Shown here piece after piece: positions 1-64,000 of a stretch of 64,000 bases of DNA (position 1 is the first letter of the stretch; the number at the start of each line of letters is the position of its first letter). A program made the position numbers and the translations under genes. A model generated the notes under the pieces. The model was given only the letters and a program-made list of their open reading frames with translations. It did no database searches and was not told where the DNA came from. The stretch is from Sistotremastrum niveocremeum HHB9708 (taxonomy: Eukaryota; Basidiomycota; Agaricomycetes; Sistotremastrales; Sistotremastraceae): NCBI GenBank assembly GCA_001630475.1, contig KV419394.1:1-64000 (forward strand). The letters are read 5' to 3'.

Positions 1-95
1 GACAAACAAAAGTAAACAACAAGTATGGGGATCCCCCAACTTCACCTCAGGCCCCAAAACCATAATCAATGTCCAAAATTGAGTGTACCCTGACA
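1..95 (-). repeat. 3' LTR, partial (cut by window edge)
   Basis: These 95 bases match 5369-5463 without a difference and end at the TGTCA terminus (read on the minus strand), next to a polypurine tract at about 96-108. The rest of this LTR lies left of the window. Confidence 0.9.
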
Positions 96-106
96 TCACC
101 CCCCCT

Positions 107-3100
107 CTAAGGCACATTGCCCTCAATGTGCTTGCCATCAGTCCAGTCAAAGAGATCAACAGATTTACCAGGCACTGTGAAATTTTCATAAGGAGTGAAG
201 GTCATCCTCTGGAAAGTCAAGGCAGAGATCTTTCTAGGAGCAGAAGGGTGTTTCTTGTGGAACCCCTCAATGAGTTTCTTAGAGTTCTCCAAGTTGGTTG
301 CAGGTTCCCAAGTGCTTTCTTCTTGAGGATACCCCTTCCACTTCACAAGGTACTGGAGTTTCCCTCTATGAAGTCTGCTGTCCTTGAGGTATTCTACCTC
401 ATACTCTGGTGCCTCTCCTTCAATAACTGGAGGAGGTCTACTGTGAACTCTTCTTCCTGGAATTGGATCTTCAAAGAATGGCCTCAGCTTGACAGTGTTG
501 AAGACAGGATGGATCTTCATGGAAGCAGGGAGCTGGAGCCTGTAGGCATTGGGACCAACCACCTCAGTGACTTTGAAAGGACCATATCTCTTGTCCTCTA
601 ACTTCTTGGATGGCCTGTCAGTCCTGATGTCCTTGCCATCTAACCAGACTTTATCTCCAACTTTATAGGTCACTGCTTCCTTCCTGTTCTGATCATAGTA
701 CCTGGCCATGTCATCAGCTGCTCTGTGCAAAGCTGCCTCTGCCTCCTTTCTTGCAGACTGCATCTTAGACACAAAGGCCTCAACTGACTCCATCTTGGAC
801 TCCCTGAGAGGTTCAACTCCCAGTCTTGGGTTTCTTCCAGTGTTCAGCATGAAAGGACTGGCTCTGGTGGATGACTGAATCCTGTTGTTGTGAGCAAACT
901 CAGCCAGAGGAAGCCATTCTGCCCAGTCATCCTGCCTGTGATTCACAAAGAGCCTGAGGTATTGCTCCACTTCTTGGTTTGCCCTTTCTGTCTGCCCATC
1001 AGTTTGAGGATGATAAGCAGTAGAGGCAGAAGTCTTGATCCCAAGAATGGAGTTCAGCTCTCTCATGAACTGAGAGACAAACTGAGGCCCTCTATCACTG
1101 ATAACACTCTCTGGAAGTCCATGATGTTTCCAGACAATATCTCTGAAGATCCTAGCAACTCCCTCAGCAGTCACTGTGTCATTGGTTGGGGCAGTGTGAA
1201 CCATTTTGGAGAGTCTGTCAATAGTGACCAAGATAGCATTGTATCCCTGACATTCTGGCAATCCTGTGATGAGATCCACTGTGATGGTCTGCCAGATGTC
1301 TGTTGGAACTGGATTTGGAACAAGCTTTCCAGATGGTGCTGCAGGGAAGGTCTTTGTCCTGTTGCACCTATCACAGCCTTTGACATAAGAAGCTATGAAT
1401 CTGGATATTCCTGGCCACCAATAGTTTCTTGACACTAACTCCAAGGTTTTCCATCTGCCTGGGTGCCCAGCCACTTGAGAATCATGATGGGCTTCAACAA
1501 TCTGTCTCCTGAGATCAATGTCCTTTGGCACATAGACTTTGCCTCTGAACAAAATGAGACCTTGTTCTTCAGCCCATTCATGTCCATCAACCTTTCTGAC
1601 ACCTGACTGCCTGAGTTCTTCCACTGCCTTGACTACTGAGTCATCAAGGTCTTTGGCATCTCTGATCTTCTTGAGCAAAGATTTCTCTTCTCCAGTGATG
1701 AGAAGATGACCTTGCTTAAGGGCCTGGATTCTGAACAATGATGGCTTGAGGAGAACAACATCCTCATTGTCATTCTCCCCCTTTCCATGATCTGGCCTCC
1801 TGGACAGTGCATCAGGTTTACCAGAGCTTTTCCCAGGTCTGTGGTGGAGAGTGAAGTCAAATTGAGCTAAGAACAAGGACCATCTGGCCTGCCTCCTGTT
1901 GAGTTTCTTGGCAGTCATAAAGTATTCCAGATTTTTGTGGTCTGTCCAGATCTCAAAGGTATGTTCAGCACCTTCAAGAAAGTGCCTCCACTCATCCAAA
2001 GCTCTGATAATTGCCAGCATTTCCTTATCATGGATATCATAGTTCCTTTCCACTTCACTGAGAGATTTGGAGAGAAAAGCCACAGGATGCCACTTCTCAT
2101 CTTCCCCAATCTGAGACAAGACTGCTCCAGTTGCATAGTTGGAACTGTCAGCCTCAACCTTGAATGGTTTATGGTCATCAGGGAAGACAAGAATAGGTGA
2201 TGATGTGACAGCCTGCTTCAGCTTCTCAAATGACTCCAATTCCTCAGGGCCCCAGTGCCAAGAAGTATCTTTCCTAGTCAGATCATGGAGAGGTCTTGCA
2301 ATATGTGCAAAGTCTTTGATGAATCTCCTGTAGAAGTTCACAAATCCAAGGAAGGATTGCACCTCTTTGACAGTACAGGGTTCAGGCCATTTTGAGACAC
2401 CCTCAACTTTAACAGGGTCCATCTCTATCTTGCCCTCAGAGATGATCAGACCAAGGTATTCCACCTTAGTCTTCTCAAACTCACACTTTTCAGCTTTGAG
2501 GTAGAGATTGTTTTGTCTCAAAATGTCCAAGACTCTCTTGACCACTCTCCTATGTTCATCAAGAGTCTCAGTGAAGATAAGGATGTCATCCATGTAGACA
2601 ATGACAACACCCTCATCAATGAGATCTTTGAAGAGATCATTCATCATGGTCTGGAATGTAGCAGGACTGTTGGTAAGGCCAAAGAACATTACCAAAGGTT
2701 CATATAAACCTCTGTTAGTTCTGAAGGCTGCCTTCCACTCATCTCCCTCCTTGATCCTCACATTGTTATATCCCCATCTAACATCAAGCTTAGTGAAGTA
2801 TTTGGCTTTCTTCAGCTTGTTGACTATGTCAGAGATCAGAGGAAGAGGATAGGAGTTCTTGACAGTCATGTCATTGAGTTTCCTGTAGTCCTGCACCAGC
2901 CTGAGAGATCCATCTTTCTTCTTGATGAAAAAGACTGGAGATGCCATAGGAGACTTGGAGGGTTGGATCCTACCACTTTTGAGATTCTCATCCAAGAATT
3001 CATCCAACTGTTTCTGCTCATTGGGTGACAGTGGATAAATCTTGCTCTTATGTGGTTCAGATCCAGGCTTCAGCTCAATTGCATGATCCCAGGGTTTCCT

Positions 3101-3988
3101 CTGAGGCAGTTCATCAAAGGATTCTTTGGAGAAGACACCCTTGAACTCATGATACTGCTTGGGAACAATTTCCTCAAAGGTCTTCTTCCTGGAATCCTGC
3201 TCTTTTGCCTGAATAGCCAGCTCTGTAGCCTTATTGGATGAGGCATTAATCTGATGGGGTTTAAGGAATGCCACCAGAAGCCTGTCATCCTCAGCCAAGA
3301 GGGGCTCAGCCTTTTCCTCCTTGTCATCCTGTTCCTCCTCTTCATGATCCAAATCATGCAAGAGGGGTGGAAGTCTCACTTTGAGAGGCTTCCTCTTCTG
3401 CAACTTCTCCTTCTTGACCTGGACATGACACTGAGATGGGCATCTGCTGAACACCACATCACCTGTCTTCCAGTCAATCTCAGGATTGTGTTGCCATAAC
3501 CAAGTGTGCCCAATAATGGCAGGTTTGTCACCAAGATCACAGACAGCAAAGGTTGTCCTCTCAGTATGATCCTTGAACTGCATGATCAGATCAACTTCCT
3601 CAGAAATGGAGCCTCCTTGATTGAGAGTACCATCAACATTGTAGACAGGGATAGCTCTGGGCAGCTTCCTGGTGTTGATGTTATACTCTTTGACCAATCT
3701 AGGATCAATGAAATTGCCTGTGGCTCCAGAATCTAAGAGGGCTGAGAGGAGGAATTTTGCTCCAGTGTCAAGAGTCTTCAGATGAATGGGAATAGAAGTA
3801 GAGTATTTCATCTTTGAGCTCATGACATAGATCTTGGGAGGGAGAGTTGGAGAACTGGTGGATTGGGACATGGATTCTGGGGGATCAGGTTGCAAAGGAG
3901 ATGGATGATGAGGCAATCCATCTGGTTCCTTCAGATCTTGCAAAACCTGAAACCTGTTGGACCATTGAGACATGTCTCTTTTCATCAA
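107..3988 (-). CDS. Pol polyprotein of the chromovirus
   Basis: Encodes 1293 residues. Read from the N terminus: retropepsin-like protease with the DSGATG motif near residue 86; reverse transcriptase with YMDD near 465; RNase H at about 605-725; integrase zinc finger (HHCC type) at about 834-876; integrase core at about 895-1050; chromodomain at about 1195-1250 with the aromatic run YLVKWKGYP. A chromodomain at the end of integrase is known to steer insertion towards modified chromatin in this clade. The start overlaps the Gag stop as ATGA, so Pol is probably made by a translational coupling or shift mechanism known for this family. It is a mobile-element gene, not a host gene. Confidence 0.92.
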   Translation of the reverse strand: MMKRDMSQWSNRFQVLQDLKEPDGLPHHPSPLQPDPPESMSQSTSSPTLPPKIYVMSSKMKYSTSIPIHLKTLDTGAKFLLSALLDSGATGNFIDPRLVKEYNINTRKLPRAIPVYNVDGTLNQGGSISEEVDLIMQFKDHTERTTFAVCDLGDKPAIIGHTWLWQHNPEIDWKTGDVVFSRCPSQCHVQVKKEKLQKRKPLKVRLPPLLHDLDHEEEEQDDKEEKAEPLLAEDDRLLVAFLKPHQINASSNKATELAIQAKEQDSRKKTFEEIVPKQYHEFKGVFSKESFDELPQRKPWDHAIELKPGSEPHKSKIYPLSPNEQKQLDEFLDENLKSGRIQPSKSPMASPVFFIKKKDGSLRLVQDYRKLNDMTVKNSYPLPLISDIVNKLKKAKYFTKLDVRWGYNNVRIKEGDEWKAAFRTNRGLYEPLVMFFGLTNSPATFQTMMNDLFKDLIDEGVVIVYMDDILIFTETLDEHRRVVKRVLDILRQNNLYLKAEKCEFEKTKVEYLGLIISEGKIEMDPVKVEGVSKWPEPCTVKEVQSFLGFVNFYRRFIKDFAHIARPLHDLTRKDTSWHWGPEELESFEKLKQAVTSSPILVFPDDHKPFKVEADSSNYATGAVLSQIGEDEKWHPVAFLSKSLSEVERNYDIHDKEMLAIIRALDEWRHFLEGAEHTFEIWTDHKNLEYFMTAKKLNRRQARWSLFLAQFDFTLHHRPGKSSGKPDALSRRPDHGKGENDNEDVVLLKPSLFRIQALKQGHLLITGEEKSLLKKIRDAKDLDDSVVKAVEELRQSGVRKVDGHEWAEEQGLILFRGKVYVPKDIDLRRQIVEAHHDSQVAGHPGRWKTLELVSRNYWWPGISRFIASYVKGCDRCNRTKTFPAAPSGKLVPNPVPTDIWQTITVDLITGLPECQGYNAILVTIDRLSKMVHTAPTNDTVTAEGVARIFRDIVWKHHGLPESVISDRGPQFVSQFMRELNSILGIKTSASTAYHPQTDGQTERANQEVEQYLRLFVNHRQDDWAEWLPLAEFAHNNRIQSSTRASPFMLNTGRNPRLGVEPLRESKMESVEAFVSKMQSARKEAEAALHRAADDMARYYDQNRKEAVTYKVGDKVWLDGKDIRTDRPSKKLEDKRYGPFKVTEVVGPNAYRLQLPASMKIHPVFNTVKLRPFFEDPIPGRRVHSRPPPVIEGEAPEYEVEYLKDSRLHRGKLQYLVKWKGYPQEESTWEPATNLENSKKLIEGFHKKHPSAPRKISALTFQRMTFTPYENFTVPGKSVDLFDWTDGKHIEGNVP

Positions 3989-4920
3989 TGGTTCCTTGGA
4001 AAATCCTTGTCCTGAGTTTTACCAGTGTCCTTCTCTAATTCCTGCTTGAAGTGGGCCTTCATACCAGCATAATCCATAGAAGTGAAGTCAGAGCCAGAGG
4101 TGCAGTCTTTGGAGAGATGACCTGGCTTTCTACACCTGTGACAAACTTTCACTGGATTTCTGCTAGTATTCCAGCCTGGTTCTACTTCTTTTGGGGCAAC
4201 AGTTGGTGGGATGACTGCTTTGGGAGCTGGTTCAATTGGAGCTGGGACAGGAGCAGCAGCAGAGGAGAGAGTGGTGAGAGATCTCCTGGCTTCCAGTTGT
4301 CTGTGCTGCCTGTCAAACTTCACAGCCCAATGAAACCATCCCTGGAGATCAGAAGGCATCTTCTCCAAGGAATAGATTCTCTGCAATAGGGGTTGACTCA
4401 AACCCCTCTCAAAGAACTCAACCAAAGCAGCATCATTGTACCCAGTTTCATCCATGAATTCCTTGAATTGGGCCACATAATCCTCTGCAGTCAGGTTGCC
4501 TTGCTTCAACAACCCTAACTTGTGTCTGGCTGAGGCAGCAGGATATGGGTCACCAAAGCAAGACTTGAAATCTTCAAGGAATTCTAGCCATGTTTGTCCC
4601 ACTTGTCCAAGTGCAGACCACTGTTTCACCTTCCTCTTTGACCAAGGACCAGCAGTTCCCCCTTTCATGTAGGAAAGAGCAAAGACAATCTTGTCATCAT
4701 CAATCTGGAACTCTGACCTCCTTCCTAAGAAATATAGATGGAGTTGACTCAGGAAGGTGTCTGATTGAGAGAGTGTTCCATCAAAGATGTCAGGGGGAGA
4801 GACCTTGGGCCCTTTGGAGATAGGGGCTTGTGAGGTTGGAGAGGAAGTGACTTTAGTGATGAGGGTCTGAAGTGCCTTTTCCAGGATCTCAATTCTCTTC
4901 TGAAGATCCTGAATAGACAT
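3985..4920 (-). CDS. Gag protein of the chromovirus
   Basis: Encodes 311 residues. The N terminus (MSIQDLQKRIEILEKAL) looks like a short coiled coil. The middle matches the retrotransposon Gag fold in its spacing (WLEFLEDFKSCFGDP and following helices). A CCHC zinc knuckle, CHRCRKPGHLSKDC, lies near residue 260 and would bind the element RNA. It assembles the virus-like particle inside the cell. It sits directly upstream of Pol on the minus strand and overlaps its start by four bases. Confidence 0.9.
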   Translation of the reverse strand: MSIQDLQKRIEILEKALQTLITKVTSSPTSQAPISKGPKVSPPDIFDGTLSQSDTFLSQLHLYFLGRRSEFQIDDDKIVFALSYMKGGTAGPWSKRKVKQWSALGQVGQTWLEFLEDFKSCFGDPYPAASARHKLGLLKQGNLTAEDYVAQFKEFMDETGYNDAALVEFFERGLSQPLLQRIYSLEKMPSDLQGWFHWAVKFDRQHRQLEARRSLTTLSSAAAPVPAPIEPAPKAVIPPTVAPKEVEPGWNTSRNPVKVCHRCRKPGHLSKDCTSGSDFTSMDYAGMKAHFKQELEKDTGKTQDKDFPRNH

Positions 4921-5368
4921 GGTGTGATTTGGAGGTGAATTGTAGGAGATATGGGGGTGAGAAAAGATAGGGGTTAAAAGACTGATTGGATGATTGAGAT
5001 GGGAGATGGGATTGATAACACAGTTCCAAACCAGAGAACTCTAGTCTGTCTGTGCAGGAATGGGTTGGATAAAGAATGATGGGAATTGGAGGTGTGGAGT
5101 TGTCCAGAAAATGAGTTCAGTCTTCTGTCAGGGCAACACTATCCTGGAGGACAAGGCCACTACAAAGACCAATCAACTTGAGGATCTGATAGAAGGAACA
5201 CACCAAGAGGGTAGAGAATGCAACAGATAATATGATTGAGCAACAGTGACTGAATGACCCTACAAGATGTGGGAGATCCTAAGAGACTGAACTAAAGTAC
5301 AAACAACTACAAACAGAGGACTATAAGGCAAATGGAACACAACAAAGACAAACAGAGACAAAGAGAAA

Positions 5369-5463
5369 GACAAACAAAAGTAAACAACAAGTATGGGGAT
5401 CCCCCAACTTCACCTCAGGCCCCAAAACCATAATCAATGTCCAAAATTGAGTGTACCCTGACA
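5369..5463 (-). repeat. 5' LTR, outer 95 bp (full LTR extends left, inner edge unresolved)
   Basis: This is identical to window bases 1-95. On the minus strand it begins TGTCAGGG. The five bases to its right, GGCAC at 5464-5468, would be one half of the expected 5-bp target duplication; the partner copy is outside the window. Confidence 0.85.
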
Positions 5464-5544
5464 GGCACGTCGGGCAGCAGAGGCCTTCGCTTTTCGAGCA
5501 GATGCCTCATTTAAATAAGGTTTGTTGTTGGCAGAAGAATCCAT
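5464..5544 (-). pseudogene. Open coding start cut by the retrotransposon (possible broken host gene)
   Basis: On the minus strand an ATG at 5544 opens a frame of 27 codons (start MDSSANNKPYLNEASARKAK) that runs without a stop exactly into the LTR edge at 5463. The peptide is Ala/Lys-rich and resembles nothing I recognise. If real, it is the N terminus of a gene interrupted by the chromovirus, with the remainder left of the window. A 27-codon open frame can arise by chance, so this is weak evidence. Confidence 0.3.
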
Positions 5545-5898
5545 GGATGTGGATGGATGTTGAGAAATGAACAGTACTAAAACCACTGGTTATGGATAGT
5601 TATCAGACAGAAAAGGGAGTGGGAAGGAAAGGGGTTTTTTTCAAGCGGATGATTGGTTGACAGTAATAATAGCCAGAGATCAGATCAGGATAAGATAACA
5701 GATGCAGTCTAAAGCCCAGAAGCAGATCAGCATCATCTGTAATTACTGGAGGGCATAGAGTACTGACATCCTAAGGTCACACCTAAATGCACACTACTTC
5801 CGCGACCTATGTGTGTGTGAGTCCGACAGTGAGAGTCTCGCACAAGGGACTGGGAATGCACGAAAGGAAAACTTTTCAAAGTCAGCTATATTCCGAGC

Positions 5899-5928
5899 CC
5901 GAATCCGAATCCGAATCCGAATCCGAAC
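5899..5928. repeat. GAATCC microsatellite, about five units
   Basis: The hexamer GAATCC (or its rotation) is repeated head to tail with a partial last unit. Confidence 0.8.
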
Positions 5929-5943
5929 GGGCAAATGCCGGGA

Positions 5944-6000
5944 AGGCTACGTGAGAAAGTACAGGCTACGTGGGAAACTAAAGGCTACGTGGGATTTCGG
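5944..6000 (+). repeat. 19-bp tandem repeat, three units with core AGGCTACGTG
   Basis: The core AGGCTACGTG recurs at 5944, 5963 and 5982, an exact 19-bp spacing, and each core is followed by a purine-rich tail. The function is unknown; the core contains the E-box-like CACGT/ACGTG motif. Confidence 0.7.
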
Positions 6001-6033
6001 GGACCCTTAGACCCTTTGAATTCGAGCCCGGTA

Positions 6034-6066
6034 GATCATAGTGGGGGGCTTCGCCCCCCAATGATC
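6034..6066. repeat. Long GC-rich hairpin
   Basis: The arms TGGGGGGC (6042-6049) and GCCCCCCA (6053-6060) pair perfectly around a TTC loop. The stem continues with GATCAT (6034-6039) against ATGATC (6061-6066) across a two-base AG bulge, giving about 14 bp in total. It could be a transcription terminator-like fold or part of a transposon end. Confidence 0.7.
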
Positions 6067-6629
6067 ACGGGTCGACACGTCCAATCTGCGTTCGTTGCTG
6101 TAATCAATATCGTTGGGCAGGATACAATAGGCGACATCTCACCGTATCATGTACCAGACCTATAGCGCTATGAATGCGACACCCCTACCAACCCACGTTA
6201 TTGTGGTTCATCGTTTTTTCGAACTTGTTCAAGAGGCAAGCCTCAAGGGGGCGAGAAAGTCCCGCAGAACTGGTGAATTTACGGAGCTCGTTCTAAAGGT
6301 CGTTTTCCCTGTTCCTCTGTCTGACAGACGAGCAAGGAAGCTGGCTGTACATTTTCGGCTGAAAACAAGGAGCACATTGCGCCAGGACAGTTGAACTTCC
6401 CTAAGTTCCCTTACGTAAGCGAGGACTCATTATTTTGTACAAATGCAAAATTTAAAGGTGCTCGCTCTCGTCGTCGCATTTTGGCAGACTGAGTATCAGT
6501 TAGTATTGAGTCACTCGATTTCGATGACAAGATTCTTGTTGAATTCTCGGATAAAAAATTCCTACACATAATCCAACGATCAGGGTACAGAAAAACAATG
6601 CCGACTGTGACGACGACAATGACAATCTG

Positions 6630-6637
6630 GGTAGACT
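6630..6637 (+). repeat. Target-site duplication, left copy (GGTAGACT)
   Basis: This eight-base direct repeat matches 8277-8284 exactly and flanks the hAT-like element. Confidence 0.9.
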
Positions 6638-8276
6638 TAGTGATGCCGAAGTCCGGTTCGGTTCGGTCCTTGACCCCTCGAGCCCGAACCGCGAACCGGA
6701 CTTCGGTTCGGTCCTCCCTACAGCTCCCGGACCTGAACCGGACCTAGCGTCCGGTTCACAAAGCGTCCGGTTCGGTTTGAACGCGGTCCGGACGCTTCTG
6801 CGGACGCTTCGACAGTTGAAATTTCCCAGAAAAAAGTGAGCGCGCGAGGAGAGCTCCCAAACAAATTTTTCATTGCTAGCACTGCTATGCGAATAGAGAC
6901 AAGACAGATACAGCATTAGAGTGATTGAGAGAGGTCTGCCAGTACATCAACGATGGCGAATGTCGAAGCCTCAGTCTCGTCAAAGCTTTCGCAGTGACAG
7001 GGACTGCATCAGACGACTATGCATCCTAGAGACCATCGAACTATTGATGGGGGCGTGGGAGACGATGATGGGGAGTTTTTCTGACCCGATGGCAAGGCAT
7101 CTGTGGATGCGAGTGTGGATAAAGCGAACAGGTCGGACGTCAGCGCGAGAGATAAAGAAGAGTAACGATGAACGCACCTATGTTGCAATATGGGTCCCCC
7201 ATCTTTCATCAACGGCCACGACATCTCTCTCCACGTTCTCATCTACGCTGATCCGGCGTGAACACATATTGGGTGCAGATATGAAGCGACTGGCTGGCTA
7301 TTGATTGTCGAGAGATGTAGAGGCCTCGAGGGCAGAGTAGTAAGGATGATGCTGACTCCATTGACAGTGATGCGGAACGAGACCGAAGGCTTTGCCATGA
7401 GCACGAAAGACGGAAAGGGATAGAAAGGCATCGACGTTGTGCTAAGATGGAAGATAGCTTCACCACGCCGCACGAACCCCAGTCGAGACAATCGATCTAA
7501 CGTACGAGGCTGCTGAGAGCGCAGGAATGAATTGAAATCGTGATTCTTGAGGAACTTCTGAGTAAGTCTAGATCTATGTCCGCGAAGTCTGCCAAAGTGT
7601 CGTACGAATGGACCAGGCGAACGGCGACAAGGGTGATGTGAGTGATATCAATGACACCAAGTCATTGACGTCGTTGCGGCTCGTATGAAAGACTGATGAA
7701 AGTGACACCAAGTCACTCTCATCGCCACGTCACGACAAGCACCAAGCTTGTCGCGAGCGGTTGATGCCAGAGATAGAGGGAGACCTGGGAGAGGGGGTGG
7801 ATACAATTGCCAGCATGCTGTGGGACTAAGCAGGTACGGACAAGCCGTAGTCAAATACGATATGTTGACAGTTGATGGTTTAGAACGTGTCGCACACGAG
7901 AGGCAACGAGTCATGACAGCCATGGTGATCAGACGATGGTGTGTTGGAGAGCTGCTGGCGCGTTGTGGTTGGCTGTTTATCACGGATATAACGGCGTTAA
8001 GAGATATGCACTCGGAATCATAGAGACATTGCTAATTCTACTTTCTGTCGCTCAAAAATTGTGTTCTGTCTATGATAATCCGTACTCATTTTGACTATCG
8101 GTCCGCGGTTCGGTTCGGTTCGAACCGCGTCCAGGCTGTCAGGCAAAGAGCTCGAACCGCGGACCGAACCGTTGGTCCCCCAGGTCGAACCGAACCTGAA
8201 CCTGAACCGGACCGCCGGTTCAGTTCGGTTCGGACCGGGTCCGGACGCTTTGCCGGACCGGACGGCGGCATCACTA
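6638..8276. mobile_element. Non-autonomous hAT-like DNA transposon, 1639 bp
   Basis: The element begins TAGTGATGCCG and ends CGGCATCACTA, an 11-bp perfect terminal inverted repeat. It is flanked by a perfect 8-bp direct repeat GGTAGACT. An 8-bp duplication with termini of the form TAGNG is the signature of the hAT superfamily. Both subterminal regions (about 6648-6800 and 8100-8265) are packed with GGTTCGGTTC and GGTCCGGACGC motifs in both orientations, typical of transposase binding arrays. No hAT transposase is visible between them, so the element should depend on a transposase elsewhere. The perfect duplication and inverted repeats argue for a fairly recent insertion. It sits just downstream of the duplicated gene copy A. 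Confidence 0.85.
7648..7753. repeat. Three perfect or near-perfect hairpins sharing the loop ACCAA
   Basis: Hairpin 1 (7648-7668) has arms TCAATGAC and GTCATTGA. Hairpin 2 (7695-7723) has core arms AGTGAC and GTCACT, extended by GATGA and TCATC with one mismatch. Hairpin 3 (7733-7753) has arms CGACAAGC and GCTTGTCG. The five-base loop is ACCAA in all three, while the stems differ but remain paired. The group lies inside the hAT-like element. Confidence 0.85.
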
Positions 8277-8284
8277 GGTAGACT
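8277..8284 (+). repeat. Target-site duplication, right copy (GGTAGACT)
   Basis: Exact copy of 6630-6637 on the other side of the hAT-like element. Confidence 0.9.
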
Positions 8285-8446
8285 GGAGATATCAGTATTC
8301 GTATTCGAAGAGGAAGGTGGTGGGGCAGGGTTGGGCTCTGGGTCAAGAGACCACAAGGATCTTTCGATGAACTGTGTTTCGTCCTCGTCGAGATCTATCA
8401 GCGCCGGTTCCGAGGCCAAGTTGAAGTCTGGTGGTGGAGTCGCGGA
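8285..8446 (-). other. Open frame continuing past the stop of gene copy A
   Basis: On the minus strand, beyond the stop at 8449-8447, the same frame stays open through an acidic and Pro/Ser-rich stretch (LIDLDEDETQFIERSLWSLD, then PEPNPAPPP) up to the hAT-like element at 8276. Its composition resembles the low-complexity tail of copy B. It may be a former C-terminal tail lost by one stop codon, or simply 3' untranslated sequence. Confidence 0.4.
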
Positions 8447-9557
8447 TTATCGGCCTGGCTCTGGCTCTATAAACTGGGCTTGGTCCTGGTCCTGGTGATG
8501 AGGTGTTCGTAGTCGTTGAACAGCAATTTCTGGCTTGGAATCAAGGTGAGCCAGCGGAATCTCCTCGAACGATTCCCCGATTAGCGTTTGCTGTAATCTT
8601 GTGTTGTACCCTGTACAGTTGACCGTGCACGTTTCAAGACGCTTCGAGAGGATATGCAAAAGTGTTGTCAGTTAATGGCGAGGCGTTGTACGATGGGACC
8701 CCAGCTGCGGATAGAGTAATGGTACTGACCCCTTCACCGCGAGCCAGTGATTCTTCTATATCATCCAGTTCTAGATATGGAACGCCCCCTTCGTTGATTT
8801 TTCTAGCGAGTGTGACGCTGTTAATCGGGTGGGGAGACCAGCTTTTCATGTTCTTCATATTGCTCAGACTATCCACCTCGATGCGTCAAACCGAGCCCTT
8901 CAATTCAAGCGAGAGTCAAAACTCACCAAATCAACTTCGTCTGCTCTCACAAAAGTATAAAGAAAGCATTAATATCGATATGGAGCCCGAAAGAATAGCA
9001 ACTCACCTCCAGCGGCAACTCTCTCCATTCTTGTACACTCACTCCCTCCGAAGCCCTGAACTCATAATCCCCAAAATACATCCAATGTCCCTCCTTCACC
9101 CTTCCAAACAGCGGGAAACACTCTCCCTCCGGCGCCTCCCTCTCTCGGTCTCCCTCATTAATCCACAACGAAAATAAAAGCCCACATTCACCTGGGCGTC
9201 TAGGCATATGCGGATTCCAATTCGTGCGCGGAGCAGCGTAGGCACGTATTCCACCCCGGATTCGGTGCTTTGCGACTTTTACCCAGGGGATTTGAACATT
9301 TCCACCGTAGTGGCTGCTGATGTGCGCGCGGGAATATGTTTTATTAAGGAATTGAGGAGGGTATGGGAGGTGGAGATTTTTGCAGTTGTTGAGGGTGTAT
9401 CGACGTATCAAGGAATCTTCAGCTAGTGAAAAGTGTTCTTCTTCTTTCTTTATTTTTGGCTGATATTCCAGATGAGAATCATGCTGTTCATTCCGGGCCT
9501 CGAGGCCTCGAAATTTGAGGCAGGGCGTACTTTTACATCCGGCTTCTCGTCTTTCAT
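8447..9557 (-). CDS. Duplicated fungal protein, copy A (possible DUF6697 family)
   Basis: Four exons were read from splice sites: 9557-9531, 9459-9007, 8876-8730 and 8641-8447. Together they give about 273 residues starting MKDEKPDVK. The core contains NWNPHMPRRPGECG and LFGRVKEGHWMYFGDYEF, shared almost word for word with copy B at 22164-23606, and all three intron positions match that copy. The core looks like the DUF6697 domain of Agaricomycetes; this name is from memory and not certain. No catalytic motif or membrane segment is seen. The protein is shorter than copy B because a stop at 8449 removes the tail. A hAT-like element has landed 170 bases downstream, so this copy may be decaying. 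Confidence 0.75.
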
Positions 9558-10671
9558 GTGCCTAGATTCATTGATGGACTTCATTAATATATATCGGCAA
9601 TTCAGTGCGTGAGATGCATACCTCCACGCTTAGATTCCGGCGTTGAGTTTGGACGGACGCAGAGAACGATAATGACGACGTTCGGGAGGGCTCAAACTCC
9701 GCCGGCCGCCTCGCTCTCTTTCTGTACGCGACGACATGAGGCTCGATTGCTTGGTATGTTGTCCAGACCTTCCCTGATAAATCTGTCCGACCTTCCAAGT
9801 ATATTGTGATCGGTTTATTCAGCCTTACCGGTTGCATTAACATTATATTCTCGTCGGTAGTACTCGCTACCGCGGTTCTCCAACTATGCCGTTCATATTC
9901 TCAATTGCCAGCAGATTGCGCATCTAAAGAATACCTGGTAAGACTGAAGTTCATTCGTCAATGACACGTCAATAATGAACCAATACCGGCAGTTGATGAT
10001 CGATTGCTTCCACCAATAGCAGAACACTAGTACTATTTCTGAGCTTAATTGCCTTCTTTGGCCTGAGCTCCATCCTCGTGTTTGTGAGGACGACCAGGAA
10101 CTCGGCGCATTCAGATCTGAAAAGTCATTTACGTGTCCAGCTCACACGAGCAGGAAACAGCGACACTCTGCTCTTTCACTCCGGAGGTAGATGAGCTGAA
10201 TTTCTAGGAGAAACAGGCACTGATTCGGATTGTCCATAGATCCAGAACTTCTCGAAGAGGGCCCCGAGATCAAAGATCTGAGTCAGGTCATGGAAAATCG
10301 ACGTCGACGGCTTGTTCGGCACTAGACCTAAGTGGGAAAATTTGGCAAAGGGTGCACTGAACAAGCTCCCGGTATGCTGTGCTCCCCAATATGGGACCGG
10401 TGTGAAGGAAATAGCGCTTGGTCGGTTCCATTCACCGGAGCCTTGACAGCGATATATTATAGAATTGATTTTTGGGGAGGTTATTAGGCCTCCCCTTTGC
10501 GCTCTCTTTTCTTCAGCGAAGGCATTGGCGGTTCGTCCACGGGTCCCCTCTCTTCTCCCTCACGAAGGTTCATTGGCCCGAACCATCCTTGCCATCCGTA
10601 TTTTCGTTGATTACGCTCCGCCCCTCCCTCTTCGATAATCAAAAAGAGATCAGCACCGTCAGAAAGCTGCC
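9558..10671. other. Intergenic region, no recognised gene
   Basis: This region separates copy A (leftwards) from the MFS transporter (rightwards) and should contain both promoters. A 91-codon frame at 9568-9843 (minus) is open but has no recognised motif and no counterpart upstream of copy B. Confidence 0.5.
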
Positions 10672-12711
10672 ATGACGCTTCAGGACATCCCCACTCTAGA
10701 GAAGAACGCCGAGAGTCCTTACGCACAACGCCAATCCCATCCCCGAGTCCCCCGCGACCTCGAACGCGAAGGCGAAATATCAGGATACAAACTCGACATC
10801 AGCGCTTCTCTCCAATCTCCCTCCGACGAAAAAGCCACCGTCTTCGAGAAAGATTTCGCATCGAGTCATTCGAAAGAAGATCTCAAATTAGCTAAAGACG
10901 GACATACGATTCTCATCCCTCAGCCTTCAGACGATCCGGACGATCCGCTGAACTGGAGTCCGAAGAAGAAATATGCGATTCTGGCGGTGATCACTGCTAT
11001 GTCGTTTATCCCTGGTGTGTCTTTCAATTTCCTTCGTTTTTTGTTTTGAGGTCGACGAAGGGTATAGATTATGGCAGTTCGACGGGTGCTGTGACGCTGT
11101 TTCAGCAGTCTGTGCTCTGGCACAAGACGACGGACGTTATCAATCATTCGCATGCTGGTAATGCATTTATGTTGGGTGCCGGCGGCATTTTCGGTATGTA
11201 TCATTCTCTCGGAATAGGATGCGCCACTGAGTTATCCCTGATAGTCATCGTCTTCTCGGCGTACTTTGGCAGATTACCCGTATTATTCTGGTTCTCCGTC
11301 ATCGCGTTTGCTTCAGCAATAGGGCACGTCGTCATCATCATTTCCTTTGCATTCGCTGACGGTCTCTCAGATGTGCGAGCGCACCTAGTTTCAATTCATT
11401 CATGGCGTTCCGCATCTTAAACGGTTTCTTCGCAACGGTGGCACAAGCTGGAGGATTAATGTTCATAAAAGACCTCTTCTTCTTCCATCAACATGCTCGT
11501 GCTATCAATCTCTGGGACGCATCGATCATCTTATCACCTTATTTCGGTCCCTTTATCGGGGCATTCGTGACGAGTCGGACGACTTGGCGATGGACGTTTT
11601 GGATATATACTATTATGACGGGTGAGCCTTATATTCTCGAGTCTGGCGTCAATACTAAATGGTGGTGATGCAGGACTTTGTTTGCTGGCTATAGTGTTAT
11701 TCGTCGATGAGACGTATTATGATCGAAAGCTCACAAAGGCGGAACAACCCGAACGTGGGACTAGAGTAGAAAGAATAGTCGGAATCGCTCAGGTACGATT
11801 TTTCCCCGTCCATCAACAGCCCGGCTGATTCAACGATACAGTGGAGATCTCGACATATGCGTAACACCTTTTACGAGGCTGTGAGGCGTCTTGTTGCTGT
11901 CATTCAAAAACCTGTCATTGCCATATGCACACTATACTATCTCAGTACGTCCTCATCCCAGCTGGATCCAAGTCTCTTCCTCTTCTAATAAGCCTCCAGC
12001 AACTTTCGCGTGGGTCGTCGGTATAAACACCACCCTCGCCATCTTCGTGAAACCCCTCTACTCATTCGGTCAAGTCCAAATCGGAGCATTCTACACCACC
12101 CCCATCGTCTCCGCAGCACTCGGCCAACTCGTCGGTCATTTCCTGCACGATGCCATAGCGAACCATTACATCAAACGACACGGAGGAAGATTCGAACCTG
12201 AAATTCGTCTTCGGGCGATATGGATCAGTGAACCTTTTATTGTGACGGGATTGGTGGTGCTTGGATTCGCGTTGCAGAGAGATTGGCATTTTATGGTTAC
12301 TGCTGTTGGGTGGGGCTTGTATGTCTTTGGTGAGTCTTTCGTTTGGCTGGCTGGGATGATCGGGCTGAAATGGTACTAGGTATTATGGTTACGACCGTCG
12401 CTTTACAAGCCTACATGCTTGATTGTTATCCCGAAGGTTCCGGCGAAGGTAAAGATCAAAATTCCCGGTTTGAAGTACCAAACTAAACTCACCGCATTGC
12501 AGTCTCAGGGTGGCTAAACTTCGGTCGAACGACAGGCGGCTTTGTCGTTTCGTACTTCCAAGTCCGCTGGGCAACAAAACTTGGCGCTGAATCTTCCTTC
12601 GGGACTCAAGCTGCTATATCTGCGTTTACGTTCCTTTTGATTCCGCTGTTGCAGTGGAAGGGCAAAGCGATGAGAAAATGGAGTGGACCGTTGAACTTCA
12701 AGACGACTTAG
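10672..12711 (+). CDS. MFS transporter, DHA1/Hol1-like drug:H+ antiporter type
   Basis: Encodes a plasma-membrane transporter of the major facilitator superfamily. The cytoplasmic N terminus ends with DDPDDPLNWSPKKKYAI, the usual entry to TM1 in fungal DHA1 and Hol1-like members. FIPDYGSSTGAVTL follows after a 53-nt intron (11015-11067), then GRLPVLFWFSVI and later NLWDASIILSPYFGPFIGAF and TTWRWTFWIY, which match conserved loops of the family. The final exon reads SGWLNFGRTTGGFVVSYFQV and ends MRKWSGPLNFKTT. At least eight exons are needed. One junction near 11310-11375 lacks an obvious GT donor, so its exact splice is uncertain. The substrate cannot be told from sequence. Confidence 0.85.
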
Positions 12712-12917
12712 ATAGTTTTCAAGTCATTATGATGACCTCGACGAAACCCTCTCCTAGTAGCTCTGTTTTGGATATGAATTTTCAGGACTCACGAACGTCA
12801 TGACATTCAAGTTTATGTCGCCGCGTATACATAATATTACGAGTAGAAGATTTGGGACTTGGCTATCTTAAGCTTGACTCCCTACACGAACTGTGCTTGG
12901 TGCAGGACTTGAAGAGT
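12712..12917. other. Short convergent intergenic gap
   Basis: These 206 bases hold the 3' ends of the MFS gene and of the facing hypothetical gene. No motif was noticed. Confidence 0.4.
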
Positions 12918-13655
12918 CTAGGATAGATCGACACCGGTTTGGTTAGCTACAATCTGTGCCCGTGCCACAGCTAGTCTACACTGCTCGCAAGAACTTCTCT
13001 CGATCGTCCCCAGTGCAATGGCAACTAAACAGCTGTTCTCCCTCATTCTAACGCAAGCACACTCCCAGCATTCTTTCCAGTCGATGATATAGCAACGACG
13101 TCCACAAGAAGCCGAAAGCAGGACTATGGGGAGAACGGTCTGTTCTACGCACCGAATGATGATTCCTTTCTCATGTTCGAAGGGACCCCCAGGTTCTTTC
13201 AGTCGAGCTGTGCGATACACAAGATCTTCACGGAGGAGCTCTGCGTATGCTTTGCAGAGGGCTTGAGAAGTTCTGCGATCACGTAGATCCCGGAACGACT
13301 TTGCAAAAGAGGCTGGTGAATCCTTTACTTGTAACAGGACCTCTTGACTCGATAGAGAGCAACATGTGCCTCTACCGGCCATTTCTGGATGCTCACATCT
13401 CCTCCCAAGAAGAACATAGGGCTTCCACCAGGTTTTGATGACTCGACCTCTATACGTGCATGAAAGAGATGCAGCAAGAGTCTCTTGGGGATATTTGAGG
13501 GGTTTCCTGTTATTAGCGCCGCGCATCTCGACACTGAAGACCGGATATCCATCTCGAAGTTCCTGGCTGATCTCGACACATAGTTCAGCCTGTGTCAACG
13601 CAGCGTCCGAGTCGTCGGCAGAAGGAAGTCACCTTGTCCCAAGGTTTCTCCCATC
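12918..13655 (-). CDS. Hypothetical protein, Cys-rich C terminus
   Basis: A long open minus-strand frame ends at 12918 and extends for about 226 codons without an ATG at its front. An ATG at about 13655 (MGETLGQ) lies upstream and could join it through a short intron, but that junction leads equally well into a second, 84-codon frame, so the model is unsure. The C-terminal half is rich in Cys (motifs CGRRC, CWECAC, SCEQC) in pairs that could bind metal. I do not recognise the family. It converges with the MFS gene. Confidence 0.35.
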
Positions 13656-14761
13656 CTAAATTCGCGGGGCGGTTTTCCTGCCACTTTCTGGTCGCCCCTT
13701 TTATAGTAATGTGCGACGACGGGGTTCCTTACTATAGTAATTTGCTCTCGGGGTCCTTGTGAAACACGTAATTTTCGCTGAGTAATTCACCCACGACTCG
13801 TGAGGATGTGTCATACCGTCTGACTCAACGTTCTCGAGTTCAACGTTCAAGCAAACGTTCAACGCGCTCAGTACTACTGTAGTACTAAGTGCTTATGCGC
13901 TCATGCTTGTTCTCAGAATATCAACGCTCAGTTTCTCTGCGTACAGTCTACCTTGAATCTCGATGCTGGGCTCGAGTCTTGTTGTCTATTTATGGCACTT
14001 TAAACTGCAATGTTGCTGCATGTTCCACGTGTTCAAGCCCTCAATATCGTTGACTTTGCGTCCTGCGGATCTCGACTGGTTTGCATAATGAAAACGTGAA
14101 TTTTCCTTTGACTCATCTCGAGGTTCGTTCCGCGCGCGGTCATGCGAATCTTGATGCAAATGGTACGTTCACGCTAATCCTCATTTTCACTATGCATACT
14201 ATGTGTCAAGGAGCAATCTCCTTCACCCGTCAGGCCACTGCTTCATTTGATCACCCCGTCGGCACAATCGTCAATACTCGTAGACTCACACTGGCTTTCC
14301 TGTCAGATAATAATATGCCTACTTTGCTCATATGTTTAGCTTTCCTTGCGGTTTCCACAATGGCATATGATTTCGGACTTCAATGACATTATCCCGTATT
14401 CGTGATATGTAAGAAATTTTGAACCAACCCTGGAAACCCGTCTGCCAAATAGTTTCATCCTTGTCGGTCGACAGCGTTCGTACCAGTTGTGCAGGACGAT
14501 TGGCCTTAGAATATTCTTGATGATGTTTGTAAGGGTTGTACAAAGAGTCAAAGACGTGTGAATTAATCTTGCGTTTCCATCAATCCTGATGACATCAATT
14601 TCGACTTGGCGGTCGTGAGCCAGCTCCCGGACTGCATCGTAGAATTTTTTTCAACGAGATTCTTTACACACGAGGATTCGTCCAATGTCACACCAAGTAT
14701 TTGACGTGTAAATGCTTGATAACTGATAGAATCTGGTTTATTCGAGTATTATGAAGGCGCT
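13656..14761. other. Intergenic region with a short AACGTTC cluster and small palindrome
   Basis: AACGTTC occurs at 13827, 13842 and 13854, and an inverted repeat AGTACTA-CTG-TAGTACT lies at 13870-13886. A 101-codon plus-strand frame at 14081-14386 has no recognised motif. No gene is supported. Confidence 0.45.
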
Positions 14762-16242
14762 CTAGTAGCGAAACTGATACCTCATAATCAGCTTTCTCCG
14801 CGGACAAGGTGAAGCAGGGCGCCAGCGCCCCCCCTCGAGTAAAGGATGGACGTCATTAATCTCGTGCCCAGGTGGCGCCACAACCAAGGCCTCTCGATGT
14901 GGATAATCGGGCATGATGATTGGGTGGGTATATCGAGAGAGATTAGGATATAGAAATATAATTGTGCATTCTTGGGAGGGAAGTAGTAAAAGGAACCGTG
15001 CGTGGGCATCGATATGATTTCCTGCGAGGGCAGGTAGCCAATTATTGGTAGCTAGGATTCTGAGATCTGCTTCTTCTGCATCCACAGATCGCAGTCCTGA
15101 CGGTCTCACAACATAATCGTGGAAGGGGTTCAACAGATACCCAATGGACTGCCCTTCCGGAAGGGGTGCGGGATAGAATAATCGATCGATCCCGGGTCCT
15201 CCTTTGCTATGCAGGCAGAGGAGATGTAAAAGTGTGAAAAATTGGAGAATTAACGGGGTAGGAACTTCTTCGCCGATCCGAATCCAGAGCGTTTCACAGG
15301 CGTCGATAATTAGCGGACCTAGTCTTCTTTCGTCAGGGAGACAGAAGAGTTCGGTCTCGGCCTCGAGTCGCGCAAGTGTAGAATCGAGCCATGCTTCTGC
15401 ATGGTCCAGCAGCGGTTCCCAGGTATTTCTCATTCCGTGGCATTGGCGAGAATCTGCATCTTCGATCGACGAATGATATGAGAGACGTAGGGGTTGACCA
15501 GTTTTGAGGAACGAGGAGAGATAGTTCTGGCATTTAGAGCATGTGCAATTGGAGGGTAAGATCTCCGAGGGACGGTTCAAGATATGAACATCATAATCTT
15601 GCAACCGGTGACTACCCATATTATCTTCCGACTCCGAGTCCTCGTAACCAGAGATCATATCGATCGAATGATCGATGCAGAATAAGCGCACATCAGCAAA
15701 AGCTGGAAATGGCTCTATATCTTCCTGAATAACATCGACAAAAAGTGGGAATAGACTGCGAGAGAAAGGGGATAATGTCGAAAACGACGGCCCGGGCGAC
15801 CAAAGCTCATTTCCAGAACGTTGAGCCCATTCTTCGGTAGCCAGTACTCTCACGAATGGAATGACATGTTCCCAAATATCATCGATGACCATTCTTCGTA
15901 GATCCTTAACTAACACGAGAACACGGCACGCCTCACTGACATTGGGTATACGACCCAATCGAGCATATGCATGAAAAAGCATCGATGCATCGTGCGGATG
16001 AATTGGTCATGTGCCCAATGATGGACTGAATAATATTGACAGAAGCGCCGATGAATGAACCGATGCATGTTTTCGTCGAGCATTGGTTCATAGCTGAGCC
16101 TGATGGGAGTGTATGGGCCTTGTTGGGAGGTATGAAGTCTGTAATATTCCTTGAGCCGGTTCGCGCGAGCTGATGCGCCTGGAGAGAGCGAAAGTTTGGG
16201 TTCAATGTCATAGTTGAAGGCCCTTTTGATGGCTTGATGCAT
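14762..16242 (-). CDS. Hypothetical protein of about 477 residues
   Basis: Two long minus-strand frames join neatly through one 47-nt intron (15940-15894, GTCAGT..AAG), in frame, giving about 477 residues that start MHQAIKRAFNYDIEPKL. The first part is basic and rich in His/Tyr/Arg (FIHRRFCQYYSVHHWAHDQF). The middle holds a possible zinc site CTCSKCQNY and acidic runs. The C-terminal half is hydrophobic and helical (FFTLLHLLCLHSKG). No transmembrane segment is clear. I recognise no family. Long uninterrupted exons and clean splicing make it a probable real gene. Confidence 0.6.
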
Positions 16243-17023
16243 TGGAGAGAGAATGTTCAATTTGTGGCTAGTACTACTTCAGGCGAACAGAATCCTGATT
16301 AGATAGATACAGCACCAAGAGCATGGTATGGTCTGACCTCTGAGTCGTGTCCCAGTGATTTGGAATTTTTTTTACTTGTGACAGTTGAGAAAGATGCAGA
16401 ATCTCGAGTTACGAGCTGTGCAGGTGGGATCAATGAGTCAAGCAATGAGTAAAGTGACGGGAAGTTGAGACTAGCGCCTATAGCGGCAGCCCTGGTCAAG
16501 AAGTATTGACGCTCAGTCTTTTGACCTCTCCGATGTCTTCAATCATAAAAGCAAGTATGAATATTCAGAAAAGTCGCAGTCGGTCGCAGTAGACTCAGGA
16601 TCAAGATAACACAACATCGCTTACGTAAACCTCAACCCTCTGGACTCCTACGCCGCGGCGGTGCCTACGGGCAAACGCTGCTACTAGTATAGTATATGCT
16701 CTCACTTTAAAATATATACAGACAGCATGTATGCGTACTTCCGTACAGATTGTCCAATCTCCTGAAATACCCAGGCGCTTCTTTCCGAGTTTCCTAGAAA
16801 TTTAAATTTGGGTCACGTCAAGCGCATATACATGCACATATATGTACTTCAATTACACACTCCAATACCATCGATATTGACAATACTAATACTAATACAA
16901 CTTATACACTACACTACAATACACTACAGAGCTAAAACCACACGATACAACCCCCGACCCCCAACCCCCTCCCTCCTTCTAGATCTCCTTTCTCCTTCGA
17001 ATTGAATACTAGGAATACTAGTA
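16243..17023. other. Intergenic region, nothing recognised
   Basis: Contains the presumed promoter of the gene at 14762-16242 and the 3' flank of the F-box gene. Low-complexity ACTAC/AATACT stretches lie at about 16880-16930. Confidence 0.4.
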
Positions 17024-19621
17024 TCACAACTCCCTCCCATCCCACCCCAACACTCTCACCCCCCTCCCCCCCGCCCTCTCCCTAACACCCTCCATCAATC
17101 TCCCATGTAAACTCCTCAAAGCCTCGCACGTCCTCTCGTCTAGTATACGTATCGATTGAAGGGACGGAAAGAGGAGGGTCGAGTTCCATGTTGCTTGGAG
17201 GGATGGGAGTGGGAATTGAGGCGGGAGTGAGGGTTGAGGTGGGAGGGATGGGAGGGAAGGTTTTGTCGACGAGTGCGTGTGGGAAGTCGTACTTGTACTG
17301 GTGCCTGCGGTGTTAGGGGTGTTCGAGACGAAGGTGTTGCCGTTGGCCGTCGAAGTGGGAGTGGGAGTGGGAGTAAGACTCGAAGTAAAACCCGGAGTAG
17401 AAGTACGACCAGGAGCTGGCCTACGCATAGCATATTGCGATCCAGAATTGTTCGCGCTCGTGCTCGACTCGCCACCGCCGATCGCTCCCTCAACCCATTC
17501 GACATCCTCAAAATCCTCAAAATCTTCGAAATCCCGAAGCCCATCAACATCGACATCGACCAACGTCGCCTTGGCTTTCCCTCCCTCACCCTCACCCAAA
17601 CTCGATCCCTCACCCTCACCCGATCCAGAAATCGAGCCCTGAGTCGATCCAGAAATCGCTCCCGCCCCATACCCCCTCGACGCAGACCAATGAGCCTGAG
17701 GAAACGCAGCTGCCCGTGCCCGTCCAGAAGCCTGCAAAGCGGATGCCTGTTCAGACGAAGTCGACGAAGAAGCGAACGTAGCTGAAGCCGAAGGAGAATT
17801 CGAGGTCGAAGTTGACGTAGATCCGTGAGGAGAGTCAGAATCCCCAAGAGAATGCCCAGTCGAAGGCCCAAGAGAAGAAGGAGGCCCAAGAATAAGATCA
17901 AACATCCGTCGATAATCCCCTCTCGAAAGCTGCCTCTTCCAACTCCTCACACCAAGCCTTTTCACACTCCTAAACACCCCCTCCCCATCTTCCTCCCTGT
18001 CATCCCTACTATTCCTTTGTTCTCTCCATCTACGTCCTTCTGCTCCGAGTCTGGGCTCCGTATCTTCGGTGGCGGTATTGGTGTTGGTGTTGTTGAGGGT
18101 GGCGGGGTGGAGGGTGGTATTTCCGACGGTGCCGCGACCGACGATATGATGTGTTGGAGGCGGATCGGTAAGTTCGAGGATATGTGATATATCCACAACA
18201 AACGTATCCAATCCTCCCTTCTCTCCTTGCCAGCGGTTGTGATTCTCACGAGCGTCGTGTCTTCGGATCGACCTAGGAGATCGTGTACCTAATACCCTCC
18301 CAAGGTCGCTCGGTAGGAAGAACGCGTCCGCAGCGATCTCGATAGATTCTATCGCGTTCCATTCGTCAGGGAGAGTCGAGCGGTGAATTTTAGAATGAGG
18401 GGGGGATGTAAGTCTGAATAGCCGAGAGGGGAGGAGAGTTAGATATCTCAACTTCGGGAATTCCGGAAGCATCCTTCCACTCCCATTCCCATCCCCCCCT
18501 TCAGAAATCGACGAAGTCGACGAGATGGATGATATGGAGGAGTGGGGAGTGTGGGGGGAATGGGGGTATCCCCGTCGACTCTGTCTCCAATCGTCAAGAT
18601 CCAACCACCAACTCCCGCTTACTTCTAATCTTTGTAAGAAGGGTAGATTGGGGATCATGGTGAGTTGTTCGGGGAAGAATGTGTAGTTGAATGAGAGGGA
18701 TGTTAGTGTGGATGTGTGCGAGCGGAGGAGGCGGATGTAGGGGTTTATGAGGGAGGTGGAGGATGTTAGACCTGGGGGGGAGAGGTAGGATAGAGTCTTC
18801 AATTTTCTGGAAGAGACTAGCTGCGAAGAAGCTGTAGGCGAAAGTGGGGAAGGTCGCGCAGAGGATGATGGGGAAGGTGGAGAAGCTGAAAGAGACGGAG
18901 ATGGGGAAGAACCTAGAGGGGAAGAAGGTAATAGAGGGGAAGAGTGGAGGAGCGTTTGGAGGATTGAAGATGGGGAAGAGGGAGCGAGTGATTTGACGGG
19001 TTCAGGAGTTGATATGAACGATTCGATATTCGGTAAGAGCGTGATCAATCTACAAACTCCACTATCCCAACTCCCTCCCGTCCCCGTCCTCGTACTCGTC
19101 CCTTCTCTTGTACTCGTACTCGTACTCGTCCCTCTCTTCGTCTTCGTCCCTCTTCGGATCGGAGCAAGTTCCAATCTCCTCGTATACCCACCCAACGTCC
19201 CACCCTCACTCCCCTCAAGTGTCCTAATCAACTTCCAAAGTTGATCCGAAGATGTGATGTATAGAGATGAATAGAGCAGAGGAAGAGAGAAGTGGTGGAA
19301 TGAGAGAGAGACGAGGGATAGGGAGAGAGCTGTGCTTGTTCGGGATTGATGGAGGGTTCGGAGGGTGTCGGGGGAGTGGACGGGTTGAGGTCTTTCGGTT
19401 GAGTGAGGGGAGGGGAAGTAGGAGGGGGAGGGCGGGGGGAGGAGGACTGATAGTTCCATTATTTGAAGCCAGAGTTCGGGTGGCATTCGATCACACACTG
19501 ACGTGGGCATCGTCGATGTTGGTGGTGGCGGCGTTGACATTGGCAACGATGAGGACGGTGATCGGGTCGATCGGTCGTGGGATGGTGAAGTAATTATGCT
19601 GCTCGTCGTCGTCGTGGACAT
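17024..19621 (-). CDS. F-box-like protein with long Ser/Thr/Pro-rich low-complexity tail
   Basis: A single uninterrupted frame of about 865 residues. The start was taken at 19621 (MSTTTTSSIITSPSHD); the frame is open further upstream, but only to a stop and without another ATG. Near residue 45 it has CDRMPPELWLQIMELS, the LPxELxxxI signature of an F-box, which would bind Skp1 in an SCF ubiquitin ligase. Downstream, leucine-rich segments (IPNLPFLQRLEVSGSWWL and PKLRYLTLLPSRLF) look like irregular leucine-rich repeats used by such proteins to hold targets. The second half is mostly Ser, Thr, Gly and Pro and probably disordered. It is divergent from ALG2 across about 210 bases. Confidence 0.7.
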   Translation of the reverse strand: MSTTTTSSIITSPSHDRSTRSPSSSLPMSTPPPPTSTMPTSVCDRMPPELWLQIMELSVLLPPPSPSYFPSPHSTERPQPVHSPDTLRTLHQSRTSTALSLSLVSLSFHHFSLPLLYSSLYITSSDQLWKLIRTLEGSEGGTLGGYTRRLELAPIRRGTKTKRGTSTSTSTREGTSTRTGTGGSWDSGVCRLITLLPNIESFISTPEPVKSLAPSSPSSILQTLLHSSPLLPSSPLGSSPSPSLSASPPSPSSSARPSPLSPTASSQLVSSRKLKTLSYLSPPGLTSSTSLINPYIRLLRSHTSTLTSLSFNYTFFPEQLTMIPNLPFLQRLEVSGSWWLDLDDWRQSRRGYPHSPHTPHSSISSISSTSSISEGGDGNGSGRMLPEFPKLRYLTLLPSRLFRLTSPPHSKIHRSTLPDEWNAIESIEIAADAFFLPSDLGRVLGTRSPRSIRRHDARENHNRWQGEKGGLDTFVVDISHILELTDPPPTHHIVGRGTVGNTTLHPATLNNTNTNTATEDTEPRLGAEGRRWREQRNSRDDREEDGEGVFRSVKRLGVRSWKRQLSRGDYRRMFDLILGPPSSLGPSTGHSLGDSDSPHGSTSTSTSNSPSASATFASSSTSSEQASALQASGRARAAAFPQAHWSASRGYGAGAISGSTQGSISGSGEGEGSSLGEGEGGKAKATLVDVDVDGLRDFEDFEDFEDVEWVEGAIGGGESSTSANNSGSQYAMRRPAPGRTSTPGFTSSLTPTPTPTSTANGNTFVSNTPNTAGTSTSTTSHTHSSTKPSLPSLPPQPSLPPQFPLPSLQATWNSTLLFPSLQSIRILDERTCEALRSLHGRLMEGVRERAGGRGVRVLGWDGREL

Positions 19622-19833
19622 GGATGTTGAGATGAAGGATGAGAGCCCGGAAGAGGAATTAGTTCCGTCATCACTCAGGCTCACAGTGACGACACGAGCT
19701 TGCTAGTTTACCCCTTGCTCTTCCGATCCGCTTTCGTCCTCACCTCCACGTGTCCGTCCATCCGACTCATCCAACTCAATACCAAGTTCAACATCAAGCC
19801 TTCGTAATAAGACTACGGGTTGGACTTGATGCG
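19622..19833. promoter_or_regulatory. Shared intergenic promoter between F-box gene and ALG2
   Basis: These 212 bases separate two divergent starts (19621 minus, 19834 plus), so both promoters must lie here or within 5' exons. No clear TATA box was seen. Confidence 0.5.
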
Positions 19834-22078
19834 ATGAAAATAGCATTCATCCATCCAGATCTAGGTATCGGTCAGTCACCCCCGTCCAACCTTCATACTC
19901 GAGATGATCTGACGCAAAAAACAGGGGGCGCAGAAAGACTAGTAATAGACGCAGCAACAGGTCTTCAATCCCTCGGACACGAAGTAACAATATACACATC
20001 GCATCATGATCCTAAACGTTCATTCCCCGAGACGAACGATGGTACCCCTCCCCTACCAACGTAATTTATTCTAAATGCTAATGGGTTGCAGGAACGTTGA
20101 AGGTGCATGCTATAAGACCTCCCTTCCCTCGCTCTATAGGAGGGAAATTCCACATCATCCTCGCACACCTCCGTCAACTCCATCTAATCCTCACTCTTCT
20201 CTTCTCCACCGACCGCAGGGAGGCCTCCTCCTCCTCCGGTGCCCCCTCCGGCTCCTCCTCTCCATCCTCATCCTCCAAGTCACAAGCAAAAGAGTCCGCA
20301 GCGAAGGAATACGACATATTCTTCATCGACCAACTATCAACATCCATCCCCCTCATCCGATACATCACCCTCAAACGCGTCATATTCTACCTCCACTTCC
20401 CAGATAAACTTCTATCGGATGGAGCGTATGTCGATTCTCCTTCTCCTTCCCGTTCTTCGAGGGGGTGGTTTAGAGGGGGGATTAGAGGAGTTGTGAAGAG
20501 GGTTTATAGGTTGCCTATGGATTGGTTCGAGGAGGTTACTACTCGTACGTCCCCCATCTTCTTTTGGGATCGGTTGTGGGAGTAATAAGGTGGTGTAGGA
20601 AACGCAGATATCATCATCGCAAATTCACACTTCACCTCCCGCGTCGCTTCGCGCCATCTTCCCTCCCTCGCAGGCCGACTGAGCGTCGTATACCCGGGTA
20701 TCAATTTCGATCAATACACATCACCTTCTACCAAATTCTCATCGGTGGAAAAGGGTCCGGTTTATTCGTAAGTCCTTCTCGAATATGAATAGGATGGGAG
20801 GTTAACGTAGTACTCTGGGGGTAGGGAAAGACCTACGTTCGTGAGTTTGAATAGGTTCGAACGAAAAAAGGATTTAGGACTTGCGATTCGGGCTTTCGCA
20901 CTCTTCAAATCTCAGCTACCTCCAAATTCAAATTCAAGTCCACAAACTCTCAGTGGGCAGCCAAGATTGGTACTTGGAGGTAAGCACTCCTTCCCTCGTT
21001 CCGAAGCAGGACGTGGACTGATTTGGGGTTGCGGGTAGGCGGCTACGACGATCGACTAAAAGATAACACCGAGACACTCTCATCCCTCCTCGCACTCGCT
21101 CATTCACTCGATCTGACGACGTACATCCGACCCCTCCCCTCTCCCACTTCCTCTCCCACTTCCCTTTCGTCAAAAATCGTCGAGACAATGAAAGAAAACC
21201 CAGACGTGACGATGGAGAACTGCGATATTCTCTTCCTCCCCAATTTTACTTTGGCAGAACGCTCTGCCCTTCTCTCCCCACCGCCACCCTCGACAATTAC
21301 ATCTTCAATATCGTCTCCCTACCGGTCAACTCTCGCCCTGCTGTACACCCCCCAAAACGAACATTTCGGAATAGGCCCAGTAGAAAGTATGGCTTGTGGA
21401 ATCGGAGTCCTTGCATGTGATAGTGGAGGACCGAGGGAGAGTTTGGTTGATATACCTGATTCTTACATGAGTCGACTTATAGCTGGGCCTACAAGGATCG
21501 GATCCGAGTCGAGGGATGGATCCGAGTCCGAGGACGTCGATGTGGAGGATTTGGGAAAGGTAGGGAGGGGAGGGGAGGAGAAAGACGATGGAGAAGGGAA
21601 TGAAAGTGGAGAGGGAGGAAATGGGGAAGGAGGGACGGGGTGGTTAAGACCTCCTGAGCCGGAAGCGTGGGCGAAAGTCCTAACACAAATATACACCCTC
21701 CACACGCTCTCCCTCTCTCCATCCTCCACCTCCACTTCCCCCACACCCTCCTCCCAGTCTTCCTCCCCCACCCCTCCCTCCGCATCACCCAACGTGGCTC
21801 CCTCCACCTCCTCCACCAAACCGAGCGCCGACACAGGCGCCGCCGCCGCCCAAACCTTCTTCTCAACCCTCTCCCTCTCCGCACAAAAAAGAGCCCAAAC
21901 GCTCTTCAGTATGCAATCCATGTCTTCCTCCCTCCAATCCCACCTCGAAGAAGCTATAAATATGGGTCCGGTAGACCCGAGTAGGAATGATGAGTTAGGT
22001 GCTTTAAGTACGCTTTTGGGGTGGGGTTTAGTTGGGTTGGTCATGCTTTTGGGGATCGCGGTGGGGAGGCTGATTTGA
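19834..22078 (+). CDS. ALG2: GDP-Man:dolichol-PP-oligosaccharide alpha-1,3/1,6-mannosyltransferase Alg2
   Basis: Alg2 adds the second and third mannoses to the lipid-linked N-glycan precursor on the cytosolic face of the endoplasmic reticulum. The N terminus reads [13 protein letters not shown], then [20 protein letters not shown] after the first intron, diagnostic of Alg2. Later landmarks are [53 protein letters not shown] and [15 protein letters not shown]. The GT4 catalytic EX7E motif is seen in [18 protein letters not shown]. About seven exons are needed. An acidic Gly/Glu-rich insertion and a Ser/Pro-rich stretch lie before the C-terminal hydrophobic helix ([20 protein letters not shown]), which would anchor it to the membrane. 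It converges with gene copy B. Confidence 0.93.
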
Positions 22079-22163
22079 TTATTCGTTGTTAAGTATTACT
22101 ATTATTGGAGGGTAGTGGTATTAATATCATTGGTAGTAGATTGAAAGAAGGATGAGGGATGGG

Positions 22164-23606
22164 TTATAAAATTTCGATTGGGAGTTCTCGAGTGCCGATA
22201 CCGTTGGCAGGACTGGTATATGCGTATGCAGCCATAGAAAGACGCGTGCGTCTGCGTTTTGAAGGAGAAGGGGACGAAGATGGAGACGAAGTCGGAGACG
22301 GAGAAGGCGAGGATGAAGCGACGACATTTTGGGTGACTGTGCTTTTATTTCCTTCGAATTCGACTTTTGTGTTGGCACGGGGTCGTTTTCGAGGCGATAC
22401 CCTGAGGGGCGTAGACGAGGATGGAGCCTGAGGCGGGAACTCTCTCTTGACTGCTTCCAATAGGTCCAGATCTGTCCTCGGAGGTTCTGGTTTAGCTCCA
22501 ACCTTCTCCACTTGATTAGGATTCGTAAGCGACTGAGATTCCTTTTTGGTAGGCCAGTCGTCGGTATCAGAATCAGGATCAGGCTTGAGGTCCATAGCCG
22601 CATCGAATTTTTCTCCTATGAGCGTTTCTTGAAGTCGTTTGTTGTACCCCGTAGAGTTCACTGTACAAGTTTCGAACACCTAAACACCCCACGACCAAAA
22701 TCAGTAATCACTCAGCTTGTACTGTATATAAATACTAGGACCGCTCACCCATTCACCACGCACGAGTGCGTCGTCTAAATCGGCTAGTTCGAGATATGGA
22801 ACGCCCCCTTGTTCGATCTTCCGCGCGAGTGTGATGGTGTTTATTGGGTGCGCAGACCAGCTCTTCAATGTCCTGATTTTCTCAAGACTGTCTTCGTCGA
22901 GTCGAGTCGAGTCGAGTGGTCAAGAACAAGATCAGATCAAACTCAGAAAGATACAACCCACCAAATAAGTTTAGTCTATCCTGACCCAGAAGAATGTGAG
23001 CAAACCCGAAGCATTAAGTCAAACTCAGTCTGACGTACTTCCATAGGAGAATCTCTCCATTCCTGCAAACTCACAGGCTCAGAAGCCACAAACTCATAAT
23101 CCCCAAAATAAATCCACTCTCCCTCTTTCACCCTCCCAAACAAAGGCGTCCTCCTCGTCCTCCTCCCCGTCCCTTCATCTTCAACCTCCGCCAACGGGAC
23201 CCGATACACAGGATGAAACAAAACCCCACATTCCCCAGGACGTCTAGGCATATGCGGATTCCAATTCGTCCTCGGACAAGCATAAAATCCTACTCCATCT
23301 CGTATCCTGGATTTTGACACTGTTACCCATGTAACTTGGACGTTGCCCCCGTATAGAGAACTTATGTGTGGACGGGAATATGTTCTGTTGAGGATGTGTG
23401 AGGGGATAGGGAGATGGAGGTTTTTGCAGGCGTTTGCTGTGTATCGACGGAGGAGGGAGGATTCGGCGAGGGAGAAAGGTTGGTCTTCCTCTTTCTTTAT
23501 TTTAGCTATAGGCTGTTGGTAGCGATGTCTTGTGAGTTCCGCGATGATGGTGTAATTGGGGCGAAGGGTTCATAGGTACCTTTGTTTCTAGCTTTTCAGC
23601 TTTCAT
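22164..23606 (-). CDS. Duplicated fungal protein, copy B (possible DUF6697 family)
   Basis: The model has four exons: 23606-23580 (MKAEKLETK), 23512 to about 23039, a middle exon ending near 22751, and 22679-22164. Core motifs NWNPHMPRRPGECGVLF, LFGRVKEGEWIYFGDYEF and ARKIEQGGVPYLELADLDD match copy A at 8447-9557, with intron positions conserved. The donor of the second intron is ambiguous: GTACGT at 23038 is stronger, but GTCAGA four bases later keeps the frame and aligns with copy A. The last exon gives a Ser/Pro-rich, basic tail (SPRKRPRANTK, SKRRRTRLS) that may be a nuclear targeting region. Domain name from memory; function unknown. Confidence 0.8.
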
Positions 23607-24060
23607 GTTTCTTAAGATCGATGTGCGAGCGGACGACTACGCTTTGACACTTGGAATACAACTTACAGAGCACACGTGTTGGAGAAGTAATTATGACAAC
23701 ACTGAAGATGGTTGACGTTTGATTAGAAATGTAGTACAAACTCCGCCACCTTCCGCAGTCCTTCCACGAGCAACCTGCGAAGCTATACAATAGATATGAT
23801 CAGTAGTCGCCGTCTTTCAATCTGACCAGTCTTCCCGTCAACTGTCTAGCAAGTATTCAATATTCAATGCGGATAGCACTTCACTGGCGAACATCAATAT
23901 CGTACAGCACTATACTTGTAGCATACACATGGCTTCTCTGGCGTCTCTTCATCAAAAGCAAGCACTCGCGCGACATGGCGAAAAGAGAGGAGGATGTACA
24001 CATCGCCTATAACTCATACAGACTAATACTGAGATCTAGGTAACAAAAGGAGAGAAAGAA
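23607..24060. other. Intergenic region upstream of gene copy B
   Basis: Nothing recognised. It should contain the copy B promoter and the 3' end of the snoRNA host transcript. Confidence 0.4.
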
Positions 24061-24194
24061 AAGACAGAAAGAAGAGATGTATGTATACATTTTGATTTTC
24101 AGATACAGTAGTCGTAGTAGTCCGTGAGACCTATAAAAGAAATTCGTCAGCATCAGCAGCATCAGCACGAGTATGTATGAGATGGGAGAGGGGG

Positions 24195-24276
24195 GGTGTC
24201 AGATATATAGGCAATGTTGTTTGTCCTCAGATCCGAAGATCAGAACAGGTCTGAATGTTTATCATCATATTACACC
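24195..24276 (-). ncRNA. Box C/D snoRNA, SNORD25/snR56-like, copy 1
   Basis: Read on the minus strand: a 5-bp terminal stem GGTGT/ACACC, C box ATGATGA (24268-24262), guide CAGACCTGTT directly before a D' box CTGA, and D box CTGA (24202-24199). The guide pairs with AACAGGTCTG of 18S rRNA. Counting five bases from D' points to the first G of that segment, the site methylated by yeast snR56 and human SNORD25. Human SNORD25 has the same guide-plus-D' arrangement. It sits in the intron 24350-24131. Target and names come from remembered rRNA and snoRNA sequences. Confidence 0.75.
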
Positions 24277-24435
24277 TCGTCGACATGCACGAAGCGAGTG
24301 CAGATGCGAAGGAAACGCAAGATGGGTAGAAGCAGGATGAAGAGACGAACCTATGAGATGCGAGAGACAAGAACAGGACAATAGACGAGGATCTGCAAAC
24401 GCCGTTAGCATACCGAAGAAAGAAGTGAAAAGAAA

Positions 24436-24515
24436 GGATCAGAAAATAAAAGCAATATACTTGTCCGCAGTCCCGTAGGATATTGGAACAGGTCTGAATT
24501 GGATCATCATGTCGG
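24436..24515 (-). ncRNA. Box C/D snoRNA, SNORD25/snR56-like, copy 2 (diverged)
   Basis: Same design as copy 1: C box ATGATGA (24510-24504), guide CAGACCTGTT, D box CTGA (24442-24439), and a shared GGACAA..ATTGC stretch between. The D' box is changed from CTGA to CCAA and no terminal stem is evident, so this copy may guide poorly or be a relic. It lies in the intron 24536-24393. Confidence 0.6.
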
Positions 24516-24924
24516 TAAATTCTGAAAGGGACTCACAAAATGGAGGATAGGAGATGAAAAGACACGGATACCGGAACAACCGAGGTGGTGATGAGTAGAC
24601 TAGGACAATGCAGACAATAGTGGACGAGGATGATGGGCGCGCCCGTTGCTGGGGCCCTGAATGAGGGCCTGCGAAAAATTCATTAGTACGTAGAAGATGC
24701 AAAATGAGAAGGGGAGGGAAGTTCAGATGGGGTCGAAAAAATCGGTCGACATTGCTTCTGTGGTAATCAGAGCTCCGCCAATAGGCCAATGATTTATACA
24801 TCTCGAACGGCGTACGTAAATGACGGGGAATAGAACTTACAGAGTATGATGTATGATGTAGGCGAGAGACCTGAAGGAGAAGGGCACGTTAGCAAGCTGG
24901 GGAGGAAACGATTGAAGCGAAGGA

Positions 24925-25012
24925 AGATCAGAGTCCCGAAGGACGAAGGTGTCGACAGTGTTGGTTAGAAACCAATGCTCCGTGTGAGCTGAGTATACTT
25001 ATCATCGTGCAA
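24925..25012 (-). ncRNA. Candidate box C/D snoRNA, unknown target
   Basis: In the intron 25049-24871 there is a near-consensus C box ACGATGA (25008-25002) and a D box CTGA (24931-24928). Between them lie a perfect hairpin TTGGTT-TCT-AACCAA and a GTCC-TTCG-GGAC tetraloop hairpin just before the D box. No guide could be matched to rRNA by eye. Confidence 0.4.
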
Positions 25013-25329
25013 AAGGCGAGGGGAGATAATTATTGAGCAAGAAACTCACAGGGAGACGAGGATATGGCGAAACCTGAGAAAAACATCGTTAGCATGATGG
25101 GTTACCAAAGGGAAGGGGAAGAAGAAAATCAGAATCCGAAAGAGGACAATTTATCCGCACTGTGACTGGAAGCACAAGACTCAGATAGAAAAGGCATAAA
25201 TAAAAAAGATCGAAAAATCACGACGTCAAACGATCGAAAGCAGAACTCACAGGGAAATGGAATCCTGTAGGTAAGGATCAGTTAAGGACTAACCTAAAAG
25301 AGGAAAGGGACACTTGCATGATAGAGAGA

Positions 25330-26133
25330 CTACGCCATTGGCGGTCGCGCTGTCTTGGGTGGCATCATGCGCGAAGGCATGAACCCATCCTCTCTCGAGG
25401 AATGAAACCAGCCAGGGCGCTCTTCGATGATCTCGGGAGGCTCGTCACCAAAGGGTGATCGCGAGCTCTCCTCCCTCCTCGCACTCTCCTCGACGTCCTC
25501 AACCCACACACCGACGCCTCCATTGACTTCATCGGCATTGATCAGCTGCGCTCTCGTTTGACCATGTTCAAATCGGACAGCATGGTTGATTTGTAGTCGT
25601 TCGAGAGCTGCCACGAGGTCTGCTGCGAGAGGTGTCGAATTTGGAGGGTCTTCACGAATGGGTTCCCAGCCTACTGGAGGCGAGCCGGGTGGTGAGATGA
25701 GGAAATTCTTTTCAAGAGCAGGTGGAGCGAGATGTGATGCCTCGGACGAGAGTGTATGTAGAGGCGTTGGTAATGCACGGAATACTCTCAACGTAGTATG
25801 TAGCCTGCATCAAAGAGAACGGGAGTTAGTCAGGTCGACAAAGGATGTGAGAATATTTTCTTACGTGGATTCACTCGCAATAGGAAGTTCATCGAGACTC
25901 TTTGCTTCCTCAGCAGATGAGTCTTGATAATAAACAACAATGACTCTCCCCAAGCCACTCAAAGGAGCCCAAGTATGGATAGCACCAAAAGTCTCAAATT
26001 GCGCCCTCAAAGCGTCCTGCACCTGCTCGTGAAAGAAAATAGGTGGAAGAGAAGTCAAAACAAGAGTATTAGTTGGAGGTGCCTCCGACGTCGTCGACGA
26101 TGGCGTCGAGATAATGGGATCTGGGACAGGCAT
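25330..26133 (-). CDS. Calcipressin (regulator of calcineurin, RCAN/Rcn1)
   Basis: Two exons, 26133-25865 and 25804-25330, joined by a 60-nt intron (GTAAGA..GCAG), give 247 residues. The N-terminal half resembles an RNA-recognition-motif fold typical of calcipressins (NTLVLTSLPPIFF, then GLGRVIVVYY). The second half contains the family signature KNFLISPPGSPPVGWEP, whose FLISPPxSP core docks on calcineurin, then EDPPNSTPLA. Calcipressins inhibit or tune the calcium-activated phosphatase calcineurin in the cytosol. Length fits fungal members (about 200-280). The gene is followed on the same strand by the snoRNA-bearing exon chain, possibly one transcript. Confidence 0.92.
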
Positions 26134-26606
26134 AGAAAGAAGAAAGAAAGAGGTGTGGTGGGATGAGGGTAAGAAGAGAGAAGTGGGTCGGCATTTTAAG
26201 GCGAAAAAGAGAGGCTATGCAGTTGCTTACATAAGCCCCTCGTTTCGAAGTCGTTCGACTTCGGCGCCCGATTCGGAAGCAATGCTCGGAAAACTGTAAG
26301 CCCTGGGCTTGGGCAGTACTGACACGCAGCTGCTACCTTGGCCCATACACAGCTTGTGTATGATCGCATTGCAAATTCGTGGAAGGCTATGAAGGAATTG
26401 TATTTCTACCCTATATCCGCGCGTAACTCGTGTCTTATACCATTGTATGCTCATTTACGAAGAATGTGTTGCGATGCAAATTTGCAGGTTTCGCAGCACC
26501 ACGAACTTTCTCCGAAAGGGTATATGACTCAACGGAACGAGTTAAACATCGATAACACATGGAAAGTCAACAAAGACATAGATATATAGAGACATGCAAA
26601 GACACC
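26134..26606. other. Intergenic region upstream of calcipressin
   Basis: No gene is supported. It holds the calcipressin promoter and the 3' flank of the endoglucanase gene. Confidence 0.4.
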
Positions 26607-28021
26607 TCAGGGCAAATTAGGCTGGACGGCGTCTACCCACAGGGCTGTAGCTGATTGTCAGATCGATCGAGCCACTCATCATTTGATTGACACTCACGCT
26701 GATCAGTGCCATCAGGATTCGGAGTAACGGATAACACATAGGTAGTGTCGAAAGAACCAGCGGCCCAGACGCAAAATCCGATGATACTGCTCGAGTGCGC
26801 CTTAACAAATGCCAATTCGGAGTTCAGGCTAGATCACCAAATGAGCTCATCTCAAGTGACTGTGCCTTGTGAGAAAGAGGCCACTCACTCAGTTTCACAA
26901 GACGAAGTGTTTCCTCCTCCGGTTTCGGAGAGCAACGCCTGCCTGTTACCATTTTCCTGCAACCAGTCCACGAGCGTCTGCAACACAGCTGTGTTATCAG
27001 TGACGCAATCGGCGTGTGTTCCCGAGTTATCGCTGTCCAGATATTTGTGAACGTCAAAGATGAGTTTGCCGACGGTCCCATCGTGATCTACAACGTTGAG
27101 AAGGTATGGTCCGGCTTCAGTCGGCAATTGTTGAGCGCTGGCATATGAACTGCCCGGGATGAGGATGAGCTGGGAGGTTGCGCCGGCTTCACGGATGGCC
27201 GTAACAGCGGCCTGAACAGAGTCCGCCCAATCCTGGAGACTAAGAAGGTCATGAGGCTCATTCATCACGCCGAATATGATGTTCGGCTCGCTGGCATAGT
27301 GTTCAGCGAGTTGACTCCAGAGATTGGCAAATTGTTCATTGGTGGGACCACCAGCTTCACCGATAAGATTCCCGTTCCATCGAGCATAGTTGTGAATGTC
27401 AACGATGACGTGAGCCCCTGCCTGCAGCGCAGTGTTCACAACTTCGTCGTACTGTGAAAGCCAGCCTTGGTCGAGGGACCCGCCAAGAGTTGGAGTCGCA
27501 AGTTGCCAAGCCGTAGGGACACGGAAGATATTGACACCTTCAGCGACGAAGTGGCCAATCTGGGAGGTCGGAGGGGGCGCATCGGGCGGGGAGAAGCTTC
27601 CATTGGTCGCTACAGTGAAGTCAAATCCAGATAGATTGACACCTCCGAGGAAGGAACCCGTGTAGGGGGTGCTGGTGGCACTGGAAGTGGCAGTGCTCGA
27701 GGTCGAAGTCGAAGTCGAAGTCGAAGTCGTGGTGGTTGTAGTTGTTGCAGTGCCCGGAAGACACTAGTCAAAGTCATGAGGGGTAGTCGTCAATGGCTAT
27801 TCATCACACACCTGAGAGTAATACGGGTTCTGTTCTGTGCAAACCGTACCGGACACGCACGTCGTAGCGCCGGACCAGTTGATGCCTACAATCCAGGATT
27901 GAATCAGATGTCGAACTTTGGAAAATGAAGAAAGAAACGGACCGCCACACTGTTGCCATTCATCGGCTTGGCTTCTGACGAGAGCAGCCAAGAAAACCAA
28001 TGAAACCAAGGCTTTCAGCAT
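26607..28021 (-). CDS. Secreted endo-beta-1,4-glucanase, CBM1-GH5 (subfamily 5 type)
   Basis: Hydrolyses internal bonds in cellulose outside the cell. The ATG at 28021 opens a signal peptide (MLKALVSLVFLAALVRSQA) followed by a CBM1 cellulose-binding module: QQCGG, then INWSGATTCVSG and EQNPYYSQVC, split by introns. A Thr/Ser linker is encoded by a GTCGAA-type repeat at about 27700-27730. The GH5 domain shows VNLSGFDF, NIFRVPTAWQ, VIVDIHNYARW, the acid/base motif GVMNEPHD and the nucleophile motif LSETGGG. The last exons encode FCVWAAGSFDTTYVLSVTPN. Splicing a 47-nt GTGAGT..CAG intron before the end gives ALWVDAVQPNLP and a stop at 26607, the usual ending of the family; without it the frame stops slightly earlier. 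A TATAAAT lies about 85 bases before the ATG. Confidence 0.93.
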
Positions 28022-28104
28022 GTTGTTGTATCGAAGATAATGTGGAGGAAGACCGTCGATCGGGGATGCCTTATCAGGTCCTGAAGCGTTGCAGAGGTCT
28101 CAGC

Positions 28105-28111
28105 ATTTATA
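28105..28111 (-). promoter_or_regulatory. TATA box of the GH5 gene
   Basis: TATAAAT on the minus strand, 84-90 bases upstream of the start codon at 28021. Confidence 0.6.
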
Positions 28112-29450
28112 CCGCGAGCCGTCAGGAGGAATGCACGATGGCAGACCTATCCTGTCGAGCCAGCATGAAGACAGAGCAACCCGGCGATTCGTCGCCAGAG
28201 GATGGGTTGAAGGTTCAAAGTTAGCTGAAATCCGGCACGATAATCATAGCTTTGAGTCGATCGACGCAATGGCTCTCTGACTCTTTGTGAGGACTGTATC
28301 AGACTGGAGCTGTCTCGTGAACTGAGGCAGATAGACGACCAGGTGTCACGTGGCGGTATCCAGGGCTTCGAAGCTTCTGGTGGAGTTGGGAATGCCGGTT
28401 TACGAGCGACAAGGCACCGATCTAACGACGCCACAACGAGCGCAAGTAGGAAAGACACCTGTTTAAGAGAATAAGTTAATGATAGGTCAGCATCGTATTT
28501 TAGCCAACATGCCGTACTCAGGAATAGTTCAGTGAGGTCATCCTAGCTCTGAGAATTATGTTTGCTACCCAGATTCTACCGCGATGGATCCGTTGTGCAG
28601 ATAATGTTCCTTTTCATTGCATGAGAGCCCCGGTCGAACAAGTGTTCTTTCAGAGATTCGGGAGACGAGTTAATTATTGAACCAATAGAACAGCGCATGC
28701 CGAGATTTGCACAGAAAGACTGGCTTGAGAGAGTCTCAAAAGTTGTGCAGAAAGTAAATTTTCTGCAGTCAATTCAGCAATCGCACACTTCAGCGAGATA
28801 TGTGGGCTCGACATTGGAGGACTGACTGAACTGGAAGCGCTGAAGCATGATGGAGAGGTACCAAAGACGGCCAAACAGCTCGTCAGGGGACGGATATGTC
28901 GCCGCTAAAGCCGTTTCATCCGCCATGTTGACGCGCGTCTTCCGAGTCTAACCTGTTCGAACCTTTGAAACAGCTGAGTCTCTGGTCGTGTCGACACCGT
29001 CTCATTATGCCCTGCTAATAAGTGTATAGCCTCTATCCTCGCCCGTATTACCCTTTCCGCCCGATGCCCCATTGGTCAGACTTCGGCTTGTCGACCAAAC
29101 TCGATCCTTCACTTTCAGTGGCCCTAGTTGACTCTTTTAAGACTTACTAGTACTTCGCAGCACACACGCAGACAAGATGAAGTAATCCGCCGATAGTATG
29201 GAATCTAGGTAATACCCTGTCCATGCGACAACTGCGTCAGTATCTTGGTTCTCCACGACAGCACTCGATCTGTGCGGCTATAATACGCTTCATGCCATTC
29301 CGATGAATGGCATTGGCTTCGGAATTTAATACGTGCCTTGATGGATCTGATAAGGCTTGGATGCTCTCACGGAAAACCATATGTAAACTCGACTCGCCAT
29401 TCGCTCCGTTCACCTTTTCTTCAGTCAAAATCTCCACTCTGAAACTCTCA
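28112..29450. other. Intergenic region, no recognised gene
   Basis: Promoters of the divergent GH5 gene (left) and the small secreted protein gene (right). No further gene is supported; a 103-codon minus-strand frame at 28147-28458 lacks an ATG start and motif. Confidence 0.45.
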
Positions 29451-29793
29451 ATGATTGTAAAACTGGAAATAACTCTGCTCATCATCTCAATCATGTTTCT
29501 CGCTCGGGGCAGCTTTGCAGTCCCTGTTGTGGACAACGTGGCTCGTGAGCCATCGACTACTAAATGTGAAGTCGACCGCTTTCCGCACCGTACAAACGTC
29601 TAATATGATGTCTAGTGCACCTTGAAGGCTGCGGAAGGGACTGGTGAGTCTTCAGGATTATACCCTGCGACGTTGATTTCATTGAACACTTGAATCAGCA
29701 ACTAACTGCTCGGCCAAGAATAGAACTGTAATTTGGGGTTCCTGTCATTCTGTCTCCGTAGCATTTGTCAATCCAACGGGTACTGATTTATAG
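29451..29793 (+). CDS. Small secreted cysteine-containing protein, 80 residues
   Basis: Three exons, 29451-29570, 29616-29643 and 29699-29793, join through canonical introns of 45 and 55 nt (GTCGAC..CTAG and GTGAGT..CAG) to an 80-residue protein. It starts MIVKLEITLLIISIMFLARG with a signal peptide cut after about residue 23 (SFA|VPVV). The mature part has four cysteines (CECTLKAAEG, NCSAK, GSCHSV). It could be an effector-like small secreted protein. No homologous family is recognised. The model rests on splice reading only, but the frame is kept through both junctions and the cysteines are spread over all three exons. Confidence 0.6.
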
Positions 29794-30697
29794 TCGTGAC
29801 GCTTGAGATCGCAGGTAGTTGTACGTTGTTATGCAATCGCAGCCTAGGGAAACAAAAATCCTAGTATACTAGCACTCTAACTCCTGTTGACGATAATGAA
29901 GGTAAAGGAACACAGAGGTCCGGCCGCAAAGATTTCCGCGGAACACGCTGAGAATACGCTGCACTTCTATTCCGATGGCTCACGACATCGTGGTTGGAAA
30001 AGTTCGTGAGACTTCTGCGGATTTCTGGGAACACTTCCTTAAATCCTTGGCGATTTGCAGCATTTCCCGCTATCTGTGTTCCTAGAAAATTCCTACTGTA
30101 AGCATGTTTTCTCACGCAAGGCTTGCCAAAAGATTACCAAAGCTGAAGAAATTCTAAGTCAAATCTTTAGTGAATATTGTGCCGGGTTTACGGTGTGTAA
30201 CGAACGAGGGGCGGCCCCGCCGGGCCGGCAGCGGAGTTCGAACTCTGGACAAAGGATCTGCGTTGATGTCCTCGGGCTGCTTGGGTTCGTACTGGATTAC
30301 TGGAGTGCTCGAGTCGATGCTCAAGCCTTTTTCTCGTCTCCCGTATCTCAATCAAACGCTGTCTCAGGTCTTGAGATGCTGAGCTCGCCAGGCATCTATG
30401 AGCGAGCCTACCAAGGCGTAGGCTCGCAGGTGGACTATTGATGAACAGTCTTGTACCTTTCTAGGTGCTGGTGTTGGTGGGCGTCGTTTCTCAGCAGTTG
30501 ACCCACCATGCTCACATAATATAGTAGCCATGCCTACCTCATGCCTTTATCATCCAAGAGCGGCTGCCTTTTATCCGCATCTTCCCAGTTTCTTCTCCCA
30601 TCTTAAAGTGACGGGTCATTGACAGTCTGCGTCCCATCAAGTAAGTGGTGCAGTTGATGTGTCGAAGTACCTGATGTCGTGACAGCGTCGTTAGGTC
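29794..30697. other. Intergenic region, no recognised gene
   Basis: Contains a GC-rich patch at about 30205-30245 and the presumed promoter of the F-box gene. Nothing else was noted. Confidence 0.4.
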
Positions 30698-32437
30698 ATG
30701 ACCGAAGTTCCAAGGCAGTCCGTCGACGTTGTCTTGAGCATTCCAGAATTGGTTGAGCTCATCACGACTGAGGTGCTTGAAGCGACCCATACCGCCGAAC
30801 ATCCTCCCGAGCCAAAGGAAACCGCTATGTACCTTCACGCATTCTACGAGGGCTATTACGACATCCCCTACCTCACAAACGACTTTCGCTCGATGCGTCT
30901 CGTATGCAGCTCGTGGAACATCGCATTGAAAGGTGCTACCCAATTCTGGAATCGCATTAGATTCGATCATTCCTCCACCCTCCTATTCGCTCGTACCGTG
31001 ATTCGGAGGTCGGGAGACAGACCCCTTTGGTTCTATATCGGCCACGAGAATTTTTGCGATATCACAGACACAGCGTTCCGAACATGGCTGCCGGCCATTT
31101 GCATCTTTGTGGGACAGCATATGCATCGGACCGAACGTATTGCTATCAACCTCGATCATATTCATCTGGAACAATGCCTGCACCGTCTTACCGTTTACAA
31201 CGCGCCGCAGCTTCGTTATCTGTATTTGAAGGAGCCCCAGAGTATGATACGTGATGCGGTCTGGAAGCCGCTTCGCGAAGCCGAAATCCTCTTTGGGGGA
31301 AGCCTTCGTTCCTTCAAGTTTCTTCTCTTGGACTGCGTTACTTTAAAATGGAATCCCCTCCCAGTCCCGACCGATAAACTTACGCATCTTTGCATCTTGC
31401 AAGATGACAATTTCGCTGGGCCGCGCGAAAAGAACGAAGAGTTAACAAACATGATCTTAGCTTGCCCGATGCTGCTACACTTCGCGTTCATCGCCGAGGG
31501 GGATAGCGGAATCGTGCGGCCGTATCCCTTTCTCTCTCATCCTTCCTTGAAGAGCCTGACCATCAGCTCTCTCTTCTTTCTCTTTGACCTTCCGAAGATA
31601 TCGATGTCCAATCTGGATTTATCACAAACAGCCCGTGCCCTTTGTGGCCTGCATCTGCATGTCGAACTCGTCTGCCCAGGCGACCTGGATTCCTTCTTCA
31701 ATGTTCTAGCTAACACACCTCTCCTCGAAAACCTCACACTTGAGCTGACCTCACACCTCAACGAGGACGACGTCAACGGTGGTCCTCCTTTCGCTCACGA
31801 TGTTGTCCAACAACGAGGATCGCTGGCTTTCCTAACAGATCTACAAATCACGTCTCCGAATTACGCAATATTCCGCGTCTTCGGAGCGTTTAATGTGCCA
31901 GTCTTGTCCAGTGCTGCGTTGTTGATGCGCAAGGGTCTCCGCATTGACAATCGAGGTTTCTACAAGAAGTATCTAGACAATGTCTGGGTTAGCATGGAGC
32001 CCCTCCCCATGCTCACGCATCTGCATATTGGAATGCGCTTGACCCGTCAAGATGTAGAACAACTATTGGGCAAATGTCCGTCTTTGCAAACTCTCAGCAT
32101 CGACAAAATCGGCGACAAAGCACAGACATGTGTGCTGCAAGCCCTATTGAAAAAAGATAACGGAACATACTTGGCCCCGCATCTGTGGCAGCTTACACTT
32201 GTTGTCTTAGGAGAAGCTGATTATCTTCCTCCCCTCCTTGTCGCTGCACTGCGCCACAACCGCTCCATCAAGATTGTTCAAGCCCCAAGTCCATACCATC
32301 GCCGAACGTTACGATATACTTTGAGGGCCGGTAGGTGTCGAGTCCATGTTTCGGTTTGTTTGACTACTGACAGTGTATTCACAGCGGACGAGGTTCAATC
32401 TGATGAGTCTGATTCAGATTTCTCGGACCTCGATTAA
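30698..32437 (+). CDS. F-box/leucine-rich-repeat-like protein, 579 residues, single exon
   Basis: One uninterrupted frame beginning MTEVPRQSVDVVLSIPELVE. The N-terminal LSIPELVELITTEVLEAT followed by RSMRLVCSSWNIALKGATQF is the split F-box of basidiomycete F-box families, which would bind Skp1 in an SCF ubiquitin ligase. The rest alternates short strands and leucines (SLKSLTISSLFFLFDLP, PMLTHLHIGMRLT, PSLQTLSIDKIG) typical of degenerate leucine-rich repeats. The C terminus is acidic (DEVQSDESDSDFSDLD). Such families are greatly expanded in Agaricomycetes and the target is unknown. An in-frame GGCCGGTAGGTG at about 32325 could mark a short intron, but reading through also stays open. Confidence 0.8.
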   Translation: MTEVPRQSVDVVLSIPELVELITTEVLEATHTAEHPPEPKETAMYLHAFYEGYYDIPYLTNDFRSMRLVCSSWNIALKGATQFWNRIRFDHSSTLLFARTVIRRSGDRPLWFYIGHENFCDITDTAFRTWLPAICIFVGQHMHRTERIAINLDHIHLEQCLHRLTVYNAPQLRYLYLKEPQSMIRDAVWKPLREAEILFGGSLRSFKFLLLDCVTLKWNPLPVPTDKLTHLCILQDDNFAGPREKNEELTNMILACPMLLHFAFIAEGDSGIVRPYPFLSHPSLKSLTISSLFFLFDLPKISMSNLDLSQTARALCGLHLHVELVCPGDLDSFFNVLANTPLLENLTLELTSHLNEDDVNGGPPFAHDVVQQRGSLAFLTDLQITSPNYAIFRVFGAFNVPVLSSAALLMRKGLRIDNRGFYKKYLDNVWVSMEPLPMLTHLHIGMRLTRQDVEQLLGKCPSLQTLSIDKIGDKAQTCVLQALLKKDNGTYLAPHLWQLTLVVLGEADYLPPLLVAALRHNRSIKIVQAPSPYHRRTLRYTLRAGRCRVHVSVCLTTDSVFTADEVQSDESDSDFSDLD

Positions 32438-33583
32438 CTTTCTTAAGATTATATCGTGCTGTTGTGTAGTGTTGCATAAGTGTTTCACATAGGAGAGTTT
32501 GGGTGCCATGTCTTATAGATAATGCATGATAATGTTCCACCTCGCGCCAGTTTTTAAACGAAGGTCATTTTATCTGTGCCGCTCTCGCGATCGGCAAAGA
32601 GATGAAACTCCGAGCTCCCCACCTCGCGCGCAAGAAACCACCATGCAAGTGTAATTCCGCAGTGTGGATTCTGATGCCACGCTGAGGCTGCGAACGTTCA
32701 AGGTTCAGCCGGAAATCTTGGATTTTGACACGACAACATTTCTGGTCCCGAAGCAGCGGAAGTCGGCCGTGGTTTTGTCCTGTCTCTCGTAGGCAACACT
32801 TATCCCGAGACGTTGGCATATCCGATTAGAATTGTCTGGCCTGACGAGATCCGTGATCTTCGGGAGACCCTTGTACCTTCTGTGTCTTCGATGACTAGCT
32901 TGCCAGCCTTCAAAGAATCCAAGACGATCCCGTTTGATTCTGATTTCTGACATTACATGTATTCTGAAGGCCTGAAATTTTTCCTGGGCCGTTGAAGCCC
33001 GCACATATGGGTACACAGAGCTCGTGGTTCGACTTAAAATTCCCTGGAATTATGGATTATCAGCACACAGAGCGCAGCGGAATGATCCGTCTCAAAAGTA
33101 CAAGACTTCTTCTGATATTCTGTTTCCCTCGGGATGATCGGCTGATCGTCCTGAACCCGAAATTTCCGAATTGCTCTATCAGGGTCATCAACGCGTCGGA
33201 AGCGAGATGAACTAATCCATCAAACTCATGGCCTCTGTTTTACCTGTCACTATGCTCTCCCGTCTCTTCAATATCTTTCTTTCTCGACAATTAGCAAAGG
33301 AGATGAAACGAACAACCTTAACCAAGTTTTCGCGCCGCAAATGTCGTCCGGAGGCGGATAGGCAATAGGTTTTGGAGGTGCAGTTTAGTATTTATTCTGA
33401 TCAGCCTCTAATTTTGTAGGGCGTCTTTCCCTTGATGGTGCTCTAAACAGCTACGTACGAATTAGGAATGAACTCGTGGCCTCTACCAACATGCATGCCA
33501 AGCCCACACGACTGTGAAAGAGGCAAACTCGACTATTCATCCTCCTCATCTGCTTTGTTGGTTCATAGCCTATACTTGCTGCT
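32438..33583. other. Intergenic region, no recognised gene
   Basis: A 103-codon minus-strand frame at 32705-33016 lacks an ATG start and recognised motif. Nothing else supported. Confidence 0.45.
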
Positions 33584-33960
33584 ATGTCTGTCAATGGTAG
33601 CGGGGAGAGGGATCTTTCTGTGATAGAAGAGGATCCACTGGTAAGGCCCTATTCTGATAGAGATTGCGAGGATATAACTACAGATTGTTTATTCCGCAGC
33701 CCGATATCGTGTTCGCAGATCCTCCATCACCTCCCCGAATTCGCAATCGTCGTATCCCGAAGAACCATTTCACATCACCCAGCAGACAAGTCCCTGCATC
33801 GCCCGGAGACGGGGTCAGACATCAACCTCTCCAGAATTCTGCTACGTGCACCAATGCGAGCGAACGGATAGCCCTCAGAGAATGTAGAAAAATAGAGATG
33901 AATGCGAAGTTGATAACGGTTCCACTTGTGGTACGCCGACAATACCGTCTGTCTATGTGA
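33584..33960 (+). CDS. Hypothetical small basic protein, 105 residues
   Basis: Exons 33584-33640 (MSVNGSGERDLSVIEEDPL) and 33700-33960 join in frame through a 59-nt intron with GTAAGG donor and CCGCAG acceptor. The second exon gives PDIVFADPPSPPRIRNRRIP, a proline-rich basic segment, and ends VVRRQYRLSM. No signal peptide, membrane segment or known domain is seen. Further downstream exons are possible. Clean splice sites and shared phase are the only evidence. Confidence 0.45.
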
Positions 33961-35379
33961 GTCTTGTTAAACGAACCTTTAGACCTACTCAGGTTGCTCG
34001 TCGTGTTCTTTGTAACCCCAGAGTAGTGGTATCAGTTGTAGGCACAGTAAAGAAGAGGGCACGGAGTGAATGCTGCAGCCAAGAAATCTAGGTGAGCCTT
34101 ACGACCGCATTTTCCTTGTGATCCTTGAGCTGAGACGTTGGTACTGCGATGCGCAGATAGACATCGCGATAGCCACGATTTTATGAAGAGACACTACGAC
34201 TCAGTGCTCAATGACCTTCGCCAATTTGCCCATATATTAGCGGCCTGATACTCTGCTGTTTCGCATGCGTCAGCCTCAATTCATAACGAACGCCAGCCAT
34301 CCTATTGACGCGTCATCTCCTTCGGATATCAAGGAACCGGACCCCCACCATTTGGTTTGAAGCTTGAATCAGAGGTCTTATCTGCGTGTCTTGACACCTA
34401 CAGGGCTCGGAAGGGGAGAATGGTGACCTAAGCTAGTAGAACCAAGACCATCGTCAGAACAAGCTCGGCCGTTGGTTAGAATGGTCATTCTAGCAGTTGA
34501 CTCAAGATCGATTCCGAGATTCTGACGTGCTAAGATCTTCATTGCGTTCGGTGGAGATTTACCTGTATTTCCCTTAGAATTGAGTGCATCTTCAAATCCT
34601 TCTTCGGAGGTAATGTCGCCACCGAAAAGATATGACTCATTTGGCATTCGGGGCTACGAGTTCATAGAGACTGCTCCGAAAACGGGAGTGGATGAGGACG
34701 GAATTTCTGGAAACATACTTTTGACGTCCGAAAAGGACAATGGGTCTGGTACCAAAATATACTTGAGAATTGCAAGGAGACTGAAGCTGGCGACGAAGCG
34801 CAATCGAGCGCATCACGGACAAAGCGCCGGTCAAGATCGGCACGACGATCCGGACGCTTCCGAGCGCCCCTCGTTTCCTGCTTTGGCTATGTCTTCTTCA
34901 ACTTCTAAGACGTCACACTCAGCCGTGATCTGGGGACACCGACGGGCTGGTCAAACGACACGTTGTCACTCACCTCACTCAATTTTGTTAAAATAATGCT
35001 CACAAAATGCAGCATATCCCGACTCTTTCTGATCTTGCACCATGCTAGCCTTTTCGAGGGCACGGGAGCAATTGGAAAGCCATGACAGGACGCTAGTGCC
35101 AAAGCAGGTAAACCCACACGATACCTGTATCCAATGGAGTTAACGATGTTCCTCCTCTTGCTTTAGATTTACAGCTTCGGATTAGGGTGCTCGATTTACG
35201 AGGGTGGGCATTGTACCGGACACTTCCTCGCAATCAGCAATGCAGCTCCGGGACTACCTCTTATCTACGCACCAAATCCTCTTCATAAGACGATGTTGTC
35301 GACATTCAACGACTTTTGAATCCTCTTTCTGCTACTACGTCAGTTTCCAACACCATAACAACCCCCAACCGAACTCGAC
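33961..35379. other. Intergenic region, no recognised gene
   Basis: Overlapping open frames on both strands at 34378-34996 carry no recognised motif. A minus-strand frame starting MPNESYLFGGDITSEEG (34647) runs into a possible GTAAAT donor but no partner exon was found. Confidence 0.45.
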
Positions 35380-38300
35380 ATGGCGATGGAATCTGATCCG
35401 CTACTTGCAAAATCTTTGCAGTCTGGTAATGAAGAGGTCGAGGACACGGTAGAAGTCAAAAGAAAGGACAAAGGAACTTCCCTCGAAGATCCCATGGCCC
35501 TCACAGGCCGTCGACGCTTCTGTATTTTGTTAGGAATTTGGATTGCTGTCTTTTTGGGCGTAAGTCAAAGATCGCTTCCAATCCATTCCAAGTTCTCGTT
35601 TATATTCTACGACAGTCCCTGAATAGTGAGATCTTGACCTTAACCAAAAGCTTGGGTTGCTTAATTTCGTGGAATAGCGACGATTGTAGCTTCATGTGAG
35701 CGTTAGGTTTTTCGGACAGAGGACAATTCGATTGCTGACGTGACAATTTCGATGAAATGATGCAGTACTCACCAGCATCTCGCACGAATTTCAAAACGCC
35801 AATCAAGCAAGTTGGCTAGGAACGGCTTTTCTTCTTTCTATATGTTCTTCGACGCCACTGTATGGCCGCCTTTGCAACGTGATGGGTCGAAAAGCAGCAA
35901 CTCAGTCGGCGCTGTTATGTCTTGGAGGAGGGGTATTAATGTCGGGGCTTTCTCCCGATATGGAGATCTTGACCATCGCACGATTTGTGTGTATTGAACC
36001 TGCAGAATATTTCCATGCTGATATTTTCGTCAGGTCAGTGGAGTTGGTGCAGGAGGCATAGTTACTATCGGCGGGTATGAATTTATCAGACACTTCGGAA
36101 GTCTTTAACTTACTGACATGGGATACAGCGTGGTGACCAGTGATATGTATAGCTTGAGAAACCGAAGCTTTGTTCAGGGCATTATCGCGCTGTCCAGCGG
36201 ACTAGGCCTAGGGCTTGCGAACCCGATGTAAGGGTTACTGTCGCGTGACGTCATACCCCTGCTAATCTTTCACCCAGCGGCGGTTTGTTGAGCGATCAGT
36301 GAGTGTGCGTGCTTTGCTTCGTGTGATTCTCTGAAACAGTGGACAACAAGGCTGGGTTGGAGATGGGCATTCCTCATCCAAATTCCATTCTTCACAATTG
36401 CATTCTTCTTGATCCAATTAAATTTGAATTATGCTTCCCCGGTATGTTTGCGATGGCAAATCGTTTCGTCAAATGCTTACACCTATTGATAGGGTGAAAG
36501 CAGTAGTGTATCTGCGATGCTGAAACGAATTGATTACATAGGGGCTTCCACCTTGCTCTTAGCGGTCAGTCAAATCAGTTCCTCGATATCTGGTGCTTAC
36601 CACTCCACAGCTCGGCGCTTTCCTGGCCACACTCTCCTTCAAATTCAACGACGAACATCCGGTGGGTATCAGGCGCACATGCTCCAACTTTAATTCTGAA
36701 TGTGGTCGAAAGTGGTCCCATCACCTCGTCCTAACCTCTGGCGCTATTACAGCGGTCGTTGCCGTTCTGTTCTTCGTCAATGAGATCTACTGGGCAAATG
36801 AACCGATAATGGCACCGTTCCTATTGACAATGCGTATCCCCCTTCTTGTCGGATTAGCCAACTTTCTCTACGCGTTAGCCGCATTTCAAATGTTCTTTTA
36901 CATCCCGGTTTGGTTCGAAATCGTACGAGGACACACCTCCTCGGAAGCAGGCGAGTTTGATGCTAAGGCGCTCATATCGAATGATTGACGTATGTGTACT
37001 AATGAAAGGTGTTCACATGGCTGCAAATGGTCTGGCATTGGCAGCGGGATCTATGTTCGCAGGGTTCGTGAATTGATCAAGTGCCAACACATGGGATGTG
37101 TAATAATGAGGAATACATGTAGGGTGATTATACGAAGGACTGGGAAAGCATCGGTCATTGGACATATCTTCGGAGGCTTGCCGTCTCTCGCAGTTCTCAT
37201 GCTACCTTTTACCGAAGAGGATTCCAGCTGTGCCTGGATTGTGTCGAGTCTCGTCAGTGCTCGACCTCATCGTCGGAAAGCCGAAGTTTTTGTGCTTATC
37301 GCCCCTTCAGATTCCGCAAGGCTTCGGCGGTGCAGTGATCATGCAGACAACTCTCAGTGAGTATAGCGTTCATACCGGACCTCAATGGGCCCATCTATTT
37401 GTCCCAAATAAATATATCAACATTCATAACTGACGCTCGCTGATTGCCCTAGTCTCCTTACTTGCGTCGATTCCTCAATCAGCCACAGCCGTTGCAGTAG
37501 GTTTCGGACAGCTCTTCCGAGGAGTCGGTCAGTTGCCGGTTTCTCTGTGCTCTGGTCCATTTGGTTCCGTCGGAAGCTAATAGGCGTGTCAACCAGGTCA
37601 AGTGTTCGGTGTGGCTTCAGGCGCCGCGATTTTCCAATCCATCATTGATCGAGAGTTGCGAGCACGGATCATTGGTCCGGGCGCGGATGAAGTACGTCTT
37701 AAGATCTTTTCTCCTCTTGTCCTATTCAGTCCCGTCTTGTTTGTCTCTTCTCTTCCTATCGTGTTCCTCTCAATTTCCACTCCCACGTTGCTTTCAACCA
37801 AATTGAACAATGACTGATCAATCGTTAGCTTATTCACCGAATGAAGAAATCACACCGTGTTGTGAATGAATTACCTCCTGATATTCAACAACTTGCGAGA
37901 GATGCCTATGCAATTGCCATCAAATGGGTCTTCGTTGCGTCGACCATTCTGGTGTTTATATCTTTCCTCTTAAGATTAGGGGTCAGTGGTACATTTCTTT
38001 TCCTCCTCCTATCGTTACACGTCAACTCCTGCGCTCAAGGCGCCTGCCTCGAAAGGAAGAAAAAGACATTGACCGTTCTCTGTTACAGATCCCTGAAAGA
38101 TCATTGGACAACCATGCCGAAGGGCCGACAAAGACAGATGAAGAGAACACCATTGCATCACCGTCACACTCCAACCCTCCACAGGAAGTGGTACCAGCAA
38201 ATTCCACCACCGTTCCAAAAAATCCCGCGATTTCAAGGAAAGAAGGGCAAGCAGAACCTGCTAAACCCTTCCCAACCTCTCCGTCACGGTCGATCGGCAC

Positions 38301-38496
38301 GGTCCCAGGAGCTCACCTGCAGGTTCCTGTCGATCCAGTGCGAGTTACTTCATGTACGCCTCTAAGATCGTGTTCGACGCGCGCCTTCGCATACGGAACG
38401 TTCCATGGCAATGCATCAGTGGACGGATGTCGTGTCCGAAGCAATGATGATATTGATGGAGTGGAAGCACAAACTCCGTCAAAGGGTTCTTCCTGA
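35380..38496 (+). CDS. MFS transporter, Vba/Fnx1-like (14-TM, DHA2 type)
   Basis: Probably a vacuolar or plasma-membrane exporter of basic amino acids or drugs. The N terminus is MAMESDPLLAKSLQSG, then TM1 begins at RRRFCILLGIWIAVFLG. Two tiny exons follow: 35616-35625 (10 nt) and 35678-35695 (18 nt), which with their neighbours encode SLNTTIVASLLTSISHEF. Further landmarks are NQASWLGTAFLLSICSSTPL, YGRLCNVMGRKAATQ, ARFVSGVGAGGIVTIGG, VVTSDMYSLRNRSFVQG, NPIGGLLSDQLGWRWAF and FGQLFRGVGQVFGVASGAAI. About 14 exons are needed, one probably with a GC..AG intron near 36948-37008. The C-terminal tail after the last membrane segment is long (about 140 residues), polar and Pro/Ser-rich. All junctions keep the frame, so the gene looks intact. 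Confidence 0.85.
35616..35695 (+). other. Two consecutive micro-exons (10 nt and 18 nt) of the Vba-like gene
   Basis: Exon TCCCTGAATA at 35616-35625 and an 18-nt exon at 35678-35695 are flanked by introns of 56, 52 and 70 nt, all with GT..AG ends. Together they supply the conserved TM1 motif of the transporter family. Confidence 0.8.
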
Positions 38497-40198
38497 GTTT
38501 ACCTCCGTGATCACGAAAGGGATCAGGAAAGAGAGGTGTATAGTACAATGTTATGATACATGCATGAACGGTGCTTCAATCGGTATTTCGCTCAGTTCTT
38601 CCGCTATGTTAGTTGTAACAATCACGCGTGATATGGAGGCTCTTTTGTGGTCATTTTTCATTTCTTGCCAAACTCTGTTGTGGTAGGAACACACAGAACG
38701 GAGTGAGAGTGTTGTTTAAAAACGCTAATGGTAGTTATACCTCTATATTTGCCGATGAGCGGCGAAGCAGGACCGCGGATCGTCTCGCGGTCCTCCCGGG
38801 TCACGTTTCGATTTTCAGCGCCCAGCTCTGATTTTCACAACAAAAAAACGGCGAGCCAGAGTCTCAATAGCATACAATGTTCCTAGTTCATGATACCTTG
38901 CACTAGTACTGGTACGTTCACAATCGACCCTTCCAAACAAAAATTCAGGCTCTTCGGACCGTACGAACGGTGATAAACAATAAAGGCTCAAACTTTTATA
39001 ATAAAATGGTACCATCCTGCTTCGACGTCGAGATCAACATCGGTATCTAATCAACTTACTCTTCATCGGGCAATACAAACACACTCCAAGCTGCTCCGTA
39101 CCCGCATGTCGTGGGCCACTGCTGCCTTCGCAGTCTGAACCTCGGGACGATCCGATTGCTGTTCTGGATAATTCCGAACGAACGTAAAATCCAAGCCATT
39201 TACCCATGTGCATGCATGCATTGCGTGCATCACCATCTTTCCTTATCCTTCTTCGACTTCCCCACTAGCATGTCTCTTTCCCCTTCCTTCTTCTTCCTCG
39301 ACTTCCTTTCGTCGGGTAACACGGTTCGGTCGGCAGGAAATCCCGCTGATCCGAGCTCAGTTCCTTATTATCTTCAGAATCTTCACAGGAGTAGGGAATA
39401 CAGGCACAATCGAACAGAAGAATCAGGGAATGAAGATATGAAGTATGACGTCGATGTCTGCGCAAGGCCCGAAGTCCCTAATGCCAGTGCACGAATGTTG
39501 TCGGCAAGCGAAATATGACAGATCGAAGGCGTTCAGGGTATAATTGAAAGTCTCACGAGTGACCAGAAGGCCGGTACCGGGTGAAGAGGATCAGTCGGGA
39601 TCCTTGTGGCGCATGTTCGGATATGAAAAGATCTCTTCCTTGTTCGTTTTACGGGAGCGAGTATTGGCGCTCCGGTCAATTTCTTTTGGAGTTCAGGAAC
39701 GAGGATAGTGTTGGAGCTGGTGAGGAGGGTGAGATTACTGCTGGATGGGTGTACGTCGGAGGGTGGTGTGGTTAGGGGTCTCTGTTTGTGGGTAATGTGT
39801 GGCTGTTGTAATTTGACTCGTGCATCATTGGGCTCGATGGGATTTGCCATGGTGGTTCATCTTGAGAACCTTGTGGATCGGTGACCAACAGAGCTCAAAC
39901 GGTAATGCAGCACGTCTCCTACTGCTTCATAGGGTTAGGTTCCTAGGAAAGAGGTAATAAGCGGGGGCGCTTGTCGTAGATAAGATATCTAATTTCCAAG
40001 ATGGAACAAAATGTCCCGAGGGATGTCTTCTCGATGGTACCACTTTCAAACAAGGTTCTGTTCCCGGAGCGGGAACTGCTGTATGATAAACCTAAAACGA
40101 GACTGAGTTTGTAACTGAGCGCGGTGTGGGAAGCTTACATAAGCAACATCCTCCGTCCACGCGTCAGCTTCCACGAAGTGAAGAAACGTTCTGGTGAC
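38497..40198. other. Intergenic region with one doubtful small gene
   Basis: 1.7 kb with little coding signal. Pyrimidine-rich tracts lie at about 39240-39310. The only ATG-initiated frame of note, at 39533-39850 (minus), is listed separately. Confidence 0.45.
39533..39850 (-). CDS. Doubtful hypothetical protein, 105 residues
   Basis: An ATG-initiated minus-strand frame (MANPIEPNDARVKLQQPH) of 105 codons, Pro/Thr/Ser-rich in the first half and basic near VKRTRKRSFH. No domain is recognised. It is flanked by ordinary intergenic sequence and could be chance. Confidence 0.3.
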   Translation of the reverse strand: MANPIEPNDARVKLQQPHITHKQRPLTTPPSDVHPSSSNLTLLTSSNTILVPELQKKLTGAPILAPVKRTRKRSFHIRTCATRIPTDPLHPVPAFWSLVRLSIIP

Positions 40199-40765
40199 AT
40201 GCCGCCTGTGCTGGAACCAACTCAAATGGCTGAAAAGGGAAAGTCGAGGAGGGACTCCCTGGATGCCACGTCCCCATTATCTCCGCTGGCGAGTTATCCA
40301 GTGGGAGCAGCCGAAGAGAAAAGCAGAGCGAGGGAGATGTATGGCTTCGCGGCCTGGGTTACGACATATTTGGCATTCATCGTTTATGTGATTTGGGGTG
40401 TGGTTCCCCCTGAATGGTTGGATGCTGTGGGGATTACTTGGTATCCTAGCCGGTTTGAGAAACGCGCGTTTAGTAACCGACTTTGAGGCTGACTTGGGTA
40501 CAGGGAATGGACTATTCTGGTGCCTGCGTGGACGGTGGTAACGGTGTTGCTTACCTATTTCTCGTATTTCGCGCTTGCGCTGTATGGGACGCCTAAATTC
40601 TCAGACCTGGCGACTATCACAGGTGGGTTATGGTATTGCCCGAGTTGGGTGGGTATGGACTGACAAACTGTAGATACTCGGGGAACACGTTACGAAGAAG
40701 AGATGGGCGATATACCCCTCAGTATTGTGAATACTATCTTGTTCGGAAATACAAGGCAATCATAG
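40199..40765 (+). CDS. GPI19: GPI-GlcNAc transferase subunit P (PIG-P/Gpi19)
   Basis: Small subunit of the endoplasmic reticulum complex that transfers GlcNAc to phosphatidylinositol, the first step of GPI-anchor synthesis. Exons 40199-40452, 40504-40622 and 40674-40765 give 154 residues. The PIG-P domain starts at MYGFAAWVTTYLAFIVYVIW (TM1), then PPEWLDAVGITWYPSREW. TM2 is ILVPAWTVVTVLLTYFSYFA, and the domain ends TPKFSDLATITDTRG. Two membrane segments with the EWL..GITYYPS-type linker are the family signature. The start at 40199 (MPPVLEPTQMAEKG) is the first ATG in frame. The next gene starts only 155 bases downstream on the same strand. Confidence 0.92.
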
Positions 40766-40919
40766 AGTGATGCATGGTACACCTAAAAAGGAGATTTGGC
40801 GCCGGCGATCCCTGCGGATCACTTGTCGAAGGCCACGGATTGGGACGAGAAACTCCGCCACTCCGAGGGCCTAAGAGGTGAAAAGGGAACGGATTCTCGA
40901 AAATGGTTCCTATCAGACG

Positions 40920-42192
40920 ATGAATCTACCCGCGTTCATCTTCGAGATGTCCCCTCCTCCTCTCCGGAGATCACTTTCGGATGACCCGAAGAATATGCAG
41001 AACATCGACGACGACGACGAGCTCGACGAGCAGGACGTGAAGCGGATGATCAACATGTTTAGAGCGGACCCGTTTGCCTCGACGTCTAGATTCCGATCGA
41101 CAGGTTCCCTGACCGGCCGTAATATTGAGTGGCAGCTTGAACCGCCCAGGTCACAGCCACAGCCCAACACAGAAGCAGCAACCCGGGAATCGAGTTTTTC
41201 CCCACTCCGCCCGCCTAGTGCCCTGGTCTCCATTCCCCTCCATCCACTTTCCCGGTCCCCGTCCAGCCAGTTTTACACTCATCGTCCCTTCCTGCCTCCC
41301 TTGCGAACCCAAATGTCGCCCTCTGTTTCGCCTGTTTCGCCCTCTTTCCCAAACTTGACCCCGTCGCCGCCGCTGTCGTCCATCTCATCGCCGCATCAAT
41401 CCAGGTCTTCCGTATCTCCACTCACGCCCTTTCCCACTCCGTTGTACTACTCATCACGCTCTGGCATCCCGCAATCAGCACACTCGCATGTCAATCAGCT
41501 CCCTCCCACGTTTCCCACCGCTTCCAGCCTCGTCGCTCGTCGAGAGAGTCCGCCAGAGCAGGACTATGGCGCGAGAGGCCTCCATCGATGCACGGTCTGC
41601 GACAAAGGATTCCCGAGGCCGAGCGCGCTGACGACGCACATGAACGTGCACACAGGCATGAGACGTGCGCTCCTTCTCCTTTTCTGCATATCAAACGCGA
41701 TCGCTCAACGTGATTTCTTGATTTACAGCGTTCAAATGTCCCGTACCTACCTGCGGAAAAACTTTTGCAGTCCGATCAAACGCGAAACGTCATCTGCGTA
41801 CTCATCGTCTCCAACCGTCCCCGTACGAATATCCGCTCTCTTCGACGAACTCGACCTACAGTCTGTCGGAATCGCCTCCATCGCAGGCCGATACACCGAT
41901 CAGCACGCCGGCCGCCTCACCGACCTTTACACGCGCCACTTCCTCGATGCACTGGGTCCCACCCAGCTTAGCAACTCGATCAAACGTCGATAGATTACGT
42001 TCATCACCTCCATTCGACGATACCCTGGATCATTTCGTCACGCTCCCCACTCCCCTGCCTCCCGTCGCCCCTACCGATCCATACGCGTTGAAATACGGCA
42101 TGAAGCGCGAAGAGAGGAACTCATTCATTCAAGCGCCTGAATGGCCCTATCATCCCTCTCATGTATGTCCATTCCGACTCGCTCGGATCTGA
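40920..42192 (+). CDS. C2H2 zinc-finger transcription factor
   Basis: Exons 40920-41664 and 41729-42192 are joined by a 64-nt intron. The start MNLPAFIFEMSPPPLRRSLS leads to an acidic patch (NIDDDDELDEQDVKRMI) and a long Ser/Pro-rich region. Two tandem C2H2 fingers follow: HRCTVCDKGFPRPSALTTHM and, across the intron, FKCPVPTCGKTFAVRSNAKR with HLRTH. Two fingers of this spacing bind a short DNA site. The C-terminal part is Ser/Pro-rich and ends near APEWPYHPSH. The stop at 42190-42192 may be replaced by a 105-nt intron (GTATGT..TTAG) leading to LPGPALLLQT and a stop near 42306; both endings are possible. Probably a nuclear regulator; targets unknown. Confidence 0.8.
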
Positions 42193-42306
42193 ATCTCGAT
42201 CTAATTTTTTTCCGGGACTATTTTTACTTCCGCTTCGATCGGTTGCTTCTTTGGGTGATTAGTGGCAGGAACGATTACCGGGTCCGGCACTGTTGTTGCA
42301 AACTAG

Positions 42307-44531
42307 ACCTTGCTAACACGCTGCTGGCGCGCCTCCGTCTGCATTCTCACTTTTCGAACTCATACTCGTACTCACACTCATCGAACGATCCCGCGTCCGC
42401 GTCTTTCGGCTGGCCGACTCTTTCCCCTTTTCGATATCTTTTGGAACGCCCCCGATGGGCTACATAGCGATAACGTGATCGCCTCGATATACCCCCATCT
42501 CATCCCTGTAGTCTCACTACCAGCTTTTGATTCTTGGCATCGCATCGTATTTTTAGCAGACAACTCGAGTTTACATACCGCCGCGTCTCACCAACTCGAT
42601 GACGCCCCCGCGACATATCTCTCATCGTGCCCCTCATCTCAGCTCATCTCATCCACTTACGATTCTCTTCTCTTGCTTTGCTCTGAAACGTTTTCAATAA
42701 CGTGATTAACGCCGTTCATACGCTCTCCTTCTCCTTCTGCCCTGTACGTAACCCTGTTCCATCGCCATGTCGTATATCATACGTATCGTCGAAAGCTGTC
42801 TGTATCTATACCACCCCTCGTCCCCGCTCTCGTATCCCGTCGCTCTGTTGATTTTTGTTGATTTTGTTGTACTCGAAATATCGATTTGTTGTATCTTGGT
42901 CTTCTTTCCTTGTCTTGTCTTGTCTTTGTTCTTCCATGCATATCATACACGCATTATCGTATATAGTGCTTTATATACCTCGAGTTTAGACTGTTGGCTC
43001 TGGCGCTGGCGTGCTTCAGGGATATTTTCTTGGCCGCGCGTACTATGTTCTGGCCGTCATCGAGAAACGGCCTCAGCAGACGGAACCGTTTTGTAGTTTC
43101 GAAGGACGGACTGAATTTCTGTACCGGTCTTGGGGGTTGCGATTGTGTGTCGCTAGAGCTCACATGGGCCGTCTCCGGATCCGAAAATGCCCCTTGTGTT
43201 CACTAACGTTCACTACCCACTCTGGAGTAATGCCATCGTTTCATAGTGTTTTACATCGCTTCTTGGTATGAGCGTATTTAAAAGCGCTCCAAAGCGGTCC
43301 ACAGCACTCTGTAGCGCTTTGAGTTGCTTTATAGCAGCTCCACGGCAGCCTACGTTGGTTGGGAAACGAGCAATACGCACACAATCGGTTTATCAGGTGT
43401 GTCATGGCCCTTCGAACGCGCTGGCGAGATCCTGGAGTCTCATGATTCATTCACTGATGACGCAAGAGCCTTATATCATCTAGATTCTATACGAGATAAA
43501 TTTGAACTGTGAGAGTCTAAAGTCTAAATGAAGTGTTCATATGTGAACAATCAACGTAAAAGGTTATATGCCAGTACACGATTCGATTCGTTAGTACCAG
43601 ATTACTCATGACGTCGATACGAACTGTGTTCGCGTGAAAGATATAACCAATCAGCTGGTCGCATACTATTAACCCTGCGAGGTGAAGAGTCAAAATGAAG
43701 TAAAAACTGCGATTTACGAGTATGTAAGTTCGAAAATCCGAAAAGAAAGAGGAGATTGGTATCGCTCATCTGTCATTCATTCAGCAACATGTTGACACTT
43801 TCTATGAGCACTTTAGAGTGTGGCGCAACTCTTCTCTGACATGTTTGTTCATCCCCGGACGCGAAAGCCGTAATCTCCGGTATAGCCGTATAAACTTGTA
43901 ATCATAATTGAAAATGGCCCTAATAATAGGATAACGTTGAAATTAATGTTTAAAGGCTCCTCGAGGGGTAGAAACATCTCGAAGCTCAAAATAGCGTTGA
44001 TTCGGACATGTACACAAAACTCTTGCGGAAAGAGAATCGACGGAATTTCCAAATTCGGAGTTTCAAATTTCCATCTTTGTACCGCGACAGCTCAGGTTCG
44101 GGCGCTTATCATTTCATCACGAAAATCGGTTCTCGAAGTGAGTCTCATGAGCTCGATGACAGTCATCCAACCGCTCATCTCACGACGCATCAGAAAATGA
44201 CTTTCAGACGCACTGCGGATCCGCGACTATATGACGATTATCTGTGGCATTCTGGATAGAAATCCAGTCGAGGTTGTTCGCAACAGCTCATGCTCAGCCG
44301 CGGAAGTCTTGGGATAATCAGACGGGACGCAGCGTCGATTCCGACACTAGTTTGTGGAGTATCTGACGTCTCTGATCATGCACTTTGTTCCCTCGGTCTT
44401 TCGATGGAAGCTTCTTCATGTTCTCCCCATGACTCAGGCTCTTCCGTAACGATGTCAGTGCCACAGGGCACGACTGGTCCTATTCGGTGTCACCCTCTAA
44501 ACCGACCACGCTCTAGCGCGCCACATCCGTG
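42307..44531. other. Intergenic region of about 2.2 kb, no recognised gene
   Basis: Pyrimidine-rich 3' flank of the zinc-finger gene, a diverged decamer repeat at 43283-43352 and the promoter of the aspartic protease. A 109-codon frame at 42767-43096 is hydrophobic only because the DNA is T-rich. Confidence 0.5.
43283..43352 (+). repeat. Diverged 10-bp tandem repeat, about seven units (AGCGCTCCAN type)
   Basis: Successive decamers read AGCGCTCCAA, AGCGGTCCAC, AGCACTCTGT, AGCGCTTTGA, GTTGCTTTAT, AGCAGCTCCA and CGGCAGCCTA. The period of exactly 10 bp is kept while the units drift. Confidence 0.6.
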
Positions 44532-44539
44532 TATAAAAG
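44532..44539 (+). promoter_or_regulatory. TATA box of the aspartic protease gene
   Basis: TATAAAAG, 98-105 bases upstream of the ATG at 44637. Confidence 0.65.
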
Positions 44540-44636
44540 GCTCACAAGAGCATGATGATCTCGCACCCCCTCTGGACCCCTCCACTCGTTTTTGCGTTTT
44601 TGCGTTCTCTTCCCTCCCACTAACTCAGTAACTGGA

Positions 44637-46330
44637 ATGGCCAAATTCTATCTTCTATTTTCCGTTCTTTGTACTGCGTCTGTCGTTTTTGCATCACCTG
44701 TCGTGCAGATCCGCGACTCTTTTATTACCGTCCCTATCGCTAGGAAATTCGCTGCCGCCGGGTCTCGCAACTTTGTCGAAGCGGACCGCGCCAGAGCGCT
44801 CGCTCTCATCAGTCGTGGCAAAGCCAATGCCGCCGCTCGCGCTCGGGGACTGAGTAACGCTGCCGTTGGAGCTGACCCGGTTTCTAATCAGGCCGTACGT
44901 CGTTAATCACTATGACTTTGATCCAGACCGTCTCACTGACCCTTATATTCAGGTTACCTACTTTGCTTCCGTCGGTGTTGGTAGCCCACCTACGCAATGT
45001 GAATGATTCTCTCTTCCGTTCAACCAAAACACTGACCTCCTTTTGTAGACGAGCTTATCGTTGACACCGGTGGGGCGGTTTTCCATATACACTTGTGCAT
45101 GGCGTGCTGACCTCTATTCAGGAAGCTCCAACACTTGGATTGGCGCTAATAAATCCTATGTCAAAACCTCTACCAGCGTGGATACTGAAAATGCAGTCTC
45201 AGTGTCTTACGGCAGTGGCTCGTTCTCCGGGACTGAATATCTCGATACCGTCACTCTGGCGCCCGGCTTAGTCATCGAAAACCAGTCGATCGGTGTTGCG
45301 TCAACGGCTAATGGCTTCGAGCCCGCCGATGGCATCTTGGGCCTTGGACCGGTTGATCTGACGGAGGACACAGTCGCCAACACCCAAACGGTTCCTACGG
45401 TTACAGATAATCTGTTCGCGCAGGTATGTTATGTCGAAAACGTACGAGATACCTCTATGGACTAATTTTTATTGTAGGGAGCTATCTCTTCCAACGTGAT
45501 GGGTATCTCCTTTGAACCGACCACTGCCGATGGAGTTACCAACGGCGAGATAGCGTTCGGTGGAATCGATAGTAGCAAATTCACTGGTTCAATTAATTAC
45601 GCCCCTACCACCAGTTCACCCGTTGCCAGCAAATATTGGGGAATTGATCAGTCAATCAGCTACGGTAGTGGCACCCTCAAAGTCCCTATCTTGCTTCCTT
45701 CTGCTGGCATTGTTGACACAGGAACTACTCTCATCCTCCTCTCACCCGGTCTGTTATGTTTTGATTTCCCATTATGTTACCGTTCTCAACGTCTTTACCA
45801 GGTGCATATGCTTTGTATTTAGCCGTGACTGGAGCCATTCCTGATCAAACTACTGGTTTCCTGAAAATCTCTAATGCTAACCTGGGGAGACTCCAGAATT
45901 TAAACTTCAAGATCAATGGGGTAGGTTGCAGTGGTCCCGATCCTAAGATCTTGACCCAGTGATTCATACGTTGAAAATAGGTCACCTATGTATTGACCCC
46001 GAATGCTCAACTCTGGCCTCACTCTCTGAATACTCTCATCGGTGGAAAAGAGGACGCCAATTACCTTATTGTTGCGGACGTAAGTGACATATCATTTTCG
46101 GTATAACTTGAACTCAATTTTTCTTCGGCTGAACAGATTGGCACTGCCTTTGCTGAGGGTATTGAATTCGTAAATGGATACACTTTCCTCGAGCGATTCT
46201 ATTCTGTGGTGAGCTCACATTCAGAGCCCGAGCTTTCTAATACTGATCATGTGTGAATGTGAAGTATGACACTACGAATCGGAGAGTCGGCTTTGCCACT
46301 ACTCCCTTCACCAACGCTACCACCAATTAA
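44637..46330 (+). CDS. Secreted pepsin-like aspartic protease (family A1)
   Basis: An extracellular endopeptidase. The signal peptide MAKFYLLFSVLCTASVVFAS is followed by a propeptide rich in Ala/Arg. The mature domain starts around VTYFASVGVGSPPTQYELIV. The first catalytic motif DTGSSNTW is split: a 21-nt exon (45049-45069) ends inside it and the next exon opens with the second half. The flap region is SVSYGSGSFSGTEYLD, and the second catalytic motif is GIVDTGTTLI. The C terminus reads FLERFYSVYDTTNRRVGFAT then TPFTNATTN, typical of the family. At least nine exons are needed. No GPI signal is seen, so it is probably freely secreted. Both catalytic aspartates are present. Confidence 0.9.
45049..45069 (+). 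other. 21-nt micro-exon carrying the first catalytic aspartate
   Basis: Flanked by TTTTGTAG on the left and GTGGGG on the right. It encodes the tail of YELIVDTG, so skipping it would keep the frame but remove the catalytic Asp. Confidence 0.8.
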
Positions 46331-46898
46331 ATAGTTTACCGATCAGTATATAGGCGTGTTATCTTAGACAGCTGTACGCTGAATACATGGCTTGAATTAT
46401 GATTGTATATTATTTGCACCTGTACACACATGTGTATAAACGTGCCTAGAAAGTCCTAAGCAAATGTAGCGTCGAACACGAATTCCAAATACGGAGTTTG
46501 AACACGAATAGCTTGTCTGCGCGTTTGCAAAAATCATTCGCATCCTGCGATGTACTGAACTCGAATCGCGAACCTTGTCATCGAATGATGGCGACCACTT
46601 GTCGCATTCCTTCACATCAAATCTCAGCCCCAGCGTCAGGCTCCGTGATGCTCGACGTGTCACCTGGTATCCTCAGGCTGAATTCTGACGAACGAGCCAC
46701 CTCGCCGTCGTATTCCAGCCACCCATAGGGTTGACCGACACATGACCGGGCATCAATGAGCTTCTGTCTATACATACACCTATCCCTATTCTGATGAGAA
46801 GCGTGACTTCAGGCGTCCTTCAGGCCCATTCTCTCGCAACGACTGATTTACGGGGTTTCGGGACCAGTTGCTCAGGGCCTGGGATGAGACACCGTTTC
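46331..46898. other. Intergenic region, nothing recognised
   Basis: 3' flank of the protease and 5' flank of the first desaturase. Confidence 0.4.
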
Positions 46899-46904
46899 TA
46901 TAAG
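46899..46904 (+). promoter_or_regulatory. TATA-like box of desaturase 1
   Basis: TATAAG, 57-62 bases before the ATG at 46961. The second copy has its TATA box at a similar distance. Confidence 0.45.
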
Positions 46905-46960
46905 AGACTGACATTGGTAGTCGCAGCCGGCGGCCTGACATTGTGCACCCCGCTGCTAAT

Positions 46961-48484
46961 ATGTCGGTCACTAAACCCCTTCCTAAGTTCACTCCGATGC
47001 CATGGTATAGCGCTTGAGCTACTGCCGCAGCATGTCCAACTGATCGGCCTTGTGTAGGAGCATGGCGGAATTGAGAGCGGTCATTCCATCCGAGTGTTTC
47101 GAAAGAGATCTGCGCAGATCACTCGTCCATCTCGCCAGACATGTCATCGTATCCGGAATCGCTTTGTAAGTCAAACACTCCTCTCGAACTATTACGGGCC
47201 TACCCCAGCCATGAGACTTATCGAGAAACCCGGCTTGAAAGGTACATCACGGTATCAATCGACGCTTTCCTGAGTCGACAATCTATCATCCAATATCTAT
47301 CATATCCTGCCACAAATGTCATGCGTTGGAGTTCCTGGTTGCTCTAGTAAGCACCCCGATAGACTTGTTCTGCTGCACCTGACGCCATCATAATAGCTGG
47401 TGGTTCCAAAGTTTGATGTTTGTCGGATTTTGGGCTTTCGCTCATGAATGCTCCCATAACGCGTTCTCTCCTCATCGTCGTGTGGATGACGCAATCGGGT
47501 TCACTCTTTTCACCTTCATGGTTACACCATACTTCTCGTGGCAAATGTCCCATGTCCAGCATCACCGTCATCGCGGGCACGCGGAGAAAGATGTAGCGTA
47601 CGTAATATATATTTCTCTTTATTTTTTTTTCGAAATATTCAAGATCCCGAAGATATATACCCCGGACTCGCTCTGATATCAATATTCCAAAGCACGAGGA
47701 AGAAATGGACTATTCTGACTACTTCGAGGATACTCCACTGTTCACTTTTGGACAGTTGGTACTACGCCAACTGTTTGGGTATACTGCGTTCCTGGTTGAT
47801 ATCAGAGTTACATCGCCAAAACATACGTCTCTCATATGTCATTTCCTCCGTGAGTTCGCGCCTTACAACTGAAGAGGACAATTGCTAAAATTCAATCCCA
47901 GCCTCGTCTTCGATGTTCAAGCATCGATACAGAGATGTGGTCGTCTCGAACCTGGGCCTTGTGGTTATGGGATGCCTGTTATTCCATGCAAGTCGCTTTT
48001 ACGGCTTAGCATTCATTTTCAAGACTTAGTGCGTCTCTTGTTCACTCTTTTCAAACGGTGACGTACTCAAAACGATCAAAGCGGAATCCCTTGGATTGGC
48101 CTCAATCATTGGGTCGTCCTCATCACTTATCTCCACCATACCGCTCCCAATGTCCCTCACTATCGCGGTAAAGCTTGGAATATCCAACGCGGCGCTCTCT
48201 CAACGGTTGATCGGAATCCGTTCGGCCAGCTCGGCCGATTCTGTTTCCTCGATTCTGCCCACTATCATGTCGTTCATCATCTCTTCCCTCAAATCCCGTT
48301 CTATCATTTGGAAGAAGCCACGAAGCATCTCAAGGCCTTGATAGGGGATTATTACCTATATTCGGATGAGCCGGTCTTCCAAGCTCTTTGGCGCTCATTC
48401 ACCGAATGTCAATTTGTTGAAGATGACGGGGAGGTTTTATTCTATCGGAACTCGAAGGGAGAATCAATCGTAGAGGTTGAATGA
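46961..48484 (+). CDS. FAD2-like membrane fatty-acid desaturase, tandem copy 1
   Basis: An endoplasmic reticulum di-iron enzyme that introduces a double bond (or modifies one) in acyl chains. It starts MSVTKPLPKFTPMPW, with an intron inside the Trp codon, then SMAELRAVIPSECFERDLRR, the usual desaturase N terminus. The three histidine boxes are FAHECSHNAFS, HVQHH (in WQMSHVQHHRHRGH) and HVVHHLFPQIP. The end is VLFYRNSKGESIVEVE. About seven exons are needed, and the intron positions match the second copy at 49257-50789. The first box reads HECSH, whereas ordinary fungal delta-12 enzymes have HECGH. All nine or so iron-binding histidines are in place. Confidence 0.87.
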
Positions 48485-49202
48485 TCAAGTCTAACCGGAT
48501 GTGACCCCCAAGACATTTTCTCAGAGCGTCATTCTTCTGATATCACGTCGGGCGCTCATCAGGTTCGGAGATCGAAATTAGTTCACTATCGACAGCAGTT
48601 GTTCCGTGAAAGAATACAACGAGTACTATAGTTGACAGGAGCAAACCTTGTTTTGTGATGCAAGCACTGGATGGACGGGCTACAAGGTATCAGAATAGAA
48701 ATATCCTTCAGATCCTTGGAGGTACTAGTAGTACTTGCTCAAGTTGCCTCGACGACGTCAACGTGCACGAGCATGAACGAGATTGCCGCCGGTATGTCTC
48801 TTTCGTATATTGAGATCATCTTAGCAGTGCTGCATCTACACTGATAGAAGCAGACGGAGGGTATACCCCTAGGCCACAGAAGTGCCCTACCACATTGTCC
48901 AATCTCGGCATCGATCACGGTTCTCTTGTGACCTGTAGAGATATACATCATGATGCATCAACACGGAAGCACTTCATGGCTCAAATGGCACCAGATTTTC
49001 TCATTCTGTGGTGATTCATTGAGCCCCATGGGACCTTAAGGCCCGTTCATGCAGCCGGGAATTGAGACGAGACTTCGAGATAGCTCGTGGTCGAGTCGTA
49101 GATATCGATACGTGTATACATACGGCGGCGTTACCACGAAGGTGAGTTGTTGATGGTGCTTCTCAGCTCCTATAATGCCTGCAATCATCCGTCCATAAGG
49201 TG
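48485..49202. other. Intergenic region between the two desaturases
   Basis: No gene seen; the promoter of the second copy lies at its right end. Confidence 0.4.
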
Positions 49203-49209
49203 TATAAAG
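49203..49209 (+). promoter_or_regulatory. TATA box of desaturase 2
   Basis: TATAAAG, 48-54 bases before the ATG at 49257. Confidence 0.55.
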
Positions 49210-49256
49210 AGCTGATATTTCCGTCCTCTCAAGCGTCCACAAGCCCCATCCAAGTC

Positions 49257-50789
49257 ATGTCACCTGAGGATCAAATTCCGACTTATAATCCGATGCCGTG
49301 GTAGGATGCCCACTGAGAATTCGTGTGCTACCACGAGTAAATTAACAGCCACTGGCAGGAGTGTGGCTGAATTGAAAGCAGTCATCCCGGCGAGGTGTTT
49401 CAAGCGAAGCTTGGGGACATCGGTCATGTATTTAACGAGAAATATTAGCATATCAGCGGGCGCCTTGTACGTATCATTTTTGTATATTCTTCCTACTCAG
49501 ACGTTCAAGTGAAACATTCTTTAGCTATATAGCATTATCGCTGGACCACTTCCTCAGCGGCCCTTCGGCTCTCAGTTATCTTTCGATTTTGTGGGCGAGC
49601 ATATTCCGCTGGAGTTCTTGGATTTTCTAGTACGTCATTTTTGAGTGAATAAGTTCCTGAGACGACAATCAATCGTTTTAGTTGGTGGTTTCAAGGTCTC
49701 ATGTTTGTCAATTTTTGGGCCTACGGCCACGAGTGCACTCACAATGCCTTGTCGCCTTTTCGCCGAGTAGATGATGCGATAGGTTTTGTCCTATTCAGTT
49801 TTTTAGGAACTCCGTATTATTCGTGGCAAATGTCGCACGTCATACATCACAGCCACCGCGGTCATGCAGAGAAAGACGTGTCGTATGTCCAGAATTTTTG
49901 AGGGACCCGCATAGCCGCATACCGTGACTGACATGCTGCAGCTTCGTCCCACCTACTCGATCTGATCTGAAGATTCCCACACATGAAGATACTATGGAGT
50001 ACTCCGATTTCTTCGAGGATGCTCCCTTTTTTACTCTCGGGAAGCTCATTTTGAGGCAACAAATCGGGTATCTTGCATTCCTGATAGATCTTAGAAGTAC
50101 ATCTCCAAAGACCGAGTCTCTCGTGTGCCATTTTCTTCGTAAGTGCAAGTCTCACCAAACACTGTCAAGCGTACCAATGCCTAAAACGGGTTTCAGCCTC
50201 GTCAACCATGTTCCGTCATCGATATAAGGACGTGGTCCTTTCCGATATGGGAATCCTTGTAATGGGAGGCTTGCTATTCTATGCAACTCAGTCCTTCGGG
50301 ATAATATGGCTCATAAAGACCTAGTACGTCCCTTATTGCCAAGTTCTTGGCCCCCACGGAATAGAAAGCTAACACAATGTTTGAAGCGGTATCCCTTGGG
50401 TTGCTTTGAATAATTGGATTGTCCTCATTACATATCTCCACCATACGGCTCCAGAGATCCCATACTACCGCGGAAAGACTTGGAACTTCCAGCGCGGTGC
50501 TCTGTCTACAGTCGATCGAAACCCACTCGGGCGACTGGGACAATTTTTCTTTCTCAATGCCGGCCATTTTCATGTCGTTCATCATCTCTTCCCCCAAATC
50601 CCATGGTATCATCTTGAAGAAGCCACAAATCATCTCAAAGCTTTCATCGGAGACTACTATGTATACTCGGATGAGCCGATTCTCAAAGCTTTGTGGCGCT
50701 CGTTCACCGAATGTCAATTCGTCGAAGACGAGGGAGAAGTATTGTTCTATCGAAACGCGAAGGGGAAAGCAAGAGCAAAAGATCAGTGA
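49257..50789 (+). CDS. FAD2-like membrane fatty-acid desaturase, tandem copy 2
   Basis: Start MSPEDQIPTYNPMPW, with an intron in the Trp codon as in copy 1, then SVAELKAVIPARCFKRSLGT. Histidine boxes: YGHECTHNALS, HVIHH (in WQMSHVIHHSHRGH) and HVVHHLFPQIP. Further shared blocks are PPTRSDLKIPTHEDTMEYSD, YLHHTAPEIPYYRGKTWNFQ and RGALSTVDRNPLGRLGQF. The end is FYRNAKGKARAKDQ, basic and lysine-rich, unlike the acidic end of copy 1. The first box is HECTH. Intact by splice reading with about seven exons. It probably works on acyl chains in the endoplasmic reticulum; whether it is a delta-12 desaturase, a bifunctional enzyme or an acetylenase cannot be told. Confidence 0.87.
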
Positions 50790-52428
50790 ACATGCCGCGC
50801 GCAAATCTTTCTGTGCAGAGATATCAGATACATCCATGTATGATATCTACAGCTTGTTTGGCAGGAATTTTCGTAACCTGTATTCAATTATACTTCCGCT
50901 TGGTTTCCACTGAGGACTGAATATATATATATATAGCACCGACATGTGCGTAGTCGTTATGTGAGCTAGTCTGGGGTCGTTGGTGATCGACATAGAGGTT
51001 GCGTCTCTGATTTAATAACAGTCACGAAGCCAGCATGTTTCCCTCCTTTGAATCGCAAGATTCCGGACACTGACTCATTATAATTCTTTTGCGAAACAAG
51101 TGCTTTCAATCCCTTCAATTGGGCCCCAGGCGATCTTCTCCAGCATGTAACGTTATATTATCCACAGTGATACACATCAGATATATATAATACTAAGTAA
51201 GCACTGGAAACAGATATGGGCTCGGATATATGCCCCGTTTCGTACGGTACGGGTTCTCCAATGTCTATTGCATTTCAGTTGAGTTGCCAGCATGCAGAGG
51301 AGCAGCAAAAACCTACTCCACCTCTGATTATGCACAGTCGGGGTTCGTGAGGATACTGCACGGATCGGGCACTTTCGCCTCTATGACCACATCAGTAGGC
51401 AGGTAGTCGTCTTCGCCCTACTCAAGACTTACCGGGATATGGGAGTGGAGAAGCAGAGAGCAAAGATGCCATCACTCCAATAGCGACCATGAGAGTTCTT
51501 GAGAAGTCCATGAAGGGTGCAGTAGATGAGAGTCTGGTATTCTTGGAGCGATTCGGGATGGATAGGCGGCACTCTTATACCACGAACAGTAGGATCACAT
51601 GGAGGTTGAGGTCTCGATGCCGTGTGCCAAGCAAGCGGCTGACTTCCAGGTCCCAAAATTATCGATATGCTGCAGATTCAATTGCAGCCTAAATATCCGA
51701 GTTCGCATGTGGTCACCTCGCTAAGTGCCGCGCGTGTGTTGCCCACTTTGATACCATGATAGAGTGGTCAACGACCTAGTTTTCAATGAGGCCTTGGGAG
51801 TGTGTGTGTTTGACCGTAGTCTCGTAGAAGGTTCCTCTTGCACGCAGATAGCGGCGGGCGAGAATGATAAGTCATGGAAGGCAGTTCTCGCCTGTCAAGT
51901 CATGATCCTGAGTCGGGAGACCGTGATCACAGATATAACACGATAAGATAAAACAGAATTCCCGGGACAAGGGCCGCATAAGTGAGCGAATAGGCAATCA
52001 CTGAACTGGTTATCGTGTTTGATATCAAGCTTTGCCGCATTGCTTTGCCGTCCAGCCGTCGGAAAATCCATGGTGTAGTATGATGGAGTGAGCGCATGAG
52101 CACAAGCCACAGTAAAGCAGGTGAAGCCACGTTGACCCGACATGACAGAAATCTGCAGATCCACAACCGTCCAATATGAGAAACTGAGCACCAAGAAAAC
52201 CGGGAGCAAATCCGACGCCGATTCCGACTCGGCGACATCTATGGCGACCGCTCCAAGCAAGCAACCATTAGGCCTTCAGACGTTAGTTGCATTGTATTTT
52301 ACACTACATGTAGTCGTTCGGAATCATCGTAAGTTTGGTTCCGAATTCCCGCATCATGCTACACTTTGAGCGAAAGCGGCATCTCCTCAGTATCCTCCTA
52401 CGACGACCGGTGCACTGTGCTCCAATTG
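50790..52428. other. Intergenic region of 1.6 kb, no recognised gene
   Basis: A TA dinucleotide run lies at about 50919-50936 and another AT-rich patch at 51180-51200. Overlapping minus-strand frames at 51895-52260 have no motif. It holds the 3' flanks of the converging desaturase and amidase genes. Confidence 0.45.
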
Positions 52429-54381
52429 TCAAAGAACATCTTTGATCTGTGTTCTGGGTGTAGCAGCCTCATATGCTCGTCTCCTCAGTCGATGCTTCGT
52501 CTTCTGCTCAAAGGTATGGGCGACCTTGATGAGGGTCGGTTCGCAGAATGCGGTCCCTGTGAGACAAAGGCCAAACGGCAGGCCTGGACCCATCTCTATG
52601 GTGGGTTTGGCTTCTCCGAGAGGGGTATCGTTCGGTGTGAAGCCAAGAGGTACTGGGTGAGGGTTCAGGAATATGTGAGGGCGCTGTGAGGATCAGGTAC
52701 GTACCGGTTATGACTGGATATCCCGCTGTTGCTGCCGCACTACTTGCAACTCCTAGACCCCCGAATGAGTATAGTGTCGTTTGCATTGACGTGTCGTATT
52801 TCCTTACCTTTGTAGGGGAATACTAGTACGTCCAGTTGGTTCTGCTCGAGAGCATGATCAATGCCCAAAGTCGAACCAAGTTCATGCCTTCTTTTCCGGG
52901 CTTCCTGATATTGCTCGTCGTCGTAGCCATTGGCTTTGTCCCCGTCTTCGAGCCTTTCATCACGAGCAAATGTCATGAAGAATCAAGGTGAATGAAAGTT
53001 CATCGTTCATACATTTGCTGGTCCTCGTATCCTGGTGGCTTCTCTAACTCCGGGTGTGCATCATTGAAGGCGATTATGTCACCAAGGCTTCGGACGGCAG
53101 TCGGCACCTCTACAAGGTCCTTCAGATAATTGTTGAGGCAATGCTGTGATTATGAATCAGTGAGATCAATGGAAGGGTCCAAACTCATTGATGAGAATTG
53201 TACCTTGAACTCTACAGTCAATGCTTGGAGCTCGACCTTCCATTCCTTCAGCTCCCCAATCTCCTTGAACTCCGCCGATTCGACAACCGTAGCTTTCAAC
53301 CCTTTGAGCACTTCAAGGGCTTCTTCAAACGCTGGGATGATTCCAGGGTAATCCTTGACCCAATCCTCGGACGAAATCGCCTCTCGTGGAACACCGATTC
53401 GTACGCCTTCCAAAGTGGGATGACCGAGGGCGGCAGTATAGTCGGGAAGAGCGTCAGGCTGCTCGTCAGTGAAAGGATCACGTGCATCCTTCCCTGCGAT
53501 GACGCTAAGAATGATTGCAGCATCTGCCACACTTCGACACATCGGACCGACAGTATCTTGATACTCTGAGATCGGGACAACTGACAAACTGATAAGGATT
53601 TTTGATAAAAGGAGGAGATAGAACACGTACCACCACTCCTTGATGTTAGCCCAACGGTAGGCTTGATACCGACCAGGTTTTGTAGCCTGGAAGGTGAAAT
53701 GATGCTGCCATCGGTTTCGGTCCCTAGCGTCGCCGCCGCAAGTCCAACAGCAGCGCAAACCGCGCTGCCAGAGCTCGATCCGGAAGGGTCCGCGTTCTTC
53801 AAATATGGATTCGTGCACTGACCGCCTCTTCCAGACCATCCACTAGCGATCTTCCCCTTGCCTCCACGGAAATAGCTCCACTCGGACAGATTTGCTTTAG
53901 CTAGGATGATAGCACCTGCGTTACGGAGAAGCGAGACGACATGAGCATCTCGAGGGACGACACTGCCTGCGAGTGCGTGTGAGCCTGCTGTCGTCTGCAT
54001 TCCTTCGCCTAACGTGCTGATATTATCTTTAACGATGATAGGGATACCTGTATCATTTCTTTTATCAGAGCTTGTTTGAGCGATCTGATACAGCGACGTA
54101 CCGTGAAGTATGCCCTTTGATTGACCTGCTGCTCGTGCTGAATCCAGCTCCGCGGCTAATGCTAAAGCATGGCTATTGGTCTCGATGACTGCGTGGAGTT
54201 CGTCGTTGACTTCATCAATGCGTGCAAGATAGGCTTTGACCAGATCCACACTTGTGAAATGACCTTGAGACAGACCGCGGTTCAGTTCTTCAATCGATGC
54301 CTCATAAAGGTCCGGAAATGTGTCGGAGGGCACATCGAACGACACAGAAGCTCCCACTGCAGAGGCGAGGCCGTCAGGCAT
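52429..54381 (-). CDS. Amidase-signature enzyme
   Basis: Hydrolyses carboxylic amides by a Ser-cisSer-Lys triad. The model starts at MPDGLASAVGASVSF (54381), the first ATG in frame; an upstream exon is possible. Landmarks are DLYEASIEELNRGLSQGHFT, VDLVKAYLARIDEVNDELHA, GIPIIVKDNIST with the catalytic Lys, AILAKANLSEW-type IILAKANLSEWSYFRGGKG, the signature NADPSGSSSGSAVC and GTETDGSIISPSRLQNLVG with the catalytic serines. Later exons give SEYQDTVGPMCRSVADAAI and GVPREAISSEDWVKDYPG. The last exon gives PLGFTPNDTPLGEAKPTIEM, then GLPFGLCLTG, and ends KDVL. About seven exons. The sequence ends with TPRTQIKDVL, so it has no peroxisomal signal. Substrate unknown. Confidence 0.87.
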
Positions 54382-55441
54382 ATAATCGATCTTGATCAAA
54401 AGATATGTGTTGGGTGCCTTCCCGCTCCAAGGGCCTCCGCAGCTTCATCGTTTCTTCCAGCTGCAAGATATTATATAGAGGACAAAACTTCGACCGTGTG
54501 GTCGCCGTGAGAAGATTATCCCTTGTCTTGAGTTGCTCTCTGTCAATATGGACTCCCGTCAATAATTGGGATGTCCGATAATGAACAGACCTACATCGAG
54601 GTAGAACACCGATGAATGTTCATGATTTTGCTCTGCGATTCCAGTATTCGCGGTTGTGCCATGGTTATGCGAAGCGAGAGTCGGAAATTCTCGGAATCTG
54701 AACGGGAGTCACGGATCTAACGGACGATATAAGCGAAGAGAGAATAATTGCCGTTGTCCATGTCGACTAAGCCTAAATCCAAGCCTAAATCGTATCCTAT
54801 CTGGTACAGATATGAGTACCTTGTTTTGATCATTATGAACTGTCTTGTAATAAGACATGACACAGATGAGCCAGCTCGAGGTCAGTCATCCCGCAAAGTC
54901 CCATCGTCTCTCTTTCCCCAGATCTGTCCATTTGCAGTCTCCAAGCATCAGGAAACTATTTCCATGTCATAAACCTTGCACCGCTAGCTTAACTTCTACG
55001 TGGATCTCACTCCCAGATCGACCAATTAGAAGGCTGATCAAGTGAGAAATCACGCTTCAAGATTTTGTCTGGAAGTGGAAAAGAGACTTGATTGAAGCAA
55101 GGAAAGAGGTCGGTGACTTTGATCGATGGCCAGGAAGAGTCATGTCGAGGACTTGATGGTCCGAACGAGGGCTTCGGGCGACATCGGTTTGTCGATGATG
55201 TGAGCTTGCGTCTTCTGAACTCCTTGAATCACTTGAGTCTTCAAATGGCCGTACCTCCCCAATATTTTCTGAACGAGTTGGAGTTTCGGGGTCATCTGGG
55301 TTGGCTGGTTCATCTGCATCGGCGGTATCAGAGAAATCCGAAGAATCTTCGCTTGAGCTGTGATCATTTGCATATGGTAGCAAAAACCAGCTGAAGAGAT
55401 CTTGATGTTCTGTATCAACAGTTTCAAAGGTAGGAAGCTGA
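54382..55441 (-). other. Region between amidase and DUF6535 gene, with one acidic open frame
   Basis: A minus-strand frame from about 55440 to 55057 (SSSEDSSDFSDTADADEP..., ending FLASIKSLFHFQTKS) is open and acidic. It overlaps the end of the DUF6535 gene in another frame and could be an alternative 3' exon of that gene, but no clean splice was found. No other gene seen. Confidence 0.4.
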
Positions 55442-58103
55442 TCAAGTGATAACGGACTGACGGGCTAAGATTGATTGGGCCATCTGGGGAATATCTGAGT
55501 AAATCGAGGTGGGATCACCATCAGCATTCCAATTGTACGGATCCGCGCAGTACTGGAGGCAGTTATAGACGCCGTAAGGGTCTGCAAGATTTGAGAGGTC
55601 GAAGTGTTTGAGATATTCGAGTGCAGCTGTCATGGCCCTGTCCCAATAGCCACTTGTTGTACTGGGATGTTTAGAAATGTGTAAGATGAGGGCTGAAAGG
55701 TCGTGCTGGAAGTGGAACTCAGCCTCGGGCTGAGAAGCGGAGTCAAGGTCGTAGTCAGGCTCAAGCTCAGGCTCAGAGCTGGACGGCGGCCAAGCGGCCG
55801 TTGCGAAGATATCTTGCACGCCAACACGGTCGACTTTGGTCCAATTACGATGTTCTTGTAGGAATTTGTTGAGACCAAGAAGGACCTCATCCCTACGATC
55901 GCCTATGAGCAGCTCCAGGACACGAGGATACAAGTGAGAGTAATGTGTATCCAAGGCGAATGATTTGATGGCGGAAATAAGATCGGCATGGGACAAAACG
56001 CGCATAGCATCATCTCGTTTCTTAGCGTCGAGGAGTTCGTTGCAATAATTGACAGCCCAGAAAAGGATGTGGTGATGATCCCCTAGACTTTTCTTCTCAT
56101 TGTGAATGGAGAGGCATTTGGCAACGAACTCCTCAAAAGGGAGAGAGAAGTATTCTAAAATCTCAGCATAGTTTTGCTCGTCTGGGGAGAAGAAACGAGA
56201 GATGTCGTCGGTGCGTTGGCTGAGAACGAATTTGGTTAGCTCGACCGTGCGCGGCGCTTCCTGCTTTTCTTTCTCAGCCTCGCCTCGCATTTCCTTCAAC
56301 GGCAATTCATAGCCTCCAGCATAGCTAGTCCATTCTCGCCGTCGCATTTCCTCTTCTTCATACTTTGCTATGTCCTCCTGTCGCTTGCGGAACCATGATA
56401 CAAAACGAGACACTTGAGCATGCACGATTGACTGTACACGAATCGAAGTGTCCGTGGCGGCCAACCGAGTGCAGACCCGCTTCAACCGTTCCAGCGACCC
56501 GTCGCCGTGCTGGATCCAGTTGCGATATGAAAATGAAGCTGCAGCCCGCTCCACGAGGGTCGAATCGCTCGCCTCGGCGATCAACTCCATGTACGTGCCC
56601 GCCCATTCGTCCATCATCGAGTCACAATTGACTTTCACCCGCCAGGCGTGGATGCCACCTGGCTTCTCTGCCTTCGCGACCGCGGTTGACGATAAACCCG
56701 ATCCAGAAGCCGCCGGGGCGTGAATCGATTCAGATTTCGACTCAGCGTGCGGTGAGCTCCTAGTCAAATCGGGCTCAGGATGTGTTGAACCAGGCTCGAC
56801 ATCTGAAGGCTTCTTCTGGGCAAGGTTCTTCATCTTGAACCGCCCTTGGGGCTTGATCGACATCCCTTTCCAATACCGAACTAGTGCTAATTCAGTCGCC
56901 CATCTCCATCCTTGCAGGATCATTTCTTTGCTCCGCAGGTGGCCAGCCGCCAGAATCGGCATGAGGCGCTCCATACCCCTGACGACGATTCGACTCGCAA
57001 ATCCATCGAACGCTGATCCTTCGTAGCGGACAGCGTGGAATACGGTGGCAATGATGGTGATAAGGATCACCGAGGCAAGCCCGATCCCAATTCCCCAGGT
57101 TGCAAGCAATACGGTCGCTCTTTGATCGAAAGACATGGCGACGCTCCATAGATGGTACAACAACCCGGCAATGAACAACCCAATTGAAGCCAGCAGGAGC
57201 CTGTAGATTATTTCCATCGTGGTCGCAATCCAACCCTCCGATCGTCGCGCTCGTTCCACATGCCACAAAGTGCGATCTTTCCAGCTCGCCACGGTCGGCA
57301 TGATTGTCAACTTGCGAACCCATTCTCTACACAGAACGCATAATACAGCAACGATTATCTGATACAATCTCAGCATCACTCTTTGACGTCATTTGGACGA
57401 TCTTACTTACCGAAGTGATCAAGGACAGGGAATAGAGGGCAGTTATCCACTGATCCGACGACGTTGGAGGTGGAGATGAGGAAGTCGAACCGGAGTCATC
57501 GGTGCTTGTGGGTGCCGGGGAAATGGTTTGAATCATCAACACAACGAAACCTGTGATGACGGCCGAAAACAATGCGACCTAAATAATATCAGCCAGATAT
57601 CTACAGTTGGTCAAATCAACGCTCACGAATATCAATGTGATGTCTATTCTTCCATTCCATCTGTCAGCCTTTTCCTTCGTCTTCGCCACCGCGATCTTGT
57701 AGAGTGCGCTGCTCGTCGAATCATCCACCAATGGCTTCTCGTCGTAGGGCTTGTCATCTATCGTAATAGTATAAGCTTCCAGCGAGGCTGTGTCACAGAG
57801 CGTATTCGACTTGCCTTTCTCAGCATCTCTGGTCAAGATATCGAACTTCAAGGACTGAGCCTCGAGGGTCTTCTTCATCCCTTCCGCCGCATTTGTTTGA
57901 CTTTCTGCGATGGTTTTCTGCGACTCCATCGTAGCCTTCATGCCATCCATTGTGGACTTTTGTGCTACCATCGTGACATTTAACTCTTTGACAGCGGCGA
58001 TCAGCAGGTCGAACTGAGTGGTCAACATTGTCATTGCGGGCGAATTCGACTGCGCCTCGATATCGGGTCGAGGAGAATCTTCAGGAGAAATCGATATTGT
58101 CAT
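55442..58103 (-). CDS. DUF6535 membrane protein, 853 residues
   Basis: Exons 58103-57627, 57578-57411 and 57358-55442 join in frame through introns of 48 and 52 nt. The N-terminal part has heptad-like repeats (VAQKSTMDGMKATMESQKTI), a probable coiled coil. The DUF6535 core follows: ADRWNGRIDITLIFVALFSA, VITGFVVLMIQTI, ALYSLSLITS, VAVLCVLCREWVRKLTI, then LLLASIGLFIAGLLYHLWSV and another long hydrophobic helix, giving about four or five membrane segments. The long C-terminal region is soluble and helical. DUF6535 is a large Agaricomycete family of unknown role; I assign it by these motifs from memory. The first ATG (MTISISPEDSPRPD) is used. Confidence 0.82.
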
Positions 58104-59057
58104 GAGATTGGGTTAAGAGACTGAGAGCGGTTGATACGTGGTGCGTCCTTCGGTAGTTGAAGGCTGTAGGGTGTACGCCTCATGTCGATGGACTCATCTA
58201 CGTTCGCTGTTACCTAAGTGCTTAGGGTAGGGGTGAATTTCAGGGTTCCATGATCAAACCCGAAAGACTGATGCACTTCATTCATGATACGATGGGTCGT
58301 CGTGTCTATTATCCTATGGTTCGGGATGGAGGTGCGAAGTTTGTTCTGTCGTAGGCTGAATATAAACGACCCGCCAGAAGAGTCTTGGAAGAACTAGGGA
58401 CAGGCCTGTGGCACAATCTGAAGTCGCTCGGATGAGAAGCTGGAGCGAATAGCACGAATTAATGAATTAACCGACAAAAGCAACAACAAATATTCGAGAT
58501 TCACACGCGACTCTGAATCCGAATGAGAACCGAGCAATGCACGAAAGCCTGAGTGGAAAGCAATAGCGAGCGCTGCTGGGAGTGTAACAGAAGTCAAAGA
58601 ACCGCTGACAATATTCCATAGTCTTTGGCGGGGTTCTCGGTGACTTCGAGTGCAGGCGCGAATGAAGTATACCGAAACCGAAACCGAGATGGCACCAGAC
58701 CAGGTTCCCGGTCAACCATCGTTGGCATGTCGCAGATTGGTTATCGATGTGTACTCCCAAGATCGACCCATGACGTTTCGTCCAGATAAGGTGCCACAAA
58801 ATAATTCCCATATAGTCGGATTTAGACAGGGCGAAAATCTCCAAAGTCAGATGATAGGCTATTCTCATAGCAATCCGAGATCACATGGTACCACTGCATG
58901 TTGAGCCGAAGATCTGGGATGCCGAAGGGCAAAGCATCACAAAATTAGATAGGGGCGGACTGAGAACGGCCATAGTCTAGTGATAAAGTCCCGAGAAATA
59001 GGGGAGTGTTTCCTTCTCTCCTGCTCCAACGACTGAGCTTGTGGAAACTGTGAAGTC
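58104..59057. other. Intergenic region, no recognised gene
   Basis: 5' flank of the DUF6535 gene and of the small secreted peptide gene. Short open frames on both strands lack motifs. Confidence 0.45.
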
Positions 59058-59248
59058 ATGCAGTTGATCAGAACGACTGTTATCGTTCTCGCGACCATGG
59101 TCGCATACGTTTCGGCGAATCCAGTAGCTGCACCCGAGCCAGGTAGGGATAACTCTGAACCAAAAAGTTGATGGTACATTCTGAGGCGAGAACAGGCGCA
59201 GTCCAACCGATTTGTCGTCCACCGGCATGCTGTGGCTCCGATTGTTAA
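59058..59248 (+). CDS. Tiny Cys-rich secreted peptide, 45 residues
   Basis: Exons 59058-59142 and 59196-59248 are joined by a 53-nt intron (GTAGGG..ACAG). The start MQLIRTTVIVLATMVAYVSA is a textbook signal peptide, cut before NPVAAPEPG. The short mature peptide ends with ICRPPACCGSDC, a C-CC-C pattern in 12 residues that could form two disulfides. Mature length is about 25 residues. Such peptides are below most annotation cut-offs. No family is recognised. It could act as a signalling, antimicrobial or effector peptide, but this is only inference. The frame holds across the intron and the stop follows the last Cys directly. Confidence 0.6.
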
Positions 59249-60168
59249 CGATATGCGGCGGAACGGTTCTTGACATCGGAAGGTATACTGTGGGGCGGAC
59301 AGTTGAAGCTTAACATTCGTTGGGTGATTGGAGGTGGAAACGGGATTTCCATAACAGAGGAAGAGTTAGGAACGACTTTCATAAAGCGATAGGGTTGTAT
59401 GTACGCGAATAATGTCGAATTCGGTAACGTTGAAGGATCGTGGAGAGTCAATGGACACGTCCCAAGTCCGACCAGATCAACCGTATCAAAGGGGTTCTGT
59501 GCAAGTGCATCCAGAATAGCCTTCATCTACGATGTTGATGGGTCAGCTCGTGGTCAATTTCTGAGTGTGGCATGTCAGTCACGTACCAGGCGATACGTTC
59601 GGCTTGGGGGATATTATCAAGCAAATTATGGTATTCGTTTCCCATCGCCATACGATCCACTCTCCCGAAATTTGATGCATAGTGAGTATTGATATTAACT
59701 CTGCGAGCAAAGGCCACGACGGTGAATTAAGCGCCCGAACAAATCGCTCAGCGGGTGTGCCGTGGGTGAGATCCCTTCCAGGTAGGACACTGTTGTAGAA
59801 GTATGGTCCTACCTGCACAGCCGAGTGTTTAAAACGAGTACCATAAGATCTTCTGGATGTTTCGTACCTTCGAAGGATGGGCTCCTTGCTGGATGACGCT
59901 CAGAGGAAAATATTTTTGCCATGAACTGAGCCAGATGCAGAGGCGAAGGAAGCGACATTTTTCAATTGTGGAAATTATTTCCAGTGATATCGAGCTCCTT
60001 GTTCCAGAAACGAGCGCATATACGATGCTCAGAAAAAGGAGTGAAATTCAGAACAGACGTGTGCAAACAGGCATCAACAGATGTGATTATCCGCTTTGAT
60101 ACCGAGCGCGCGTTAGCCGCACCGCCCAGTGCTGCAACTTTCTCCTTCCCTCCTCCATCTGAGCAATC
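59249..60168 (-). other. Possible minus-strand gene remnant, not recognised
   Basis: Minus-strand frames at about 59820-59245 have coding-like stretches (EYHNLLDNIPQAERIAWYVT; MKAILDALAQNPFDTVDLVG) separated by a plausible 60-nt GTACGT..GTAG intron near 59590-59535. No full gene model or family emerged. The right part is the promoter of the first DUF6699 gene. Confidence 0.3.
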
Positions 60169-60932
60169 ATGTCTGTGGATACTGTCGGTCATTGGGCTGC
60201 TGGACCTCACTGTATGTCTTCAAAAGTGAAGCTTTACTATCCAAAATTGACCATGCTCGATCGAATGTTCAGATGGTCCCGTTCTGACTCCTACGGATCT
60301 TTATATTCTGGGCAACAAGTTGGAATTACATCCTATTCTTCAGAGCGCGGACAACAGCTTCCAGCTCTTGTTCAATGTCGCTACTGGTCAAACTGGAGGA
60401 CTTAATATGTCCGACCGCAATCGCGATCTCCCTTTCACTCAAAAGGACGAACCAGCTACACTGCCGCGGATGACGGAGATTGTTATCATCTCTCATCACA
60501 GTCCTTGGACCACTACTATACGCAACGAGCACGGTGTGACATTAGCAGATGTCTGCACCACCCTGTGGAAAGAGTGAGTCATCCAAGAGTTCCATCCTAA
60601 TCGATTCTATAACAGCTCCTGTACAGCTATACCGAAAATCCTATCACTGATGCTGAATTCAACGTCCTCCCTCCACGATGGCAGGATAATGTTCGTCGAT
60701 ATGCCATGACGAATCAGCAAGCCATGGGCAACCCCTACGGCGCGAATGGTGGCCGATTGCGGCGATGCGATTGGCTGCGCGATAAAACGTGAGTGCTGCG
60801 ATGTTCATCCGGAACTGATCTAACATTCTTCACCTCAGCTGGTTCGAGAGCATCCATACTGAGGAAAAGTACGTTCGCGATCGTTTGGGATTCAGCGCAC
60901 CGAATATCTTCGTGCTGGATCTTGCTGCCTGA
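60169..60932 (+). CDS. DUF6699 protein, tandem copy 1, 199 residues
   Basis: Exons 60169-60211, 60273-60573, 60627-60788 and 60839-60932 give 199 residues. The start MSVDTVGHWAAGPHY runs into GPVLTPTDLYILGNKLELHP across the first intron. Core motifs of the family seen here are EPATLPRMTEIVIISHHSPW, ITDAEF and RLRRCDWLRDKTWFESI, and the end is YVRDRLGFSAPNIF. DUF6699 proteins are numerous in Agaricomycetes and have no known role; assigned by these motifs from memory. It shares the GPHY|GPVL intron position with the next gene but lacks its long Gly-rich front. No signal peptide or membrane segment. Confidence 0.8.
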
Positions 60933-61419
60933 TCTCGAATCGATGTTGCGCTTTGATATGTACTTTTCGTTGTACCTGTTGTATCAATATTGGAATTCCA
61001 GCTCTTTTTTGTCGGATTAATCGCGAAGAACAGGCAGATTTACACGTTCAGGGCACGTGGCCTGCCTTACCTTGTTCCCGCTCACCGTTGCATCTGACTC
61101 ACCTCCTCGAAATATAATCCCTGATTAATAAATCTGTGTCTCTAACATTCTTTGGGTGAGCCAACACTGCTCAACAACGGCCATTTCTTCGATTCATTGA
61201 ACACAGCATTGCTGTCCAGTGCACCAACTATCGGACCTTCATCGTCCCCAACACGAGGATTTCACATCGCCCCGGATCAGTTCCTATCGTGTGAGGCAAT
61301 CGATATCGTGATTGAAGATGCTCAGTGGATCGATGACCGATCTCTTCTCATCCGTCTGCTATCATCTAGTATACGGAATCCAACTCAAATAATCGCCCAA
61401 TTCCTGTCAGCTTTGAAAA
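60933..61419. other. Intergenic gap between the DUF6699 genes
   Basis: Presumed promoter and 5' untranslated region of the second gene. A 99-codon frame here lacks an ATG start and motif. Confidence 0.4.
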
Positions 61420-62956
61420 ATGAACGCGTACAGTGGACCATCCGCGAGTAGCAGTCGTGGCTTTGTTCCGAATTCTCCGTCGGCCCATCAGGCAGGCTAC
61501 TCTCCGAATCTAGCTCCTGGAAACAATGGCCCAGTCATTCCTTCTCCATTGCGCGAGCCAGGTGGCCTTCCAGCAGCAGGTGGCGGCGGTGGATGGGGAG
61601 CGGGAGGTGCTGGTGGTGGTCCTGACTGGATGCGTTTTGGTGGTGCTGGCGGCGGTGGCGGCGGTGGAAGAGCAGGCGGACGACCAGCACCTCATCCTCA
61701 CCAGGCACGCGGACAAGACTACATCGGCGGAAGCGGTCGAGGACAAGGAGGAAGCGAAGATCGTCTACAACGCGAACATATGATCCAGCAGCAACTGTTA
61801 CAGCAGCAAGCAGCCATGGCAAGCGGCATGGGTGGCATGAACTTCGCCGCTGGTCTCTCCCCTTTCATGGGTCCCAATGCATCTCCTTATCATCTCCCTG
61901 GAATGATGCCTGGAATGGGGATGGGCGGTGCGGGAGGAGGTCTCATGAATACACCGTACGCCATGCCTGGTGGTATGCCCGGCCTTATGACACCTGGCAT
62001 GGGCATGATGGGTATGGGCATGGGCGGTGCAGGTGGCTGGGGCGGAGGAGGAGGGCCTTGGAGCCCTTCGTCGTCTTCGGGTGACCTATGGCCCGGCAAC
62101 AGTAATCTCGATGAACCCGAAACTCTTATCCGAGGACCCGCGAGTGCTAGTCGAGGCAGTCGACAGGACGACCATACTTTCGTGGATAGATGGGCCGTTG
62201 GACCTCACTGTGTGTATCTCACCACGCATACAGCGAACAAAATACTGATATATTGATACAGATGGGCCTGTGCTTAGCGCACGAGATGTGAATATCCTCA
62301 AAACCAAACTTAGCGTCAATCCTCTCTTGACAGGGGAGGAGAAGGGTGCTGCTTTCCTCGAATGGAACATGCTCTGGCATGACGGAGCTATTCATAAATC
62401 GACCGATCCTCCTAGACAATCCTGGCGCGACGGACGCGATGCACCTGTCACTGTCCCGCGTACATCTTCCATCTCGATAATCTCGGAGCATTTTCCGTGG
62501 ATTATCACAGTGCATGCCGAGAACCCTCGCCAAGGACTCACCTGTGGCCATCTTCTCGCCGAAATTCATAAATTCTTGAATACGCCGCTGTCCAAGTACG
62601 AGTACGAAGGTCGTGATCGCAACGCTCAAACCAATCTCTACAACGCCTACAAGGCTAATCGATCCAATACCGACCATAACGTACCTGGAGGACGGCTTGG
62701 CGCGGAGATGCTCAAAATCGACTGGCTGTTGCACAACACGGCCTTTGAGGGTATCGATATCGACGAAAATTACATTAAAGAAAGACTGGGAGTTGATAGG
62801 AAAGGCAAGATTGACCAATGTGTTTTAGTCCTTCATACTGGACCGAGAGCCGGCCTTGGCGAACTGCTTACCGCTTCTGAATCCACCCCGAGTTCGGTAT
62901 CTTCAGCGGGCGGAGCTATACCTGCTTCTCCTAATCGTCGTGCTCGGGATGTATGA
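61420..62956 (+). CDS. DUF6699 protein with long Gly/Met/Gln-rich N terminus, 494 residues
   Basis: Exons 61420-62209 and 62262-62956 (intron 52 nt, inside the GPHY codon) give 494 residues. The first 260 residues are low complexity: Ser/Pro-rich start (MNAYSGPSASSSRGFVPNSP), a Gly run, a Gln stretch (MIQQQLLQQQAAM) and Gly-Met repeats (PGMGMMGMGMGG). This composition is prion-like and might drive condensation. The DUF6699 domain follows: WAVGPHYGPVLSARDVNILK, LEWNMLWHDGAIHKSTDPPR, QSWRDGRDAPVTVPRTSSIS, IISEHFPWIITVHAENPRQG, PGGRLGAEMLKIDWLLHN and YIKERLGVDRKGK, then a short Ser/Pro tail. This is a complete domain with the usual order of motifs. Function unknown. Confidence 0.85.
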
Positions 62957-63672
62957 AATCATTAACCACTCTTTCTCAATTTCAAAGGCTTTTGTACCAG
63001 TTGTACATCTGTATTTCATCGCGCCTCTACTTAGTCTCGTCTCTTCTTCTGTTCTGTCATAGTTTGTAGCATGTTATAGGAAGGCCGGATAAAACGTCTG
63101 AATAGATTACTATTGCCATATTATCTAGTGACTGAAGTTGCGCATGAAGAACTAGTACTTCCTTCTATGAACTACGTCAGATCATAATTAGGAGATGCTC
63201 CACATACTGTGCTGAAGAGCCGACTCAAATGGACCCAAGGCCAGGACAATGACATGCCGATCATGAAGAGACCAACTCGATTGTCTTGATATGTCTGGTG
63301 TCTGCCTCAGTTCCGAGCCCCTGTCCGAGTCAGAAGCAAATGTTCCGAAGCCTCTGTTTGGATATTGGGATAAGGTTTCTGATTTGCATCCGTCGCCAAT
63401 CGCGATTCACCGGCTTCTCTTCTTCCATTTTGTTGATCGTTGTTCCGCCAGGCACATGATGCGAAACGTCTTGTGCGTCCGTTCCGAAGATATTCGAGGG
63501 CCGCCGAAAGACGAACATTGGACTGGAGAGAGCTTTGACGTATGGCGTACGGGCTCAAAGTAGTACCCTCGCTGACCGTGGCAGGCACTACCGTACCCTC
63601 AGCCGAAGGGTGGAAAAGCCGGAGAACTGAAGGATTCAGTTTGCACTACGTTAAACCCATGCTGCTGCGCGG
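62957..63672. other. Intergenic region, no recognised gene
   Basis: 3' flank of the second DUF6699 gene. Short frames on both strands at 63291-63588 lack motifs. Confidence 0.4.
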
Positions 63673-63941
63673 TCAGTCATAATGGCGAGGAAAGGCAATT
63701 GTACCCATGCATTCATGCCACCATTCAACCTTCTCTCGCCCTATCACATGAGCCTCTTCAACGTCCAATCCTAGGCCCAGTCTGTTGAAACGGCGACAAC
63801 ACATCCCAATTTCTCGAACTCGCTCGAACTCTCCTCGAAGACGTTGTAGAAGTCCGATAAATATATTCAAACCTATTGCGATCAAAAGGATCTCATTTGT
63901 GCTCACAGGTTCAACGTTCAACAGTAGGGCGGAAAGGGGGT
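63673..63941 (-). CDS. Possible terminal exon of a gene running off the right edge
   Basis: A minus-strand frame opens after a possible acceptor (TTCAAG) near 63942 and runs 89 codons to a stop at 63673. It reads VLHPLSALLLNVEPVSTNEI, then LLIAIGLNIFIGLLQRLRGE and ends ECMGTIAFPRHYD. There is no ATG at its front, so the rest would lie right of the window. No family is recognised. Confidence 0.3.
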
Positions 63942-64000
63942 GAAGAACTTGAATTCAGAGTAACAGGGCATGCAATCCGTATGCCCAATGTCTGCGATGC

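Follow-up and report, generated by a model that had tools for sequence, protein, structure and literature searches.

The minus strand directly behind the stop codon of a calcipressin gene is confirmed to carry a chain in which short exons alternate with long introns, and this chain is very probably a polycistronic host gene for box C/D snoRNAs, i.e. a fungal gene of the UHG/GAS5 type. A snoRNA host gene had been proposed at this place by a sequence-only reading of the DNA, and the proposal has gained support from an snR56 RNA in intron 5 that scores above the Rfam gathering score, a further snR56 in intron 4 that scores below it and an snR71-like RNA in intron 2. Of the five introns, three have support for a box C/D snoRNA, and introns 1 and 3 are candidates only. 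Judged by its genes and introns the DNA looks fungal, possibly from a basidiomycete. In the following, the window is the whole 64-kb stretch of DNA that was analysed, and all features lie on its minus strand unless stated otherwise.

The chain consists of five GT-AG introns of 144–220 nt, between which the splice-site parse leaves exons of 24, 30, 132 and 42 nt. Read along the minus strand, intron 1 (25074..25250, 177 nt) is followed by the 24-nt exon (25050..25073), intron 2 (24871..25049, 179 nt; host of the snR71-like RNA), the 30-nt exon (24841..24870), intron 3 (24669..24840, 172 nt), the 132-nt exon (24537..24668), intron 4 (24393..24536, 144 nt; host of snR56 copy 2), the 42-nt exon (24351..24392), intron 5 (24131..24350, 220 nt; host of snR56 copy 1) and a last exon, for which the parse gives the start only (24061..24130). 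Introns 1, 2 and 4 combine a GTGAGT donor with a branch-like TGCTAAC, intron 3 has GTAAGT and TACTAAT, intron 5 has GTTCGT and GCTGAC, and all five end in an AG acceptor. When strict introns, defined by a GTRAGT donor, a branch sequence and YAG, are counted in the interval 25329-24000, there are four, whereas 1000 dinucleotide shuffles of this interval had none in 908 cases and one in the other 92. The corresponding numbers for introns of the GCTAAC type are three observed versus none in 999 and one in 1 of the 1000 shuffles. Across both strands of the window, 187 of 190 overlapping tiles, which include those over the snoRNA chain locus itself, have no such intron, and the remaining three tiles have one, two and three, respectively.

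This parse agrees with the sequence-only reading, which had placed at least five introns with branch sites and splice ends behind the calcipressin stop and had described them as oversized, i.e. three to four times the local average. With the 60-nt intron of calcipressin as the sole local intron measured, and thus in a single local comparison, the introns of the chain are 2.4–3.7 times as long. Of the very short exons of 14, 24 and 30 nt that had been listed as well, the latter two are present. The 14-nt exon (25251..25264), however, appears only if a putative intron 0 (25265..25317, 53 nt) is used, which would tie calcipressin to the chain but is of the GC-AG type, with a GCAAGT donor that is weak because of its poor exon side (T at −1). 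This makes the 14-nt exon the least certain part of the chain.

At curated thresholds, an Rfam search of the whole 64-kb window returned one match only, snR56 (RF01188) at 24197..24272, with 58.8 bits versus a gathering score of 54 and an E value of 1.9e-05 for the whole window. This copy 1 has complete C, D′ and D boxes, resides inside intron 5 and falls within the stretch that had been flagged earlier from its letters. Copy 2, at 24437..24514 in intron 4, was recovered in a laxer 1.5-kb search (RF01188, E 7e-05); as its 46.8 bits remain under the gathering score of 54, it is strictly speaking ‘snR56-like’. In copy 2, CCAA replaces the D′ box, and this may therefore be a weakening copy or one that tolerates CCAA at this position. 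In introns 4 and 5, guides of 10 bp each place G1428 of yeast 18S rRNA at D′+5. For all guides, the reference was yeast rRNA, not the rRNA of the host organism: in the 18S sequence, 18 of the 18 positions that we take to be methylation sites are in register, and in the 25S sequence this is the case for 25 of 37 presumed sites, with a drift of one position after about 2285. Introns 4 and 5 have a single exact 14-mer in common, which lies over the guide, and the remainder of the two snR56 copies has diverged; a duplication of the whole intron was rejected, since blastn-short gave nothing longer than this 14-mer. Weak Rfam matches to snR61, DdR1 and TtnuCD13 overlie the same snR56 and were judged to be chance or cross-matches, as were weak matches to sR2 and Z162, both on the plus strand, and to mir-184, U54 and PhotoRC-I.

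Intron 2 contains a box C/D RNA with approximate ends at 24928..25010, defined by a box C (ATGATAA, from 25005), a D′ box that reads CGGA rather than CTGA (from 24982) and a box D (CTGA, from 24931). Its guide pairs with yeast 25S rRNA over 11 bp including one G-U and puts A2946 at D′+5 (index 2947 in the reference sequence used, which runs one ahead there). The corresponding Rfam match to snR71 (RF00479) is fragmentary, with E values of 0.42 in the 1.5-kb search and 0.05 for the intron alone, and because its 24.4 bits do not reach the gathering score of 60, we refer to this RNA as snR71-like.

These assignments coincide with the outcome of a C/D box test, in which a box C deviating at no more than one position had to be situated 45–110 nt before a CTGA lying 40–75 nt from the 3′ splice site. 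Introns 2, 4 and 5 pass, with shuffles (1000 each) passing at rates of 0.8, 1.4 and 10.3 percent, respectively; in introns 1 and 3 the test found no box C with one mismatch or fewer. C/D-box-like sequences, which had been claimed for the introns in general, are thus borne out in introns 2, 4 and 5 and not in introns 1 and 3. A CTGA ending 46–68 nt ahead of the 3′ splice site is common to all five introns (55 and 54 nt in introns 1 and 3), and by intron 12–34 percent of shuffles also have a CTGA 40–75 nt from the intron end, a range that was set after seeing the data. In intron 1, a putative C/D RNA would extend between GTGATTT (from 25221) and CTGA (25132-25129); Rfam gave no match to this intron up to an E value of 10, and no guide scored above 8.5. 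In intron 3, the putative RNA would lie between CTGATTA (from 24770) and CTGA (24726-24723), and no Rfam snoRNA was matched on the minus strand up to an E value of 10. Intron 3 can pair with yeast 25S over 13 bp (one G-U) near C2852, beside a D′-like CCGA, and over 10 bp near G1020, beside CTGA. We did not accept these as guides, since among the 6890 D-like sites of the window 11 score at least 12.5 and 188 at least 10, and since, to our knowledge, neither of the two targets is a methylation site. Introns 1 and 3 may harbour diverged or lineage-specific guides or may be empty.

Once spliced, the exons carry no more of a coding signal than shuffled sequences do, i.e. they lack coding potential as the exons of a non-coding host would, and the earlier statement that they make no coding sense holds. 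The longest frame with an ATG in the joined exons has 91 aa and another frame, which has no early ATG, stays open over 125 codons, lengths that are matched in 13 percent of 2000 shuffles. It could be argued that a small protein-coding gene, with a product of 91 aa, is made up by the exons and hosts the snoRNAs incidentally, since this frame starts from an ATG formed at the intron 0 junction, remains open across introns 1–5 and terminates in the last exon. Yet this frame shrinks to 27 aa at most if intron 0 is not spliced, it is exceeded by the 125-codon frame and its length is within the range of shuffles, which renders a coding gene highly improbable. Three of the exons share a 9-mer, ATCCTCGTC (25063-25055, 24631-24623 and 24392-24384), with one more occurrence on the minus strand of the window (from 22422) and none on the plus strand; it is possibly a shared exonic splicing element or the trace of a duplication.

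From the splice-site sequences, the Rfam match for snR56, the boxes and the guides with D′+5 spacing on yeast rRNA, we infer that the chain is transcribed, spliced and processed and that its products act in methylation. RNA polymerase II would generate a transcript from which all five introns are removed by splicing; introns 2, 4 and 5 would then be debranched and trimmed to yield the snR71-like RNA and two snR56 RNAs, and the resulting snoRNPs would guide 2′-O-methylation of A2946 in 25S and G1428 in 18S rRNA (yeast numbering). What remains, the pyrimidine-rich joined exons with no coding signal, would be a by-product or waste. We propose this route for the chain because it corresponds to established C/D snoRNA biology, for which the general processing pathway is summarized in PMC12508059 (papers are cited here by accession number).

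Host genes with a similar architecture are documented in fungi, basidiomycetes included, and work on Neurospora and basidiomycetes describes many snoRNAs as intronic (PMC2780460, PMC3596301). Speaking against a host gene, most fungal snoRNAs are reported to be independent units (PMC11028025, PMC12309372). Equally unhelpful is a Pleurotus genome, where an Rfam search reported seven snoRNAs, none of them named snR56 or snR71 (PMC5040776). A mushroom genome paper mentions snR56 once (PMC10411574). Plasmid, viral and bacterial sequences searched in addition to the window gave no related fungal sequence. The region 26300-24061, which comprises calcipressin and the chain, had no match in plasmid sequences, and no relative of calcipressin was confirmed in viral contigs (6 pattern stretches). 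A pattern combining box C with the snR56 guide was found at 3 viral and 5 bacterial loci; we consider these as chance, since at the gathering score Rfam gave no snoRNA in any of the eight, the matches being three to tRNAs, all in a single locus. An 18S pattern search yielded two loci, one of which is a eukaryotic SSU match.

An important question is how the chain relates to the gene in front of it. The calcipressin (RCAN) coding region occupies 25330..26133 and specifies a spliced product of 247 aa with a TAG stop; both reading frames that compose it match Pfam PF04847, and they are joined across a single 60-nt intron (25864-25805). Upstream of calcipressin, the same strand encodes a glycoside hydrolase family 5 cellulase (27439-26885; Pfam PF00150, E 1e-39). 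The distance from the calcipressin stop (25330) to the first good donor of the exon chain is 79 nt, and the GCAAGT donor of the putative intron 0 is reached after as little as 12 nt. In fungal genes, 79 nt is little room for an ordinary 3′ untranslated region (3′UTR) plus a separate promoter, and so narrow a gap speaks for a single transcript or for two with a large overlap.

Within the host-gene reading, it is therefore plausible, though well short of assured, that the chain is the 3′UTR of calcipressin, with one transcript comprising the coding region as well as the snoRNA-bearing introns. In this case, the exon junctions behind the stop codon may turn the mRNA into a target of decay, and the output of calcipressin would be tied to that of the snoRNAs. 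A precedent for such an arrangement is Drosophila minifly/Nop60b (mfl), where a cluster that includes four isoforms of a single C/D snoRNA is located behind the coding region, in introns of variable 3′UTRs; mfl differs in encoding a pseudouridine synthase and in that the 3′UTR location, a possibility for the fungal chain, is a reported fact (PMC1821038). The basidiomycete Cryptococcus does have introns in its untranslated regions, 3′ ones included (PMC5006051). On the other hand, intron 0, the link between the two parts, has the poorest splice sites of the set, being GC-AG with T at −1, and if it is not used the first exon is simply longer; moreover, a promoter could reside within the end of the coding region. 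Also, coding hosts of snoRNAs are often genes for ribosome synthesis (PMC12508059), such as RPL7 and NOG2 in fungi (PMC8476143), which calcipressin is not, and in the literature naming both calcipressin and snoRNAs, the titles and abstract beginnings among the matches listed contain nothing on a link between them.

An independent non-coding host gene with a start of its own at the calcipressin end would do without this link. Its start would be pyrimidine-rich (TCTCTCTATC or CCCTTTCCTCTTTTAG), resembling mammalian 5′TOP starts, and pyrimidine-rich stretches are indeed present inside 25329-25294. Mammalian hosts of the UHG class carry 5′TOP motifs (PMC7277114), and the hosts of the Neurospora clusters have short reading frames only (PMC2780460). 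However, since pyrimidines make up 72 percent of the initial 255 nt of the joined exons, a pyrimidine-rich stretch at the start is not distinctive, and no promoter was recognized in a scan that was directed at bacterial promoters and is uninformative here. As judged from the sequence, a transcript shared with calcipressin and a promoter belonging to the chain itself carry equal weight, each being a serious yet tentative option.

At its other end, the chain is followed on the same strand by a gene for a DUF6697 protein (23320-22976; Pfam PF20411, E 3.9e-19), and there is a donor-like GTAAGT at 23666-23661. Given the common strand, the chain could be the spliced 5′UTR of this gene, with a start perhaps near 23600. 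About 500 nt with several ATGs would then separate the last intron from the presumed start of the DUF6697 protein, and we regard this arrangement as improbable.

Whichever transcript it belongs to, the host chain can be compared with known snoRNA hosts. With the fungal clusters I–III, which are reported from basidiomycetes too (PMC3596301), and with six clusters described in Neurospora (PMC2780460), it shares intronic C/D snoRNAs, small internal exons and little coding potential; some fungal hosts have small internal exons or lack them altogether (PMC3596301). Its content is different, as clusters I–III are described as containing snR72-78, snR57-55-61 and snR41-70-51 and neither snR56 nor snR71 (PMC3596301). 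Neurospora has two counterparts of snR56, on the separate chromosomes III and II, and its snR71 counterpart is on chromosome VI, i.e. not together with either (PMC2780460). In Schizosaccharomyces pombe, the mamRNA locus likewise gives a precursor for multiple snoRNAs, released in part by splicing, but it combines an intronic (snR107) with a non-intronic snoRNA (snoU14), whereas the snoRNAs found in the chain are intronic (PMC12508059). The kind of host gene is therefore already known from fungi, while a composition of an snR71-like RNA plus a doubled snR56 was not encountered in the excerpts of the fungal cluster papers (PMC2780460, PMC3596301), and titles and abstract beginnings among the matches listed in a literature search mention no snR56–snR71 cluster.

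The resemblance to mammalian hosts may go further than architecture. Like UHG and GAS5, the chain appears as a non-coding host of C/D snoRNAs, and the two families that can be named in it both have members in UHG: snR56 corresponds to human U25 and snR71 to human U29 (PMC3511168; PMC2780460, Table 1), and mammalian UHG (SNHG1) hosts U22 and U25–U31 (PMC7277114). In contrast to UHG and GAS5, two families only are common, two introns of the chain have no assigned snoRNA, and snR56 is doubled. By a hand estimate, Neurospora has 33 C/D families for which a human counterpart is listed, and 3 of them (U25, U27 and U29) are represented in UHG, so that both families of the chain would fall there by chance in about 0.6 percent of cases (count from PMC2780460, Table 1). 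If a coincidence with any of the large hosts in mammals would have attracted attention, the estimate rises to about 2.5–3 percent, a figure that takes the membership of GAS5 into account. As the co-residence of snR56 and snR71 was noticed post hoc, its parallel to UHG is only suggestive. The separate chromosomal locations of the Neurospora counterparts argue against common descent of a UHG-like host, and so does the finding that intronic snoRNA locations are not stable across eukaryotes (PMC3511168).

Overall, our data add to the known snoRNA host genes a cluster that combines an snR71-like RNA with a doubled snR56. Taken to its furthest consequence, the mRNA of a calcineurin regulator would double as a precursor of snR71- and snR56-type snoRNAs by means of introns in its 3′UTR, and the co-residence of the U25 and U29 counterparts would be a remnant of a host gene that predates the split of animals and fungi; we consider this combination unlikely. 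Co-hosting of these counterparts by descent would run counter to the idea that snoRNAs, by moving continually, have erased the ancestral gene organization (PMC3511168), and if the combined proposal were true, the output of calcium signalling and the guides for rRNA methylation would be made from one transcript. The locus offers a concrete place for testing whether guide RNAs can be transcribed together with a signalling gene.
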